DNA from: Candidatus Phaeomarinobacter ectocarpi
Lineage (GTDB): Bacteria > Pseudomonadota > Alphaproteobacteria > CGMCC-115125
Reading direction: 5' to 3'
Length of the DNA: 64,000 nucleotides
Assembly: GCF_000689395.1 (NCBI RefSeq)
Contig: NZ_HG966617.1
Span: 2,354,221-2,418,220 of the forward strand
The stretch's first letter is position 1; the number at the start of each line of letters is the position of its first letter. The notes under the pieces are model-generated. The model was given only the letters and a program-made list of their open reading frames with translations. It was not told where the DNA came from and ran no database searches. The position numbers and the translations under genes are program-made. Below are positions 1 through 64,000 of the stretch, piece by piece.

Positions 1-551
1 TGGTTGCTGCAAAGACCGACCAGGCGCATAAGGCCCTTGCGGCGCAATTTGCCTCCCACGGCGCAGACGGTGCTCTGGAGCGTGCCTACTGGGCCCTTGT
101 CTGGGGCCATCCACGCCGCCGCAAGTTCACCATCGATGCACCTTTGGGCCGCCACCCCAATGACCGCAAAAAGATGGCCGTGGTGTCTGAAGCGGTCGGG
201 CGACGCGCGGTGACCCATCTGGAAGTCAAAAAGCGGTTTGAACCTGAAGGCAAACCCGTCGCCGCCCTGGTTCAATGCCGCCTTGAAACCGGCCGCACCC
301 ATCAGATCCGCGTGCACCTGACCAAAGAGGGCATTCCCGTCATCGGCGACCCGGTCTATGGCCGCAGTCACATGACAATGGCCAATGGGCTGCCCGAACC
401 GGCAAAATCAGTGGCCAAGGCATTTTCCCGCCAGGCCCTGCACGCCTATCTGCTGGGGTTCTCCCACCCAAAAACCGCAGAAAAGCTCATTTTTGAGGCT
501 GATTTGCCGCCGGATATGGCCAAACTCCTCGCTTGTTTAGAAGCGTTGTAA
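1..551 (+). CDS. rluD: RluA/RluD-family pseudouridine synthase, 5' end outside window
   Basis: This is the C-terminal part of a large-subunit rRNA pseudouridine synthase; the reading frame is open from base 3 and the start lies before the window. Visible family hallmarks are YWALVWG, the RHP...KMAV segment, the AVTH strand and the LETGRTHQIRVH motif followed by GDPVYG, which line up with E. coli RluD/RluC C-terminal sequence. The catalytic Asp of the HRLD motif would be in the missing part. RluD modifies 23S rRNA helix 69, but RluA, RluC and RluD cannot be told apart safely from this fragment. It sits 157 bp upstream of rpoH on the same strand, a neighbourhood common in alphaproteobacteria. 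Confidence 0.85.
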   Translation, partial: VAAKTDQAHKALAAQFASHGADGALERAYWALVWGHPRRRKFTIDAPLGRHPNDRKKMAVVSEAVGRRAVTHLEVKKRFEPEGKPVAALVQCRLETGRTHQIRVHLTKEGIPVIGDPVYGRSHMTMANGLPEPAKSVAKAFSRQALHAYLLGFSHPKTAEKLIFEADLPPDMAKLLACLEAL

Positions 552-708
552 AATACCCGTGAACGCCCCCTTCAAAATTCAGCGCTAATCCCTAAATATA
601 GAGGGCTTCAGGCGGCCCCTGCGTCAGCGCGCCAAAACGCGCACCCGCAGGAAGAAACCTGACCGCAGGCCCAAATCAAACAAAATCGGGCCGGAGGGGA
701 GACTAATC

Positions 709-1623
709 ATGGCGACCAAATCCATTCCTAGTCTGACGCCAGATGGCAGCCTGACGCGCTATCTGCAGGAGATCAGAAAATTCCCCATGCTCGAGCCCGA
801 GCAGGAATACATGCTCGCGCGCCGCTATGCGGAACACGAAGACCCTGATGCGGCCCACAAACTCGTGACAAGCCATCTGCGCCTCGTCGCCAAGATCGCC
901 ATGGGCTATCGCGGCTACGGCCTGCCGATCGCCGAGGTGATTTCCGAAGGCAATGTCGGTCTCATGCAGGCGGTCAAGCGCTTCGATCCTGAAAAAGGGT
1001 TCCGCCTCTCCACCTATGCCATGTGGTGGGTCCGAGCCGCCATTCAGGAATACGTCCTGCGCTCATGGTCCCTGGTGAAGATCGGCACGACGGCCGCGCA
1101 GAAGAAACTGTTCTTCAACCTGCGCAAGGCCAAGGGCAAGATCGACGCCCTGGAAGATGGCGACCTGCGTCCTGAACACGTGCAGTCCATCGCCACCAAG
1201 CTTGGCGTGCCCGAGCAGGACGTGATCAACATGAACCGTCGCATGTCCAATGGGGGCGATCAGTCCCTCAATGCGCCCATGCGCGCGGATGCTGACGGCG
1301 GTGAGTGGCAGGACTGGCTGGTAGACGAAAGCGAAAGCGCTGAAGAGACGATCTCTGAAAGCGAAGAGCTTCTGCGCCGCCGCGAGATGCTGGCGGCCTC
1401 CATGCAGACCCTCAATGAGCGCGAAATGCACATCCTTACCGAGCGGCGCCTCAAGGATGAGCCCTCAACGCTCGAAGAGCTGAGCCAAGAATACGGCATC
1501 AGCCGCGAACGCGTCCGCCAGATCGAAGTCCGGGCATTCGAAAAGCTGCAAAAAGCCATGAAGGCCGCCCACAAGGACGAAATCCGGGCGACCCGCGAAA
1601 AGGCTGAGGAATACGCAAGCTAA
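709..1623 (+). CDS. rpoH: RNA polymerase heat-shock sigma factor RpoH (sigma-32)
   Basis: A 304-residue group 3 sigma factor that directs RNA polymerase to heat-shock promoters. Region 2 is complete (HLRLVAKIAMGYRGYGLP, then FRLSTYAMWWVRAAIQEYVL) and is followed by the RpoH-box-like QKKLFFNLR that distinguishes sigma-32 from housekeeping sigma factors. Region 4 near the C-terminus carries the helix-turn-helix YGISRERVRQIE. Length is normal for the family. A strong SD (GGAGGGG) lies 9-12 bases before the ATG. Alphaproteobacteria often carry several RpoH paralogues; this window shows one. The CPBP protease gene starts 17 bp downstream and may be cotranscribed. Confidence 0.95.
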   Translation: MATKSIPSLTPDGSLTRYLQEIRKFPMLEPEQEYMLARRYAEHEDPDAAHKLVTSHLRLVAKIAMGYRGYGLPIAEVISEGNVGLMQAVKRFDPEKGFRLSTYAMWWVRAAIQEYVLRSWSLVKIGTTAAQKKLFFNLRKAKGKIDALEDGDLRPEHVQSIATKLGVPEQDVINMNRRMSNGGDQSLNAPMRADADGGEWQDWLVDESESAEETISESEELLRRREMLAASMQTLNEREMHILTERRLKDEPSTLEELSQEYGISRERVRQIEVRAFEKLQKAMKAAHKDEIRATREKAEEYAS

Positions 1624-1640
1624 TTTGCGGAGCAGGATCG

Positions 1641-2567
1641 ATGCAGGAGCCAAAATCAGGCCTCACGCGCGATAGTTGGTGGCTTTATCCAGCACATGAA
1701 CACCTGCGCCCCGGATATGGGCGACAGACCTTGGCCTTTCTGGCCATCACCTTTGCCATTACCTACGGCGTGGGTGTCCTCGCCTTCCTGTTTCCCAATG
1801 TCATGATCGGCGAAAACGGCCTGAGCGGACCTCGCGCTCAGGCCTTTTTCTTTTTGGCCGTCTACGGGCCAACCCTTGCCGGTCTGATCCTCATCGTGTC
1901 GCATCACGGATGGCGGCGCGGGCTTGCCGATGTATTTGCGGGGGTGGTCGCCCCACGCACGCCGCTCACCTGGGTCATCTGGGCCGTGATCGCGCTGGCC
2001 GTTATGCCGCTCGGCTGGCTGATGGTGGATGCGCTCGCCCATATCGGCTTGGGCGGCGGGCCGATCGGACCGCTGAACGTTGCTGCCATTGCCACGGTGC
2101 CGGTCCTGTTCGTCACCACCCTGGCGCTCATCGCCGATCCCGGCCCCATCGGTGAGGAATATGGCTGGCGCGGCTATTTGCTTCCAAGGCTCATCGTTCT
2201 GCTGGGCCCGCTGCGCGCCAGCATCCTGATCGGCATCATCTGGGGCATCTGGCACCTGCCGGTGTTCTTCTTTCCCGGCACCAACCAGGCGAGTGCAAGC
2301 TACGCCTTCATGATGGCCAACTGGATCGGCTCCAGCATTCTCATGACATGGATCTTTATCCGCACCGGCGGCAACTGGTTCCTTTCAGGCGTCATCGTCC
2401 ACGCCTCGCTCAACACCAGCCTCGCCATCGGCATTTTGGGGATCGATCCGCTCTACGCGCTTGGCAGCCTCTTTCTCGCCAGCGTCGTTCTGCTCTGGCG
2501 CGGACCTGATCTTGATCTCGCGCTCATGCGCGACCGGGCGGGGCCTGCGCCTTCAGACGGCACGTAG
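1641..2567 (+). CDS. CPBP-family intramembrane metalloprotease (CAAX protease-like)
   Basis: A 308-residue polytopic membrane protein of the CPBP/Rce1-like family. Seven or so hydrophobic segments are visible. The three conserved family motifs are present: the paired glutamates and Arg in GEEYGWRG, the His in GIWHLP, and the C-terminal HASLNTS motif with His and Asn, which together form the metal-dependent active site in Rce1-type proteases. Substrate is unknown; bacterial members act in processes from bacteriocin immunity to membrane-protein turnover. It follows rpoH by 17 bp with SD-like AGGA, so it may be read from the rpoH transcript. It ends 4 bp from the convergent DUF6134 gene. Confidence 0.85.
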   Translation: MQEPKSGLTRDSWWLYPAHEHLRPGYGRQTLAFLAITFAITYGVGVLAFLFPNVMIGENGLSGPRAQAFFFLAVYGPTLAGLILIVSHHGWRRGLADVFAGVVAPRTPLTWVIWAVIALAVMPLGWLMVDALAHIGLGGGPIGPLNVAAIATVPVLFVTTLALIADPGPIGEEYGWRGYLLPRLIVLLGPLRASILIGIIWGIWHLPVFFFPGTNQASASYAFMMANWIGSSILMTWIFIRTGGNWFLSGVIVHASLNTSLAIGILGIDPLYALGSLFLASVVLLWRGPDLDLALMRDRAGPAPSDGT

Positions 2568-2571
2568 CCAA

Positions 2572-3288
2572 TTACCGCACGGCATCCGCCAGCTCCACCG
2601 CCTTGCAGGACCGGCACCGCAGCTGGATCGTTGATCCGTCCGTACCCTTGAACTGCATCTGGACCCATCGGCCCTCGGCGTCGTACCAGACCTCGTTGTC
2701 AATCGCGCCTGAATACTGGTAGCGCGTCGCGTCGAGCGTGCCATGAGCAGTAACGACCTGCTCACGGCCCTTCGAGGCAAGATCAACGTCAGAAATGCGC
2801 CCGGTGAAGGTATCGAGCACCCGGGTGGATCCGATCACGCCCGCATTCCAGTGATTGGTGGGATAGATGCCCACAGGCGCTTCATCTGTGCCGTTAGGCC
2901 CCGTCACCGTGAGACTGCCGCCCTCGGCCTCAGCCTCAATCTCACTGACCGTGCCGCCATCATTGGTGCGCGCGGTGATGGACATCAACGTCCCGTCCTG
3001 CCACAGCGCATCGGATTCATATTCAAAGCGGTAGACCGTGATGAACAGCGCTGAGACAGCAAGGTTTGTGGAGGTCTGAACGCGCAGCCCGTCGTCTACC
3101 TCATCGAACTGAACAATATGCTCCCCGATCTCGGCGCCACCGCGGTAAACACCAAACTCGATCCGGTCACCATAAAGCGCACGAATGTCCAGAATGGAGG
3201 CGGCAGCAGCCGGCAACGCTCCGCCCCCCAGGGTCAGACCGGCCGAAACAATCGCTGGCAGAAAATTGCGCGGCATGAGAAGCCTCAT
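2572..3288 (-). CDS. DUF6134-family exported protein
   Basis: A 238-residue protein with an N-terminal signal peptide (hydrophobic core followed by PAAAAS around residue 30) and a predicted all-beta mature domain. The sequence resembles the DUF6134 family from memory: an early FGVYRGGAEIGEHIVQF strand pair, a central TNHWN motif and a late YQYSGAIDNEVWYD segment. Two Cys in the C-terminal CRSCK could bind a metal or form a disulfide. No enzymatic function is known to me. It is the last gene of a minus-strand group behind yceI (49 bp gap), so a shared role in the periplasm is possible but unproven. Confidence 0.65.
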   Translation of the reverse strand: MRLLMPRNFLPAIVSAGLTLGGGALPAAAASILDIRALYGDRIEFGVYRGGAEIGEHIVQFDEVDDGLRVQTSTNLAVSALFITVYRFEYESDALWQDGTLMSITARTNDGGTVSEIEAEAEGGSLTVTGPNGTDEAPVGIYPTNHWNAGVIGSTRVLDTFTGRISDVDLASKGREQVVTAHGTLDATRYQYSGAIDNEVWYDAEGRWVQMQFKGTDGSTIQLRCRSCKAVELADAVR

Positions 3289-3337
3289 TACATGCGTGAA
3301 ACCATAAGCTTCATACGCACCCAGGGGCCAAGCGGTT

Positions 3338-4045
3338 TTACTGCTCCGCTTCGGCAGGCAGGTGAAACTCCGCCTCGATCAGCAACTCGATCTGATCACC
3401 CACCCCCATGGACGTCCCTTCCGGCGGCAGTCCGTTCGTCAGGCCGAACGCAGATCGATTGAACGCCCCGGTCGCGGAAAACCCGATGACGGCCTCAAGG
3501 TCCCCAAAGGGCTTGTTGCCATAACCACCATTGAACGTGACATCCAGCACCACTGGTCGGGTCACACCCATGAGCGTCAGATCGCCCGTCACATCTGCGG
3601 TGTGCGTGCCGGTCATAGTGATGTCCGTCGAGACATAACGAATCTCAGGGTGCTGATCCGCATCCAGCCATTCCGGGCCTGTCAGCGCCGCATTGAAGTC
3701 CGGCTGCGGGAACGGGAACTGCGTTTCAAGGGATGCCGCATCAACAGTCACCGACAGCGCCGCCTTGTCCGGCTCTGTTGGATCAATGGCCAGTGTGGCA
3801 TCCATCCGCGTAAACCGGGCCCGGTAGGTGGACAGTCCCAGATGATCGACCCCGAGAATGAGACTCGCATGGGACAGGTCCAGGCGATACTCACCAGCCG
3901 GAAGGTCTGCCCCGGGCATCATGGATCCATCTGGCGAATGGTCATGCCCTTCATGGGCAGACACTGGCAGTGCGAGCCCTGCCACCAGCAGCCAGGCCGC
4001 GCCAGCACCAGCCAGCGCGCCTGTCCATGTTTTCAGCTGCATCAT
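3338..4045 (-). CDS. YceI-family periplasmic protein
   Basis: About 235 residues with a signal peptide (WLLVAGLALPVSAHE) and a YceI-type lipocalin-like beta-barrel: YRLDLSHASLILGVDHLGLSTY at the N-terminus of the mature part, the DLTLMGVTRPVVLDV strand in the middle and EFHL-type final strand. YceI proteins bind long isoprenoid or lipid ligands in the periplasm; the ligand here is unknown. The His-rich start of the mature protein (HEGHDHSPDG) could bind metal and is a little unusual. I chose the ATG at 4045 because the longer frame would start with GTG two codons earlier. It lies 19 bp after msrA and is probably cotranscribed. Confidence 0.88.
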   Translation of the reverse strand: MMQLKTWTGALAGAGAAWLLVAGLALPVSAHEGHDHSPDGSMMPGADLPAGEYRLDLSHASLILGVDHLGLSTYRARFTRMDATLAIDPTEPDKAALSVTVDAASLETQFPFPQPDFNAALTGPEWLDADQHPEIRYVSTDITMTGTHTADVTGDLTLMGVTRPVVLDVTFNGGYGNKPFGDLEAVIGFSATGAFNRSAFGLTNGLPPEGTSMGVGDQIELLIEAEFHLPAEAEQ

Positions 4046-4064
4046 GTGCACGCCCCGCTTGCGG

Positions 4065-4718
4065 CTATTCAGCCGCCACGCCGGTGCCGATCGGGCAGGT
4101 CACGCCGGTGCCGCCCAGTCCGCAATAGCCATTGGGGTTCTTGGCGAGATATTGCTGGTGGTAATCCTCGGCAAAGTAGAACTCCGGCGCGGACCGGATT
4201 TCGGTCGTCACAGCGTCATAGCCGCGCGCACCCAGTTCCGTTTCATACATCGCCTTGGACGCCTTGGCGGCCGCCAGTTGCTCATCCGTATACGTATAAA
4301 TGGATGACCGGTACTGCGTGCCCACATCATTGCCCTGGCGCATCCCCTGCGTCGGGTCATGGGATTCCCAGAACGTCTTTAGCAACGCATCGAAGCTCAC
4401 CTTGTTGGGGTCATACACAACCAGCACGACTTCCGTATGGCCCGTCTGGCCGGAGCACACTTCCTCGTAAGTCGCATTGGGCGTGTAGCCGCCCGCATAG
4501 CCAACAGCCGTCACATGGACGCCGTCCAGTTCCCAGAACTTGCGTTCCGCACCCCAGAAACACCCAAGACCGAACTGCACCTGCTCCATGCCCTGTGGGT
4601 ACGGGCCCTTGAGGGCCGCGCCGTTCACAAAGTGCGTGTCAGCGGTCGGAATATCGAAATCACGGCCCGGCAACGCGGCTGTTTCGGCCACCATTTCGGC
4701 CTTTTTGCGCCCAAACAT
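4065..4718 (-). CDS. msrA: Peptide methionine (S)-S-oxide reductase MsrA
   Basis: A 217-residue repair enzyme that reduces the S epimer of methionine sulfoxide in proteins. The catalytic motif GLGCFWGAE places the nucleophilic Cys at residue 53, followed by the family sequence GYAGG and the GHTEVV segment. The C-terminal [13 protein letters not shown] region supplies two candidate recycling cysteines, so it looks like a three-Cys MsrA. No export signal is visible, so it is probably cytosolic. The SD AGGAGG lies 8 bases before the ATG. It heads a minus-strand run with yceI and DUF6134 genes; there is no MsrB gene nearby. Confidence 0.96.
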
Positions 4719-4805
4719 GGAACTGCCTCCTTCTGGCGAGATACGTTACCCCTAATGTAGGGGCTCAAAGGCCTCACGACCAGCGGCGGGCATGTCACGA
4801 AACCG

Positions 4806-5372
4806 CTAACGCTTCACCAGCATCACAACGCCGGTGGCCCAGTCCATCTGGGTGAACGCAAATCCGTCCCGCCCCCGAAGATCGTCCAGATAGGCATCCA
4901 CATTCGCCTGATGCCCGTCTGGCCAGTTGGGCTGTGGCAGCAGATCATCGACAAGATAGATGCCGCCGGGCTTAAGCGCCCCCAGCGCTTCATCCAGATG
5001 GGAAAACTTGCCTGGCCAGGCGTCCGCAAAGATCAGGTCATAGCTGCCCGCCTCCGCACGCGCCAGAACCGCCCCGCCATCCTCCAGCACAAACGTGACC
5101 CGCGCATCTGCGCCCAGCACATCGCGGGCAATGCCCTGCGGCCCCTCATCCGTATCCACACTCACCAGATGAGACTGCGCATCCATGCCTGACAGAAGCC
5201 ACGCCACCCCAAGGCCACACCCGGTCCCAAGCTCCAGCACCCGGCCACCGGGCTTGGAGGCTGCGAGAGACGCCAGCAACTGACCGACCTGCATGCCCGA
5301 GTTCATGTCAAAGCCAAGCGCGTCCGCCCGCATCTGGATTTCAGCCAGGGAAGAAGGGAATTTGGTTTCCAT
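4806..5372 (-). CDS. Class I SAM-dependent O-methyltransferase
   Basis: A 188-residue Rossmann-fold methyltransferase. Motif I is LELGTGCGLG, the acidic residue after strand 2 is in VSVDTDEG, and the DLIFADAWPGKF segment corresponds to the metal/substrate region of catechol O-methyltransferase-like proteins. It is shorter than many O-methyltransferases of this group (about 220). The open frame extends much further upstream across rpiB, but that part is antisense; the ATG at 5372 is preceded by an A/G-rich SD-like AGAAAGAAG. Substrate is unknown. It is divergent from rpiB, whose start is 54 bp away. Confidence 0.8.
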   Translation of the reverse strand: METKFPSSLAEIQMRADALGFDMNSGMQVGQLLASLAASKPGGRVLELGTGCGLGVAWLLSGMDAQSHLVSVDTDEGPQGIARDVLGADARVTFVLEDGGAVLARAEAGSYDLIFADAWPGKFSHLDEALGALKPGGIYLVDDLLPQPNWPDGHQANVDAYLDDLRGRDGFAFTQMDWATGVVMLVKR

Positions 5373-5426
5373 CAGCTTCTTTCTTGATATGACAGGGTCC
5401 AGACCCACACCGAACAGGAAACAGCC

Positions 5427-5855
5427 ATGAAAATCGCCATCGGCACAGACCATGCGGGCTTTGAATACAAAGAGAAGATCAAGGCATTCCTGACGGCGCA
5501 AGGTCACGAGGTCAAAGACTTCGGCACCTTCAGCGACGCCGCGTGCGACTACCCGGACTTTGTGTTCCCTGCCGCCAACGCGGTTGCATCCGGCGACTAT
5601 GACAGAGGCATCGTTCTGGGCGGCTCGGGCAATGGAGAAGCCATCGCGGCCAACAAGATCAAGGGCATTCGCTGCACGGTCTGCTGGAATCCCCTCTCCG
5701 CCGAGATGGCGCGCCGCCACAACGACTCAAACGTCCTGTCCCTGGGCCAGCGAATGATTGAGGAAAGCGATGTGACCGGCATCGTGCAGACATGGCTCGA
5801 CACGCCGTTTGAGGGCGGGCGGCACCAGCAGCGCATTGTCAAACTCGAAGCCTGA
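5427..5855 (+). CDS. rpiB: Ribose-5-phosphate isomerase B
   Basis: A 142-residue RpiB/LacAB-fold enzyme interconverting ribose 5-phosphate and ribulose 5-phosphate in the pentose phosphate pathway. The N-terminal GTDHAGFEYKE and GGSGNGEAIAANK motifs are clear. As in mycobacterial RpiB, the position used as catalytic Cys in E. coli (CGTG) is replaced by GSGNGE, so Glu71 is the likely base. Its SD is AGGAAACAG before ATG. It stands alone on the plus strand and points towards the small minus-strand unit at 5872-6065; transketolase, the next pathway enzyme, is 33 kb away. Confidence 0.94.
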   Translation: MKIAIGTDHAGFEYKEKIKAFLTAQGHEVKDFGTFSDAACDYPDFVFPAANAVASGDYDRGIVLGGSGNGEAIAANKIKGIRCTVCWNPLSAEMARRHNDSNVLSLGQRMIEESDVTGIVQTWLDTPFEGGRHQQRIVKLEA

Positions 5856-5871
5856 GCCAAACTTTGAACTC

Positions 5872-5919
5872 AAACAAAAGAAAGGGCCGTTCCAGCGCAC
5901 TGCTGGACACGACCCTTTC
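5872..5919 (-). terminator. Intrinsic terminator of the 26-codon ORF unit
   Basis: On the minus strand GAAAGGG...TCCAGC pairs with GCTGGA...CCCTTTC, and the stem is followed by CTTTTGTTTG. The U-rich tail is on the minus strand only, so it terminates the leftward transcript of the small ORF rather than rpiB, although rpiB transcripts would also form the hairpin. Confidence 0.75.
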
Positions 5920-5968
5920 CCGTGACTTCAGCGGGGTCGAAACCCCTAAAGCTAAAAGCACTGACCGG

Positions 5969-6049
5969 TTAGCAGACCACCTCGAAGGTTGCCCCAAATA
6001 GACCCGCTACCGACAAGGACCCAAAGCCCCGCTGCGTGACACTCGACAT
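5969..6049 (-). CDS. Unrecognised 26-residue ORF with extreme Shine-Dalgarno sequence
   Basis: This is a small ORF: ATG at 6049, 26 sense codons, TAA at 5969-5971. The peptide starts MSSVTQRGFGSLSVAGLFG and ends with TFEVVC; it has Gly/Val/Phe-rich hydrophobic character and a terminal Cys, with no family I recognise. Its SD is complementary to the 16S 3' end over 14 or more bases, with 7 nt between the GGAGG core and the ATG. Downstream on the same strand lie a second hairpin (5926-5951) and a good terminator (5872-5919), so the whole looks like a compact transcript of roughly 200 nt about 100 bp after thiC. It could be a translated micropeptide, a leader peptide or a dual-function sRNA. I cannot assign a function. 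Confidence 0.6.
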   Translation of the reverse strand: MSSVTQRGFGSLSVAGLFGATFEVVC

Positions 6050-6050
6050 T

Positions 6051-6064
6051 GGATCACCTCCTTT
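6051..6064 (-). promoter_or_regulatory. Full-length Shine-Dalgarno sequence
   Basis: Minus-strand bases read AAAGGAGGTGATCC, the exact complement of the alphaproteobacterial 16S 3' end (GGATCACCTCCTTT). The flanking bases extend the match further. It decides the start of the 26-codon ORF. Most SDs in this window match only 4-6 bases, so this one is exceptional. Confidence 0.85.
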
Positions 6065-6151
6065 CAATACGTTAGAACCATGTATGAAGCTGAGGTGATT
6101 TGCGGTTTTACGCAAGCAGGAATTTTGTGAATCGTTTGCGACTCGCCTTGC

Positions 6152-8086
<1,935 letters not shown>

Positions 8087-8139
8087 TCAAGCATGCAAAG
8101 GAGGGGCGGCGCGAGCGAACAAATGCCGCGCAACGTCCC

Positions 8140-8230
8140 AGTCCCTTCGCCGGCATGACCCGGATCAGGTTCAAAGGGTTCGGCTCTCTCAGCCGTCTCA
8201 GCCCCTACAAATAGTAGGGACACCCCTTGG
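8140..8230 (-). ncRNA. TPP riboswitch (THI element) upstream of thiC
   Basis: On the minus strand the conserved core is clear: AGGGGUGUCC at the 5' end, GGCUGAGA in the pyrimidine-sensor helix junction, then ACCCUUUGAACCUGAUC and the closing GGGUCAUGCCGGCGAAGGGA. This is the textbook TPP aptamer arrangement. It sits about 110 nt before the thiC start, so the expression platform is in 8033-8139. Bound thiamine pyrophosphate is expected to turn thiC off. Confidence 0.96.
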
Positions 8231-8352
8231 AACTTCGGCGCAGTGTGACTCCGTTTCGCCAAGGGTTAAAGCCCTCACTCACCTGTTATTTGACCCATCG
8301 CCGCTTCCCGCCACATTCTGGGGTGAGCTTGGGTCAATCACGGGAATGCCGC

Positions 8353-9438
8353 ATGGAATCCGTCTACTGGGTCCTTAACTGGGCCTGCCACCGCAAGTGC
8401 ACGCATTGCTACGAGAATCGCTTCCGCCCCTATGTGCGCGACGCACTGGAAGAGGTCGTGCGTGAGTCGGAGGAGGCTTTCCCCAAAATCATCGCCAATC
8501 TGCCCGAGCGGATGACCTATCTGGATCTGGCGTCCCCCGATGACAGCCCCGCTGGCTACACGCAGAAGCGCGGCCGCATCATCATGGCCGGCGGCGAAGT
8601 GCTGGTGGACCCGGTGCGCGAGCGGGTGCTCTACCCGGTGCTGGAGACGCTCAACGCCAAGTACCGCAACAAGGGCGGCGTCGACATCTCGATCCAGACC
8701 ACCGGCGATCTTGTGACCGAGAAAATCCTCGAGGAACTGCGCGAGCGCGGCATCCGCATGATCGCCATTTCAGGCATGGATGATTTCCACGTCGGCATGG
8801 AAGGCGACAAGCGCAAACCGCTGATCAAAAAGCTGCACGAGATGTTCGCCAAGACGGGCTATGCGGAACATTCCACCCGCGGCAATTTTGGCGAGTGGCA
8901 GAAGAACGACGGTCCCACCTATCTCTTCTTCGGCGCCACGGAGGACGAGTGGATCGGCAAGATATGGCCGCGTGGCCGCGCCTGGGACAACGGCCTCTCC
9001 CGCGCCACCATCAAGGACAATTTCTGCAACGCCTGGTCCGGCGGCCTCAACTTCCTCAACCACAAATATTCAGGCTCGGAAGTGTCCATTGATCCCCAGG
9101 GCGACGTCTTCCCCTGCTGCCTCAAGACCAAGGCCCCCATCGGCAATGTCACCGAGGAAAAACTCACCGACATTTTGGACAGCCTCGTCGGCCACCCCGC
9201 CTTCGAAGCCATCAACATGGGCCATCCCGAGCGCATGGGACTGAGCCACGGCTGGGATACGGACACCTTCTACGAAAAATCGAAGACCACCGACCCCAAG
9301 GGCAATCCCTACCGCAACCTCTGCATCGGCTGCGACAAGTTCCACGAAGAAGTCCTGGCCCCGGTCATTGAGGACATCAGGCAGGAGCGGCTTCGGGCCA
9401 TCGGCGTGACATCAGGGCCTTTGGTGGCAGCGGAGTAA
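8353..9438 (+). CDS. Orphan radical SAM protein with auxiliary Cys motifs
   Basis: A 361-residue protein with a radical SAM cluster motif CX3CX2C at Cys12, Cys16 and Cys19 (ACHRKCTHCYE), then a partial TIM-barrel. Additional cysteines at about 225, 255, 256, 324 and 327 (NFC, PCC, CIGC) suggest a SPASM or twitch-like auxiliary Fe-S site. SPASM proteins usually modify peptides or alcohols, but no precursor peptide, maturase partner or pathway gene is next to it. I placed the start at ATG 8353 because the radical SAM domain begins there; the frame is open back to 8227 and no SD is strong. It is divergent from thiC and shares its short promoter region. Confidence 0.8.
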   Translation: MESVYWVLNWACHRKCTHCYENRFRPYVRDALEEVVRESEEAFPKIIANLPERMTYLDLASPDDSPAGYTQKRGRIIMAGGEVLVDPVRERVLYPVLETLNAKYRNKGGVDISIQTTGDLVTEKILEELRERGIRMIAISGMDDFHVGMEGDKRKPLIKKLHEMFAKTGYAEHSTRGNFGEWQKNDGPTYLFFGATEDEWIGKIWPRGRAWDNGLSRATIKDNFCNAWSGGLNFLNHKYSGSEVSIDPQGDVFPCCLKTKAPIGNVTEEKLTDILDSLVGHPAFEAINMGHPERMGLSHGWDTDTFYEKSKTTDPKGNPYRNLCIGCDKFHEEVLAPVIEDIRQERLRAIGVTSGPLVAAE

Positions 9439-9456
9439 CACAATCCTCCACTTCTG

Positions 9457-10089
9457 TTACGCAGGAACCATTAGTTCCACCGTCTCGTTTGGAAACTCCG
9501 CCCTAAGCATTTCCTCAAGCATCGCTCCTCGCTCCGACAGAAGCGAAAGTTTTTCCGCGATCAGAAGCAATATATCTTCATCGGATTTCCGCTCATCCAG
9601 CAACGCGTTAACGAGCCGGGATTCCACTGTTTCATAGAGAAAAACAAAGACTAAAATGTCGTGTGCATGATTGGGAAGACGTCCGATTTGAGGCAACCAA
9701 TATCGAATGTTAGAGATCGGGTTCGGCTTTGCCATTTCCTCCAGAGCCTGACGACGCGGACGTAATGCCACTTGGCGCAAATTCGTATAAGCCCGCGTCG
9801 CATGTTGAATTTTGATGTTTGCATCACCAACACAGGTCTGCACGTCAAAGTGCACCGAAGTCACCATTGACCGGCGCGTTAAATCTTCTTCTCGAGACTT
9901 CTGGAATTGCAAACTCCACCAGACGCCCCCGATGGCAATAAAACCTGTGATCAGCGTTTGAAAGTCTCTGACAAAATCAACGAGCATCGGAAATTCCCGC
10001 AGTAATTCAGCAAACAGGAACGCAAATATTACACCTGCTGAGACTAGCAGTATTGTTGGAAGCCAACGCTCAATCCAGTCGTCTTGCAT
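9457..10089 (-). CDS. Hypothetical two-TM membrane protein
   Basis: A 210-residue protein I do not recognise. Two hydrophobic segments are near residues 10-28 (LPTILLVSAGVIFAFLFAEL) and 44-60 (LITGFIAIGGVWWSLQF), followed by a soluble, largely alpha-helical C-terminal domain of about 140 residues. The layout resembles the common bacterial class of small membrane proteins with one hairpin and a cytosolic coiled tail. Its start ATG overlaps the purA stop codon in TGATG, so it is translationally coupled to purA. Its base composition is noticeably more AT-rich than its neighbours, which suggests recent acquisition. Confidence 0.7.
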   Translation of the reverse strand: MQDDWIERWLPTILLVSAGVIFAFLFAELLREFPMLVDFVRDFQTLITGFIAIGGVWWSLQFQKSREEDLTRRSMVTSVHFDVQTCVGDANIKIQHATRAYTNLRQVALRPRRQALEEMAKPNPISNIRYWLPQIGRLPNHAHDILVFVFLYETVESRLVNALLDERKSDEDILLLIAEKLSLLSERGAMLEEMLRAEFPNETVELMVPA

Positions 10090-11381
10090 CAGTCCGCGAA
10101 CGGATCAGTCACCAGGATCGTATCCTCACGCTCAGGGCTGGTTGACAGCAGTGCCACCGGCGCTTCGATCAGCTCTTCGATGAGCCGCACATATTTGATG
10201 GCCTGTGCAGGAAGGTCAGCCCAGCTGCGGGCGCCTTCCGTGCTTTCTGACCAGCCTTCGAGGGTGACGTAGTCGCACTCGACGCGGGCCTGACTTGGCG
10301 CATCAGCAGGAAGATGATCCAGCTTCTTGCCGTCCAGCGTGTAGCCGGTGCAGACTTTGAGTTCGTCAAAGCCGTCCAGCACGTCGAGCTTTGTCAGCGC
10401 GATACCCTCAATGCCGCCGGTCTTGATGGCCTGGCGCACCAGCACCGCATCAAACCAGCCGCAACGGCGCTTGCGGCCTGTGACGGTGCCAAACTCATGG
10501 CCCCGCTCACCCAGCTTCTGGCCAACATCATTGTCCTGCTCGGTCGGGAACGGACCCTCACCCACGCGGGTTGTGTAGGCCTTGGTGATGCCCAGCACAT
10601 ACCCAATGGCGCTGGGGCCAACACCTGCGCCGCCTGCCGCCTGACCGGCAATGGTGTTGGACGACGTCACGAATGGGTACGTGCCGTGGTCAATGTCCAG
10701 CAGCGTGCCCTGCGCGCCTTCAAACAGAATACGCTTGCCAGCCTTCTTGGCTTCGTCCAGTACCAGCCATACGGGCTTGGCGAACGGCAGAATGCGTGGC
10801 GCGATTTCTTTGAGCGCCTCAACAATGGGCGCCGCCTTGAGCTCTTCCAGATTGTTGCCCCGGCGCAGCGCATTGTGATGCACCAGCAGATTGTCCACCT
10901 TGGCTTCCAGTGTCGAGAAATCCGCAAGGTCGATCACCCGCAGGCCGCGGCGCGCCACTTTATCCTCGTAAGCCGGGCCAATGCCCCGCTTGGTGGTGCC
11001 AATCTTGGTGCCGGAATTGGAGCTCTCACGCATCACATCCAGTTCCTGATGCACGGAGAGAATAAGCGTCGCGTTTTCAGCAATCATCAGATTGTCCGGC
11101 GTCACGGCCACGCCCTGACCGGCAATCTGGTCCACTTCCTTGGCAAACGCCCATGGGTCCAGCACCACGCCATTGCCAAGGATCGACAGCTTGTTGGGCC
11201 GCACGATGCCTGAGGGCAGCAGCGAAAGTTTAAAAACCTTGCCGTCAATCACCAGCGTATGGCCGGCATTGTGCCCGCCCTGAAAGCGCACGACCACGTC
11301 GGCGCGTTCTGACAACCAGTCCACAATCTTGCCCTTGCCTTCGTCACCCCATTGGGAGCCGACGACCGCTACATTTGCCAT
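10089..11381 (-). CDS. purA: Adenylosuccinate synthetase
   Basis: A 430-residue enzyme, the standard bacterial length, catalysing GTP-dependent joining of IMP and aspartate in AMP synthesis. The N-terminal [11 protein letters not shown] phosphate-binding loop, the [10 protein letters not shown] motif, the [14 protein letters not shown] region and the late [11 protein letters not shown] segment are all present. The longer open frame to 11477 is not needed: ATG at 11381 has the SD AAGGA and fits a sigma-70-like promoter about 30 bp upstream. The small membrane-protein gene follows with a 1-nt overlap. Confidence 0.98.
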
Positions 11382-11418
11382 CGCGAGAGATTCCTTATTT
11401 GTCCGGAAAAGCGGCGGG

Positions 11419-11447
11419 ACTATACCCACATCGGGGTGAAACTCCAA
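11419..11447 (-). promoter_or_regulatory. Sigma-70-like promoter of purA
   Basis: On the minus strand TTGGAG (11442-11447) and TATAGT (11419-11424) are separated by 17 bp, the ideal spacing. Transcription would start about 30 nt before the purA ATG. The serA terminator lies just upstream (11478-11511), so purA is a separate unit from serCA. Confidence 0.6.
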
Positions 11448-11477
11448 TGCGCCAGCAGCAGTGCTGAAACTCGGCAC

Positions 11478-11511
11478 GAAAAAGGGGCGGATGCCGCAGC
11501 ATCCACCCCTG
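11478..11511 (-). terminator. Terminator of the serCA operon
   Basis: The minus strand has AGGGGTGGATGC, loop TGCG, GCATCCGCCCCT with an 11-bp stem and a run of six T residues. It begins 30 bp after the serA stop codon and sits before the purA promoter, separating the two units. Confidence 0.9.
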
Positions 11512-11540
11512 ATTCTCTGTCTGCAAAAAGTGCCTGAAGC

Positions 11541-13118
11541 CTAGAACTTCAGTGCCTTGGCCTGCTTCACATTCGGCAGCGCCATGACTTTTTCAAGCAC
11601 GTCCGCGCCCGCTGCCTGATCCACGTCGATCAACGCGATGGCGTCGCCACCTTCGCGCTCACGTCCAAGGTTGAACGAAGCAATGTTGATGCCCGCATCG
11701 CCCAAAACCGTGCCCAGACCACCGATGAAACCCGGCTTGTCGTCATTGGTGACGTACAGCATGTCGTGGGTCAGAGCGGCTTCCATGCCGATGCCCTTCA
11801 CCTGAATGATCCGCGGTGTGCCGTCACCAAAGACCGTACCGCCGACGCTGCGCGTCTGACGCTCCGTCTTCACGGAGAGCATGATGTAGCCTTCATAGGC
11901 CCCATGCTGGCTCTTCTTGGTTTCGTTTACGGCAATGCCACGTTCTTTGACGATGGCAGGTGCGGACACCATGTTGACGTCTGTCAGCATCGGCTTCAGC
12001 AGGCCCATCAGCATGGCATTGACCAGCGGCTTGGTGTTGAGATCAGCCGCATCACCCACGAATTCGATGGTGACTTCTTCAAGACCGGTTTCAGTCAGCT
12101 GACCGGCAAACAGGCCAAGCTGCTCAGACAGGGTGATCCATGGACCCAGCTTCTGCGCGTCTTCCGCAGAGACAGACGGCACGTTGATGGCATTGGTGAT
12201 CGCCCCATCCAGCAGATAGTCAGCCATCTGCTCGGCAACCTGAAGTGCCACGTTTTCCTGTGCTTCAGACGTGGACGCACCCAGATGCGGCGTGGCAATC
12301 AGCTTGTCCATGCCAAACAGCGCGTTCTCCTTGGCGGGCTCTTCTTCGAACACGTCAAGGGCAGCGCCAGCCACCTTGCCGCTTTCAAGAGCCACCTTGA
12401 GGTCGGCCTCAACAATCAGGCCGCCACGGGCACAGTTCACGATGCGCACGCCGTCTTTCATCTTGGCGAACGCGTCCGCATTGATGATGCCGCGCGTTGA
12501 GTCGGTCATCGGCGTGTGGAGCGTGATCACGTCGGCGCGCTTCAGCAGCTCATCCAGCTCGACTTTTTCGATGCCCATGTCGGCAGCGCGTTCCGCTGTC
12601 AGGAATGGGTCAAAGCCGATGACTTTCATCTTCAGGCCAAGCGCCCGGTCACATACGATGGACCCGATATTGCCGCAGCCAATGACACCCAGCGTCTTGG
12701 CGGTGAGCTCAACGCCCATGAACTTGGACTTTTCCCATTTGCCGGCATGCGTTGATGCATTGGCCTGGGGAATGTCGCGGGCCAGCGCCATCATCATGGA
12801 GATGGCGTGCTCAGCTGTGGTGATGGAGTTGCCAAACGGCGTGTTCATCACGATCACGCCCTTGGACGTGGCCTGGGGTATGTCCACATTGTCGACACCG
12901 ATGCCGGCGCGGCCAACAACCTTGAGGTTGTCCGCCTTCTCCAGCACCTCAGCGGTCACCTTGGTGGCAGAGCGGATGGCAAGGCCATCATACTGGCCGA
13001 TGATTTCAAGCAGTTCCTCTTTGGGAAGGCCTGGCTTGAAGTCCACATCGAGACCACGGTTCTTGAAAATCTCCACGGCAGCGGGAGACAGTTTGTCGGA
13101 AATCAGCACCTTGGGCAT
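11541..13118 (-). CDS. serA: D-3-phosphoglycerate dehydrogenase, long form
   Basis: A 525-residue NAD-dependent enzyme for the first step of serine synthesis. It has the N-terminal substrate domain, the Rossmann domain (GCGNIGSIVCDRA, then CARGGL and ATPHLGAST with the catalytic His), an intervening domain and a C-terminal ACT domain ending in ALPNVKQAKALKF. The long form with the extra intervening domain, as in mycobacteria and most alphaproteobacteria, is the type that can be serine-controlled. The ATG at 13118 has the SD AGGAGCG. It follows serC by 90 bp on the same strand and ends before a strong terminator. Confidence 0.97.
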   Translation of the reverse strand: MPKVLISDKLSPAAVEIFKNRGLDVDFKPGLPKEELLEIIGQYDGLAIRSATKVTAEVLEKADNLKVVGRAGIGVDNVDIPQATSKGVIVMNTPFGNSITTAEHAISMMMALARDIPQANASTHAGKWEKSKFMGVELTAKTLGVIGCGNIGSIVCDRALGLKMKVIGFDPFLTAERAADMGIEKVELDELLKRADVITLHTPMTDSTRGIINADAFAKMKDGVRIVNCARGGLIVEADLKVALESGKVAGAALDVFEEEPAKENALFGMDKLIATPHLGASTSEAQENVALQVAEQMADYLLDGAITNAINVPSVSAEDAQKLGPWITLSEQLGLFAGQLTETGLEEVTIEFVGDAADLNTKPLVNAMLMGLLKPMLTDVNMVSAPAIVKERGIAVNETKKSQHGAYEGYIMLSVKTERQTRSVGGTVFGDGTPRIIQVKGIGMEAALTHDMLYVTNDDKPGFIGGLGTVLGDAGINIASFNLGREREGGDAIALIDVDQAAGADVLEKVMALPNVKQAKALKF

Positions 13119-13208
13119 GGGTCGCTCCTGAAAGGTGAATTGTAGGGAATGGGGTGAAATGCACGCGGCGGACCAAAGCCCGCCGCGCACCTAATTCAAG
13201 TGAGGCTG

Positions 13209-14369
13209 CTAAGCCGCGTCCGCCTTGGTCGCTTCCGCATAGGCCCAGTCGAGCCATGGCAGCAGTGCCTGCATGTCAGACAGCTCGATGGTGGCACCGG
13301 CCCAGATGCGAAGGCCCGCAGGGGCATCGCGGTAGGCACCGATATCATACGCAACACCTTCAGCATCCAGCAGACTTGCCAGCTTCTTGGAAGCGGCTGC
13401 CTGCTGCTCTTCGTTGAGCGCCGGATCAACAATCGTCAGACACACAGATGTGTTCGAGCGATTGGCAACGTCAGCACACAGGAAGTCGACCCAGGCAGTG
13501 TCATCCACCCACTTGGTCAGTGCTTCAAGGTTAGAGTCAGCACGCGCCATCAGGCCTTTCAGGCCACCAATGGACTGCGACCACTCCAGCGCATCGATAT
13601 AGTCTTCGACGCACAGCATGGATGGCGTGTTGATGGTTTCGCCCTTGAAGATACCATCAATGAGCTTGCCGCCCTTTGTCAGGCGAAAGATCTTCGGCAT
13701 CGGCCAGGGTGGTGTGTAGCTCTCAAGGCGTTCCACAGCACGGGGGCTGAGAATGATCATGCCGTGGGCAGCTTCACCGCCAAGCACCTTCTGCCAGGAG
13801 TAGGTGGTGACATCGAGCTTCGCCCAGTCAAGATCCTGCGCAAAGGCAGCAGACGTGGCGTCGCAGATTGTCAGCCCTTCACGGTCCGCTGAAATCCAGT
13901 CCGCATTGGGAACACGTACACCGGACGTCGTACCATTCCAGGTAAAGACGACATCATGTGCTGGATTGACCGTGCTGAGATCAGGAAGCTGGCCATAGTC
14001 CGCTTCGATCTTGCGGGCATTGTCGAGCTTCAGCTGCTTGATGACATCGGTCACCCAGCCAGAGCCGAAGCTTTCCCATGCCATCATGTCCACCGGGCGC
14101 TCGCCCAGCAATGACCACATGGCCATTTCGACGGCACCCGTATCGGACGCCGGCACAATGCCGATCTTGTAATCGTCAGGAATACCCAGAACTGAACGCG
14201 TCAGGTCAATTGCCTGTGCCAGTTTCGCCTTGCCCGGTTTGGAGCGATGCGAACGGCCAAGACACGCGTCTTCAAGTTTGGATAGGGACCATCCCGGTCG
14301 CTTAGCGCAGGGCCCGGATGAAAAATTCGGATTAGCCGGACGGATGCCCGGAGTCTTAACGTCTGCCAT
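13209..14369 (-). CDS. serC: Phosphoserine aminotransferase
   Basis: A 386-residue PLP enzyme of fold type I that makes phosphoserine from 3-phosphohydroxypyruvate. The N-terminal [18 protein letters not shown] and the PLP lysine in [13 protein letters not shown] identify the alphaproteobacterial/archaeal-type SerC, which differs in length and sequence from the E. coli enzyme. The open frame runs on to 15137, but that extension is antisense to the DUF892 gene; ATG 14369 has its SD inside the leader hairpin. It is first in the serC-serA operon. Confidence 0.96.
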
Positions 14370-14375
14370 GGTTTG

Positions 14376-14417
14376 TCTCCCTCCTCGCAGAGGGTCGCGC
14401 TTCGTTGGGGAAGCGTG
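14376..14417 (-). ncRNA. serC-type leader RNA motif
   Basis: Immediately before the serC start the minus strand has two short hairpins: CGCTTC/GAAGCG (14398-14415) and CCCTC/GAGGG (14379-14394). The second one overlaps the GGAGGG Shine-Dalgarno. This matches my memory of the serC RNA motif described in alphaproteobacteria, thought to control serC translation. Ligand is unknown. Boundaries are approximate. Confidence 0.65.
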
Positions 14418-14503
14418 GCCCGCGCCGTACATAGGCGTCTGGACCCAAAAGGTCAAATGACAGTTTTGCCCGGCGGCGTTACGGAGCAAATCCAGCTTTT
14501 CTG

Positions 14504-14528
14504 GGAACTTTTGCAGCGGCCACCGGTT
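14504..14528 (+). promoter_or_regulatory. Candidate EcfG general-stress promoter for the DUF892 gene
   Basis: GGAAC at 14504-14508 and GGTT at 14525-14528 are separated by 16 bp. The alphaproteobacterial general-stress sigma factor EcfG recognises GGAAC-N16/17-cGTT, so this is one base off. It lies about 40 bp before the ferritin-like gene, a family often stress-induced. Confidence 0.5.
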
Positions 14529-14567
14529 CCACTCCCACGGCTCACAACGAACCGAAAGGAACCCGAT

Positions 14568-15062
14568 ATGGCTTTTGCCAGTCTTAAAGACGTTTACATT
14601 GACCAGCTGCAGGACCTGTATAGCGCCAACAAGCAGGCGCGGCTGGCTACACAGAAACTCGCCGCCGCAGCCTCTGATGACACCCTTCAAAAGGCTTTGG
14701 AAGCAGGCGTCATCGGCATTGAAAACGGCATGAGCGCTCTCGACGCCATTATTCGCGGCCATGGCGCAACGCCATCCGCAGAGTTCTGCAAAGGCATGGA
14801 AGGCATCGTCAAGGAAGCCCAGGCCCATGCTCTGGATGCCGACTTCACAAACGACGAAGTCCAGGACGCCGTGATCATCACCCAGTATCAGCGCATGGTG
14901 CACTACGCACTTGCTGGTTATGGCTGCGTGTCGGCCTTCGCCAAGCGTCTCGACCTTGGTGAGGAGGCAAAGACAATCGACAAGTGCCTCAACGAAACCT
15001 ACGAGGGTGACCGCACCATGACGGACCTCGCCACGAACGGCATCAACAAGCAGGCAGCCTAG
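14568..15062 (+). CDS. DUF892 ferritin-like protein (YciF family)
   Basis: A 164-residue all-helical protein with the DUF892/YciF signature: [19 protein letters not shown] near the N-terminus, [15 protein letters not shown], and the [37 protein letters not shown] region. The fold is a ferritin-like four-helix bundle; E. coli YciF is stress-inducible, but a catalytic role is not established. The metal-ligand set looks partly degenerate here (the usual E...ExxH pattern is not obvious). SD is AAGGAAC before the ATG at 14568. It is divergent from serC and has a candidate EcfG promoter. Confidence 0.88.
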
Positions 15063-15197
15063 CCAGTTGTCAGATTTGTCCGCATCAGCGCCCGCAGCGA
15101 AAGCTGCGGGCGTTTTGCGTTCACCTTCACCGCTCAATCAAAATGACTTGCGGTCACTCACGTGCTTAACTGTCTCTGGCAACAACAGGAGGCTCGC

Positions 15198-16091
15198 ATG
15201 GGCTGGAACGCAAAAAATGTCCCCGATCAATCGGGCAAACACATCATCGTCACCGGGTCCAACAGCGGCATCGGCTTTGAAGCCGCAAAGGTTCTCGCGT
15301 CAAAGGGCGCACATGTAACCCTCGCCTGCCGCAATGCCGACAAAGCCAAAGAGGCGCAGACAAAAATCAAGAAGACCCACAAGGGCGCCAAGGTGGAAAC
15401 CGGCTCCCTTGATCTCGCCAGCCTCAAATCCGTCGCAGCCTTCGCCGCCGCCTATCGCAAGAAGCACGGCAAGCTCGACATCCTCATCAACAATGCCGGT
15501 GTCATGGTGCCGCCCTATGACAAGACTGAAGATGGCTTTGAACTGCAGATTGGCTGCAATCATCTCGGCCACTTTGCCTTGACCGCCCAGCTCATTGATC
15601 TCGTCAACGCAGCACCGGAAGGCCGCGTCGTCTCTGTCGCCAGCCAGGCGCACCGGGCCGGCAAGATCAATTTCGACGATCTGCATTGGGAAAAGGGCTA
15701 CCAGCAGTGGCCCGCCTACGGCCAAAGCAAGCTGGCAAATCTGCTTTTCACTTACGAGCTTGACCGCAACCTGAAGGAAGCCGGACACGGGACACGCGCC
15801 GTGGCGGCCCATCCCGGCTACTCATCCACAAATCTGCAGCGCACGATGACCGCAGGCACCATCGCCAATGCGATCTTTGCGCAAAGCCAGAAGGCGGGTG
15901 CCCTGCCGACCCTGCGCGCCGCAACAGACCCGGACGCCGAGTCGGGATCATACTGGGGGCCAAACGGCATCATGGAAATGCGCGGCAGCCCTGTGAAAGT
16001 GAAATCCAACCGCCGCTCCCACGACAAGCGCGTCGCCCGTCGCCTGTGGGACACCTCCCAGGAACTGACCGGTCAGACTTTCACGGTTTAG
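15198..16091 (+). CDS. Short-chain dehydrogenase/reductase
   Basis: A 297-residue classical SDR. The cofactor motif is TGSNSGIG (residues about 21-28), LDLAS and NNAG follow, and the active-site pair is YGQSK. The overall pattern (LACRN after strand 2, then CNHLGHFALTAQL) matches the retinol dehydrogenase/protochlorophyllide-reductase-like branch, with NADP preferred because an Arg occurs after strand 2. The substrate is unknown. The ATG at 15198 is preceded by AGGAGG. It lies alone between DUF892 and the sulfatase, on the same strand. Confidence 0.88.
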   Translation: MGWNAKNVPDQSGKHIIVTGSNSGIGFEAAKVLASKGAHVTLACRNADKAKEAQTKIKKTHKGAKVETGSLDLASLKSVAAFAAAYRKKHGKLDILINNAGVMVPPYDKTEDGFELQIGCNHLGHFALTAQLIDLVNAAPEGRVVSVASQAHRAGKINFDDLHWEKGYQQWPAYGQSKLANLLFTYELDRNLKEAGHGTRAVAAHPGYSSTNLQRTMTAGTIANAIFAQSQKAGALPTLRAATDPDAESGSYWGPNGIMEMRGSPVKVKSNRRSHDKRVARRLWDTSQELTGQTFTV

Positions 16092-16190
16092 CTAATGAAC
16101 CACATTGATCATGCGCGGCCCGCACGGCATTCTATGCCGAACACAATGCGGGTCGGCTGATCAAACGCTGCGCCCATCGGGAGATTGACT

Positions 16191-17747
16191 ATGGGCCGCA
16201 ACATCCTGCTGATCACCACCGACCAGATGCGCTACGACGCTTTGGGCTGCACCGGCGGCAAGGTCGCCCGCACGCCGCGAATTGATGCCTTGGCCGCCAA
16301 CGGCATCAATTATTCGCGCGCTCACAATCAGTGCGTCACCTGCATGCCCGCCCGCGCCAGCATCATTACCGGGCAATACCCGGCCACCCATGGTGTATGG
16401 ACCAATGGCGTGCCGCTGCCCGAGGACGCCCCGTCAGTCGCACGCGAACTTGGCAACGCCGGGTACAAGACAGCGCTCATCGGCAAGGCGCATTTTGAAC
16501 CGTGGCTGTCACCGCCCGGCTTCTACGAAAACGACATGGCCAAAAAGGGCGAGACCGGTCCTCATCGCGGCTTTGACCGCATGGAACTCGCCAACCACTT
16601 CATGACCGGCAATTTCCACTACGACCAGCTGATGCTCGGTGAGCACAAGGACAAGATCGGCGGCTTCTACCCCATGGTGACGCCCGAAGGCCGCCAGAAT
16701 CACATCGGCGGCGCAGACACCGGTGCCATTCAGTGCTGGGTCAACGATATGCCCAAGGAGCTGTACCATACGGACTGGGTCGCCGACCGCGTCATCTCCT
16801 TCCTCGATGCTCTGGATACGGATCAGGACTGGTTCATCTGGATGAGTTTCCCCGACCCGCACCACCCCTGGGACCCACCGGCATCCGAGATTGACCGCGT
16901 CAACTGGCGTGACCTCGACCTGCCGGAGCTGTACGCCGCCACGACGGAAGACCGTGAAAAGCTGCTGGAGCAAAAGCCACGTCACTGGAAAGGCGCATGG
17001 GACGGGTCCCTGCGCACCAATTTCGAGTTCCCGCCAAATTTCCGCCCGGCAGATCTCACGGACGACCAGGTGCGCGAAATCAACGCCATGAACCACATCG
17101 AAAACGAAATGATCGACGATGCCTGCGGGCGCGTGTTCGACCGCATCAATGAGCGCGGCTGGGACGGCCAGACCGACATCTTCTTCACAACTGACCATGG
17201 CGAACTTCAAGGCGACTTCGGCTTGATGTTCAAGGGCGCGTTCCACGTTGACGCCCTCATGCGCCTACCTTTCCTCTGGCGTCCGGCACCAGACGCCAAT
17301 GTCACGCCGGATGCACTGGCAGACCCCGTGGCCCATATTGATCTCGCCCCCACCTTCTGCAGCATTGCAGGCCTTGATGTGCCTGAGTGGATGGAAGGGT
17401 CACCTTTGCCGCAATCCGCTGTGGAAGCACAGGCCCAGAACCGGGAAACCGTCCTGACCGGCTGGGACAGCGAACACAAAAATTCTGACGATCCCGACAA
17501 GCAGAAGCTCTCCTTGTCGCTGCGCACAATCACGACAACAGACTATGTGGCAACGGCCTACCTGCCCGGCTCGATCTATAAGGGCAACGAGGGCGAGCTC
17601 TACGACTTGCGTGACGACCCCTTGCAGAAAGTCAATCTGTGGAACGATCCAAAATACACGTCCATCCAAAGTGACCTATTGGCCACCATGAAGGACATGT
17701 GGCCCGCAGAAGCAGCAGAGCGCCGCAAACAGATTGCGCCCGCTTAG
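16191..17747 (+). CDS. Type I sulfatase
   Basis: A 518-residue sulfatase of the alkaline phosphatase superfamily. The N-terminal metal Asp is in TTDQMRYD, and the formylglycine signature is C51-M-P-A-R, so the Cys must be oxidised by a maturase elsewhere in the genome. Later metal ligands are in TTDHGELQGD. The FPDPHHPWDPP segment and overall layout recall choline-sulfatase-like or related sulfatases, but substrate cannot be assigned. No signal peptide is seen, so it may be cytosolic. TTG 16185 is a possible alternative start; ATG 16191 fits the family. Confidence 0.9.
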   Translation: MGRNILLITTDQMRYDALGCTGGKVARTPRIDALAANGINYSRAHNQCVTCMPARASIITGQYPATHGVWTNGVPLPEDAPSVARELGNAGYKTALIGKAHFEPWLSPPGFYENDMAKKGETGPHRGFDRMELANHFMTGNFHYDQLMLGEHKDKIGGFYPMVTPEGRQNHIGGADTGAIQCWVNDMPKELYHTDWVADRVISFLDALDTDQDWFIWMSFPDPHHPWDPPASEIDRVNWRDLDLPELYAATTEDREKLLEQKPRHWKGAWDGSLRTNFEFPPNFRPADLTDDQVREINAMNHIENEMIDDACGRVFDRINERGWDGQTDIFFTTDHGELQGDFGLMFKGAFHVDALMRLPFLWRPAPDANVTPDALADPVAHIDLAPTFCSIAGLDVPEWMEGSPLPQSAVEAQAQNRETVLTGWDSEHKNSDDPDKQKLSLSLRTITTTDYVATAYLPGSIYKGNEGELYDLRDDPLQKVNLWNDPKYTSIQSDLLATMKDMWPAEAAERRKQIAPA

Positions 17748-17813
17748 GGCACTCAGGAACCGAATACTGGTTTGCATGAATCGCCGTTGACTTGACAGCG
17801 TGCGCGCGGCCTC

Positions 17814-18980
17814 ATGCCGCCCATGCCAAATAGCACGCCACATACGCAGATCATCCCGTCCCAGCGCCACCTGTTCGACATTCCCGAAGATGTCGCGTAC
17901 CTCAACTGCGCCTATATGGCCCCCAACCTCAAATCTGTGACAGCAGCAGGCATTGCGGGCGCGCAGATCAAAGCAGCACCGTGGACCGTTACCGCGCCGG
18001 ACTTCTTTGAGCCCGCAGAGCATGCCCGTACCCTCTTTGCACAGATGATTGGTGCAACGGCAGACGACATCGCAATCGTGCCATCGGCGTCCTATGGCAT
18101 CGCAAGCGCGGCCAAAAACCTGCCCCTTGGCAAGGGCGAGGAAATCATCACCCTGGCCGAGCAGTTCCCCTCCAACGTCTATGCATGGCGCGACGCAGCC
18201 CATAAGGCCGGTGCCCGTGTTGTGACCGTCAAGAAGCGCCAGGACGGATGGACCCAACCGCTTCTTGACGCGATCACAGCCAAGACCGCCATCGTCACCA
18301 TCCCTCATTGCCACTGGACCGACGGGGCCCTGGTGGACCTTGATGCGGTCCGGGCACGGACCAGGGATGTGGGCGCAGCACTGGTCATTGATGCCTGCCA
18401 GTCCATGGGCGCCATGCCCTTTGACGTGACCCGCTACGATCCCGATTTCATCGCTGCCCCTTGTTACAAATGGCTTCTGGGGCCTTACGCCATGGGCTTC
18501 CTCTACGTGGCCCCGCGGCACCATCAAGGCAGCCCCCTTGAGCAGACATGGACCGCGCGCGAGAAATCAGAGGACTTTGCAAGGCTCGTGGAGTACGCCA
18601 CCGGCTTTCAGCCCGGCGCGCGCCGCTACGACATGGGCGAACGCGCCCAGTTTCACCTCATGCCCATGGCAACGGCTGCGCTCCAGCAAATCCTCGACTG
18701 GGGCGTCAGCAACATCGCAGCAACCCTGATTGAGAAGACCCGCAGTCTCACAAAGGACGCGGCCACCCTTGGCTTTGCCGCAGAACCTGAAAGCCGTCGC
18801 GCTGGACATTATCTGGGCCTGACGCGCGAGGACCCGCTTCCAGAAGACCTTCTTGAGAAACTGTCGCGGGCCAGTGTCTTTGTCAGTGTTCGCGGGGCAG
18901 CCATACGTGTCACGCCCCATCTCTACACATCCGATAGCGACATGGAGCGTTTTCTCACGGCGCTGGAGCAGGCCCTGTGA
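17814..18980 (+). CDS. Aminotransferase class V-fold PLP enzyme
   Basis: A 388-residue fold type I PLP enzyme of the class V/cysteine desulfurase-like superfamily. The PLP lysine is likely in APCYKWLLGPYAMGF, the PLP-binding Asp in LVIDACQSMGA, and the FPSNVYAWRD segment is typical of the branch that includes isopenicillin-N epimerase-like and kynureninase-like proteins. It lacks the SufS/IscS active-site Cys loop, so a desulfurase role is unlikely. The next gene (EamA transporter) starts within its stop codon (GTGA), so they form a transcriptional unit; an amino acid or derivative may be the shared substrate. Confidence 0.85.
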   Translation: MPPMPNSTPHTQIIPSQRHLFDIPEDVAYLNCAYMAPNLKSVTAAGIAGAQIKAAPWTVTAPDFFEPAEHARTLFAQMIGATADDIAIVPSASYGIASAAKNLPLGKGEEIITLAEQFPSNVYAWRDAAHKAGARVVTVKKRQDGWTQPLLDAITAKTAIVTIPHCHWTDGALVDLDAVRARTRDVGAALVIDACQSMGAMPFDVTRYDPDFIAAPCYKWLLGPYAMGFLYVAPRHHQGSPLEQTWTAREKSEDFARLVEYATGFQPGARRYDMGERAQFHLMPMATAALQQILDWGVSNIAATLIEKTRSLTKDAATLGFAAEPESRRAGHYLGLTREDPLPEDLLEKLSRASVFVSVRGAAIRVTPHLYTSDSDMERFLTALEQAL

Positions 18981-19882
18981 GCGCGCCGCGTCCAGCTGCG
19001 GCATGGATTGATCTTGGATTACTGACAGCCTGCTGGGCGTCAGGCTTCACCTTCACAGCCATGGCCCTTGAAGGCATGTCGCCAGAATGGGTTGTGGTGT
19101 TTCGCCAGCTCAGCGCAACGCTGATGCTTATCCCCCTTGCCTTCATCTTCGGCAAAGTGACACCCATTCCGCGCGACCTGTGGGCATGGCTCATTGCGCT
19201 CGCCATCATTGGTGACGTCGCGCCTTTCTATGTCATCAGCTGGGGTCAGCAACACATCGAGTCGGGGCTCACATCCATTCTGGTCACCACCATGCCGCTC
19301 ATGACACTGGCGATGGCGCACATATTCGTCCCCGGCGAACGCATGACCGCAAGACGTCTGCTCGGCTTTGTCGTCGGCCTTGCAGGCGTTGCTCTTATTG
19401 TTGGCCCGGAGGCTTTGACGGATATCGGCGTGAGCGAGATCGAAATCATCGCGCAACTCGCGGTGCTGTTTGGCGCCATCCTTTTTGCTGCAAACGCCAT
19501 CATCGCCCGCAAGATGCCCGCCATGGACATCTGGATGCGTGCCGCCATGGTCAATGGACTGGCTTTTGTCATTGCCCTGCCCTTTGCATGGAGTGTCGTC
19601 GCACCGCCTGCAAGCTTTCCTGGATGGTGGTCCATCACCGGTGTCGTAGGTACAGGCATCTTCGCCAGTGGCCTAGCCACGGTTGTTTACTTCCGCCTGA
19701 TCGATGAAGCCGGCCCGACCTTCATGTCGATGACCAACTATCTCGTTCCGCCCGTGGCGCTGGTCGCCGGCGTCGTGGTGCTGGGAGAGAGCCCAAGCAT
19801 CTGGGCGCTGCTTGGTCTGGCGCTTATTCTGGTCGGAATTGCCGTCGCAGAACTCAAATGGCGCAAATCTGCCTCAGAGTGA
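18977..19882 (+). CDS. EamA/DMT-family transporter
   Basis: A 301-residue protein with about ten hydrophobic segments in two repeated EamA domains (WASGFTFTAMALEGM and later VGTGIFASGLATVVYFRLID, then LGLALILVGIAVAEL). Such proteins export metabolites such as amino acids. It starts with GTG overlapping the stop of the class V gene by four bases, indicating translational coupling. Its 3' end overlaps the convergent phzF gene by 9 bp. The substrate is unknown. Confidence 0.88.
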   Translation: MSAPRPAAAWIDLGLLTACWASGFTFTAMALEGMSPEWVVVFRQLSATLMLIPLAFIFGKVTPIPRDLWAWLIALAIIGDVAPFYVISWGQQHIESGLTSILVTTMPLMTLAMAHIFVPGERMTARRLLGFVVGLAGVALIVGPEALTDIGVSEIEIIAQLAVLFGAILFAANAIIARKMPAMDIWMRAAMVNGLAFVIALPFAWSVVAPPASFPGWWSITGVVGTGIFASGLATVVYFRLIDEAGPTFMSMTNYLVPPVALVAGVVVLGESPSIWALLGLALILVGIAVAELKWRKSASE

Positions 19883-20674
19883 AATCTCGCCCTTGAGATA
19901 ATCAGCGCACTGGCCTTCAACAATCACTCTGTCCCCGTCCAGACGACACCACACAGTGCCGCCCCGCGGAGATATCTGCCGTGCAACGAATGACTCGCGC
20001 TTCAAACGGCGCGCCCAGAACGGTGTGACGTCGCAGAACGCAGATCCCGTCACATGGTCTTCGTTGACGCCGTGCGCTGGCGCAAAGAACCGCGTCACAA
20101 AATCAAAGCCGGATCCCTCATCGCCGGGCGCTGTTGCAATCACCCCCTGATCACGCGGCGCAGTAAAGCGCGTCAGCGGTTCAATGGCAGGCGTCAGCCG
20201 GGCAACGTCGGACGCACTGTCAAACACCGCGATCAGGTTCGTCCCGCTCAACACCATGCGGGGCTTCACCCCGAGCATCGCTCCAAGTTCACGGGGTTCC
20301 GCCATGGGCTTTGACGGACGCGCAGGAAAATCCATGACAAGCCGGCCATCGTCGCCGCGCGTCACCGTCAGGGTGCCCGACAGGGTTTCAAACGAAACCC
20401 GCTCAGCCTCAGGGGTCAGATGTCTCAGGATCACATGCGCCGTCGCAAGCGTTGCATGACCACACAGCTGCACTTCGACAGTGGGTGTAAACCAGCGAAG
20501 ACGATACACATCACCTTCAGGCACAAAGAAAGCTGTCTCAGCAAGATTGTTTTCAGCAGCGATGGCCAGCATCTGCGCGTCTGAGAGCCATGCATCAAGC
20601 GGAACAACGGCCGCCGGATTTCCCTCAAAGGGTTTGGATGCAAAGGCATCAATCTGAAAGAGCGTAAGGGGCAT
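19874..20674 (-). CDS. PhzF-family isomerase-like protein
   Basis: A 266-residue protein of the PhzF/diaminopimelate-epimerase fold. The N-terminal FQIDAFASKPFEGNPAAVVPL and NNLAETAFF segments are diagnostic; Glu46 corresponds to the catalytic Glu45 of PhzF. The CGHATLATAHV and VTGSAFCDVTPFW (GSA) segments line up with the second domain. Housekeeping bacteria carry several PhzF paralogues of unknown role, and no phenazine genes are nearby. It starts 30 bp after the thiD stop on the same strand, so it may ride on the folP-glmM-thiD transcript. Confidence 0.88.
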   Translation of the reverse strand: MPLTLFQIDAFASKPFEGNPAAVVPLDAWLSDAQMLAIAAENNLAETAFFVPEGDVYRLRWFTPTVEVQLCGHATLATAHVILRHLTPEAERVSFETLSGTLTVTRGDDGRLVMDFPARPSKPMAEPRELGAMLGVKPRMVLSGTNLIAVFDSASDVARLTPAIEPLTRFTAPRDQGVIATAPGDEGSGFDFVTRFFAPAHGVNEDHVTGSAFCDVTPFWARRLKRESFVARQISPRGGTVWCRLDGDRVIVEGQCADYLKGEISL

Positions 20675-20704
20675 GGCACATCCTCGCGGCTGGACACCAG
20701 AACG

Positions 20705-21526
20705 TCAGGAAGGATCGCGCAACACCCAGCCATGGTCGAGCGGTCCGGCACCTGCACCAATCTTTGGGGCATGCGCCATTGCCATATGAACATAGTCGCG
20801 CGCATCTTCCACCGCATCGACAACATCCCTGCCCTGCGCCAGAAAAGTTGCAATGGCGCTGGCAAGCGTGCAGCCGGTACCATGGGTCGAGGTGGTATTG
20901 ATCCGCGGACTTGTGAAGGTCCGGATTTCCATCGGCGTCGCCAACACATCCACCACTACGTCGCCGCCTAGATCACCGCCCGTTACCAGCACGCAGTCAG
21001 GACCCGAGGCAAGAATGGCCCGCGCGGCATCGCGCATGTCGCCCGCGGTTTTCACCGGCTGGTCAGCAAGCACCGCTGCTTCATGAATGTTCGGCGTTGC
21101 AATAAACGAAAGAGGCAAAAGCCGACCAATGAGCGCCGTCTCGGCATCCTGCTGCAACAGCCGATCGCCGGACGTTGCGACCATCACCGGGTCTACAACG
21201 ACCGGCGGCACATCGTCATAGGCCTCAATCGCGTCCGCCACAGCGGTGATGATATCAGCTGAATGCAGCATCCCTGTCTTGAAGGCATCAACGCCGATGT
21301 CAGAGATCACAACGTCCATCTGCTGGCGCACAAGCTCCGGCGTGAGCCCTTCCACGCCATGAACGCCAAGTGTGTTTTGAACAGTAATGGCCGTGATCGC
21401 TGTCGCGGCATAGCCACCCAGCGCCGTCACAGTCTTGATATCGGCTTGAATGCCTGCGCCGCCGCCTGAATCAGAGCCGGCAACAATCAGGATACGCGCC
21501 AGATCTGACGGGGCCGCCTGCGTCAC
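20705..21526 (-). CDS. thiD: HMP/HMP-P kinase ThiD
   Basis: A 273-residue ribokinase-fold enzyme that phosphorylates hydroxymethylpyrimidine and its monophosphate for thiamine synthesis. Family motifs are [18 protein letters not shown]-type at the N-terminus, TVQNT, the DPVMVATSG loop, and [12 protein letters not shown] with the catalytic region near the C-terminus. It starts with GTG overlapping the glmM stop (GTGA), so it is coupled to cell-wall precursor synthesis, an unexpected partner. The substrate connects it with thiC and thiE elsewhere in the window. Confidence 0.95.
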
Positions 21527-22869
21527 GCGGTTCGGCTCTCGATGACACCGCAGATATCGTTCACAACCCGCTCAACCAGCGCATTGTCGTCGCCTTCCGC
21601 CATAACCCGGATAAGCGGCTCGGTGCCGGATTTGCGGATAACCAGACGCCCGCGATTGCCCAGCGCCTGTGTGCCCGTCTCAATGGCATCCTTCACCTGA
21701 TCATCCTCAAGCGGCGCGCCATCGCGGAACCGCACATTGCGCAGCAGCTGCGGCAAGGGATCAAACAGATGGCAGATTTCACTCAGAGGTTTTTGCGTCT
21801 CGGCCAGCACCGCCATCACCTGCAACGCCGCAATCAGCCCATCACCCGTGGTCGCGAAGTCAGACAGAACCACATGGCCGGACTGCTCACCACCAAGATT
21901 GAAGCCATTGGCACGCATATGCTCAACCACATAGCGGTCACCAACCTGCGTACGGGCCAGAGTCATGCCCTTGCCTTCCAGATAGCGCTCAAGGCCAAGA
22001 TTGCTCATGACAGTCGCCACAATGCCGCCGCCCTGCAGCATCTGCTTGTCAGCCCAGGACTGGGCGATGGCAGCCATCACCTGGTCGCCATCCACCGTCT
22101 CACCGCGTTCATCCACGATGATCACCCGGTCTGCATCACCATCCAGCGCAATGCCGATGTCCGCTCGCAGCTCACGAACCTTGCCGGCCATCATGTCTAC
22201 CGACGTAGAGCCACAGCCCTCATTGATGTTTGTGCCATTGGGTTCAACGCCGACTGAAAAGACTTCGGCCCCCAGTTCCCACAAGGCAGCAGGCGCAACT
22301 TTGTAAGCAGCACCATTGGCGCAATCCACAACAATGCGAATGCCTTCCAGGCTGAGATGACGCGGAAAAGTGCGCTTGGCAAATTCGATGTAGCGCGCCT
22401 GCGCATCATCAATGCGCTTGGCACGTCCTATGCCGGACGGTGCCGCAAGCCCATCGGTCAGGCCATTGTCCATATGGTGCTCAATCGCGTGCTCCACGTC
22501 GTCAGACAGCTTGTAGCCATCCGGACCAAACAGCTTGATGCCGTTGTCGCCAAAGCTGTTGTGCGACGCTGAAATCATGACGCCGAGATCCGCCCGCAGT
22601 GAGCGGGTCAGCATCGCAACTGCCGGTGTCGGCAACGGACCGAACTGGAACACGTCCATACCTACTGACGTAAAGCCAGCCACAAGGGCATTTTCAATCA
22701 TGTAGCCGGACAGTCGCGTGTCCTTGCCGATCACGACCCGGTGGCGGTGTTCACCGCGCGTAAAAACGCGACCGGCCGCCATGCCCACCTTGAGCGCCGT
22801 CGATGCAGTCATCGGCTCCAGGTTCGCGCGACCGCGAATACCGTCCGTTCCAAAATATTTGCGTGACAT
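21523..22869 (-). CDS. glmM: Phosphoglucosamine mutase
   Basis: A 448-residue enzyme converting glucosamine 6-phosphate to glucosamine 1-phosphate for UDP-GlcNAc. FGTDGIRG at the start, the active-site MISASHNS with phosphoserine Ser102, the metal loop DGDADR, GGEQSGH and the C-terminal [12 protein letters not shown] are all present. The length is normal and it appears intact. Position downstream of folP is the conserved ftsH-folP-glmM order, and it is also the gene whose fragment accompanies mobile sul2. The gap from folP is 102 bp. Confidence 0.98.
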
Positions 22870-22971
22870 CGAATGTCCCCCGCGCAGCCTTTAGCGGCTT
22901 TTGAAGTCTTGAGTTGCCGCGCACTATAGACAAAGCCGTTGAGCACGAGGTTAACGATTGTTTTCAGCCTG

Positions 22972-23784
22972 TTACCGGGTTTTTGGCTGCAACGCGGCGG
23001 AAACCGCAAGGGCATCCTTGAGTGCGCCGGGCGCGTGCGTCCGGATATAGCCAGCACCCGCCGCTGCCGCAAACATTTCCGCAGCCAAAGTAGCAGGACC
23101 GATATCCGCCACATCTCTGCCTGTCATTGCCCGCAAGAAACTCTTCCGGGAGACAGAAATCAGAACCGGCAGGTCATAGCGAGCCTCAAGGCGGCCAACG
23201 TGGCGCAGCACCTCAAGCGACACTTCCGGGTCCGTCCCGAGGAAAAATCCCATACCCGGGTCCAGCACCAGCCGCTCCCGTGCGATCCCGGAAGCCGCGA
23301 GTCCGTCCAGCCGGTCGTCAAAGAAGTTGAAAATGCGATCCCATATCTGATCCGCCGGCACATCCTGCCGCCGCGCTCTGCCGCGCCCCTGCACCCCATG
23401 CATGATAACAAGTTTGGCTGACGCGCTGGCCAGGGCTGGGTAAATCTCCGAATGCGGAAAGCCCTGTATGTCGTTGAGATACGCAACGCCTTGCCCCAGC
23501 GCCCAAAGCTGCACATCAGGCTCAAAGCTATCAATCGACACAGGAATGTCAGCGGCCACCAACTGAGGCACAATTCGAGCCAGACGTGAAATCTCTTCTG
23601 CAGCTCCCACGTCAGCCGAATCGGGATGGCTCGAAGCCGCTCCCAGATCAATGACATCGGCCCCCTGCGCCATCAGGGCACGCGCATGGGCAAGTGCCGC
23701 GTCCGCCTCAAGGTACTTTCCACCATCAGAAAAAGAGTCCGCGGTGACATTCAGAATGCCAAACAGGGTCGGCGAAGCAGTCAT
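22972..23784 (-). CDS. folP: Dihydropteroate synthase, Sul type
   Basis: A 270-residue TIM-barrel enzyme that condenses pABA with dihydropterin pyrophosphate in folate synthesis. The first loop is GILNVTADSFSDGG (Ala where most FolP have Pro), and the pterin/phosphate motif VSRKSFL and IRTHAPG are intact. The region DPGMGFFLG (175-183), YLNDIQGFP (102-110) and SIDSFEP match the mobile resistance enzymes Sul1/Sul2 from memory better than E. coli FolP (DPGFGFGK). This is therefore probably a chromosomal Sul-type DHPS, naturally insensitive to sulfonamides. I chose ATG 23784; the longer frame begins with TTG inside the upstream terminator. glmM follows. Confidence 0.9.
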   Translation of the reverse strand: MTASPTLFGILNVTADSFSDGGKYLEADAALAHARALMAQGADVIDLGAASSHPDSADVGAAEEISRLARIVPQLVAADIPVSIDSFEPDVQLWALGQGVAYLNDIQGFPHSEIYPALASASAKLVIMHGVQGRGRARRQDVPADQIWDRIFNFFDDRLDGLAASGIARERLVLDPGMGFFLGTDPEVSLEVLRHVGRLEARYDLPVLISVSRKSFLRAMTGRDVADIGPATLAAEMFAAAAGAGYIRTHAPGALKDALAVSAALQPKTR

Positions 23785-23806
23785 GGGCAGCACAATCCTT
23801 GGAAGC

Positions 23807-23840
23807 AAAAAGGCCCGGGAGCATAAGCTTCCGGGCCTTT
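23807..23840 (-). terminator. Terminator between ftsH and folP
   Basis: Minus strand: AAAGGCCCGG, inner AAGCTTATGCTC, CCGGGCCTTT plus TTTT, a 10-bp GC-rich stem with a U tail. It follows the ftsH stop by about 30 bp and ends only 22 bp before the folP ATG, leaving almost no room for a folP promoter. Confidence 0.85.
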
Positions 23841-23870
23841 CTAATACAGTCCTGAAACAGCTTGGCTGTT

Positions 23871-25799
<1,929 letters not shown>

Positions 25800-25990
25800 A
25801 GGATTTTGGTCCTTGTCAGCGTGAAAGGGCCCAAAAAGCCCCAAACACGGCAGTTTTCTTGCTGAGTGCCAGCATATTCAAAGATAGGCGGCCAATAAAG
25901 GATTACCAGTCCTTAGACCAATTCCAAAACTGCTTAACGACCGTTAAATCTCAAGGCGTTAGCGCCTCAAAGCCCCACCAAAGATGGGGT

Positions 25991-27346
25991 TTAAGCCTCG
26001 ATGCCGATAGGCGCCTCTGTCAGCCCTGCGCGCATTGGCCCCACAAAGGCGATCTGATGGCTGGGAACCTCACCATCGGGCCGGTAGCCGAGCGCAGGCA
26101 CCTCAAGCAGCCTGCCCTGCGCATACACAGCTGGAATACAGGATGCCGCTGCGGACGGGACCGTGAGCACCTCAGGGCCAAGCTCGTCCCTCAAACGGCG
26201 CGCATCGCGCACACCAAGCGCGCCAATGCTCCAGGACCCGCTATCCTCTCCCATGGCGTCAGCAAGCCCCGTGGCATCAGCCAGACAGACTTCAAACCTG
26301 TGGTCCCACACCAAAGGTGCCGCACCCTGAATTGGCACCGGCTCAGCCATGGCCCGCGCTTCTCGAAAGGCAAGCACGCCGGAGCGGTGCGGAGCAAAAC
26401 GCACCCCCCCAAGCGTTGCGCCTGAGAACTCCGCAGCGCGGAGTCGGTCAAGCAGGGCACGGGTGTGGTGCAGGCGCGGTGGATAAACGCCGCCCCCAAC
26501 CGCCATGACAATGCGCGAGACCGAGCGCAACCCGATTTCCAGCGGCACAGTCACCAGCCGCTTGCGGTCAAACTGAGCCCAGCCGCCGGCATCAAAAGTA
26601 ACGCACCCCGCCACATGAGCCTGCGTCCATCCCGCCAGCGCATCCCGCGCGACGGAAAGCCGCCCGGCCGTCTCCGCAAGGCGTTGCGCCGTCAGCCCCT
26701 CAGCCTCAAGCAATGGTTTAAGAGCCCGCATACGCACCCGCGCATGACGCTCGTCCCGATTGGAGGGGTCTGAAATGTATGCCTGCTTGCGATCCGCAAG
26801 CAGCGGCATCAAATCGGCCCTCGGCACCTCCAGCAAAGGCCTGATGATCCGTATCCCATCGCGGGTAACGTCAGCGGCCATGCCGGACAGTCCATCAACC
26901 CCGCTGCCGCGCGCCATCCGCAGCAAGAGCGTCTCCGCCTGATCATCCTGCGTATGCGCCACCATCAGGGCTGCGACCTTGTTCGCCGTACACCACTGAC
27001 CCATCAGGCCGTAGCGAATGTCCCGCGCTTCAGACTGGATGCTGGCGACTGGTGTGTCGCCCTCATGGGTCAGCGTCGTGTGCGCAACGCCCAGACTTTT
27101 TGCCCATGCCGCTACCTGCTCAGCTTCGCTACTGGCCTCAGCACGCAAACCATGATCGACCGTCAGTGCATGCAGAGGACGTCCGGACTTTTTCGCCTCG
27201 TCAGCCGCCAGCACAAGCAGCGCCATCGAGTCCGGACCACCGGACACGGCCACCGCAACGGCATCCGTGCACGACAAGCCGAAAGGCGCCAGCAGCGCTT
27301 CAAAATCGAGGGAAGCCAAGCCAGGGGAAGAGTGTGTTGCCGCCAT
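25991..27346 (-). CDS. tilS: tRNA(Ile)-lysidine synthetase
   Basis: A 451-residue enzyme that ligates lysine to C34 of the CAU-anticodon tRNA-Ile so that it reads AUA. The PP-loop SGGPDSM is at residues 35-41, followed by the HTLTHEG and AHTQDDQAETLLLRM segments typical of the family, then the C-terminal substrate domains. The ATG at 27346 lies 9 bp after the cpoB stop; the longer frame would start with TTG inside cpoB. It lies between cpoB and ftsH, as in several alphaproteobacteria. Confidence 0.95.
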   Translation of the reverse strand: MAATHSSPGLASLDFEALLAPFGLSCTDAVAVAVSGGPDSMALLVLAADEAKKSGRPLHALTVDHGLRAEASSEAEQVAAWAKSLGVAHTTLTHEGDTPVASIQSEARDIRYGLMGQWCTANKVAALMVAHTQDDQAETLLLRMARGSGVDGLSGMAADVTRDGIRIIRPLLEVPRADLMPLLADRKQAYISDPSNRDERHARVRMRALKPLLEAEGLTAQRLAETAGRLSVARDALAGWTQAHVAGCVTFDAGGWAQFDRKRLVTVPLEIGLRSVSRIVMAVGGGVYPPRLHHTRALLDRLRAAEFSGATLGGVRFAPHRSGVLAFREARAMAEPVPIQGAAPLVWDHRFEVCLADATGLADAMGEDSGSWSIGALGVRDARRLRDELGPEVLTVPSAAASCIPAVYAQGRLLEVPALGYRPDGEVPSHQIAFVGPMRAGLTEAPIGIEA

Positions 27347-27354
27347 CGGCGTGC

Positions 27355-28359
27355 CTAGACGCAACCAGCGCGGCTGCGCTCCTGCTCAGCCCGCGCCTTC
27401 ACGCTTTGCGGTGCGCTGGGGAACGTCCGCGGCACTTCAGCCAGCGTCAGGCAGGCGTCCTGTGTCTGGCCCAGAGCGGCAAGCGTAATGCCCAGCTTCA
27501 GCAGGCTGTCCGGTGCCTTGGGGCTGGAGGCATAGGTCTGGTAGCCCGTAAGGAACGCGCGCGCCGCGTCCTGATACTGCTCACGCACATAATAGGTTTC
27601 CCCCAGCCAGTACTGTGCATTGCCCGCAAGACTGGTGTCGCCATAGGCCTCAAGGAACTGGGTGAAAGCAGCCTCCGCGGAGGGATAATCACCCTGGCGC
27701 AAAAAGCTCATGGCATATTTATACGCCACATCAGGGCCCCCGTCCGGCAGACCGGCAGTGGTTGCGGACGACAATGCCCTTGGAGCAGACGATGGCGGCG
27801 TAAGCTGTGGCGCCGTAGACGCAACACCGCCAAGCGTGCCAATGGAGGCCTGCTGCGCAGCTGAGAGGGGCTTCTCGGTTGGTGTCGGCGCACTGCTTGC
27901 TAGGGGTGCCGGGGCACCGGTTCCAGTATTGGATGCGGATGGCCGCTGACCACCGCCGGTACCTTCAAGGTCGCGCAATCGGAAGTCTGTATCCGCAGCG
28001 AAGTTTTCCAGTTTCTGGTTGGCCTGCCGCAATTCGAACTGAAGCCGCTCAACCTGCCCCGTCATGTCGCGAAGAGATGTCTCAATCTGATCAAGCCGTA
28101 GCGAAAGACGGGCGGCATCAGTCGCGCCAATGTCTGCAGCAGGCGCAGGCGCGCCAAGCTGCGCCGGCGCACCGCCCTGATAGACATTGCGCTGCACATC
28201 CTGAAGATCCCGCTCCAGACGAAGCAGCCGATCATACAGGGCGCGTGTATCCGTCACTGACTGTTGAGCCTGTGCTGGCAACGGCACGCTGACAGAAACA
28301 ACACCAGCCCCCACAAGGAGCGATGGCAGAACAGCGAGTGCAAATTTCAGCTTGGGCAT
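27355..28359 (-). CDS. cpoB: Tol-Pal system protein CpoB/YbgF
   Basis: A 334-residue periplasmic protein with an N-terminal signal peptide (SVPLPAQAQQ), a coiled-coil (RLLRLERDLQDV... and VERLQFELRQANQKLENF, with heptads) and three to four TPR-like repeats near the C-terminus (AYKYAMSFLRQGDYPSAEAAF, AQYWLGETYYVREQY, DSLLKLGITLAALGQ). CpoB links peptidoglycan synthesis with outer-membrane constriction by the Tol complex. A Pro/Ser/Ala-rich linker joins the two halves. pal lies upstream on the same strand with a terminator between, so cpoB probably has its own promoter. Confidence 0.93.
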   Translation of the reverse strand: MPKLKFALAVLPSLLVGAGVVSVSVPLPAQAQQSVTDTRALYDRLLRLERDLQDVQRNVYQGGAPAQLGAPAPAADIGATDAARLSLRLDQIETSLRDMTGQVERLQFELRQANQKLENFAADTDFRLRDLEGTGGGQRPSASNTGTGAPAPLASSAPTPTEKPLSAAQQASIGTLGGVASTAPQLTPPSSAPRALSSATTAGLPDGGPDVAYKYAMSFLRQGDYPSAEAAFTQFLEAYGDTSLAGNAQYWLGETYYVREQYQDAARAFLTGYQTYASSPKAPDSLLKLGITLAALGQTQDACLTLAEVPRTFPSAPQSVKARAEQERSRAGCV

Positions 28360-28511
28360 GGTTCGTCCAGATTGGGTCAGTCCAGTTTGACGATTTCTCG
28401 TGAAAGCAAATCACTCCACAAGGTAGGCAAAATTGAGGCTTGGGACCAAAGCCTTAAGTACCGTTTGATCAAAAAAGTGACCCACACCTCCTGTCACAGA
28501 CGTGGAATCAA

Positions 28512-28546
28512 GAAGGGCGCACACCCCACATGGATATGCGCCCTTC
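28512..28546 (-). terminator. Terminator after pal
   Basis: Minus strand GAAGGGCGCA, loop of about 15, TGCGCCCTTC, then TTGATTCC: a perfect 10-bp stem but a poor T tail. It begins 24 bp after the pal stop and probably separates the tol-pal transcript from cpoB. Confidence 0.6.
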
Positions 28547-28569
28547 AGGAACAGCGTAGCTGGATGGCC

Positions 28570-29121
28570 TTAGGAGCCTGCGCCCTGCGTCACGACAGTG
28601 ACACCACGGCGGTTCTGCGCCCAGCAGCTTTCATCAGAGCAAAGCGCCACGGGGCGTTCCTTGCCGTATGAAATCGTGCGCACACGCGACGGCTGAACAC
28701 CGAGGCTCACCAGATAGTCCTTGGCTGAGTTCGCACGACGCGCGCCCAGTGCAAGGTTATATTCACGGGTACCGCGCTCATCAGCGTGCCCTTCAAGGGT
28801 CACAGCTACAGCCGGGTACTGGTTCATCCACGCTGCCTGACGCTGAAGCGTCGCACGGGCGTCTGCCCGCAGCGAAGACTGGTCGGTGTCGAAGAACACG
28901 CGGTCACCAACATTGACCACAAGGTCCTGCTGGGTGCCTGGCGTCGGGCCGGAAGGAGCCGGAGCCGTTGGTGCTGTGGTCGTGCGCACCGGCGCCTGTT
29001 CTGGATCAGAGCTACACGCCACAAGCGCCAGCGCTGCAAAACCTGCCAGCGCCATCTTCACAGCGCGACCTGAAAACTCTCCGAAAGTCATTGTCCGTGA
29101 ACGGATCAACGTTGCGGTCAT
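28570..29121 (-). CDS. pal: Peptidoglycan-associated lipoprotein Pal
   Basis: A 183-residue outer-membrane lipoprotein. The lipobox is LVAC in ALALVACSSDPEQ, with Cys at about residue 36, followed by a flexible APAPSGPTPG linker and the OmpA-like peptidoglycan-binding domain (VFFDTDQSSL, LEGHADERGTREYNLALGARRANSAKDYL, ISYGKERP). Pal anchors the outer membrane to peptidoglycan and binds TolB. The SD AGGAG stands 9 bases before the ATG. The tol genes follow upstream in the usual alphaproteobacterial order. Confidence 0.97.
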   Translation of the reverse strand: MTATLIRSRTMTFGEFSGRAVKMALAGFAALALVACSSDPEQAPVRTTTAPTAPAPSGPTPGTQQDLVVNVGDRVFFDTDQSSLRADARATLQRQAAWMNQYPAVAVTLEGHADERGTREYNLALGARRANSAKDYLVSLGVQPSRVRTISYGKERPVALCSDESCWAQNRRGVTVVTQGAGS

Positions 29122-29429
29122 ATTAAAAAACTCCTGCCTTCACGGACCTTGAAAAGGCCCCCAAATAATGTTGCACCCCGGAACCGCACACCCAAGAAAA
29201 CACCTTGCAAGTGCTCGAATTTGTACGCGTCCCAACTCTATTCAAACCGCCGGATCACCGTTGTGTTCCCGCCACCTTCTAACCACTCAGTGACTTTACC
29301 AACGAAATATGACGGTTACCCGCGAAACTCAGTCCCTGTCTGGCCCGATCTGGCCCAATCCGGGAAGTCTGTACCGCGGGCATCTTGACGTTTTCTTGGA
29401 TCCCCAATTCGACGTTATCCGCAAGGGCC
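29122..29429. other. Intergenic gap between tolB and pal
   Basis: About 308 bp without a gene. It must contain the pal promoter if pal is separately expressed, but I find no convincing -35/-10 pair or regulatory RNA; the palindromic CTTGCAAG is present and not obviously meaningful. No terminator follows tolB. Confidence 0.5.
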
Positions 29430-30770
29430 CTAGCGGATCAAGGGAGACCAGGCCGGGTCGGATCCGAATCCCGGCGTCACAACCTGCCGTTCGTTGTACC
29501 CGGTCAGGTCCACCGACCAAAGACTGGGCCCCCCGCGCACGCCCGGTGTTTCCCGGAAAAACATGAGAACCCGGCCATTTGGCGCCCATGTGGGCCCCTC
29601 ATTGTGATAGCCCTCGGTCAGAATTCGCTCACCGGTTCCATCCGGACGCATGACGCCAATCAGGAAACGAGCTTTGTATTGTTTGGTAAACGCGATCATA
29701 TCTCCGCGCGGAGACCAGACCGGCGTCGAATACCGCCCCTCACCGAAGCTGATCCGGCGCACGCCGGAGCCATTCGAGTTCATCACGTAGATCTGCTGAG
29801 TGCCGCCCCGGTCGCTTTCAAAGGCAATTTCGCGCCCTGCTGGGCCGTAAGTGGGTGAAGTATCGATCGACGGCGAATTGGTTAACCGGCGCGTACCACG
29901 AGTCCGCAAATCCAGCTCATAGATATTGGCGTTGCCACCGCGCTGCAGGCTCATGATGACCTTGTCACCATCAGGAGAGAACCGCGGCGCGAAAGTCATG
30001 CCCGGGAATTCGCCGACCACTTCCTGCTGACGTGTCTCGATGTTGAAGAGATACACCCGCGGGCTGCCGCCAGCGTAAGACAGATAGGTGATTTCCTGAT
30101 TGGTTGGTGAGAAGCGCGGTGTCAGCACCAGAGCGCCCCCGTTGGTCAGGAAACGCGGGTTGTGCCCGTCCTGATCCATCAGCGCCAGGCGTTTGACGCG
30201 CTGACCTTTGGTGCCTGTCTCGGACACGAACACGATGCGCGTATCGAAGTACCCGGTCTCACCGGTGAGACGCTCATATATGGCATCTGAAATGATGTGC
30301 GACACCCGCCGCCAGTTGTCCGGCTTGGTGAAATACTGCAGGCCAATGAGCTGCTCTTCGCCGAACACATCCCACAGACGAAATTCCACCCGCAAACGGC
30401 CGTCGGGCTCCTGCGTCACTGATCCCGTCAAAAGCGCCTGCGCATCAATGATCCGCCAGTCGCCAAAGCGCGGTGCACTATTGGGGTCTGTAATCTTCTC
30501 GATGAAAGCAGCTTCGCTCAGGGGACGGAACAATCCGGACCGTTCAAGATTGCTGCGGATCACCCCAGCCATCTTGTCACCGGTTTCAGTGGCTGCTGCG
30601 TCGCTGCCCACAAAGTCCGTGACGGCCAAAGGCAATGGCTCAATTGTGCCCTGCGTAATGTCGATACGCAGTTGCGCAAGAGCGGCGCCAGGCATCAGCA
30701 GCGCCACCGCCGCGAGCACAGGCACCCATTTCGTCAAACGACCCGCCAGAATTTGCTTAAACCCGTGCAT
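29430..30770 (-). CDS. tolB: Tol-Pal system beta-propeller protein TolB
   Basis: A 446-residue periplasmic protein with a signal peptide ([10 protein letters not shown]), an N-terminal alpha/beta domain and a six-bladed WD40/PD40-like propeller containing repeated SPDG-type motifs ([31 protein letters not shown]). TolB connects Pal with TolA during outer-membrane constriction. The ATG at 30770 has an A/G-rich SD; the longer frame begins with TTG. It is 31 bp downstream of tolA on the same strand. Confidence 0.97.
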
Positions 30771-30800
30771 TCCCAAAGCCTCTCCTAGCCTTCAACCCGT

Positions 30801-31679
30801 TTAACGACCCAGCATCTGGCTGGGGTCGAACCTCAACTCTATCTCACGCCAGGATGAATATTTTTCCACCGGCAACCGATAGGGTGCACACCGACGCACT
30901 GCCCGCAAGGCTGCTTCCTGAGCTGCCTGCTGGTAGGACGAAAGAACGAAACCGCCGCCTTTGACCTGCGGTGGTCGCGACAACGACCCATCGCGATTGA
31001 GCCATATGTTCATCGTGACAACCAAATCAGCCGCATTTGTGGCACCGACCGGCGGCGACCAGCACGCGCTGATCTGCTGACGCATGAAATCCAGCTCTGA
31101 AATCGTCAGGGACGTCCGCGCCCCGACGCGCGATTGTTGAGGCGGCTGTGTGGGCGCCGGTTGTGCAGGTGCGGGCTGGCGCTCTTCTGGAAGCTTGTCC
31201 AAAAGGGCTGCAATACGACCGGCGTCAAATGAAGGTTCCCGCTGCACCGGCCGCGTTGGCGGCGTCGGGCGCAATTTGGGAGCAGGCGGTTGCGGCGGTG
31301 CCACGTTCACCTTTTCCTGTGGCTCCGGTTCGGGCTCAGGATCTGGTGCCGGGGCCGGCTCGGGCTCCGGCGTTGGAGGCGGAGGCGTTGGCTCTGCCGG
31401 GGGTGGTGTTGGGGACGGCGGCGTGGGCTCGGCAATCGGCTGAGGTTCCGGTTCAGGTGCTTCTTGGGGTTCAGGCTCGGGTTCCGGCTCCGGCGGTGCA
31501 GGGTCTGCTTCTGGCTCCGGCGCGCGGGTGATCCGCGTGTACTCGTCAATCTCGAGGATTTCGATGGGGATCGCGGTTGCAATCTCTACCGGCTCGAGTT
31601 TGGGCGCGGGCAGGCCCACGATCGCAACCGTGATGATTGCAACGTGCAGCAGGACGGAGAGGGGAACACCGCCGCGCAT
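30801..31679 (-). CDS. tolA: TolA-like energy-transducing protein with proline-rich linker
   Basis: A 292-residue single-pass inner-membrane protein with an N-terminal TM (VLLHVAIITVAIVG), a Pro/Glu-rich low-complexity linker of about 100 residues built from PEPEP units, and a C-terminal domain (MRQQISACWSPPVG, VTMNIWLNRDGSL, AVRRCAPYRLP) equivalent to TolA domain III/TonB. The linker is TonB-like instead of the long Ala/Lys helix in E. coli TolA, but the neighbours tolQ-tolR-tolB-pal fix its role. It is translated about 9 bp after tolR. Confidence 0.9.
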   Translation of the reverse strand: MRGGVPLSVLLHVAIITVAIVGLPAPKLEPVEIATAIPIEILEIDEYTRITRAPEPEADPAPPEPEPEPEPQEAPEPEPQPIAEPTPPSPTPPPAEPTPPPPTPEPEPAPAPDPEPEPEPQEKVNVAPPQPPAPKLRPTPPTRPVQREPSFDAGRIAALLDKLPEERQPAPAQPAPTQPPQQSRVGARTSLTISELDFMRQQISACWSPPVGATNAADLVVTMNIWLNRDGSLSRPPQVKGGGFVLSSYQQAAQEAALRAVRRCAPYRLPVEKYSSWREIELRFDPSQMLGR

Positions 31680-31688
31680 TCTAGATCG

Positions 31689-32168
31689 CTATCCTTCGTC
31701 GGCGGCGTCAGGCCCGCCTTGCTCGGTCACCATGCCGATGCGCCTAAACCCGGCGGACGACAAAGTGCCCATGACATTCATGATCGTGCCGTAATCAACA
31801 GATCGATCGCCGCGCACATACACGCGTTCGTCATACCCACCTTCGGCAATCGCCAGCAGCCGGGCAGAAAGTTCAGGGAGCTCTACAACCGTCTCTTGCA
31901 GATAGACTTCACCTTCCGCGTTCACGGTCACTGTCAGAGGCTCGTCATCTTCCTGTAGTGGCTGCGAGCTTGTCTGCGGCAGGTCAATCGGCACACCCAC
32001 CGTCAGCAAGGGTGCTGCCACCATAAACACGATCAGCAGTACCAGCATCACATCCACAAAGGGCGTGACGTTGATTTCGCTCATGGGCGCGCGGGACCGA
32101 CGACTGCGGCGACGCCCGCCCCCGGAGCCACCACCAGACCCACCATTGGGCATCAGACCACCGGCCAT
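31689..32168 (-). CDS. tolR: Tol-Pal system protein TolR (ExbD family)
   Basis: A 159-residue membrane protein that with TolQ forms the proton-driven motor of Tol-Pal. The motif SEINVTPFVDVMLVLLIVFMV has the TM with the conserved Asp used in proton transfer. The N-terminus carries a Gly/Ser/Arg-rich segment and the C-terminal domain is periplasmic (VYVRGDRSVDYGTIMNVMG). It begins 3 bp after tolQ, so the two are coupled. Confidence 0.97.
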   Translation of the reverse strand: MAGGLMPNGGSGGGSGGGRRRSRRSRAPMSEINVTPFVDVMLVLLIVFMVAAPLLTVGVPIDLPQTSSQPLQEDDEPLTVTVNAEGEVYLQETVVELPELSARLLAIAEGGYDERVYVRGDRSVDYGTIMNVMGTLSSAGFRRIGMVTEQGGPDAADEG

Positions 32169-32170
32169 GA

Positions 32171-32890
<720 letters not shown>

Positions 32891-33061
32891 CGTCGAAACT
32901 TCCTACGTCATGTCTAAGCGCTTCGGCGAATGCGGCACATCAACCCAGCATCCGGGAAAACGGCATTGCCGCCTGTCCCGCCTTGTCCTGTGTTTTTGTG
33001 TCGAAACTGCGGCGCGGACGCCCCGCAAAAAGAGCCGAAATCTGGTTGAAGTCAAAAGGTA

Positions 33062-33523
33062 TCAGGCAACATAAGGGGCAAGCGCGTCTCGCACAAATGC
33101 CGGAATTCTGCGGGCGCGGCCCTTGCCGTCCAGCACAGCGATTTCAACTTCTGCTTCAAACAGCTGTGTCTCCCCCCGCCACACCGTTTGGGCCGCCCGA
33201 ATGCGCGCCCCACGCACCTCCGTGAACTGCGTGCGGACCTCCAGCGCATCGTCCAGCCGCGCCGGCGCAATGAACCGAATTGTCATCTGGCGCACGGCAA
33301 AAGCTGTGGAATCCTCTGCATCCATCATAGTGCGATGATCGAGCCCGGCGCACCGCAGCACATCAGTGCGGCCCCGCTCAACAAAACGCAGATAGTTGGC
33401 GTGATAGACAATGCCGGATGCATCCGTGTCTTCGTAATAGACGCGCACTGGCATGATGTGCTGCCCATCAGCGCTCAGGGTCCCGGCTGGACCCAGCGCA
33501 TCGTCCCCGGTGTCACTCATCAT
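33062..33523 (-). CDS. ybgC: Acyl-CoA thioesterase YbgC
   Basis: A 153-residue hotdog-fold thioesterase of the Tol-Pal-associated YbgC family. The motif [26 protein letters not shown] contains the catalytic Asp of the 4-hydroxybenzoyl-CoA thioesterase group. It is the usual companion of tolQ in proteobacteria. The start is uncertain: two consecutive ATGs (33523, 33520) overlap the ruvB stop by 11 or 8 bases, so translation is coupled. The longer frame to 33550 overlaps ruvB further and lacks support. Confidence 0.93.
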
Positions 33524-34547
33524 CAAACAATCGCGTCTGCACACCTTCAAACGAGGCAGGGATCGTCAGCCCAAGATGTTCAAAGGCAGCCCCGGTCAGT
33601 AATCGCCCACGCGGGGTGCGCTGAACAAAACCCTGTTGAATGAGGTAGGGCTCAATGAGTTCTTCAATGGCGTCGCGCGCTTCGGACAGGGCCGCCGCTA
33701 TTGTCTCGACGCCAACAGGGCCGCCACCAAACTTCAGTGCGACAGTCCGCAGATAGCGATGATCAAGACTGTCCAGCCCGCGATTGTCGACTTCCAGCCG
33801 GTTGAGCGCCTTGTCCGCCACATCGGCGTCAATCTCAGCAACACCCCCAACGGACGCGAAATCACGGACCCGGCGCAGCAGCCGCCCGGCCACACGCGGT
33901 GTGCCCCGTGACCGTCGTGCGATTTCCATCGCGCCTTCGGACGTCAGCGGCGCGTCCAGAATGGTCGCAGCACGGCTGACAATCTTCTCGAGTTCTTCAT
34001 TGGTGTAGAATTCCAGCCGCACCGGAATGCCAAAACGATCCCGCAGCGGCGTTGTCAGAAGCCCGGCCCGCGTGGTCGCCCCCACAAGGGTGAACTGCGC
34101 CAGGTCGATCTTCACCGACCGCGCAGCCGGTCCCTCACCAATGATCAAGTCGAGTTCAAAATCCTCCATTGCCGGATAGAGGATTTCTTCAACCGCAGGC
34201 GACAACCGGTGAATCTCATCGATGAAAAGCACGTCACGCGGCTCGAGGTTCGTCAGCAAAGCGGCAAGATCACCTGCCTTGGCAATAACAGGCCCTGACG
34301 TGGATCTGAAATTGACGCCGAGCTCTCGCGATACGATCTGCGCCATGGTCGTTTTGCCAAGACCGGGAGGTCCCGACAGCAACACATGGTCCATCGCTTC
34401 ATTGCGCGACTTCGCGGCCTGAATGAAAACGCTCAGATTTTCCTTCGCCCGCGCCTGCCCGACAAACGCATCAAGCGCTGTGGGGCGGATGCCCTGCTCG
34501 GCTCCATCCTCAGCACTGAAGTCGGCATGTACGACGCGATCAGACAT
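33513..34547 (-). CDS. ruvB: Holliday junction branch migration helicase RuvB
   Basis: A 344-residue AAA+ motor that drives branch migration with RuvA. Walker A is GPPGLGKTT, Walker [10 protein letters not shown], sensor 1 is in [11 protein letters not shown] and the arginine finger region follows in PLRDRFGI; the C-terminal winged helix includes RTPRGR. The N-terminal [12 protein letters not shown]-like segment (here [12 protein letters not shown]) is typical. It follows ruvA by 36 bp on the same strand, and ybgC overlaps its end, so the ruv and ybgC/tol runs may be one transcript. Confidence 0.98.
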
Positions 34548-34583
34548 GTGGGTTCCACGATGATTTAAAATGGGGCGCTTTCA

Positions 34584-35204
34584 TCATGACACCAGCTCCT
34601 TGAGCCCGACACGGATCAGCTGTTCCGCGCCCGGCACATCATCACCGGCCTTGGCAACAGCGCGCGACACCGCCTGCGCTGCCTGCGCCTGAGCATAGCC
34701 CAGATTGACCAGCGCTGAGATGGCATCTGCTTCCGCACTATGCGCAGGCACCTCACCCACTTCCTTGCCCGGCACAGGCTCCTTGCCGGCCATGGCCAGG
34801 GAAGCGGGCACCTTGTCCTTGAGTTCGGAGATAATCCGCTCACCCACCTTGGGGCCAACGCCCTGCGCCGTCGCAATGGCTTTCGCGTCCTTGAAGGCAA
34901 TGGCCCGCGCCAGTGACTGCGGGTCCAGCACGGACAGAATAGCAAGCGCCGCCTTTGCGCCAACACGCTGCACACTCAACAGGAGGCGGAACCATTCACG
35001 CTCAGCTTCCGTCGCAAAACCAAAAAGCCGAAGCTGGTCCTCGCGCACATAGGTTTCAATGTGCAGCACCGCCGCGTCCCCCGGCCCACCAATCTGGCGC
35101 AGCGTGGTGGCGGAGCACGAGGTGAGATAGCAAACGCCGTTCACATCAATCAGTGCGGTATCGAGCCCGGTCTCATCCACAATGCCCTTGAGCTTGCCGA
35201 TCAT
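34584..35204 (-). CDS. ruvA: Holliday junction protein RuvA
   Basis: A 206-residue tetrameric Holliday-junction binder. MIGKLKGIV starts the OB-fold domain, two helix-hairpin-helix motifs follow ([13 protein letters not shown] and [17 protein letters not shown]), then the acidic linker and the third domain ([16 protein letters not shown]) that binds RuvB. Its start overlaps the ruvC stop by 4 bp (ATGA), so ruvC-ruvA-ruvB are translated in sequence. Confidence 0.97.
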
Positions 35205-35746
35205 ACCTTTGCCTCCAGCGCCGCGGCGAGGCGCGCTGACCCGGCCGTGCCGTGGGCATGGGTAATGGCAACGGCCAGCGCATCAACCGAATGCTCCGAA
35301 TGCGGATCACATGATGGCAGCAGCATGGTGACCATCGCCATCATCTGGCGCTTGTCTGCGTGCCCGGCACCGACAACGGACTTCTTGATGTGGTTGGGCG
35401 CATACTCTGCAACGTCCAGCCCGGCCTGCGCGGCCGCCAGAATGGCAACACCACGCGCCTGCCCAAGCTTGAGGGTCGCCTGACCGTCCTTGTTCACAAA
35501 CACGCTTTCAATGGCGGCTTCATCCGGGTGATGCGCTTTTATTATCGCGGCCACACCCTCATGCAACACGGCGAGGCGGTCAGACAGCGCGTCTTTGGGT
35601 TTTGATTTCACAGTCCCATTGGCCACATGCACCAGCCGTGAGCCGGTCACATCCACAATGCCCCAGCCGGTTGCCGTAAGGCCTGGATCAAGCCCCAGCA
35701 ATCGCCGAGCCCCAGTCTGTCGCCGAGGGTCAGATGTGAGTGTCAT
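35201..35746 (-). CDS. ruvC: Crossover junction endodeoxyribonuclease RuvC
   Basis: A 181-residue Holliday-junction resolvase with an RNase H fold. Catalytic acids are visible in LGLDPGL, in AIESVF, and in the C-terminal [14 protein letters not shown] chose ATG 35746 to bring the first acidic residue near the N-terminus as in other RuvC; ATG 35764 is possible. It is followed by ruvA with a 4-bp overlap. yebC lies upstream on the same strand, a conserved alphaproteobacterial arrangement. Confidence 0.96.
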
Positions 35747-35787
35747 GCCTGTGCGCCCTGCCATTTCAAGCGTCGGGCGACATCGCC

Positions 35788-36534
35788 CTAGCTCGTCAGG
35801 CTCTCAAGAACCGAATCGGATAACTCGAAGTTCGCATAGGTTTGCTGGACATCATCATTGTCGTCCAGCGCATCCAGCAATTTGAGCAGTGTGGCCGCCG
35901 CATCACCATCGACCTCGATGGAATTCTGAGGCTTCCAGACAAGCGCAGATTTGCGCGGCTCGCCCAGCTTTTCTTCCAGCGCCGTCGCCACCTCATTGAG
36001 ACTGTCAGCAGCCGTAATGATCTCGTGCCCGTCTTCGTCAGACGTCACGTCATCAGCCCCTGCCTCAATCGCGGCTTCAAACATCGCATCTGCATCGGTC
36101 ACATCGGCCGGATACTCAATGCGTCCGACCTGATCAAACATGAAGGAAACTGAGCCGGTTTCACCGAGATTGCCGCCATTCTTGGAGAAAGCGGAGCGGA
36201 TTTCACTGGCAGATCGATTTCGGTTGTCGGTCAGGGCCTCAACAATTACGCCGATGCCGCCGGGGCCAAAGCCCTCATATCGGACATTTTCAAAGTTGTC
36301 TTCGTCGCCCGCCTGGCTCTTCTTGATGGCGCGGTCGATGTTGTCCTTGGGCATGTTTTCCGCCCGTGCCGCCTGAATAGCGCCGCGCAGACGCGGGTTC
36401 ATGGCCGGATCAGGCATGCCCAGCTTCGCTGCAACCGTGATTTCGCGCGCCAGCTTGGCAAAAATCTTGGACCGCTTGGCATCCTGCGCGCCTTTGCGAT
36501 GCATGATGTTCTTGAATTGTGAATGGCCAGCCAT
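35788..36534 (-). CDS. yebC: YebC/PmpR-family probable transcriptional regulator
   Basis: A 248-residue protein with the family start [22 protein letters not shown] and the conserved DNIDRAIKK and [22 protein letters not shown] segments. YebC proteins have been described both as DNA-binding regulators and, more recently, as translation factors that help ribosomes through polyproline stretches; the latter fits a genome with a Pro-rich TolA. It precedes ruvC by about 40 bp. Confidence 0.96.
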
Positions 36535-36644
36535 GGGCTCACGCGCTCCGGTTTGTCGTCTGAATTCGATGATTTGCAGGCTTTATAGAGAATGCAGGGC
36601 GGGTAAGGCTACCCACCTCCCGTCCCCGGCATTCTAGCTTGCCC

Positions 36645-37457
36645 CTATCCAGCCATCGACTGCTTGAGCCGCCCGCCAAGCCGGATCGGCTCCACGCGCT
36701 GCGCCAGGCCGGTCGTGTCGTCGGTCTCAACAAACACGCCGCAAACGGTGGCCACGCCATCCGCAGGCGTAAAGCGCCCGCCTGAAATCTTACGGGTGAA
36801 CCGGTTGACCGGCTCTTCCTTGTCCATGCCGATCACACTGTCATAGTCGCCGCACATGCCTGCATCGGTCTGATACGCCGTCCCACCGGGCAACACCTGC
36901 GCATCAGCAGTTGGAATGTGACTGTGCGTCCCAACCACCAGCGACGCCCTGCCATCACAAAAATGCCCCATGGCCATTTTTTCAGATGTCGCTTCTGCAT
37001 GCATGTCCACGATGACGGCGTCCGCCACATCACCCATGGGCGCAGCACTGATTTCTTTTTCAACGGCCGCAAAAGGATCATCCAACGGATCCATGAAGAC
37101 GCGGCCAAGCACATTTACGAGCAGCACACGGCGCCCGCCGCGCGCTTCAAACAAACCGGCCCCGCGCCCCGGTGTGCCTGCTGGAAAGTTGGCAGGACGC
37201 AGCAGGCGCTCTTCGCGCTCGATGAACACCAGGGCCTCGCGCTGATCCCACGAATGGTTGCCGCCAGAGATGACGTCCGCGCCCGCATCAAGCAGCTCGG
37301 TCGTGATCTTCTCGGTAATGCCAAATCCGCCCGCGGCGTTCTCGCCATTGACCACCACAAAATCGAGATCCAGATCAGATCGCAATCCCGGCAGCGCCGC
37401 CACAACAGCATCGCGCCCCGACCGGCCAACCACATCACCCAAAAACAAAAGCCGCAT
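36645..37457 (-). CDS. YmdB-family metallophosphoesterase
   Basis: A 270-residue binuclear metal phosphoesterase of the YmdB/TIGR00282 family. Metal-binding segments are FLGDVVGRSGRD, NGENAAGG, SGGNHSWDQRE, HAEATSEKMAMG and GTHSHIPTAD. YmdB from Bacillus hydrolyses cyclic nucleotides and affects development; the role in alphaproteobacteria is not established. It starts 24 bp after fau on the same strand, with yebC following by 110 bp. Confidence 0.94.
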   Translation of the reverse strand: MRLLFLGDVVGRSGRDAVVAALPGLRSDLDLDFVVVNGENAAGGFGITEKITTELLDAGADVISGGNHSWDQREALVFIEREERLLRPANFPAGTPGRGAGLFEARGGRRVLLVNVLGRVFMDPLDDPFAAVEKEISAAPMGDVADAVIVDMHAEATSEKMAMGHFCDGRASLVVGTHSHIPTADAQVLPGGTAYQTDAGMCGDYDSVIGMDKEEPVNRFTRKISGGRFTPADGVATVCGVFVETDDTTGLAQRVEPIRLGGRLKQSMAG

Positions 37458-37481
37458 AAGGCTATTCCTGCTACGGACCGG

Positions 37482-38069
37482 CTATTGCGCGCGAAGAACG
37501 CGCCGCTCGGTCACAATAAAATCCATCACCGCATCATGCGGCTCGCGATCAAGATGACCGCTCAACGTTGCTTCATAACTTACGCCAACCACCCGCGGCT
37601 GCCAGCCTCGTCGCAGGTGTGCCAGCGTCCGGTCATAGAACCCACCGCCATATCCAAGCCGCCCGCCGGTGCGGTCAAACCACAAACCGGGAACCAGCAA
37701 AAGGGTCGGCGACACCGTCATGGCACTTCTGCCCGGCGTGGGAATACCATAAGCGCCCTCAACCAGCGGCTCACCCGGCGTCCACATCCTGAATGACAAC
37801 GGCTGGCCTTTGCCTTCAACAACCGGCAACGCCAATCGATGACCAAGCGCCCTCAGGGCCAGCATTGCGGGTAAGGGGTCTGCTTCTCCCCGCACCGGCC
37901 AATATCCTGCGATCGTTTCCTGGCTGCGCAATGGCAGGCCCGTCACGATCCGGCGGGCAATGTCATCGCCTGCACGATCACCCAACTGCTGAGCAGTTGC
38001 GATCCGCACCAGACCCGCAGCTTGGCGCAACTGCGGCTTGGAAAGCCCGTCAAAGGGTGTGGAGGTCAT
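37482..38069 (-). CDS. fau: 5-formyltetrahydrofolate cyclo-ligase
   Basis: A 195-residue enzyme that returns 5-formyl-THF to the folate pool. The C-terminal VPGLWFDRTGGRLGYGGGFYDRTL segment is the ATP/folate motif, and the GEADPLPAM region is typical. ATG 38069 is used; TTG 38090 would add seven codons overlapping the 6S RNA 3' flank. Its location right after 6S RNA and zapA is a conserved proteobacterial arrangement (E. coli zapA-ssrS-fau). Confidence 0.95.
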   Translation of the reverse strand: MTSTPFDGLSKPQLRQAAGLVRIATAQQLGDRAGDDIARRIVTGLPLRSQETIAGYWPVRGEADPLPAMLALRALGHRLALPVVEGKGQPLSFRMWTPGEPLVEGAYGIPTPGRSAMTVSPTLLLVPGLWFDRTGGRLGYGGGFYDRTLAHLRRGWQPRVVGVSYEATLSGHLDREPHDAVMDFIVTERRVLRAQ

Positions 38070-38101
38070 GGGGAGATCACGCGGGTGCAATCGGTCAGTA
38101 G

Positions 38102-38274
38102 ATACAAGAGTGGAGCCGCCTTGGCCGCTGGAGCAGAAATCCCCGGGAACCTACAGATGTAGGTGGGCACCGTGATGCGAGGGCCCTCGAGCCCAAGCAG
38201 GGACAGCTCCCTTGGAGACCGTAAGGCCCCGAGCAGTGTGGCTCCTGGCGCACCAGGCAGCCCCATACTTGTAT
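38102..38274 (-). ncRNA. ssrS: 6S RNA
   Basis: A 173-nt minus-strand RNA bounded by ATACAAG (5') and CTTGTAT (3'), which form the closing stem. The internal elements GGGGCUGCCUGGUGCG, GGCCUUACGGUCUCCAAGGGAGCUGUCCCUGCUUGGGCUCGAGGGCC and the CCCACCUAC arm correspond to the alphaproteobacterial 6S secondary structure. It binds sigma-70 RNA polymerase and represses transcription in stationary phase. It lies between zapA and fau as in other proteobacteria. Confidence 0.93.
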
Positions 38275-38283
38275 GACTAACAG

Positions 38284-38643
38284 CTAGGACGGCTCAAGCC
38301 GTCCGGCAATGTCTTCCAGGCGCTTTGCCGCTGCTTCCAGCACCTCTGCCACCTGATTTTCCGCATCCTGCGTCTTGGACGCAGCTCCCGTCCGGGCGTC
38401 CTTGAGAGCAGCAACCTGGTCCTCAAGCGCCTTCACTTCTCCCAGCGCCTCGGAGAGTTCGTCCGCCACCAGCAATCCGGCCATCAGCATCAACCGCTGA
38501 TCGCCCACCTGTCCCACACCCTGAGACAGACTGGTCACGTGCTTGTCGAGATAGGCTGCAAGGCCTTCCAGATGTTCTTCTTCGCCTTCATCACAGGCGA
38601 GCGTATAGCTGCGGCCATTAATCTTGACGGTTACCTGAGGCAT
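38284..38643 (-). CDS. zapA: Cell division protein ZapA
   Basis: A 119-residue protein with the ZapA fold: N-terminal beta part (VTVKINGRSYTLACDEGEEEHL) and a C-terminal coiled-coil (LGEVKALEDQVAALKDA). ZapA crosslinks FtsZ filaments at midcell. A second small coiled-coil gene (DUF4164) lies 18 bp upstream, so the pair may be cotranscribed with 6S RNA downstream. Confidence 0.92.
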   Translation of the reverse strand: MPQVTVKINGRSYTLACDEGEEEHLEGLAAYLDKHVTSLSQGVGQVGDQRLMLMAGLLVADELSEALGEVKALEDQVAALKDARTGAASKTQDAENQVAEVLEAAAKRLEDIAGRLEPS

Positions 38644-38661
38644 ATTGCGCGCTCCCCTGCC

Positions 38662-38925
38662 CTACGGCTCAAGCACGGCACGGATGCCGGCAATGGCTTC
38701 ATCAAGGCGGCCGGAGACTTCACCGGTGGTTTCATCCAGCTGGCGCGCTTTGGCCTTCATCTGATCAAGCTCGTTTGCCAGCCGGGACCGGTCTTCGCGC
38801 AGAGCCACAAGCTCACGTTCAGCATCCGACGCCGACTGCGCCTTGATGCCGCGCCGATTGATTCCCGCTTCCAGCTGGTCCAGCGCGGATGAAAACCGCT
38901 CCATAGCTGCATCAAGCTTGCTCAT
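38662..38925 (-). CDS. DUF4164-family coiled-coil protein
   Basis: An 87-residue, almost wholly coiled-coil protein starting MSKLDAAMERFSSALDQLE, as in the alphaproteobacterial DUF4164 family. Heptads continue through ELVALREDRSRLANELDQMK. Function is not known; its constant position before zapA suggests a cell-division link. An upstream GTG at 38979 would add a hydrophobic/basic segment; I use ATG 38925 because it agrees with the family start, but no SD is visible. Confidence 0.75.
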   Translation of the reverse strand: MSKLDAAMERFSSALDQLEAGINRRGIKAQSASDAERELVALREDRSRLANELDQMKAKARQLDETTGEVSGRLDEAIAGIRAVLEP

Positions 38926-39297
38926 TCTGAAAGAAGGTTCCCGTCTTGGATTTCTGCGATTTTTGAAGAGCCAGAACACCCAACACGGGCGCGGCCAATA
39001 TGCAACAGGTCAGTGACATAACGTATTCATCCCCGCTTGCCCCGGTCAACGGCGCAAAAAACGGTAAAGAACACACGCATTCAGGTGCCACGGGCATGTT
39101 GACGTTGCAAGGGCACCTCGTCATTCTCCCGGCCCAATTCGGACCCCAAAACGGGGCATGGCTTTTTTGGCATCACGCCGATCCGAATCGGATCACAATG
39201 GCTCCCTCAGCGGCGTAAGACCGCGATGGGGAATTTTTGAGGTAACCGCGATCACGCTTTCAACAGGAGCGTCCGCGGACCAAGGGCAACCAATACA
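38926..39297. other. Divergent intergenic region zapA-side / tkt
   Basis: This 370-bp region holds promoters for the leftward zapA group and the rightward tkt gene. TTGACG at about 39100 could be a -35 for tkt, but its -10 (CATTCT) is weak. I find no structured RNA. Confidence 0.4.
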
Positions 39298-41334
39298 ATG
39301 ACACCAGCAAACAGCGCGGCCGTATCGACAGATGCGGACACTCAGGCATCCAACGCCAACTCTCCCGAACACAACATGATGGCAAATGCCATTCGGGCTC
39401 TGGCCATGGATGCTGTGGAACAGGCCAAGTCCGGCCACCCTGGCATGCCCATGGGCATGGCTGACGTTGCCACCGTGCTGTTCACGAAGTTCATGAAGTT
39501 CTGCGCCCAGGACCCAAGCTGGCCCGACCGCGACCGCTTTGTGCTCTCCGCGGGTCACGGCTCGATGCTTCAGTATTCACTGCTGCACCTCCTCGGTTTC
39601 GAGGACATGACCATCGACCAGATCAAGAATTTCCGTCAGATGGGCTCCCTCACACCGGGTCACCCGGAAGTCGACCACACGCCCGGCGTCGAAATGACAA
39701 CCGGCCCGCTGGGTCAGGGCATTTCCACATCCGTCGGCATGGCCCTTGCCGAACGGATGCTGAATGCGCGCTTCGGCGATGACCTGGTGGACCACTTCAC
39801 CTACGTGATTGCCTCTGACGGCGACCTCATGGAAGGCATTAGCCACGAAGCCATTTCCATGGCAGGCCACCTCAAGCTGTCCCGCCTCATTGTTTTGTTC
39901 GATGACAACGGCATCACCATCGATGGGTCGTTGGACCTGTCAGAATCCGGCGACCAGATCGCCCGCTTTGACGCCGCCGGCTGGGACACCATCCGCATTG
40001 ATGGCCATGATGCGGCCGCCATCGAAGCAGCCATCGAGCATGCCCGCACATCCGACAAGCCGTCCCTGATTGCCTGCCGCACCAAGATCGGTTTCGGCGC
40101 GCCTACGAAGGAAGGCACCGCCGGGTCCCATGGGGCACCGCTGGGTGCAGACGAAATTGAAGGCACCCGCACAGCCCTAGGCTGGCCGAGTGCCCCATTC
40201 GAAATCCCAGCCAATGTGCGTGACAGCTGGCGCGTCGCCGGACTGCGCGCCGCCAAGGACCGCGCCGCATGGCAGGCCCGCATGGACGAAGCACCGGACG
40301 ATGTCCAGGCAGAGTTTGAGCGCACCCAGGCAGGCTCCCTGCCCAACGCCCTCCACTCTGAAGTCAACAAGCTGAAGCGCGGCTTCTCCGACGAGAAAAA
40401 AGCCGTCGCCACCCGCAAGGCGTCTGAAGCCGTCCTCAATGGTCTGGCCGAAGTTGTGCCAGAACTCGTCGGCGGCTCAGCCGACCTCACCGGGTCAAAC
40501 AACACCCGCGCCAAGAGCCAGACCTCCGTGACCGCGGAAGACTACTCAGGCAACTACATCCATTACGGCATCCGCGAACACGGCATGGCTGCGGCCATGA
40601 ACGGCATGGCGCTGCACAAGGGCCTCATTCCCTATGGCGGCACGTTCCTGGTGTTTGCCGACTATTGCCGTCCGTCGATTCGCCTGGCCGCCTTGATGAA
40701 GCGACGCGCCATCTATGTGTTCAGCCATGATTCCATCGGCCTGGGCGAAGATGGCCCCACCCATCAGCCGGTCGAGCATCTGGCGGCCCTGCGTGCGATT
40801 CCCAATCTCAACGTCTTCCGCCCCGCAGATGCGGTTGAAACAGCTGAAGCCTGGGAAGTCGCCCTCAAGTCGATTGATCGCCCGAGCGCCATTGCTCTGA
40901 CTCGCCAGAATCTCGAGACCCTGCGCACCAAGCACACGGACGAAAACCTCTCCGCACGTGGCGGCTATGAGATTTCCCCCTCAGATGGCGACGCCAAGGC
41001 AACACTGATTGCCACGGGCTCGGAAGTCGAAATCGCCATGGCTGCGCAAAAGCAGCTCCAGGCGGAAGGCGTGCCGACGCGCGTTGTCTCCATGCCCTGT
41101 CAGGACATCTTCAACGAGCAGCCTGCTGCCTATCGCGAAGATATCCTTCGCCCTGGCACAGTGCGTATCGCTGTTGAGGCGGGCATCGAAATGGGTTGGC
41201 AGCGCTATATCGGCGACAAGGGCGGCTTTGTGGGCATGGACAGCTTCGGTGCCAGCGCACCCTATAAAGAGCTGTATGAGCACTTCGGCATCACCGCTGA
41301 TGCTGTTGCTCAGGCCGTCCGCGAGCGTCTCTAG
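39298..41334 (+). CDS. tkt: Transketolase
   Basis: A 678-residue TPP enzyme of the pentose phosphate pathway. TPP motif region [14 protein letters not shown](ISMAGHL) ends with the DDNGITIDG diphosphate loop; the catalytic Glu and His are in [16 protein letters not shown] and [21 protein letters not shown]. Length matches E. coli TktA. It is followed by gap and pgk, a conserved alphaproteobacterial/Rhizobiales grouping that connects the non-oxidative branch with lower glycolysis. Confidence 0.97.
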
Positions 41335-41528
41335 CCCCTGCCGGACGCAGCACACGGCACCCTGACAGGTCAAAAATACGTCTTTGCGCAATTGGCATGG
41401 CCGATTCCGCGCAAGCGTACCTTCCATCCTCTGGGATGTTTCGCTATACCCACGCCAAACGCGCGCGGGACTAGGCAATTCCGCTTGCCCCGTGCGAACA
41501 CAGCTCTTCTGCGAAAGGTGAATTCATC

Positions 41529-42539
41529 ATGCCCGTTAAGGTCGCGATTAATGGTTTTGGACGCATCGGCCGTCTGGTGCTCCGTGGCATCGTCGAGTCT
41601 GGCCGCAAGGACATTCAGGTCGTCGCCATCAACGATCTGGGGTCTGCTGAAGCCAATGCTCACCTGCTGCAGTACGACACCGTGCATGGCCGTTTCCCGG
41701 CCAAGGTCTCCAACACCAAGGACTCGATCACGGTCGACGGCAACAAGATCAAGGTCACCGCGGAGCGCAATCCGGCGGATCTGCCCTGGGGCGATCTGGG
41801 CGTGGACATCGCTCTTGAATGCACAGGCATCTTCGCCTCAAAGGAAAAAGCCTCCGCTCACCTCGAGGCAGGCGCCAAGCGCGTGCTCGTATCAGCTCCA
41901 GCCTCCGGCGCTGACCTGACGGTGGTTTACGGCGTCAACAACAGCGCCTTGAAGAAGTCGCACACGGTTGTCTCCAATGCGTCATGCACAACCAACTGCC
42001 TGGCACCGGTCGCCAAGGTGCTGAACGACACATTTGGTATTGAGCGCGGCTACATGACAACGGTTCACGCCTACACAGGCGACCAGCCAACGCTCGATAC
42101 CCTGCACAGCGACATGCACCGTGCCCGCGCCGCTGCATCCAACATCATTCCGACATCCACAGGCGCTGCAAAAGCTGTTGGCCTTGTGCTGCCTCAGTTG
42201 GCCGGCAAGCTCGACGGCACAGCCGTTCGTGTGCCGACACCCAATGTGTCGATGATCGACCTCGTCTTCACCGCCAAGAAGGCGCTGTCTGTCGATGCCA
42301 TCAATGACGCCATGAAGGCCGCCGCGCGCACCAAGCCGCTCAAGGGCATTCTTGCCGTCAACAACAAGCCGCTGGTGTCCATGGACTTCAACCATGATCC
42401 TGCGTCTTCGACCTTTGACCTGACACAGACCCAGGTCATCGAAGGCAAAATGGGCCGCGTCCTGTCCTGGTATGACAACGAGTGGGGCTTTGCGAACCGC
42501 ATGGCGGACACCGCTGTTGCCATGTCAAAGCTGCGCTAG
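41529..42539 (+). CDS. gap: Glyceraldehyde-3-phosphate dehydrogenase
   Basis: A 336-residue NAD(P)-dependent enzyme. GFGRIGRLVLR starts the Rossmann domain, the active-site Cys is in SNASCTTNCLAP, His in the downstream GDMHRARAAASNI segment, and the C-terminus has YDNEWGFANRM. The second coenzyme position after strand 2 (INDLGSAEANAHL) is consistent with the type I enzyme found in most bacteria. It lies between tkt and pgk with a gap of 194 bp before it. Confidence 0.97.
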   Translation: MPVKVAINGFGRIGRLVLRGIVESGRKDIQVVAINDLGSAEANAHLLQYDTVHGRFPAKVSNTKDSITVDGNKIKVTAERNPADLPWGDLGVDIALECTGIFASKEKASAHLEAGAKRVLVSAPASGADLTVVYGVNNSALKKSHTVVSNASCTTNCLAPVAKVLNDTFGIERGYMTTVHAYTGDQPTLDTLHSDMHRARAAASNIIPTSTGAAKAVGLVLPQLAGKLDGTAVRVPTPNVSMIDLVFTAKKALSVDAINDAMKAAARTKPLKGILAVNNKPLVSMDFNHDPASSTFDLTQTQVIEGKMGRVLSWYDNEWGFANRMADTAVAMSKLR

Positions 42540-42584
42540 TCCCCAAACACCAAACACGACCACACAGGATTTCAGGATAACGCC

Positions 42585-43799
42585 ATGAGTGAAAAATCGT
42601 TCGCAACTCTGGACGATCTGTTCGCTCATGGCGACATTGCAGGCAAGCGCGTCCTCATGCGTGCCGACCTGAATGTGCCTGTGCGCGATGGCGCGGTGAG
42701 CGATGCCACCCGCATCGAACGCATCGTGCCGACCATCCGCGAGCTGACCGGCAAGGGTGCCATCGTCATCCTCCTCTCCCACTTCGGCCGTCCCAAGGGA
42801 GAACGAAACCTTGAGTTCTCACTCAAGGCCGTTGCGCCAGCCGTTGCGGAAGAATCCGGACTTGAAGTGACCTTCGCTGACGATTGCGTCGGTGACACCG
42901 CCGCATCTGTTATCGCATCCGCCAAACCCGGCAGCGTCGTGTTGCTGGAAAACACCCGTTTCCACAAAGGCGAAACCGACAATGACGGCGCCTTTGCAGA
43001 TCAGCTGGCCGCGCTGGGTGACGCCTATGTCAACGATGCCTTTTCGGCAGCCCACCGCGCCCACGCATCGACGGAAGCCATCGCCAAACGCCTGCCAGCC
43101 TATGCGGGCCGCGCCATGGAAGCTGAACTGACAGCCCTCGAAGGCGCGCTGGCCAAACCTGAAAAACCTGTGGTTGCCATTGTCGGTGGTGCGAAGATTT
43201 CCACCAAGCTGGACCTGCTGGGCAATCTCGTCAGCCGCGTCGACTATCTGGTCATCGGCGGCGGCATGGCTAATACGTTCCTTGCCGCACAAGGCATCGA
43301 CGTCAAAAAATCCCTCTGCGAGCATGACCTTGGCGACACCGCCCGCGAAATTCTTGCCAAGGCTGAAGCGGCCGGATGTCAGGTCCTCCTGCCCCGCGAC
43401 GTTGTGGTGGCGGAAGAATTCAAGGCGATGGCCCCGTGCAAGACGGTGCCCGCGACTGAAGTCCCAGATGGCCACATGATTCTGGACGTGGGATCGGACA
43501 CGATTGCTGATCTCGCCGCCCGCTTTGAAGCCGCCAAGACGGTTGTCTGGAACGGCCCACTCGGCGCTTTTGAAATTGCGCCTTTCGACAACGGCACCAA
43601 CGCTGCCGCCCGCCATGTGGCCATGCTCACCAAAATGGGCGAACTTAATTCCGTTGCCGGTGGTGGCGATACCGTGGCAGCGCTTAACAATGCCGGTGCT
43701 GCGGATGATTTTTCCTATGTGTCGACTGCAGGCGGCGCCTTCCTTGAATGGCTGGAAGGCAAGACCCTGCCCGGCGTTGACGCCCTCAGCCGCAGCTAG
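42585..43799 (+). CDS. pgk: Phosphoglycerate kinase
   Basis: A 404-residue enzyme that transfers phosphate between 1,3-bisphosphoglycerate and ADP. Landmarks are [11 protein letters not shown] (substrate), [23 protein letters not shown] and the nucleotide-binding [13 protein letters not shown] near the end. Length is standard. It begins 45 bp after gap on the same strand. Confidence 0.98.
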
Positions 43800-43825
43800 C
43801 GGCGACAAATACGTGGAGAAAGAGG

Positions 43826-44515
43826 CTGCCTAAAGCATCCCAGCCCGCCAAGTCGACCTGCCGACTTTACTTGATCACGCCGCCGCGTCTCGACGACCTG
43901 GCGGCGTTTTCACGCGTGTTTGATGCAGCACTCAGTGCCGGTGACGTCGCCTGCGTGCAGCTGCGCCTCAAGGACGTCAGTGATGCCGAGATCGTCAAGG
44001 CAGCGGAAGCACTGATCCCCATCGCGCACAAACATGATGTGGCAATGCTCATCAATGATCGTCCAGACCTTACACTGAAGGTCGGTGCCGATGGCGTGCA
44101 TATCGGCCAGCAGGATACGCCCTATGATGAAGCGCGCGCTTTGCTTGGGCCTGATGCGATCATCGGCGTCACCTGCCATGACAGCCGTCACCTGGCCATG
44201 GAAGCAGGTGAACAGGGCGCGGACTATGTGGCGTTCGGCGCCTTCTACGACACGGCCACCAAAGATGCGATTTCGCGCGCGGAGCCCGAAATCCTGTCCT
44301 GGTGGCAACGCCTCTTCGAAGTACCCTGCGTGGCGATTGGCGGTATTACGCCAGACAATGCAGCGCCTCTTGTTGCGGCAGGAGCGGATTTCCTTGCAGT
44401 CTCATCTAGCGTATGGTCTTTCCCAAGTGACCAGGGGGGTCCGGGCCAAGCCGTCAAAGCGATCAATGATGTGATCGATACGACGCCTGTTTCGCTGTTG
44501 GAGACCAATGCGTAG
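43826..44515 (+). CDS. thiE: Thiamine-phosphate synthase, start codon uncertain
   Basis: A TIM-barrel enzyme that joins HMP-PP and thiazole phosphate. [11 protein letters not shown] (first strand), [29 protein letters not shown] and [11 protein letters not shown] (family GPIFPT-like loop) identify it. No ATG, GTG or good TTG precedes the first strand: TTG 43871 would delete the strand residues CRLY. CTG at 43826 has GGAG 7 bases upstream (GGAGAAAGAGG) and gives a complete first strand, so I annotate that one; the length is then 229 residues. It overlaps the Sel1 gene by 8 bp and is only 26 bp from pgk. Confidence 0.85.
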
Positions 44516-45614
44516 ACCCCAGATCATATTCAAGCCACTCGCCATCCTTGCTGTTTCACTCGTCGCTCTCTCGGGCGCTTGGGCGGAAACTGACCCGACA
44601 ACTGACCCGAACGTCCGTGCGGTATCGCCTGAAGTGGCGCAGGCAGTGGACGCCCTCAAAGCCAATGATGGCCAGCGCGCCGCAGCTTTCCTGCGGCCAG
44701 TCGCGGAAAAAGGCGATCCATCGGCACAGGCCCTGCTGGGTCAGATCTATCTCGACGGCATTGGCATCGACCAAGACCTCTTCGAGGCGGGTCGCTGGTT
44801 ACGGTCGGCCGCCGCCAACGGCGAACCGTCCGCCGCTTTTGCCCTTGCCGAACTGACATCGGACAAAACGCTCACGCCGCCCGGCATGGACCCGACAAAC
44901 ACCGATGCCCGCGTTCAGGAGGCCACCCGTCTGTATCTGCTATCTGCCACAAACGGGTCTCTGGCCGGTCAGGTTGAGATTGGCTTGCGCTATGCGCAGG
45001 GCATAGGCGTCGCACAGGATATCATTCAGGCCAGTCGCTGGTTCCGCGAAGCCGCCGATTCAAACAGCCCTGTCGCCCAGTTCAATCTGGGTGCCCTGCA
45101 CGCCGCAGGCGCCCTCAATGGCGGCACACCGGATCCCGTGGCCGCCCTGCCATGGTTTGAGAAGGCGGCCGCATCCGGTCATCCCGATGCCCAGTACAAT
45201 CTGGGTCTGACGGCAGCTCAGGGTTTGGGACGCGAAGTAGACAACGCTGTGGCCGCCAAATGGTTTGCCGCAGCAGCAGGCCATGGCATGGCCGACGCGC
45301 AGGCAGGTCTCGCCTACCTCACCTATCAGGGCCTGGGCACGGACAAGGACGTTGCCAGGGCAGCTGAGCTTTATGCGCAGGCCGCCGAACAGGGCCATCT
45401 GATCGCTCAAAATCGCCTTGCGCGCCTCTATGTCATGGGCAGAGGCGTGGATGCTGACATGGCGGAAGCCTGGAAATGGCACTCTTTGGCCCTGCGCTCA
45501 GGCTACGAAGATGCCGAGCTGGATGCCCGCTTTACCAAGTTCATCACCCCCCAGCAGCGTAGTGATGGAGACGCACGCGCGTCCAAATGGTTGGAAAGCA
45601 AGGCCAGCCAGTAG
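44508..45614 (+). CDS. Sel1-repeat exported protein
   Basis: A 368-residue protein with a signal peptide ([16 protein letters not shown]) and about seven Sel1-like repeats of roughly 36 residues ([99 protein letters not shown]). Such proteins are scaffolds in signalling or envelope processes. The start ATG is inside the thiE stop region (ATGCGTAG), so translation is coupled. The ligand is unknown. Confidence 0.88.
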
Positions 45615-45734
45615 CAGGCCCCTTGCACCATGGCGCACAGTGGTGCATGTCAGGCGCGCTTGCCCCACTTGCCCCGCCGACCACCGCTGGCCTCTGGGGA
45701 CAATTCAATAAAACCGCACGAAGGTCCGCTAGCC

Positions 45735-46298
45735 ATGAAGATCAACGGCAACGAAATCCGCCCCGGCAACGTCATTGAACACAAGGGCGGCCTGTGGGCT
45801 GCTGTGAAGGTCCAAAGTGTGAAGCCGGGCAAAGGTGGTGCCTACGCCCAAGTGGAACTGAAAAACCTGATCGACAATACAAAACTGAATGAGCGCTTCC
45901 GTTCGTCGGAGTCTGTCGAGAAGGTCCGCGTGGACACAAAGGATTTTCAGTTCCTGTTTGAAAATGACGGCATGCTGACCTTCATGGACAACGAAAACTA
46001 CGAGCAGATTGAACTTGCCCGTGACTTCATCGGCGAACGCGCCGCCTTCCTGCAGGAAGGCATGGCTGTGACGCTGGAACTCTGGGAAGAAAAGCCGATC
46101 GGCATCAACCTGCCCGAGCAAGTGACGCTCGAGATCACCGAGACCGAGCCAACCATCAAGGGCCAGACCGCCGCGTCCTCCTACAAGCCGGCTGTCCTTG
46201 AAAATGGCGTGCGCACCATGGTGCCGCCCTTCGTGACCGTCGGTGAAAAAGTCGTCATCGACACGACGGAAGTTACCTACATCAAACGCGCCGACTAG
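45735..46298 (+). CDS. efp: Elongation factor P
   Basis: A 187-residue translation factor that relieves ribosome stalling at polyproline. [21 protein letters not shown] begins domain I; the modified lysine is Lys33 in KPGKGGAY, a Lys-type tip suggesting EpmA-like modification. The gap from the Sel1 gene is 120 bp, with no visible SD. EF-P here and YebC in this window are both associated with polyproline translation, and TolA has a large Pro-rich linker. Confidence 0.97.
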
Positions 46299-46332
46299 AT
46301 CCTCCCAATCGACAGACCCAAAAAGATATTCA

Positions 46333-47136
46333 ATGGCCCTCAATAGCCCAGTCATCAATGTCATGGTTGGCGCTGCCCGCAAGGCAGCCCGCAAACTCGC
46401 ACGCGATTTCGGCGAGGTGGAAAACCTTCAGGTCTCTCGTAAGGGCCCCGGCGACTTTGTCAGCGCTGCAGATCTGCGCGCCGAAAAAATAATCTTCGAA
46501 GAACTCTCCAAGGCACGCCCGGGCTATGGCTTCCTGATGGAGGAATCCGGAGTGGTTGAAGGTCCCGACAAGACCCATACCTGGATCATTGACCCTCTTG
46601 ATGGCACGACCAACTTCCTTCACGGCATGCCTCACTTTGCCATTTCGATTGCGCTTCAGCGCGACGGGCAGATCGTTGACGGCGTCATCTACAATCCCGT
46701 GACCGATGATCTGTTCGTGGCTGAAAAAGGTCAGGGCGCCTATCTCAACGACCGCCGCCTGCGCGTTGCTGCGCGGACCAAGCTTGAAGACGCGGTCTTT
46801 GGAACCGGCATTTTCTTCTCTGACGCAGAATGGCTTGAGACATTCAGCAAGGAACTCAACACCATCGTTCCCAAGGTGGCAGGCATTCGCCGCTTCGGCG
46901 CCGCCTCGCTTGACCTTGCCTGGGTCGCCGCCGGCCGCTTCGACGGGTACTGGGAACATGGCCTGCAACCATGGGACGTGGCGGCGGGCATTTTGATGGT
47001 CCGCGAAGCAGGCGGTTTCCTGACGGATATCAATGGTGGGGACAAGCTGCTTGAGCGCAATGGCATCATTGCGGCCAATGCGGACCTGCTGCCCCTGCTG
47101 CAGGATATCCTCAAAAAAGCGCGCCGGAGTGAGTAA
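46333..47136 (+). CDS. suhB: Inositol monophosphatase-family protein (SuhB-like)
   Basis: A 267-residue Mg-dependent phosphatase. Metal ligands appear in MEESG, IIDPLDGTTNFLHG and EHGLQPWDVAAG, the classic IMPase triad of motifs. It could act as inositol-1-phosphatase, 3'-phosphoadenosine phosphatase or as the SuhB-type transcription factor partner, and sequence does not decide. ATG 46333 is used; the longer frame covers efp. It follows efp by 34 bp. Confidence 0.9.
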   Translation: MALNSPVINVMVGAARKAARKLARDFGEVENLQVSRKGPGDFVSAADLRAEKIIFEELSKARPGYGFLMEESGVVEGPDKTHTWIIDPLDGTTNFLHGMPHFAISIALQRDGQIVDGVIYNPVTDDLFVAEKGQGAYLNDRRLRVAARTKLEDAVFGTGIFFSDAEWLETFSKELNTIVPKVAGIRRFGAASLDLAWVAAGRFDGYWEHGLQPWDVAAGILMVREAGGFLTDINGGDKLLERNGIIAANADLLPLLQDILKKARRSE

Positions 47137-47209
47137 CAGGTCCCGGCGGACGCACCACAATTCCGCCGTTGGGCTTTACGTTCGCGCCGCAAGCGGTTAA
47201 CCCGTTAGG

Positions 47210-47227
47210 AACCCTCATGCGAGGGTT
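47210..47227 (+). repeat. Hairpin containing ATG 47217 before the OmpA-like gene
   Basis: AACCCTC (47210-47216) and GAGGGTT (47221-47227) are perfectly complementary, with ATGC as the loop. The ATG in the loop is in frame with the downstream OmpA-like gene and has the SD-like AGGA at 47207-47210. There is no T tract, so it is not a terminator. Confidence 0.5.
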
Positions 47228-47267
47228 GCCCGGTCCACCCCTTCAGATGCGGACAGCGCCACCCGGC

Positions 47268-48128
47268 ATGACCTATTTCAGCCCCTCTCTTTCAAAGTTC
47301 AGCCCCGTTCTGTCCATTGCGGCGGTTCTGGCAGCCACACTGGTCATTCAGCCAGCGCTGGCCCAGCAAAACACCGACGTAAGCGTCAATCTGGAAGCGT
47401 TGGGGCTCAATCCAACTCTGGACGCTGGCAGCGAACCGCGCCTGATCTTGAAATATCCCGGATCGTCCACGGCCACACGCCAGGTCCCCCAGCTGCGCTA
47501 CCCCAGCGTGCCTGCGCCCACGGCGCGGCCAAAGCCGCCCGCACCGACAACAACGGTAAAAGCCGCATCCGCTGAAGCACCGGCCCCCAATGCACCAACG
47601 CCAGCGGCGAAAGCTGCAGCAACACCGCCCGCAGAGCCTGAAGTTCGCGCAACCGCCACAGCTGCAGCAACGCCAACCCCGCAGCCTGTTGACGCCACCG
47701 CCCCTAAAAGCATTACGCCAGCTGCTGAACCAGCACCAGCGACGGCACCTGCCGTTGCGGAGCCTCAGGTCGCAGCGCTGTCTCCGCCCGCACCTGTTGT
47801 GGTCTTGCCTGATCCAGACCCTGCCATTCTGCGCGTCCTCTTCGACGAAAACACCGCCGCCATCATCGGCTCTGCCCGCAGCGACCTGGACGCCATCGGT
47901 GAATCGCTACGCTACGACCCGCGACGCATTGAGCTGAAAGCCTATGGCGGTGAACCGGGCGACAAGGCCAGCGAAGCCCGCCGCATCTCCCTGAAACGCG
48001 GCCTTGCAGTGCGCGCCTATTTGATAGGTCTGGGCATCGACAGCCGCCGGATCGACGTGCGCGCCCTTGGCGGCGTCACGGATTCAGGCTCTGCCGACCG
48101 CGTGGACGTGGCCTATTCCGGCACCTGA
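47268..48128 (+). CDS. OmpA-like exported protein with Pro/Ala-rich linker
   Basis: A 286-residue protein: signal peptide (LAATLVIQPALAQQ), a linker of about 110 residues rich in Pro, Ala and Thr, and a C-terminal OmpA-type domain (LRVLFDENTAAI, GEPGDKASEARRISLKRGLAVRAYLIGLGI, DSRRIDVRALGG). It likely anchors to peptidoglycan. I used the ATG directly before the signal peptide; ATG 47217 with AGGA is an alternative. Its neighbours are the proton-channel gene and the second OmpA-like gene, so the three may form one envelope complex. Confidence 0.8.
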   Translation: MTYFSPSLSKFSPVLSIAAVLAATLVIQPALAQQNTDVSVNLEALGLNPTLDAGSEPRLILKYPGSSTATRQVPQLRYPSVPAPTARPKPPAPTTTVKAASAEAPAPNAPTPAAKAAATPPAEPEVRATATAAATPTPQPVDATAPKSITPAAEPAPATAPAVAEPQVAALSPPAPVVVLPDPDPAILRVLFDENTAAIIGSARSDLDAIGESLRYDPRRIELKAYGGEPGDKASEARRISLKRGLAVRAYLIGLGIDSRRIDVRALGGVTDSGSADRVDVAYSGT

Positions 48129-48278
48129 GCAGCGCTCCACCCGTCTGAGCCCAGCCGCACTCGCTAACGGAAGGGTCACACTACTGCCCCAAACTAGCGC
48201 AGACTGCCGGTTCTCAGCTCTAATGACGCCCGCCAGCGAGACATTCAGCCCGTTGGCATGCCCGCACAGGAGACGACC

Positions 48279-49268
48279 ATGGCGAAAGCGCACGGCTCAG
48301 ACACGCTGAGCCTCACACAGCCCAGCCGCCACATTTCCCGCATGCTCACCTTTCTGGTGATTGTCGGCCTGGTGCTGGCCGTCCTGTGGCCGCAGCTGTC
48401 AGACGCATTTTTCGCCAATGTGGTGCTCAACGGTCTGATTGCAGGCGTTTTGCTTCTTGGCATCCTCTACACCATCCGCCAGGTGCTGGTGCTTGGGCCT
48501 GAAATCCGCTGGGTCAATGCTTTCAGGCGCGCAGATCCCGGCCTCACCCTGCCGCCGCCCCCACGCCTGCTGGCCCCCATGGCCACCCTCCTCGGCGAGC
48601 GCAAGGGCCGTGTGGCCATTTCAGCACCCGCCATGCGCTCGATCCTTGATTCCATCGCCTCGCGCCTCGACGAGGCGCGCGACATTTCCCGCTACATGAT
48701 TGGCCTGCTGATCTTTCTGGGCCTTCTGGGCACCTTCTGGGGCCTTCTGGACACCGTTTCATCCATCGCTGAGACAATTCGCAGCCTGTCGCCTGCCGGT
48801 GGCGGCTCGGGTGACGTATTTGAGGAGCTGCGCAACGGGCTGGAAGCGCCCCTCAATGGCATGGGCACAGCCTTCTCATCCTCTCTGCTGGGTCTTGGCG
48901 GCTCTCTTATCGTGGGCTTTTTGGACCTCCAGGCCAGCCAGGCGCAGAACCGTTTCTACAACGAGCTGGAAGAATGGCTCTCTACCGTGACACGTCTGGA
49001 CTCCTCTGAAGGCGGGAGCAGCCCCTTGCTGGGCGAGCTTGCAAAACGTCTCGACGACATGCAGCGCGACATAGGCGGGTCGTCCGGTGAACGCTCAGCG
49101 ACCACGGCCTCCCTCATGGCCCTGACGGAACGCCTCACCATACTGTCTGACCAGATGCGCTCAGAAAGCCAGTTGCTCAATCAGGTCGCCAGCAATCAGG
49201 CAGACCTCAAGCCCATCCTTGAGCAAATCGCCAAACTCGCAGCTCAGAACACCGGCGACAGGAGCTAG
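48279..49268 (+). CDS. MotA/TolQ/ExbB-like proton channel subunit
   Basis: A 329-residue inner-membrane protein with four TM segments, two near the N-terminus (MLTFLVIVGLVLAVLWP and LNGLIAGVLLLGILYTI) and two in the middle (MIGLLIFLGLLGTFWGLLDTV and MGTAFSSSLLGLGGSLIVGFL). The LGTFWGL and AFSSSLLG motifs are those of ExbB/TolQ/MotA channels. The C-terminal third is a coiled-coil (LTERLTILSDQMRSESQLL). The AGGAG SD stands 6 bases before ATG 48279. The next gene, 3 bp downstream, encodes the MotB/OmpA-like partner. No flagellar genes are near. Confidence 0.85.
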   Translation: MAKAHGSDTLSLTQPSRHISRMLTFLVIVGLVLAVLWPQLSDAFFANVVLNGLIAGVLLLGILYTIRQVLVLGPEIRWVNAFRRADPGLTLPPPPRLLAPMATLLGERKGRVAISAPAMRSILDSIASRLDEARDISRYMIGLLIFLGLLGTFWGLLDTVSSIAETIRSLSPAGGGSGDVFEELRNGLEAPLNGMGTAFSSSLLGLGGSLIVGFLDLQASQAQNRFYNELEEWLSTVTRLDSSEGGSSPLLGELAKRLDDMQRDIGGSSGERSATTASLMALTERLTILSDQMRSESQLLNQVASNQADLKPILEQIAKLAAQNTGDRS

Positions 49269-49271
49269 ACC

Positions 49272-50288
49272 ATGCCTCTTGCGTCTCGTCGCATACGGCA
49301 GGGTCAGGCGGACTACTGGCCCGGCTTCGTGGATGCCATGGCCACGCTGCTGCTGGTCATCATCTTCCTGTTGTCGATCTTCATGCTGTCGCAGTTCTAT
49401 CTGAGCCAGGCAATCACCGGTAAGGACTCAGCGCTGGAATCCCTGCGTGCACAGATCAGTCAGCTGACGGACCTTCTGGCGCTTGAGCAATTGCGCACCA
49501 GCGAACTTGAAACATCACTCACGGCCATGACGGCATCCCTCGCCAGCGCCGAAGAAGAACAGGCGCGCCTCTCTGGCCTACTGCTCAGCGCTGAAGCGGG
49601 GGGCGATGAAGCCAACGCGTTGCGCGCCGAACTGACCGAGCAGGAAAAACTGACAGCGGAAGCACAGGCGCAGGTTGAATTGTTCAACCAGCAACTTGCT
49701 GCCTTGCGCAGCCAGCTTGCAAGCCTTGAAGCCGCTCTGGAAGCTGCCGAAGCAAAAGACAAGGCCAACCAGACGCAGATCGCTGATCTGGGCCGCAGGC
49801 TCAACTCGGCCCTCGCCCAGAAAGTGCAGGAGCTTGCCCGCGCCAGGTCGGAATTCTTTGGTCGCCTGCGCGTGGCACTTGGCAACCGGGATGACATTCA
49901 GATCGTCGGTGACAGGTTCGTGTTCCAGTCTGAGGTGTTTTTTGACTCCGGCTCCGCCGCCCTGAACCCCGCGGGCCAGACTGAACTCAACAAGATTGCC
50001 ACCGCCATTCGTGAGATCGCCGGTGATGTACCCGATGACATCAACTGGGTCCTGCGCATTGACGGCCACTCGGACTCGCAGCCCATTTCAACGCCGGAGT
50101 TTCCATCCAACTGGCACCTGTCCGCCGGACGAGCCATTTCCGTTGTGCGTTATCTGATCAATCAGGGCGTGCCGCCCAATCGGCTTCTGGCAGCTGGCTT
50201 TGGTGAGTTTCAGCCTCTCGCCGACGGCGCAAGCACAGACGATCTACGCCGCAACCGTCGTATCGAGTTCAAACTGACCGAACGCTAA
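49272..50288 (+). CDS. MotB/OmpA-like peptidoglycan-binding stator partner
   Basis: A 338-residue protein: one TM segment with Asp21 in GFVDAMATLLLVIIFLL, positioned as the proton-binding Asp of MotB/ExbD; a long coiled coil rich in Ala/Glu/Gln; and a C-terminal OmpA domain (VLRIDGHSDSQPI, LINQGVPPNRLLAAGFGEFQPLA, RRNRRIEFKL). It starts 3 bp after the channel gene, so the two are made together. The pair resembles an uncharacterised alphaproteobacterial stator-like complex rather than a flagellar motor. Confidence 0.87.
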   Translation: MPLASRRIRQGQADYWPGFVDAMATLLLVIIFLLSIFMLSQFYLSQAITGKDSALESLRAQISQLTDLLALEQLRTSELETSLTAMTASLASAEEEQARLSGLLLSAEAGGDEANALRAELTEQEKLTAEAQAQVELFNQQLAALRSQLASLEAALEAAEAKDKANQTQIADLGRRLNSALAQKVQELARARSEFFGRLRVALGNRDDIQIVGDRFVFQSEVFFDSGSAALNPAGQTELNKIATAIREIAGDVPDDINWVLRIDGHSDSQPISTPEFPSNWHLSAGRAISVVRYLINQGVPPNRLLAAGFGEFQPLADGASTDDLRRNRRIEFKLTER

Positions 50289-50297
50289 AATCAGCCC

Positions 50298-51335
50298 CTA
50301 TGGCAGCGGGCAAACCAGCACGGCTGGGTCAAACACCGCACCAACCACAAGCGTGTTGCCATTCACGGCACCCACACTTGAACCTGAAAGCTTCCCACTG
50401 AGGTCAATCAGGACCTGCTCAACGTCACCGGTTTCAGGATCAACGCGAATGACCTGTGAGGGCGCGATTGCTGCGGGGTCTTCCGCATGGGCCAGAAAAT
50501 CGAACGCTTTGGGGTGAGCGCCAATCCACAGCGCCCCATCTTCAGCAATCTCGATATTGTCAGCGCCCGTCCCGACCGGCAGAACCCGTGTCTGCGTCAG
50601 AGCACCCGTCGCCACGTCACGGTCATAGACACCGACCTGATGGCGAAGGAATTCGGCGATGTAAACGGTCTCGCCGTCCGCGCTGACATTGATGCCATTG
50701 GCGAAGGCAAGACTGGAAACGGCTGCGCTGCCGTTTTCACCATCCCAGTAAACAGCACTGGAGAAGGGCAACGCAAAGTAGGTTTCAAACTGCGCCATGA
50801 GGCCGTCCATGAAGCCCCGGTCATTGGAGGCGTAGAAAGCCTCGGCAGAGACGGCCACCAGATCATTGGGTGAGTGCATCTCATCGAACGACACACCTTT
50901 GACATGGGTGAGTGCGCCTCCGGCACCGACATCAAAAATCTCCACCACATGACCACCAGCCTTGGGATGGTTGATGACGAACAGGCGCTTCGTACCAGCA
51001 CCGTCTGACCAGAGGCTTATGCCATGGGGGCGGAAATCATCCGGTGCATCGCCTGAAACAAGAATAGGGTCCAGACCGCCATCAAGGCTCAGGGCGTAGA
51101 TGCCACCGGCAGGCAAACTGGGGTCGCGCCGTTCTGCAGCGGACACAAACGCGATGCGTGTCTCAGGATCGATCGTGACATCTTCCGTCCCCGGCGCGAC
51201 CTCGACACGCGTGCACTGGTCAACCAGGGTCTCCTCAAGTGAGGCAAATGCGCCAGAAACCGGCACCATGACCCACGCCAGGCGGGCAACCGCCACGACG
51301 GCCAAAAGAAGAAGAATCCAGAGAATTTTGCGCAT
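50298..51335 (-). CDS. Membrane-anchored paraoxonase-like protein 1
   Basis: A 345-residue protein with an N-terminal TM anchor (ILWILLLLAVVAVARLAWVMV) and a six-bladed propeller like mammalian paraoxonase (PON1). All six calcium ligands of PON1 appear by motif: ED in GTEDVTID, N in SPNDLVAVS, N in FANGINVS, DN in GADNIEIAEDG, and the catalytic His in FRPHGISLW. Such enzymes hydrolyse lactones, esters or organophosphates; the natural substrate is unknown. ATG 51335 has SD GGAGG. A paralogue lies 97 bp upstream on the same strand. It ends 10 bp from the convergent MotB-like gene. Confidence 0.85.
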   Translation of the reverse strand: MRKILWILLLLAVVAVARLAWVMVPVSGAFASLEETLVDQCTRVEVAPGTEDVTIDPETRIAFVSAAERRDPSLPAGGIYALSLDGGLDPILVSGDAPDDFRPHGISLWSDGAGTKRLFVINHPKAGGHVVEIFDVGAGGALTHVKGVSFDEMHSPNDLVAVSAEAFYASNDRGFMDGLMAQFETYFALPFSSAVYWDGENGSAAVSSLAFANGINVSADGETVYIAEFLRHQVGVYDRDVATGALTQTRVLPVGTGADNIEIAEDGALWIGAHPKAFDFLAHAEDPAAIAPSQVIRVDPETGDVEQVLIDLSGKLSGSSVGAVNGNTLVVGAVFDPAVLVCPLP

Positions 51336-51432
51336 AAAGCCCTCCCCGCTCATGCTGAAAGCAGGGCCACACACGTAGCCTGCCCAGATTTTGCGGGCAG
51401 CATAGCCCAGTCAGGCCGCATCACGGAAAATT

Positions 51433-52560
51433 TCAGTTCTGTCCGGCAGCGGCAGACGGAGCTGCCACATCGCCGCCCATGTCACACACCAGCACCGCCG
51501 GATCAAAGACCGCGCCTATGACCAGAAGGTTCTTGAAGGTTGCGCCAACCGACGATGCTGAAATTTCAGAGCCATCATCGAGATACGCTGTCGATGCTTC
51601 ACCGCCACCACCTTCAAACTGGCGGACAACGACAATCTGGCTGGGGCTGAGATTGGCCGGGTCAGCCGCATGCTCACCAAACGTCGCCAACTGCGGGTGA
51701 GCCCCAATCCAAAGCGCGCCATCTTCGGCGACGTCAATATTGTCGACACCTGTCCCCAGAAACACCTGGTCTGACAGGGTCAGCTCACCGGTGGCTGCAT
51801 CGCGGTCGAAGATATGAAGCGTCCGGGCAAGAAGCTCAGCGACATAGACCTTGGACATGTCACCCGACACGGCAACGCCATTGGCAAGCGCAAGTTCGTC
51901 AGCAACAACTTGCGACGCACTGCCATCATGGTAGACGACCGTTGTGATTGGAGAGGCAAACAGTGCCGCCATGGTCCGGCCATCCTGACCCGGACGATCA
52001 TGGTCGTTGGTCACATAAAAAGCCTCAGGCGACACCGCTGCCACATCATTGGGCGACATGATCAACGGATCACGAACCGTGCGCCGGTGAGTCAGGACAT
52101 CGTCATCCGAGAGGTCAAAAATTTCGACAGTATGATCATCCCCACCTGGATGGTTGACAGCCATCAATGTACGCGTGCCGTCCGCTGCAGTGAAAAGCGA
52201 AATGCCGTGGGGGCGGAATGCTTCGGGCATCAGCGGTGTAATCGGCCGCAGGAACAGCCCCGCCGCATCTGCGGTGAGGTCCATGACATAAATGCCACCG
52301 CGCACGCCACTCGCGCCGGGGTCGTCACTTGACGCAAGACGGCGGTCATAGGCCGAGATATAGGCAATGCCGCGCGACCGATCGATCGCCACATCTTCAG
52401 GGCCGGGAACACCCTGCACCCTCGTGCAGCTTTCGCCGTCGAACTTGCGCGTGATGGTGGTGAACTCGCCCATCCAGTTCATGGTGCGCACGTAAAAGGC
52501 GCTTGCCAGCACCACAACCACCGCCACCAGAATAAGTGCGATCTTCAAAAACCGGTTCAT
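51433..52560 (-). CDS. Membrane-anchored paraoxonase-like protein 2
   Basis: A 375-residue paralogue of the neighbouring gene: N-terminal TM (FLKIALILVAVVVVLASAFYV), then the propeller with ED in GPEDVAIDR, His in FRPHGISLF, N in SPNDVAAVS, N in LANGVAVS, and DN in GVDNIDVAEDG. A GQN-rich tail differs from the first copy. Probably a lactonase/arylesterase on the periplasmic face. The MsbA-like exporter gene lies 20 bp upstream on the same strand, so the three genes may be an operon. Confidence 0.85.
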   Translation of the reverse strand: MNRFLKIALILVAVVVVLASAFYVRTMNWMGEFTTITRKFDGESCTRVQGVPGPEDVAIDRSRGIAYISAYDRRLASSDDPGASGVRGGIYVMDLTADAAGLFLRPITPLMPEAFRPHGISLFTAADGTRTLMAVNHPGGDDHTVEIFDLSDDDVLTHRRTVRDPLIMSPNDVAAVSPEAFYVTNDHDRPGQDGRTMAALFASPITTVVYHDGSASQVVADELALANGVAVSGDMSKVYVAELLARTLHIFDRDAATGELTLSDQVFLGTGVDNIDVAEDGALWIGAHPQLATFGEHAADPANLSPSQIVVVRQFEGGGGEASTAYLDDGSEISASSVGATFKNLLVIGAVFDPAVLVCDMGGDVAAPSAAAGQN

Positions 52561-52580
52561 GCCCGCTCTCCCCTTATCCC

Positions 52581-54446
52581 CTAGCTGCCCGCAGCTGCAT
52601 GGCCTGGTGCCAGTTGGGATGCTTCTTTTTCTAGGCCGGATACGTCCTGTGACCTATCCAGATCAAACTGCAATCGTGCAAGCCGGCCATATAGCCCACC
52701 CTGCGCAACAAGTTCTGCATGTGTGCCCTGCGCCACGATGCGCCCACCATCCATAACAATGATTCTGTCTGCCTTTGTGACCGTCGCAAGGCGGTGCGCA
52801 ATCACCAGCACTGTGCGCCCGGCCATGAGCCGGTCCAGCGCAGCCTGCACCAGAGCCTCACTTTCTGAATCCAGCGCGCTTGTGGCTTCATCCAGAAGTA
52901 GAATGGGCGCATCCCTGAGCAATGCCCGCGCAATCACAAGCCGCTGCCGCTGACCACCGGACAGTGTCACGCCGCGCTCACCAAGTTCCGTATCGTAGCC
53001 ATCCGGCATCTGCTGAATGAACTCGTCGGCGTGGGCGGCCTTGGCAGCTGCCAGCACTTCCTCTTTCGTTGCATCAGGTCGCCCATAGGCGATGTTGTCG
53101 CGAACACTGGTGCCAAACACCACCGTCTCCTGAGGCACGAAGGCAATGCGCCGCCGGAAGTCCTCAGGGTCAGCATCCTTGAGATCAACACCATCAATCT
53201 TGATGCGGCCTGTCTGGGGGTCATAGAACCGCAGCAGCAGCTGAAAGACCGTGCTTTTGCCAGCGCCGGAGGGGCCGACAAGCGCCACGGTTTCCCCCGG
53301 CGACACATCCAGCGAGAAGCCGGTCATTGCCGATGCCTCAGGCCGCAACGGATAGCGGAACCCGACATCCTCAAACGTCACCTGCCCCTTCGACGGTATT
53401 GGCAGCGCGGTCGGGTTATTTGCAACCGGGATTTCGGACTCGGCGTTCAGCAGTTCAGACAGTCTCTCTGCCGCACCCGCCGCCATCTGGAACTCACCCC
53501 AGACTTCGCTCAGCGCCGCCATGCTGGTGGCGCACAGGATCGCGTAGAAGACAAACTGGGTAAGCGTGCCACCCGTCATGTCACCTTCAACCACCGCACG
53601 AGCACCCATCCACAACACAGCAACAATGCTCGCAAATGCCAATGCAATCACAACCGCTGTCATGACCGATCGTGCGGCGACATGACGTCGAGCTGCGTCA
53701 AACGCTTTTTCGACGACACCGGTATAGCGTTGCCGGTCATGGTCCTCATGGTTGAAACTTTGCACAACTTTGATTGCCTGCAGCGCCTCGGATGCGAATG
53801 CTCCGGTGTCAGCAAGGCGATCCTGAGAGGTCCTGGAAAGGCCGCGGATAAGTCGTCCAAAGCCGATAAGTGGCAACACAATGACTGGCAGAGCAACGAG
53901 GACGAGTGCACTCAACCCCGGCGCTGTATAAACCGCCATGATTGATCCGCCGACGAACAAAATGGCGTTTCGCAAAGCAACCGACATGCTGGAGGTAAGG
54001 ACGGTTCTCACCAGTGTTGTATCGGCAGTCAGGCGGGAGAGGATTTCGCCGGTCCGAACCTTTTCATAGAACTCAGGAGCAAGGGTGAGGAGATTTCCAA
54101 AAACCTTTGCCCGCAGGTCTGCGGTTACCCGCTCCCCAAGCCGGGTCACAAAGAAATATCGAGCAGCAGACGCAATAGCCATGGCAACCGCCACCACCAT
54201 CAGCAGCGCAAAAGCCCTGTCGATGGATTCTGTGCTCTCGACAGAAAATCCCTCGTCCACCACGACCCGCATGCCAACGCCAATTGCCAAGGTGGCCGCC
54301 GCCGCGGCAATCAGCGCAACAAATGCGCCAAAGAGTTGCCAGGGGTAATTCATTACCAAGGGCCACAGGCTTGCTAATGGCCCAACACCCCGCCCCCGGG
54401 GACGGCTGTCAGGATTTGGGCTCGAAATGGCTGAAGAATCGCTCAA
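52581..54446 (-). CDS. ABC exporter, MsbA/LmrA-like half transporter
   Basis: A 621-residue protein with an N-terminal six-TM domain and a C-terminal nucleotide-binding domain: Walker [10 protein letters not shown], signature LSGGQRQR, Walker [13 protein letters not shown], His switch IAHRL. The start is TTG at 54446 with SD GAGG 5 bases upstream; ATG 54353 would remove a basic/Pro-rich segment. Length and pattern fit lipid-A/multidrug exporters. It precedes the paraoxonase-like genes by 20 bp, so its substrate may relate to theirs. Confidence 0.9.
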
Positions 54447-54695
54447 AAACGCCTCATTTGGCTGGACGGCACGGGTGTTGCGGAGGCGCTGTCATATCAA
54501 AGTTGTCACCGTCACAACATGGGGCTGCACGCCGCAACCGGCAAGGCAGTACCCTCCCCATGGGGAACCCGCAGCAAGCCCTTGCCTAAAGCCCATCAAA
54601 GGGCTATACCGCGCGACTTCTACCGATGATTACCGGCTTATCGCGACGGGCGACCGTTAACGCTCAGGCGCGGACTTTTGAGAGAGAACAAGGCC

Positions 54696-54914
54696 ATGAA
54701 GCCAGATATCCACCCGGAATACCACATGATCACAGTGGTCATGAACGACGGCACCGAGTACCAGACCAAGTCAACCTACGGCAAACCAGGCGACCGTCTG
54801 GTGCTGGACATTGACCCAACGACGCACCCGGCTTGGACCGGTGGCGAGCAGCGTCTGCTCGACCGTGGCGGACGCCTGTCCCGCTTCAAGGACAAGTACA
54901 AGGGCTTCGTTTAG
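54696..54914 (+). CDS. rpmE: 50S ribosomal protein L31
   Basis: A 72-residue ribosomal protein beginning [19 protein letters not shown] and ending [10 protein letters not shown]. It lacks the CxxC zinc motif of many L31 types, as is common in alphaproteobacteria. It stands alone, divergent from the ABC exporter, and is followed by a strong terminator. Confidence 0.97.
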
Positions 54915-54950
54915 GGGTTTCGTCCGGCCACCCAGTCTGGACCCAGATAC

Positions 54951-54986
54951 AAAAAGGCCGGTGCATTGCTGCACCGGCCTTTTTTA
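54951..54986 (+). terminator. Bidirectional terminator after rpmE
   Basis: AAAAAGGCCGGTGCA, loop TTGC, TGCACCGGCCTTTTTT: a 12-bp stem with A and T tracts on both sides. It serves rpmE on the plus strand and rcdA (stop at 55007) on the minus strand. Confidence 0.95.
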
Positions 54987-55006
54987 TTGCGTGTCTAGCC
55001 CGGATG

Positions 55007-55546
55007 CTAATGCAGGCGGTCTTCCGCCTTCATCTGGCGAAAGGCACTTTCAATCTTGGACAATTGACGCGCCACAGCGGTCTTGGGCTCAACCTCGGAC
55101 GCATCCCCATGCATCATCTTGTCGAGACGGTCCACACGGGCATAGAGCCGGCGTGACCGGGCAATCATGTCCGCCAGTGGATGGGGAAGCTCGTCTGCCC
55201 CTTCAATAGGCCGGGCGTAACAAAGCTCTTTGGCACCAAGCCGATACCGCTGCGTCCGTGCTTCAGTGACTGTCATTTCATTCCGCGCGACCGCCCGCTG
55301 CACGAGCAGCCATGATGCCACCTGCATCAGGCGGGTCGTGAGACGCATGCTTTCCGCCGCATAGGCCAGCGCGCCCTTGCGAGACAGCGTCTTGGCGTGA
55401 TCCCGCCCCTCGCCATCCAGATAGGACGCAGCCTCTTCGACCATGCCCATACCGTCTTTGAACATCTGCTCAAACTGCGCTGTTTCAGCAAAGTTCCGCA
55501 CACTGCCAAGCATGCTCACATCGTTAAGTTTGCCGTCTACCGTGCC
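55007..55546 (-). CDS. rcdA: RcdA (DUF1465), CtrA-degradation adaptor
   Basis: A 179-residue helical protein of the DUF1465 family. Conserved segments are MVEEAASYLDGEGRDHAK, AAESMRLTTRLMQVASWLLVQRAV and PLADMIARSRRLYARVDRLD, which match Caulobacter RcdA, the adaptor that helps ClpXP degrade the cell-cycle regulator CtrA. I chose ATG 55546; GTG 55588 is open but less likely. It is separate from rpmE by a terminator. trcR lies 2 kb away on the other strand. Confidence 0.85.
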   Translation of the reverse strand, partial: GTVDGKLNDVSMLGSVRNFAETAQFEQMFKDGMGMVEEAASYLDGEGRDHAKTLSRKGALAYAAESMRLTTRLMQVASWLLVQRAVARNEMTVTEARTQRYRLGAKELCYARPIEGADELPHPLADMIARSRRLYARVDRLDKMMHGDASEVEPKTAVARQLSKIESAFRQMKAEDRLH

Positions 55547-55943
55547 CATCAAAAGCCCCACTGTTCCGTTCTGAACCCGTTTCGGCACAGGTCAGCGACT
55601 GCTGCGTGCCATTCCACATGGGATTTACAAGAACGGTGCCAGCCTGCCCCCAAGCTCCCCAAAGGGGCCGACAATGGGCAAAATCCTAGGCCAGGCGGCT
55701 GGATTCCGCAAAATTCGGGATTCTGGACAAAAAAAGAGCCGCGGTTGCGCGCGGCTCTTGAAGTTCAACAGGGAGGCGTCAAATGGGTATGGCGGCAGCC
55801 ACCCCAAAACCCGGGCAAACCGGATTACGCACTTAAACCCTAGGCGTCAGGTGCTAATAAAAGGTTAACAACCGTTAACGCTATCTGCGCCATGCAGGGC
55901 CGCGGTAGTACCAAAACGGGGCAACCCTTTTGGATCAGACCAT
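55547..55943. other. Intergenic region rcdA-DUF1192
   Basis: About 400 bp without a gene. It contains a minus-strand terminator (55728-55759), two GATTC sites (CcrM-type GANTC) near 55699-55725, and a TTAACAACCGTTAA element at 55865-55878. The rcdA promoter must lie in the first part. I see no other RNA. Confidence 0.5.
55728..55759 (-). terminator. Terminator after the DUF1192 gene
   Basis: Minus strand AAGAGCCGCG, loop of six, CGCGGCTCTT followed by a run of seven T residues. A perfect 10-bp stem with U tail. It lies about 180 bp after the DUF1192 stop, so it may also close a small RNA or a longer 3' UTR. Confidence 0.85.
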
Positions 55944-56132
55944 CTAGCTCTTGCCGAATACGGCCTCCGCGGCAGATTTGCTGTCCTGCTTGGTTGCGAT
56001 TACATCCCGCACGCGCACGATCTCAGCTTCCAGCGCCACAATGCGCTCCTCAAGCTCCGGCACCGACAGGTCCTCGATTTCAGCCTTCGTCAGGCTGAGA
56101 ATGGGTGGGGGCGGAAGGTCATCATCCTGCAT
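55944..56132 (-). CDS. DUF1192-family small protein
   Basis: A 62-residue protein starting MQDDDLPPPPILSLTKAEIEDLSVPELEERI, with a short acidic/proline head and a helix forming a coiled coil (ELEERIVALEAEIVRVRDVI). This matches the alphaproteobacterial DUF1192 family. Function unknown. It is divergent from the oxidoreductase gene with 96 bp between starts. The frame continues upstream but overlaps that gene. Confidence 0.8.
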   Translation of the reverse strand: MQDDDLPPPPILSLTKAEIEDLSVPELEERIVALEAEIVRVRDVIATKQDSKSAAEAVFGKS

Positions 56133-56228
56133 TGAAAAATCCTCCGGCTTGAACCTTTGGCGCTGAGTTGCCAGTTTCCGTGTCACCAATTCTGTGCCCG
56201 TCCACATTTCATGACAAGGCTTCACCTG

Positions 56229-57227
56229 ATGACAAACGTCCCCGCCACAATGAATGCCGTTGAAATTTCAGAGTTCGGCGGCCCGGATGTGCTGAAGCTG
56301 ACCGAGTGCATGACCCCGCAGCTAGCGCACGGCGAAGTGCTGATCAAGGTTGCTGCGGCGGGCGTCAATCGCGGTGACTGCGTCCAACGCATGGGCTTTT
56401 ATCCAGCCCCTCCCGGCGCTTCGGACCTTCCCGGACTGGAAGTATCGGGAACCCTTGCAGCGATCGGTCCGGGCGTTTCGCTGTGGAAGGAAGGTGACGA
56501 GGTCTGCGCACTGATGGCCGGCGGCGGCTACGCGGAATATGCCGTGGTCCATGAGGGCAGCGTGCTTCCCAGGCCTGAAGGCGTGTCACTGGTGGAGGCC
56601 GCAGCCCTGCCTGAAACCGTCATGACTGTGTGGACCAATGTCTTTGAAGACGGCCAGCTCCGGCCCGGTGAAACGCTTTTGATCCATGGCGGGTCTTCAG
56701 GGATCGGCACCACCGCGATCCAGCTTGCCTCGACCTTGGGCGTCAAGGTCATTGCGACAGCTGGTAGCGCAGACAAGTGCAAGGCCTGCGAAGATCTGGG
56801 CGCTGTTCGTGCCATCAACTATCGCGAAGAAGACTTCGTGGAGGTCGTCAAGGAGGTGACCGACGGCAAGGGCGCTGACGTCATCCTCGACATGGTGGGC
56901 GGAGACTACGTTGCCCGCAACATCGAAGCCGCCGCCCGACAGGGCCGCATCGTCAACATCGCCTATATGTCCGGCTCCCGGGTGGAGGTGGATCTTCTGC
57001 CGCTCATGCTCAAACGCCTGACCCTGCGCGGGTCAACTCTGCGAGCACGCGACGTGGCTGAAAAGGCAAGGCTGACGTCAGAGGTCCGGATGCATGTCTG
57101 GCCATTGATCGAGGCCGGACGCATCAAGGCCGTGGTTGATGACACCTACCCGCTGGCAGACGCCTCCAAAGCCCACGAACGCATGGAATCTTCAGGCCAC
57201 GTGGGCAAAATCCTGCTGACGCCATAA
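56229..57227 (+). CDS. NAD(P)H quinone oxidoreductase, PIG3/zeta-crystallin type
   Basis: A 332-residue medium-chain dehydrogenase/reductase without structural or catalytic zinc ligands. AAAGVNRGDCVQRMG, the nucleotide motif HGGSSGIGTTAIQLA, and the GADVILDMVGG segment are typical of PIG3-like quinone oxidoreductases. Probably reduces quinones or alkenals with NADPH. Start chosen at ATG 56229; MNAVEISEF at 56250 is also possible. It is divergent from the DUF1192 gene. Confidence 0.88.
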   Translation: MTNVPATMNAVEISEFGGPDVLKLTECMTPQLAHGEVLIKVAAAGVNRGDCVQRMGFYPAPPGASDLPGLEVSGTLAAIGPGVSLWKEGDEVCALMAGGGYAEYAVVHEGSVLPRPEGVSLVEAAALPETVMTVWTNVFEDGQLRPGETLLIHGGSSGIGTTAIQLASTLGVKVIATAGSADKCKACEDLGAVRAINYREEDFVEVVKEVTDGKGADVILDMVGGDYVARNIEAAARQGRIVNIAYMSGSRVEVDLLPLMLKRLTLRGSTLRARDVAEKARLTSEVRMHVWPLIEAGRIKAVVDDTYPLADASKAHERMESSGHVGKILLTP

Positions 57228-57323
57228 CCAGGGTGAAAATTGGCCCCACAACGGGTCTTTCATCCGCGCCCATCTGGGCCTATAAGACGGTCTAATCCCT
57301 TCAACCAATTGGATGATCAGGGG

Positions 57324-57342
57324 CCGTATCGGGAAGATACGG
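57324..57342 (+). repeat. Small hairpin upstream of trcR
   Basis: CCGTATC, loop GGGAA, GATACGG: a perfect 7-bp inverted repeat about 70 bp before the trcR start, with no T tract. It could be an operator or a 5' UTR element. Confidence 0.4.
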
Positions 57343-57412
57343 CGCGTTACGGCCTTATGCTGTTTCGCACATGACCCCGCTCATCCGCGCGCAAGCGAAG
57401 GAAACCAGGAAT

Positions 57413-58207
57413 ATGACCGCTCCTCTTATGCCCAAAGCCACTGCCGTTTGGCTGGTGGACAACACCGCCCTTACCTTTGACCAGATCGCAGCCTTTTGCG
57501 GCCTGCACCCGCTGGAAGTGAAGGGCATTGCTGACGGCGACGTTGCCATGGGCATCAAGGGTCAGGATCCGGTCACAGCCGGGCAGATCACCCGCGACGA
57601 AATCAAGCGCGGCGAAGAAGACACGTCCTATGAGCTGAAGATTCTGGAATCGAAGCATGACCTGCCAGAGCCCAAAAAGGGCCGCAAGGGACCACGCTAC
57701 ACGCCCCTGTCCCGCCGTCAGGAACGTCCGGACGCCATTGCATGGCTCGTGCGCTATCACCCGGAACTGACAGACGGCCAGATCGGCAAGCTGGTTGGCA
57801 CCACCAAGCCAACCATTCAGTCGATCCGCGACCGCTCTCACTGGAACATGTCCAACATCAACCCGGTCGATCCGGTGACGCTGGGCCTGTCCACGCAGAT
57901 CGAGCTTGATGCAGCCGTTCAGAAGGCAGGCCGCCGTCTTGAGCGCGAAGCCAAGAAGGCCGGCAAGTCCGTGGAAGATCTCGGCAAGCTTGCCCCGGCC
58001 ACGCAGGCACTCGCGGACGCCGCAGCAGGCATCACGCCAGATGGCGACGGCGACTTTGGTCAGGTACTTGATCCATCAGGAAGCGACAGTCAGGACGCAC
58101 CGGATGCGCGTGACGGGAATCGCCCTGATGTTGATTCAGTCTTCTCAAGCCTTGGCGGCAGCACCGTTGCCCCTGAGGAAGAAGACGACACGCCTCCTCA
58201 AGGCTAA
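57413..58207 (+). CDS. trcR: TrcR (DUF1013), cell-cycle transcriptional regulator
   Basis: A 264-residue protein of the DUF1013/TrcR family, which in Caulobacter acts with RNA polymerase on cell-cycle promoters. Family segments are TAVWLVDNTALTFDQIAAFCGLHPLEVKGIADGD and the helix-turn-helix HPELTDGQIGKLVGTTKPTIQSIRDRSHWN; the C-terminal part is acidic and Gly/Ser-rich. The SD AGGAAT is close to ATG 57413. It is about 1.9 kb from rcdA, so two CtrA/CcrM-related cell-cycle genes are close. Confidence 0.9.
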   Translation: MTAPLMPKATAVWLVDNTALTFDQIAAFCGLHPLEVKGIADGDVAMGIKGQDPVTAGQITRDEIKRGEEDTSYELKILESKHDLPEPKKGRKGPRYTPLSRRQERPDAIAWLVRYHPELTDGQIGKLVGTTKPTIQSIRDRSHWNMSNINPVDPVTLGLSTQIELDAAVQKAGRRLEREAKKAGKSVEDLGKLAPATQALADAAAGITPDGDGDFGQVLDPSGSDSQDAPDARDGNRPDVDSVFSSLGGSTVAPEEEDDTPPQG

Positions 58208-58231
58208 CGCCCCGCAGGCTGACTGAGAAAT

Positions 58232-59020
58232 CTAGCTCTGGCCTTCAACCGTCAGGTTGAGGGCCAGACGCCCCCCATCGGCATAGATGCATTCGCCGGT
58301 GATGTAGCTGGCATCGTCCGACGCCAGAAAGACGGCCACCCCCGCAATCTCATCAGGTGACCCGACACGTCCCATTGGCGTGCGCGACATGAGCCGTGCG
58401 CGTCCAGCGTCATCCGCATTCACGGACCGCAACATGCCGGTCGAGATGGACCCCGGCCCGATGGCATTGACCCTGATGTCATGCTGAGCCAGCGAAACCG
58501 CCATGACACGGGTCAACTGGTTGATCGCACCTTTGGCCACCACATAGGGCACCTGATCAGGGATCGCGACCTCAGCATTGACAGAAGACATGTTGATGAT
58601 CGCGCCGTGCCGTTGGTCTTCTTCGTTCTGTTTTTTCATAACCCGCGCCACAGCCTGGCCGGTAATGAATGCACCAGTGAGATTGACCTTCATCACCCGT
58701 TCGAAATCGTCTTCGCTCAGGTCAAGAAAATCAGACGAATGGACGACCGCGGCATTGTTGATCAGAACATCAACGCGCTCATGGGCTTCAAGGGTCGCTG
58801 CCACAAGGTTGTGAACGTCCAGCCGGTCTGACACGTCACAGGCAACAAACTGCGCATTGCCTCCGGCTTCCTGAATGACCGACGCTGCTTCAGCACCTGC
58901 CGTTTCGTCGATATCAGCAATCATGACCCGCGCGCCTTCCTGCGCAAAACGGGCCGCACAGGCATATCCGATGCCGTGAGCGGCACCCGTAATGATCGCA
59001 ACCTTGTCACCCAGATCCAT
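58232..59020 (-). CDS. SDR-family oxidoreductase
   Basis: A 262-residue classical SDR with GAAHGIGYA (cofactor), NNAAVVH, SSVNA, active-site YVVAK and the late DGGRLALNL. FabG-like in length and order, but the substrate is unknown; its tight link to prpE suggests a role in propionate/hydroxyacyl metabolism. ATG 59020 lies 4 bp after the prpE stop, so the two are an operon. Confidence 0.88.
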   Translation of the reverse strand: MDLGDKVAIITGAAHGIGYACAARFAQEGARVMIADIDETAGAEAASVIQEAGGNAQFVACDVSDRLDVHNLVAATLEAHERVDVLINNAAVVHSSDFLDLSEDDFERVMKVNLTGAFITGQAVARVMKKQNEEDQRHGAIINMSSVNAEVAIPDQVPYVVAKGAINQLTRVMAVSLAQHDIRVNAIGPGSISTGMLRSVNADDAGRARLMSRTPMGRVGSPDEIAGVAVFLASDDASYITGECIYADGGRLALNLTVEGQS

Positions 59021-59024
59021 GCCG

Positions 59025-60950
59025 TTACGCCCTTTTGCCAGAGGTACCGCGCGCATAGCCGCGCTCGGTCACCGCCACTGTAATCTCATCCAGAATGGCC
59101 GGGTCATCAATCGTTGCCGGCATCTTCCATTCAGCACTGTCACAGATCTTGCTCATCGTGCCGCGCAGGATTTTGCCTGACCGGGTTTTCGGGAGTCGCT
59201 TGACCACGATCACACTCTTGAACGCGGCCACCGGTCCTATTTCCTGCCGCACCAGCGCAACGCAATCGCGCTCAATATCGTCAGCGTTGCGATCACAACC
59301 CGCTTTCAGCACGACGAACCCCAATGGCAGTTGACCCTTGAGGTCGTCCGCCACCCCGATGACAGCACACTCCGCCACATCGGCCTGCCCCGCCAGTACT
59401 TCTTCCATGCCACCGGTTGAGAGCCTGTGCCCCGCCACATTGATGATGTCATCCGTGCGCGCCATGATGAAGAGATAGCCGTCTTCATCCCGGTACCCCG
59501 CATCAGCCGTCTTGTAGTGCCCGGGGAACTCCTCAAGGTATGCTTCCTTGAACCGACCCTCGTTTTGCCAAAGCGTCGGCAGACACCCCGGCGGCAATGG
59601 CAGTTTCACAGCGATGGACCCGGTTGTTCCGGCCGCCACCTCGTGCCCTGCATCATCAAGCACCCGCACGTCATAGCCGGGCATGGGAACCGTCGGTGAC
59701 CCGTGCTTGATCGGCAGAAGCCCAAGCCCTGCCGGATTGGCTGCAATCGCCCACCCTGTTTCTGTCTGCCACCAATGATCAATGACCGGCACCTTGAGTT
59801 GATCTTCTGCCCACTGAACCGTCGGCGGGTCCGCGCGCTCGCCTGCAAGAAAAAGCATGGTGAAATCGGAAAGGTCATAATCGCCGATCAACGTCCCGTC
59901 AGGGTCCTGTTGTTTGATCGCACGAAAGGCCGTGGGCGCTGTGAACAATGCCTTGACCTTGTGCTCTGAAATCACCCGCCAGAAAGCACCCGCGTCCGGC
60001 GTGCCAACAGGCTTCCCTTCGTAAAGAACACTGGTGCAGCCAGCCAGAAGCGGCCCGTACACAATGTAGGAATGCCCGACGACCCACCCCACGTCCGACG
60101 CCGCCCAGAACACGTCTCCCGCACTCATGCCGTAGACAGCGTTCATGGACCAGTTGAGCGCCACCATGTGCCCGCCATTGTCGCGCACCACACCCTTGGG
60201 CTGCCCGGTCGTACCGGACGTATAGAGAATGTAAAGCGGGTCCGTTGCGGCAACGGACACACAGTCTGCACGACGGCCCTCAGCCTTTGCCGTGGCAACA
60301 CTGTCTGCCCAGTCGTGATCGCGGCCCGCTGTCATGTCAGCCACTTCCATCGGCCGCTGCAGCACAAAGCAGGCATCGGGCTTGTGGGATGATTGCTCAA
60401 TGGCGGCATCCACAAGCGGCTTGTAAGGAACAACACGACCAGGCTCGATCCCGCAGGACGCCAACAAGATGGCCTTGGGTGTCGCGTCATCAATGCGTGT
60501 CGCAAGTTCATGTGCCGCAAAGCCACCAAACACCACCGAATGAACAACACCCAGTCGCGCGCACGCCAGCATTGCAATGGCGGCTTCCGGGATCATCGGC
60601 ATGTAGATGATGGCACGATCACCGGCCACCAGACCCTTGCCCTCAAGCACGGCAGCAAGGGTGGCAACTTCTTCCAGAAGCTCTGAATAGGAATAGGTCT
60701 TCTTGGTCTGGGTGACCGGGCTGTCACAAATCAGCGCGGCACGGTCCCCATGCCCCGCCTCAACATGACGGTCGAGACAATTATACGACGTGTTGCACAT
60801 GGCACCGGCAAACCAGGATCCATTGGCCTGGGCGGACGTGTCCAACACCGTGTCCCACATTTTGTCCCAGTGGATGTCATTTGCCGCATCGGCCCAAAAC
60901 CTTTGCGGGTCATCACGCCATGCCTGATAGCTCTCGTCGTAAGTGCTCAT
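59025..60950 (-). CDS. prpE: Propionyl-CoA synthetase
   Basis: A 641-residue acetyl-CoA-synthetase-like enzyme; the N-terminal YDESYQAWRDDPQRFWADAA, the ATP motif YTSGTTGQPKGVV, the GWVVGHSYIVYGPLL region, WWQTETGW and the acetylatable-lysine motif TRSGKILRG are all present. PrpE activates propionate to propionyl-CoA. It resembles PrpE more than Acs in the N-terminal part. ATG 60950 has SD AGGACGG. It is followed by an SDR gene in the same operon and is divergent from tauE. Confidence 0.92.
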   Translation of the reverse strand: MSTYDESYQAWRDDPQRFWADAANDIHWDKMWDTVLDTSAQANGSWFAGAMCNTSYNCLDRHVEAGHGDRAALICDSPVTQTKKTYSYSELLEEVATLAAVLEGKGLVAGDRAIIYMPMIPEAAIAMLACARLGVVHSVVFGGFAAHELATRIDDATPKAILLASCGIEPGRVVPYKPLVDAAIEQSSHKPDACFVLQRPMEVADMTAGRDHDWADSVATAKAEGRRADCVSVAATDPLYILYTSGTTGQPKGVVRDNGGHMVALNWSMNAVYGMSAGDVFWAASDVGWVVGHSYIVYGPLLAGCTSVLYEGKPVGTPDAGAFWRVISEHKVKALFTAPTAFRAIKQQDPDGTLIGDYDLSDFTMLFLAGERADPPTVQWAEDQLKVPVIDHWWQTETGWAIAANPAGLGLLPIKHGSPTVPMPGYDVRVLDDAGHEVAAGTTGSIAVKLPLPPGCLPTLWQNEGRFKEAYLEEFPGHYKTADAGYRDEDGYLFIMARTDDIINVAGHRLSTGGMEEVLAGQADVAECAVIGVADDLKGQLPLGFVVLKAGCDRNADDIERDCVALVRQEIGPVAAFKSVIVVKRLPKTRSGKILRGTMSKICDSAEWKMPATIDDPAILDEITVAVTERGYARGTSGKRA

Positions 60951-61096
60951 AACCGTCCTGTTGTTTCCGCCTGGTGATCGCGTGCCAGCCAGCGATTTTG
61001 CGCTTTGGGAGTTTTGCCTTATAGCGGCCCGATCAATTTCCCACCGCAACAAGGGTGCATGCAAGCGCTCTTCTCACCCCGGACGCCATCCCTCAC

Positions 61097-61852
61097 ATGA
61101 TTGAAGACCCCTGGTTCTACATTGCAGCCGTACCCGCTGTGCTCATCGTTGGGATTTCCAAGGGTGGGTTTGCAGCAGGGTTCGGCATCCTCGGCGTCCC
61201 GCTTATGGCATTGGTGATATCGCCCCTGCAGGCAGCTGCCATTTTACTGCCGATCCTGTTGGCAATGGACATTGTTGGCCTGTGGGCATATCGGCGAAAT
61301 TTCGACATGCCCAACCTGCGCATTCTCATCCCGGCTGCAGCCATCGGCATCGGGATCGGTTGGACGACGGCAAGTCTCGTGCAATCAGAGCATGTAGCCT
61401 TGATAGTCGGCCTTGTAGCCCTCGCGTTCGCTGCCGACTTTTGGACCGGGCAACGCCGGGAAGGTGTTCCGGGTCGCTCCGTGCGCAAAGGTGGATTTTG
61501 GGGCGCCATCGCAGGGTTCACGAGTTTCGTGGCTCACGCAGGTGGCCCGCCCTTTCAGGTCTACATGCTGCCGCAGCGGCTCGACAAAACGCTCTATGTT
61601 GGCACCAGCGTCGTCTTTTTCTGGGCTGTGAACCTCATCAAAGTGCCGCCCTATCTGGCGCTGGGCCAGTTCGATGCGACAAACCTGCTCACCGCCCTGG
61701 TCTTGATGCCGTTGGCACCCATCGGGATTCTTGCAGGCGTCAAGCTGCACCACCTGATCCCCGAAGAGCCATTCTACAAACTCTGTTACGCAGGCGTGAC
61801 GCTTGTAGGGCTAAAACTCGTGTACGACGCGTCTATTGATCTTTTTGCCTAG
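61097..61852 (+). CDS. TauE/SafE-family sulfite/organosulfonate exporter-like protein
   Basis: A 251-residue protein with about eight TM segments (AAVPAVLIVGISKGGFAAGFGILGVPL-type start, VGLVALAFAADFWTG, FTSFVAHAGGPPFQVYMLP, YKLCYAGVTLVGLKL). The TauE/SafE family transports sulfite or organosulfonates; a sulfatase gene is 45 kb away, which is not meaningful. ATG 61097 is used; an upstream GTG is possible. It overlaps the convergent marR gene by 20 bp. Confidence 0.85.
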   Translation: MIEDPWFYIAAVPAVLIVGISKGGFAAGFGILGVPLMALVISPLQAAAILLPILLAMDIVGLWAYRRNFDMPNLRILIPAAAIGIGIGWTTASLVQSEHVALIVGLVALAFAADFWTGQRREGVPGRSVRKGGFWGAIAGFTSFVAHAGGPPFQVYMLPQRLDKTLYVGTSVVFFWAVNLIKVPPYLALGQFDATNLLTALVLMPLAPIGILAGVKLHHLIPEEPFYKLCYAGVTLVGLKLVYDASIDLFA

Positions 61853-62339
61853 CGGCGACTTCGCCGGCCAGTTCGCGGCTGTTGTCGAGTTCAATCCGAA
61901 CCGCCTGCAGCGTTGGTATCAATGTCGCGATCGCACTCAAATCAAACCGCGTCGACATTTCCGCCAACAGCGGCATCAAACTCCCGACAGCAACCTCGCG
62001 AATGTCTCGCCCTGATTGTGTGATGTCGATTTTTTTCGACCGGCCATCATTGGGATCTCTTTCCGCGACAATGAAGCCAGCATCATCAAGACGCTTGAGC
62101 GTATTGGTCATGGTCGCGCGGCTCACCTGAAACGAGTTCGCCAATTGCGCCGGTGTTCGCGGACCGCCAAGCCGCACAAAATGGTTGAGCACCGAAAACT
62201 GCGGAACGGTCAAACCCTTGGGCAGGACGCGTTCAAATGCAGTGCGTGCCAACTGATCGATGATTCCGATCTCATTGAAAAATGTGAAGAGTGTCGGGTC
62301 ATTCAGTTTGGACGGTTGATTGTTTTTGTCGTTGTCCAT
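61833..62339 (-). CDS. MarR-family transcriptional regulator
   Basis: A 168-residue winged-helix regulator. The HTH is in LANSFQVSRATMTNTLKRLDDAGFI, followed by the wing ERDPNDGRSKKIDIT. A short acidic/polar N-terminus precedes it. ATG 62339 is used; the TTG three codons before is unlikely. It is 24 bp after the nitroreductase gene on the same strand, so it probably controls itself and that gene through the palindrome at 63524-63561. Confidence 0.92.
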   Translation of the reverse strand: MDNDKNNQPSKLNDPTLFTFFNEIGIIDQLARTAFERVLPKGLTVPQFSVLNHFVRLGGPRTPAQLANSFQVSRATMTNTLKRLDDAGFIVAERDPNDGRSKKIDITQSGRDIREVAVGSLMPLLAEMSTRFDLSAIATLIPTLQAVRIELDNSRELAGEVAARQKDQ

Positions 62340-62363
62340 TGAACTCAAAATACAAATAAAAAA

Positions 62364-63509
62364 TCATGTGATCTTCGCATCAATCGGCCAACGCGGGCTA
62401 GGCGAAAGAGCGGGGCCGTAACCAACCCGCGCGAACATTTGCACGCGAGACCCTTGCTGGCCAAGTGTTTCATGCAACTCAGTCAGCAAAGCATCCATTT
62501 CCGGATATTCCTGAAGGGCTTGGCTCAACGGATGAATAGCGATGCCAAGCTGATTGGCCTTGAGGTTCATGCGTATCCAGTCGCGACCCGACGCAATCTG
62601 ATCTCGTCTCGTATTTGTTGCGGTCGCAACATAGACGTATCCCATGGCTGACCAGATGATGTCGCGGTACATATCGACGCCCTGAGCGTATGCAGCGGAC
62701 GTCATGTCGGAGAGTTCTTCACGCGTCAAAATGCCAGCGATGTTCAGTGCTTCAAGAAATGGCCCACCCAAATCAATGCCATCCGGAGTGGCATTGATTT
62801 CAGCTTTGCCGAACCGCATCACGTCAACACTCTCCATGTAGGTTCGTGGTGTTTCCACCTCGATGAGATGTGCGCGCCAACTCAGATCCTTCAGTATCTC
62901 AATTGACTCCTGGTCATGAATGGCACCGGTGATCGCACCATCACCCACCACACCTATGATGCTGGACATGTCTTCCAGAGCCACCGGCGTGGACATGTCG
63001 AACGGCTCCTTGTTTGACCGCCGATTGAACACCTCGGCAAACAGTGGCGACGCGGCGACAGAACCATCCTTGACCAGTGTCACCCGTGCGATTGGCCGCC
63101 CATCCAGCACCGGCTCCGGTTCACCTTCCGGGAAGAGAGTCACATCAGCACGATACCCGTCACTCGCGGCCGCCATGCGCATGAGTTCAAGGAAGCAGCC
63201 CAGGCCGATAACAATCTGTCGATTGAACGGGTCCGTGTGCGGCAGCATCTGACCCAGGTCATAGGACAACGTGAAACTGTCCTGACCCTCAAGCGTCACC
63301 AGCCATGGTTGCTGATTGTGCGGATTGGGAGCGAGAACCGCGTAAGACAGCGCACGCTTGCGCGGATCTGTGTAAGCGCTGCCAGCCTGCGACCAGGGCG
63401 CAAGGGCTTTGTCGGGCGTGCGGGTGACAATGAAGCCTGTTGCCCCTGCAGCAGCAATAACAGCAGTTGATCCAGCGATTCGCAAAAATTGGCGACGAGA
63501 TTTGGCCAT
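62364..63509 (-). CDS. Tat-exported Acg/nitroreductase-family protein
   Basis: A 381-residue protein with a twin-arginine signal (SRRQFLRIAGSTAVIAAAG) and a nitroreductase-like FMN-binding fold of the Acg family (YAVLAPNPHNQQPW near the start, FNRRSNKEPFD, WSAMGYVYVATATN, then LGIAIHPLSQALQEY). Typical nitroreductases use NAD(P)H; a Tat-exported one would need another donor. The substrate is unknown. SD AGGGAG lies before ATG 63509. It is transcribed with marR. Confidence 0.85.
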   Translation of the reverse strand: MAKSRRQFLRIAGSTAVIAAAGATGFIVTRTPDKALAPWSQAGSAYTDPRKRALSYAVLAPNPHNQQPWLVTLEGQDSFTLSYDLGQMLPHTDPFNRQIVIGLGCFLELMRMAAASDGYRADVTLFPEGEPEPVLDGRPIARVTLVKDGSVAASPLFAEVFNRRSNKEPFDMSTPVALEDMSSIIGVVGDGAITGAIHDQESIEILKDLSWRAHLIEVETPRTYMESVDVMRFGKAEINATPDGIDLGGPFLEALNIAGILTREELSDMTSAAYAQGVDMYRDIIWSAMGYVYVATATNTRRDQIASGRDWIRMNLKANQLGIAIHPLSQALQEYPEMDALLTELHETLGQQGSRVQMFARVGYGPALSPSPRWPIDAKIT

Positions 63510-63523
63510 GAGAGCGCTCCCTA

Positions 63524-63561
63524 TAATTCGATATCGTATCATATGGTTTGATATCGAATTA
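63524..63561 (-). promoter_or_regulatory. 12-bp-arm palindrome overlapping the nitroreductase promoter
   Basis: TAATTCGATATC (63524-63535) and GATATCGAATTA (63550-63561) are perfect reverse complements separated by 14 bp, with smaller palindromes GATATC and CATATG inside. On the minus strand TTGTAT (63562-63567) lies 18 bp from TATGAT inside the palindrome, a plausible promoter. It is a likely binding site for the MarR protein. Confidence 0.7.
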
Positions 63562-63611
63562 ATACAAGGGACGTCCGCTCAAATTGTCATCCAGGTTGAA
63601 GCCCAGACATG

Positions 63612-63642
63612 CGAAAAGCGCCAGACTTCCTGTCTGGCGCTT
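63612..63642 (-). terminator. Terminator after ydcH
   Basis: Minus strand AAGCGCCAGAC, loop AGGAA, GTCTGGCGCTT and TTTT: an 11-bp stem with a short U tail. It lies about 43 bp after the ydcH stop. Confidence 0.8.
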
Positions 63643-63684
63643 GCCGTACGCGTCATACTGATAGGTACTGGAAGCCTGAAACCG

Positions 63685-63867
63685 TCAGGCGGCGGTGTCT
63701 AATTCAAGGGACAATCGCTCAATCTCTTCTTTCAACAGAAGTTTCTTCTTTTTGAGCTCTGAGATCACCAGATCATCGCTGGCGGGACTCAGCTGTTCCC
63801 GCTCGATTTCAGTCTCTAATAGCCGGTGCCGCTCGTGGAGTTCGTTGAGGTGCACTGATAGTGACAT
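63685..63867 (-). CDS. YdcH/DUF465-family small protein
   Basis: A 60-residue protein, mostly one coiled coil: MSLSVHLNELHERHRLLETEI and ISELKKKKLLLKEEIERL. The start and LKKKKLxLKEEIxxL pattern match DUF465 (YdcH). The family is common in proteobacteria and of unknown function. ATG 63867 is used. Upstream to the window end (63868-64000) there is no gene I can support; two GANTC sites lie within it. Confidence 0.85.
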   Translation of the reverse strand: MSLSVHLNELHERHRLLETEIEREQLSPASDDLVISELKKKKLLLKEEIERLSLELDTAA

Positions 63868-64000
63868 GCGTCGGGCCTCCCATATCGCTGTTGACGGACC
63901 ATGAGTCTGACTCCAATTCACACGTCTGTTAAGCAAAATCGACATCCCCATCCAAACTGCCGAAAAACGGGCATAAGTCTTGGATTTTTCAATAGACACA

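Follow-up and report, generated by a model that had tools for sequence, protein, structure and literature searches.

Is a chromosomal folP that resembles a transmissible sulfonamide resistance gene the host's own gene, a mobile gene that settled in the chromosome, or the stock from which the mobile genes were taken? Dihydropteroate synthase (DHPS), the product of folP, is the folate enzyme targeted by sulfa drugs, and the window, i.e., the whole stretch of 64,000 nucleotides of Candidatus Phaeomarinobacter ectocarpi that was analysed, carries a folP of the Sul type beside glmM. This gene is very probably the host's own housekeeping DHPS of the Sul type, placed at its native locus and, as we infer, insensitive to sulfonamides. 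Chromosomal FolP proteins with the Sul motif are already known, as they were described in Rhodobiaceae and Leptospiraceae by Sanchez-Osuna et al. in 2019 (PMC6335563); the useful part here is their wider distribution and a closer donor lineage for sul2, neither of which is described in the literature searched, a search of titles and abstract openings with most subscription journals outside it.

The folP gene and its chromosomal locus

The gene occupies positions 22972..23784 of the minus strand, where reading frame, translation and NCBIfam models agree on a Sul-type dihydropteroate synthase of 270 aa with an ATG start; the plus strand is interrupted by stops in this interval and is non-coding. 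An earlier note, made from the sequence alone, had given these coordinates exactly, leaving the strand unnamed. According to the NCBIfam models, the gene order is tilS - ftsH - folP - glmM - thiD, all four of the genes located here being on the minus strand: ftsH lies directly upstream of folP (23871..25844; TIGR01241, 890 bits), glmM directly downstream (21523..22869; 448 aa), and thiD, encoding a hydroxymethylpyrimidine kinase, follows glmM in the conserved order (20705..21526; TIGR00097, 301 bits). The earlier note was also right in calling glmM intact, since its product scores 620 bits against a TIGR01455 cut-off of 447.6.

The genome consists of one contig of 3,415,905 bases and is reported to be 100% complete. 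Throughout it, PF00809 matches in two places, the window folP and one other frame, which we take to be methionine synthase by its features. With the second place read in this way, the PF00809 search of the 3.42 Mb gave no DHPS gene besides the window folP, while folK is present elsewhere in the same genome.

All three other genomes of the genus (3/3) carry an orthologue of this folP, 75-93% identical and in the same gene order, and neither an empty site nor an ordinary folP was seen in these three congeners. The dN/dS values of folP against them are 0.045/0.58, 0.124/1.75 and 0.184/1.67; dN is well under dS, and the gene is under purifying selection. For glmM, dN is 4 to 9 times lower than for folP in the same three comparisons. 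The GC content of folP is 60.1%, that of the window is 59.6%, and a scan of 12 flanking proteins against family libraries revealed no transposase among them. By all appearances, folP has been passed down as part of the chromosome and did not arrive as a mobile sul gene.

Sul-type identity and predicted drug insensitivity

The window FolP passes the general DHPS model TIGR01496 with 240.7 bits (cut-off 162.6). Among the resistance models, the NCBIfam ranking places Sul2 first, followed by Sul3 and Sul1, all of them under their exception cut-offs; in the case of the Sul2 model NF000295, the score is 340.6 bits and the exception cut-off 575. A sequence search of the PDB gave the same order, with 320 bits for Sul2 (chain 7s2j), 268-271 for Sul3, 248 for Sul1, and 142.5 for the best ordinary DHPS. 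Among the matches listed, the protein is 60% identical to plasmid Sul2 over its full length and 49.4% identical to Sul3, and its identity to Sul1 is 48.7%.

The four segments that the earlier note had quoted are all present in the translation: NVTADSF (residues 12-18), SIDSFEP (83-89), YLNDIQGFP (102-110), and DPGMGFFLG (175-183, encoded at 23236..23262 of the minus strand). The alignments place in the last of them, at DPGxGF, the two-residue insertion of the Sul motif. When the pocket residues given in PMC10328974 are mapped onto the protein, F180 corresponds to Sul2 F179, and thereby to Sul1 F178 and Sul3 F177, and L182 corresponds to Sul2 L181. Residues N12, S17, F18, S52, N104, I106, D175, M178, F180, F181, L182, K214 and S215 are all identical in Sul2, and those handling the pterin and pyrophosphate (N12, N104, D175, K214, R248, and H250) are kept. 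In a sample of the class comprising 25 rows, the insertion is present in seven, all of them 52-100% identical to the window FolP; the other 18 rows are without it and 27-37% identical.

A FolP tree of 81 rows, computed after the removal of 8 motif columns and with a bootstrap that had not settled, splits 55 Sul-type from 26 ordinary rows with a support of 100/100 and places the window in the Sul clade together with Sul1-3. The earlier note's assignment to the Sul type is therefore borne out, a grouping with ordinary FolP outside this clade not having been seen. One change is enough to explain the Sul type on this tree, and the insertion is present in 55/55 rows of the Sul clade and 0/26 ordinary rows. 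Within the clade, the window and two congeners join L028 (98/91), whereas Sul1 has no resolved place; a grouping of Sul1 with Sul2 is not rejected (p 0.129). The rows stem from BLAST hits, from which we omitted L001, the duplicates or overlaps L002, L003, L004, L006, L007, L008, L009, L109 and L110, the 45 sul2-bearing loci L060-L104, and L139, L141 and L142. Of the resulting 97 rows, the window included, 16 were then dropped (L053, L120, L123, L118, L114, L116, L151, L153, L147, L027, L037, L025, L021, L134, L145, and L149). The 75% congener (L006/L110) is consequently absent from every FolP tree, and Parvibaculum lavamentivorans itself is not placed by name in them.

The AlphaFold2 model of the protein has a mean pLDDT of 90.3, with lower confidence at the insertion, whose two blocks reach 82 and 75. 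Foldseek ranks Sul2 (7s2k) first, with a TM of 0.95, and VIA-align gives Z values of 40.7 for Sul3 (8scd), 39.7 for Sul2 (7s2k), and 33.7 for the highest-scoring DHPS outside the Sul group. Lower-scoring Sul chains range between 33.8 and 37.0 (34.4 for Sul1, 33.8 for one Sul3). Since the lowest of these are level with ordinary DHPS in overall fold, the type cannot be told from the fold by itself.

As any DHPS, this enzyme would join pABA to dihydropterin pyrophosphate. Where helix 6 begins, the two-residue insertion (DPGMGFFLG vs DPGIGF-GK) would set F180 and L182 beside the pABA pocket, where F180 would tolerate pABA yet clash with the larger sulfonamide drugs, a mechanism published for Sul1-3. 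In those three enzymes, it is the Phe that keeps sulfonamides out, and when Gly was put in its place, resistance was impaired for 12/12 drugs tested; the roles of both Phe and Leu in the Sul pocket are treated in section 12 of the same paper (PMC10328974). With regard to chromosomal Sul-type enzymes, the published resistance tests considered here (PMC6335563) cover two of them, both in E. coli: folP from P. lavamentivorans gave a sulfamethoxazole MIC of >512 mg/L vs 8, and folP of the Sul type from L. interrogans one of 512 mg/L vs 8. Judging from its residues and these two tested relatives, the purified enzyme is probably insensitive to sulfonamides and so is the host; as the enzyme is built like the transmissible sulfa-resistance enzymes, the host would probably be insensitive by nature.

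Different readings of the gene have been weighed against that of a native Sul-type enzyme. Recent acquisition of a mobile sul gene might be thought of because sul copies do occur in chromosomes, but it is highly improbable here and effectively ruled out by the sole DHPS gene, the diverged congener orthologues kept in order, and the matching base composition, to which the lack of a transposase among the flanking proteins scanned and the position of the gene, with ftsH on one side and an intact glmM on the other, may be added. An ordinary FolP that is sensitive to sulfonamides and resembles Sul by chance would also pass the general DHPS model; this reading has hardly any probability left, as it is refuted by the motif-free tree and goes against the contrast between 60% identity to Sul2, among the matches listed, and 27-37% to the 18 ordinary proteins of the class. 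Less remote, even though still unlikely, is that the sequence is Sul-like but its insertion serves some other pABA or folate chemistry, drug tolerance being weak or absent. The spread of the Sul type over many environmental lineages would fit this, and so would the loss of the first discriminating Phe, replaced by Leu or Gln in 3/55 rows of the Sul clade (L039, L043, and L119), which means that this Phe is not indispensable. The window FolP, however, retains the Phe, the Leu and every mapped pocket residue, and the two chromosomal Sul-type enzymes tested give high MICs in E. coli (PMC6335563). With such natural members, from which the key Phe is missing, the published mechanism can be put to the test on unengineered enzymes.

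Compared with known systems, the native Sul-type enzyme of the window shares with ordinary FolP (TIGR01496, e.g., that of E. coli) the TIM barrel, the catalytic residues and the folate step, whereas the ordinary proteins are without the two-residue insertion and form a separate clade. With mobile Sul3 and Sul1 (8scd, 7s2i) it shares the insertion and the fold, these two being more distant and found in mobile contexts. The resemblance to mobile Sul2 (NF000295; 7s2j/7s2k) extends to overall identity, pocket residues, fold and an adjoining glmM; contrary to Sul2, the window gene is chromosomal, has an intact glmM and housekeeping neighbours, stays under the Sul2 cut-off, and is not the nearest chromosomal relative of that gene.

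Distribution and inheritance of the type

Like the Rhodobiaceae folP in PMC6335563, the window gene is chromosomal, has the two-residue insertion and stands in the order ftsH-folP-glmM. Unlike the folP of Rhodobiaceae and Leptospiraceae, it belongs to a lineage with its own family code, with only the class common to 27 out-of-genus genomes in a sample of 31. A search of 385 alphaproteobacterial genomes at 1e-10 gave matches in 293, of which 25 were of the Sul type, distributed over the family codes f1, f5, f10 and f19 (4 each), f126 (3), f123 and f142 (2 each), and f40 and f55 (1 each). The scores of both types are separated by a gap from 352 down to 210 bits, and 25/25 Sul-type genomes have the insertion. 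The motif was also read in 78 further loci of this class, 77 being ordinary and one unusual (L174). Because the reading below 210 bits covered these 78 loci and 20 of the 92 matchless genomes were listed, we make no claim that every member of the nine families has the type. Among 398 genomes of Pseudomonadota, 16 matched at E <= 1e-60, and just two Sul-type matches fell outside the class, agreeing in identity and motif with sul2 and sul1. As for mobile copies, 45 of 80 genome-contig loci (L060-L104) show exact Sul2 identity and motif, including L097, on a record titled chromosome.

The inheritance of the type was followed in a tree of the neighbouring proteins FtsH and GlmM, computed with a quick method on 96 rows (39 Sul and 57 ordinary, labelled by the motif rule) after omission of 9/105 rows, each of which either belonged to 14 names listed as near-duplicates or had <400 filled columns. 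The type needs 4 changes on this tree, 3 of them forced by starred branches, vs 30.4 for shuffled labels, a clustering inflated by near-copies and by Sul rows that partly came from a search for Sul-type genes. The starred group of 38 rows that holds the window contains 36 Sul and 2 ordinary rows.

These sequence comparisons suggest that the Sul type arose once and was, for the most part, inherited vertically within a single supergroup of Alphaproteobacteria. The Sul-type folP is not confined to Rhodobiaceae and Leptospiraceae, which goes beyond the 2019 paper. We consider it reasonably likely, in sum, that the Sul-type DHPS is a long-standing native enzyme of a large alphaproteobacterial supergroup (nine family codes or more, that of the window included), mostly inherited in place at ftsH-folP-glmM instead of being a trait acquired by Rhodobiaceae alone, and that sul2 was taken from a Parvibaculum-like twig in the vicinity of L033/L044, which is far nearer to it than the donor compared in print. 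If true, insensitivity to sulfa drugs would have existed throughout a bacterial supergroup long before these drugs did. The chromosomal reservoir of Sul-type resistance is wider than the two families named in 2019, and to it the window contributes a lineage in which a natural Sul-type DHPS is the sole such enzyme found.

Some loci depart from this pattern. In genome G341 of family f40, the Sul-type folP (L198/L129) is inverted between ftsH and glmM; two other genomes of the family (L132 and L136) have an ordinary folP at the same site in the usual direction, and L198 is sister to two ordinary rows, being a probable case of in-place replacement or transfer. In another alphaproteobacterial family, f131, twelve FolPs (L220-L224, L226-L231, and L233, not L225) carry two inserted residues at this position without the first Phe, as in GWGRFVSL or GWSAFLSH, and form their own 100/100 clade in a tree of a chosen subset of Sul rows plus f131 rows, with L237 left out. 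These proteins occur in 12/31 genomes of the family, 17 of which had a match, and 3 of the 12 genomes also carry an ordinary folP copy; a comparison of this clade as sister to Sul or as convergent gave p 0.385. The Gly-Phe-Phe motif itself is present in hundreds of database DHPS sequences, according to PMC10328974. Outside the Pseudomonadota, a contig of Amycolatopsis circi (L053:5001-5792; record of 70% GC) has a Sul-like FolP frame, genuine or perhaps a contaminant, that is 55% identical, and no match to ftsH or glmM was obtained beside it in this actinobacterial record.

The probable chromosomal source of sul2 and other mobile relatives

The earlier note had pointed to a Rhodobiaceae origin of sul1 and sul2 and the link of sul2 with glmM, both of which are in print (PMC6335563), and had seen in the window a chromosomal relative of that ancestor. 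The kinship holds, given the Sul clade (100/100); what changes is its degree, as two other loci are much nearer to sul2. These are L033:5001-7228 (JAUSMV010000012.1, Parvibaculum sp. MAG) and L044:4033-5434 (JAKQBV010000400.1), the nearest chromosomal folP-glmM pairs to mobile sul2 found here. The first one has thiD downstream and, by eye, a gene resembling the PhzF-family gene of the window. Sul2 joins both loci in the FolP tree (100/97); the group around them includes a further Parvibaculum MAG and leaves the window FolP outside. Over about 1.13 kb of the sul2 unit in L062, spanning folP and a glmM fragment, DNA identity is 73.5% to L033 and 74.3% to L044. For P. lavamentivorans folP and sul2, 63.33% has been published (PMC6335563), a value comparable to ours only approximately because the methods differ.

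That the window represents the direct donor lineage of mobile sul2 (and sul1), or their nearest chromosomal relative, has only a slim chance of being right, even though the shared order, with 915 nt between the starts of folP and glmM in the window vs 902 nt in two sul2 loci, would agree with it. Sul2 is 80.4% identical to the protein of L033 and 77.3% to that of L044, compared with 60% to the window FolP among the matches listed. The sul2-linked GlmM fragment (81 aa in L062) is 97.5% identical to L033/L044, 85.2% to L034/L111, and 82.7% to the window, a comparison made by identities only, as a tree of the GlmM N-terminus had too few columns and long-branch warnings. In addition, the window genus sits with L028 in the FolP tree, and its grouping with Sul2 alone is rejected by the AU test (p 0.032). 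One clade of the window genus, Sul2, L033 and L044 is not rejected at 0.05 (p 0.080), which leaves identities, branch supports and the glmM fragment to carry the donor argument. Direct donorship is largely refuted by L033 and L044, which are closer in both folP and glmM, and the window lineage is most likely a cousin of the sul2 donor. For the very widespread resistance gene sul2, the field of likely chromosomal sources is thereby narrowed to a Parvibaculum-like twig, which is open to sampling. An N-terminal glmM fragment is present in 37/45 of the sul2-bearing loci L060-L104, some of which end near sul2, and none was found in 6 further mobile loci (L137-L142).

In the case of Sul3, the FolP tree joins it with a Prevotellaceae MAG and a Treponema MAG (100/98). 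The locus of the former, L107:5001-5780 (JAISVR010000011.1), encodes the Sul-type FolP closest to Sul3 found here (68.7%); its neighbours are presumably recG- and metG-like genes, so that its surroundings in this Bacteroidota MAG look chromosomal. The Treponema locus (L057:3004-3789) encodes a Sul3-like FolP (59.8%) on a contig with apparent transposase fragments and is possibly a mobile relative of sul3; on the same contig, 291 bp at L057:4539-4827 are 81% identical to the DNA upstream of sul3 in a plasmid.
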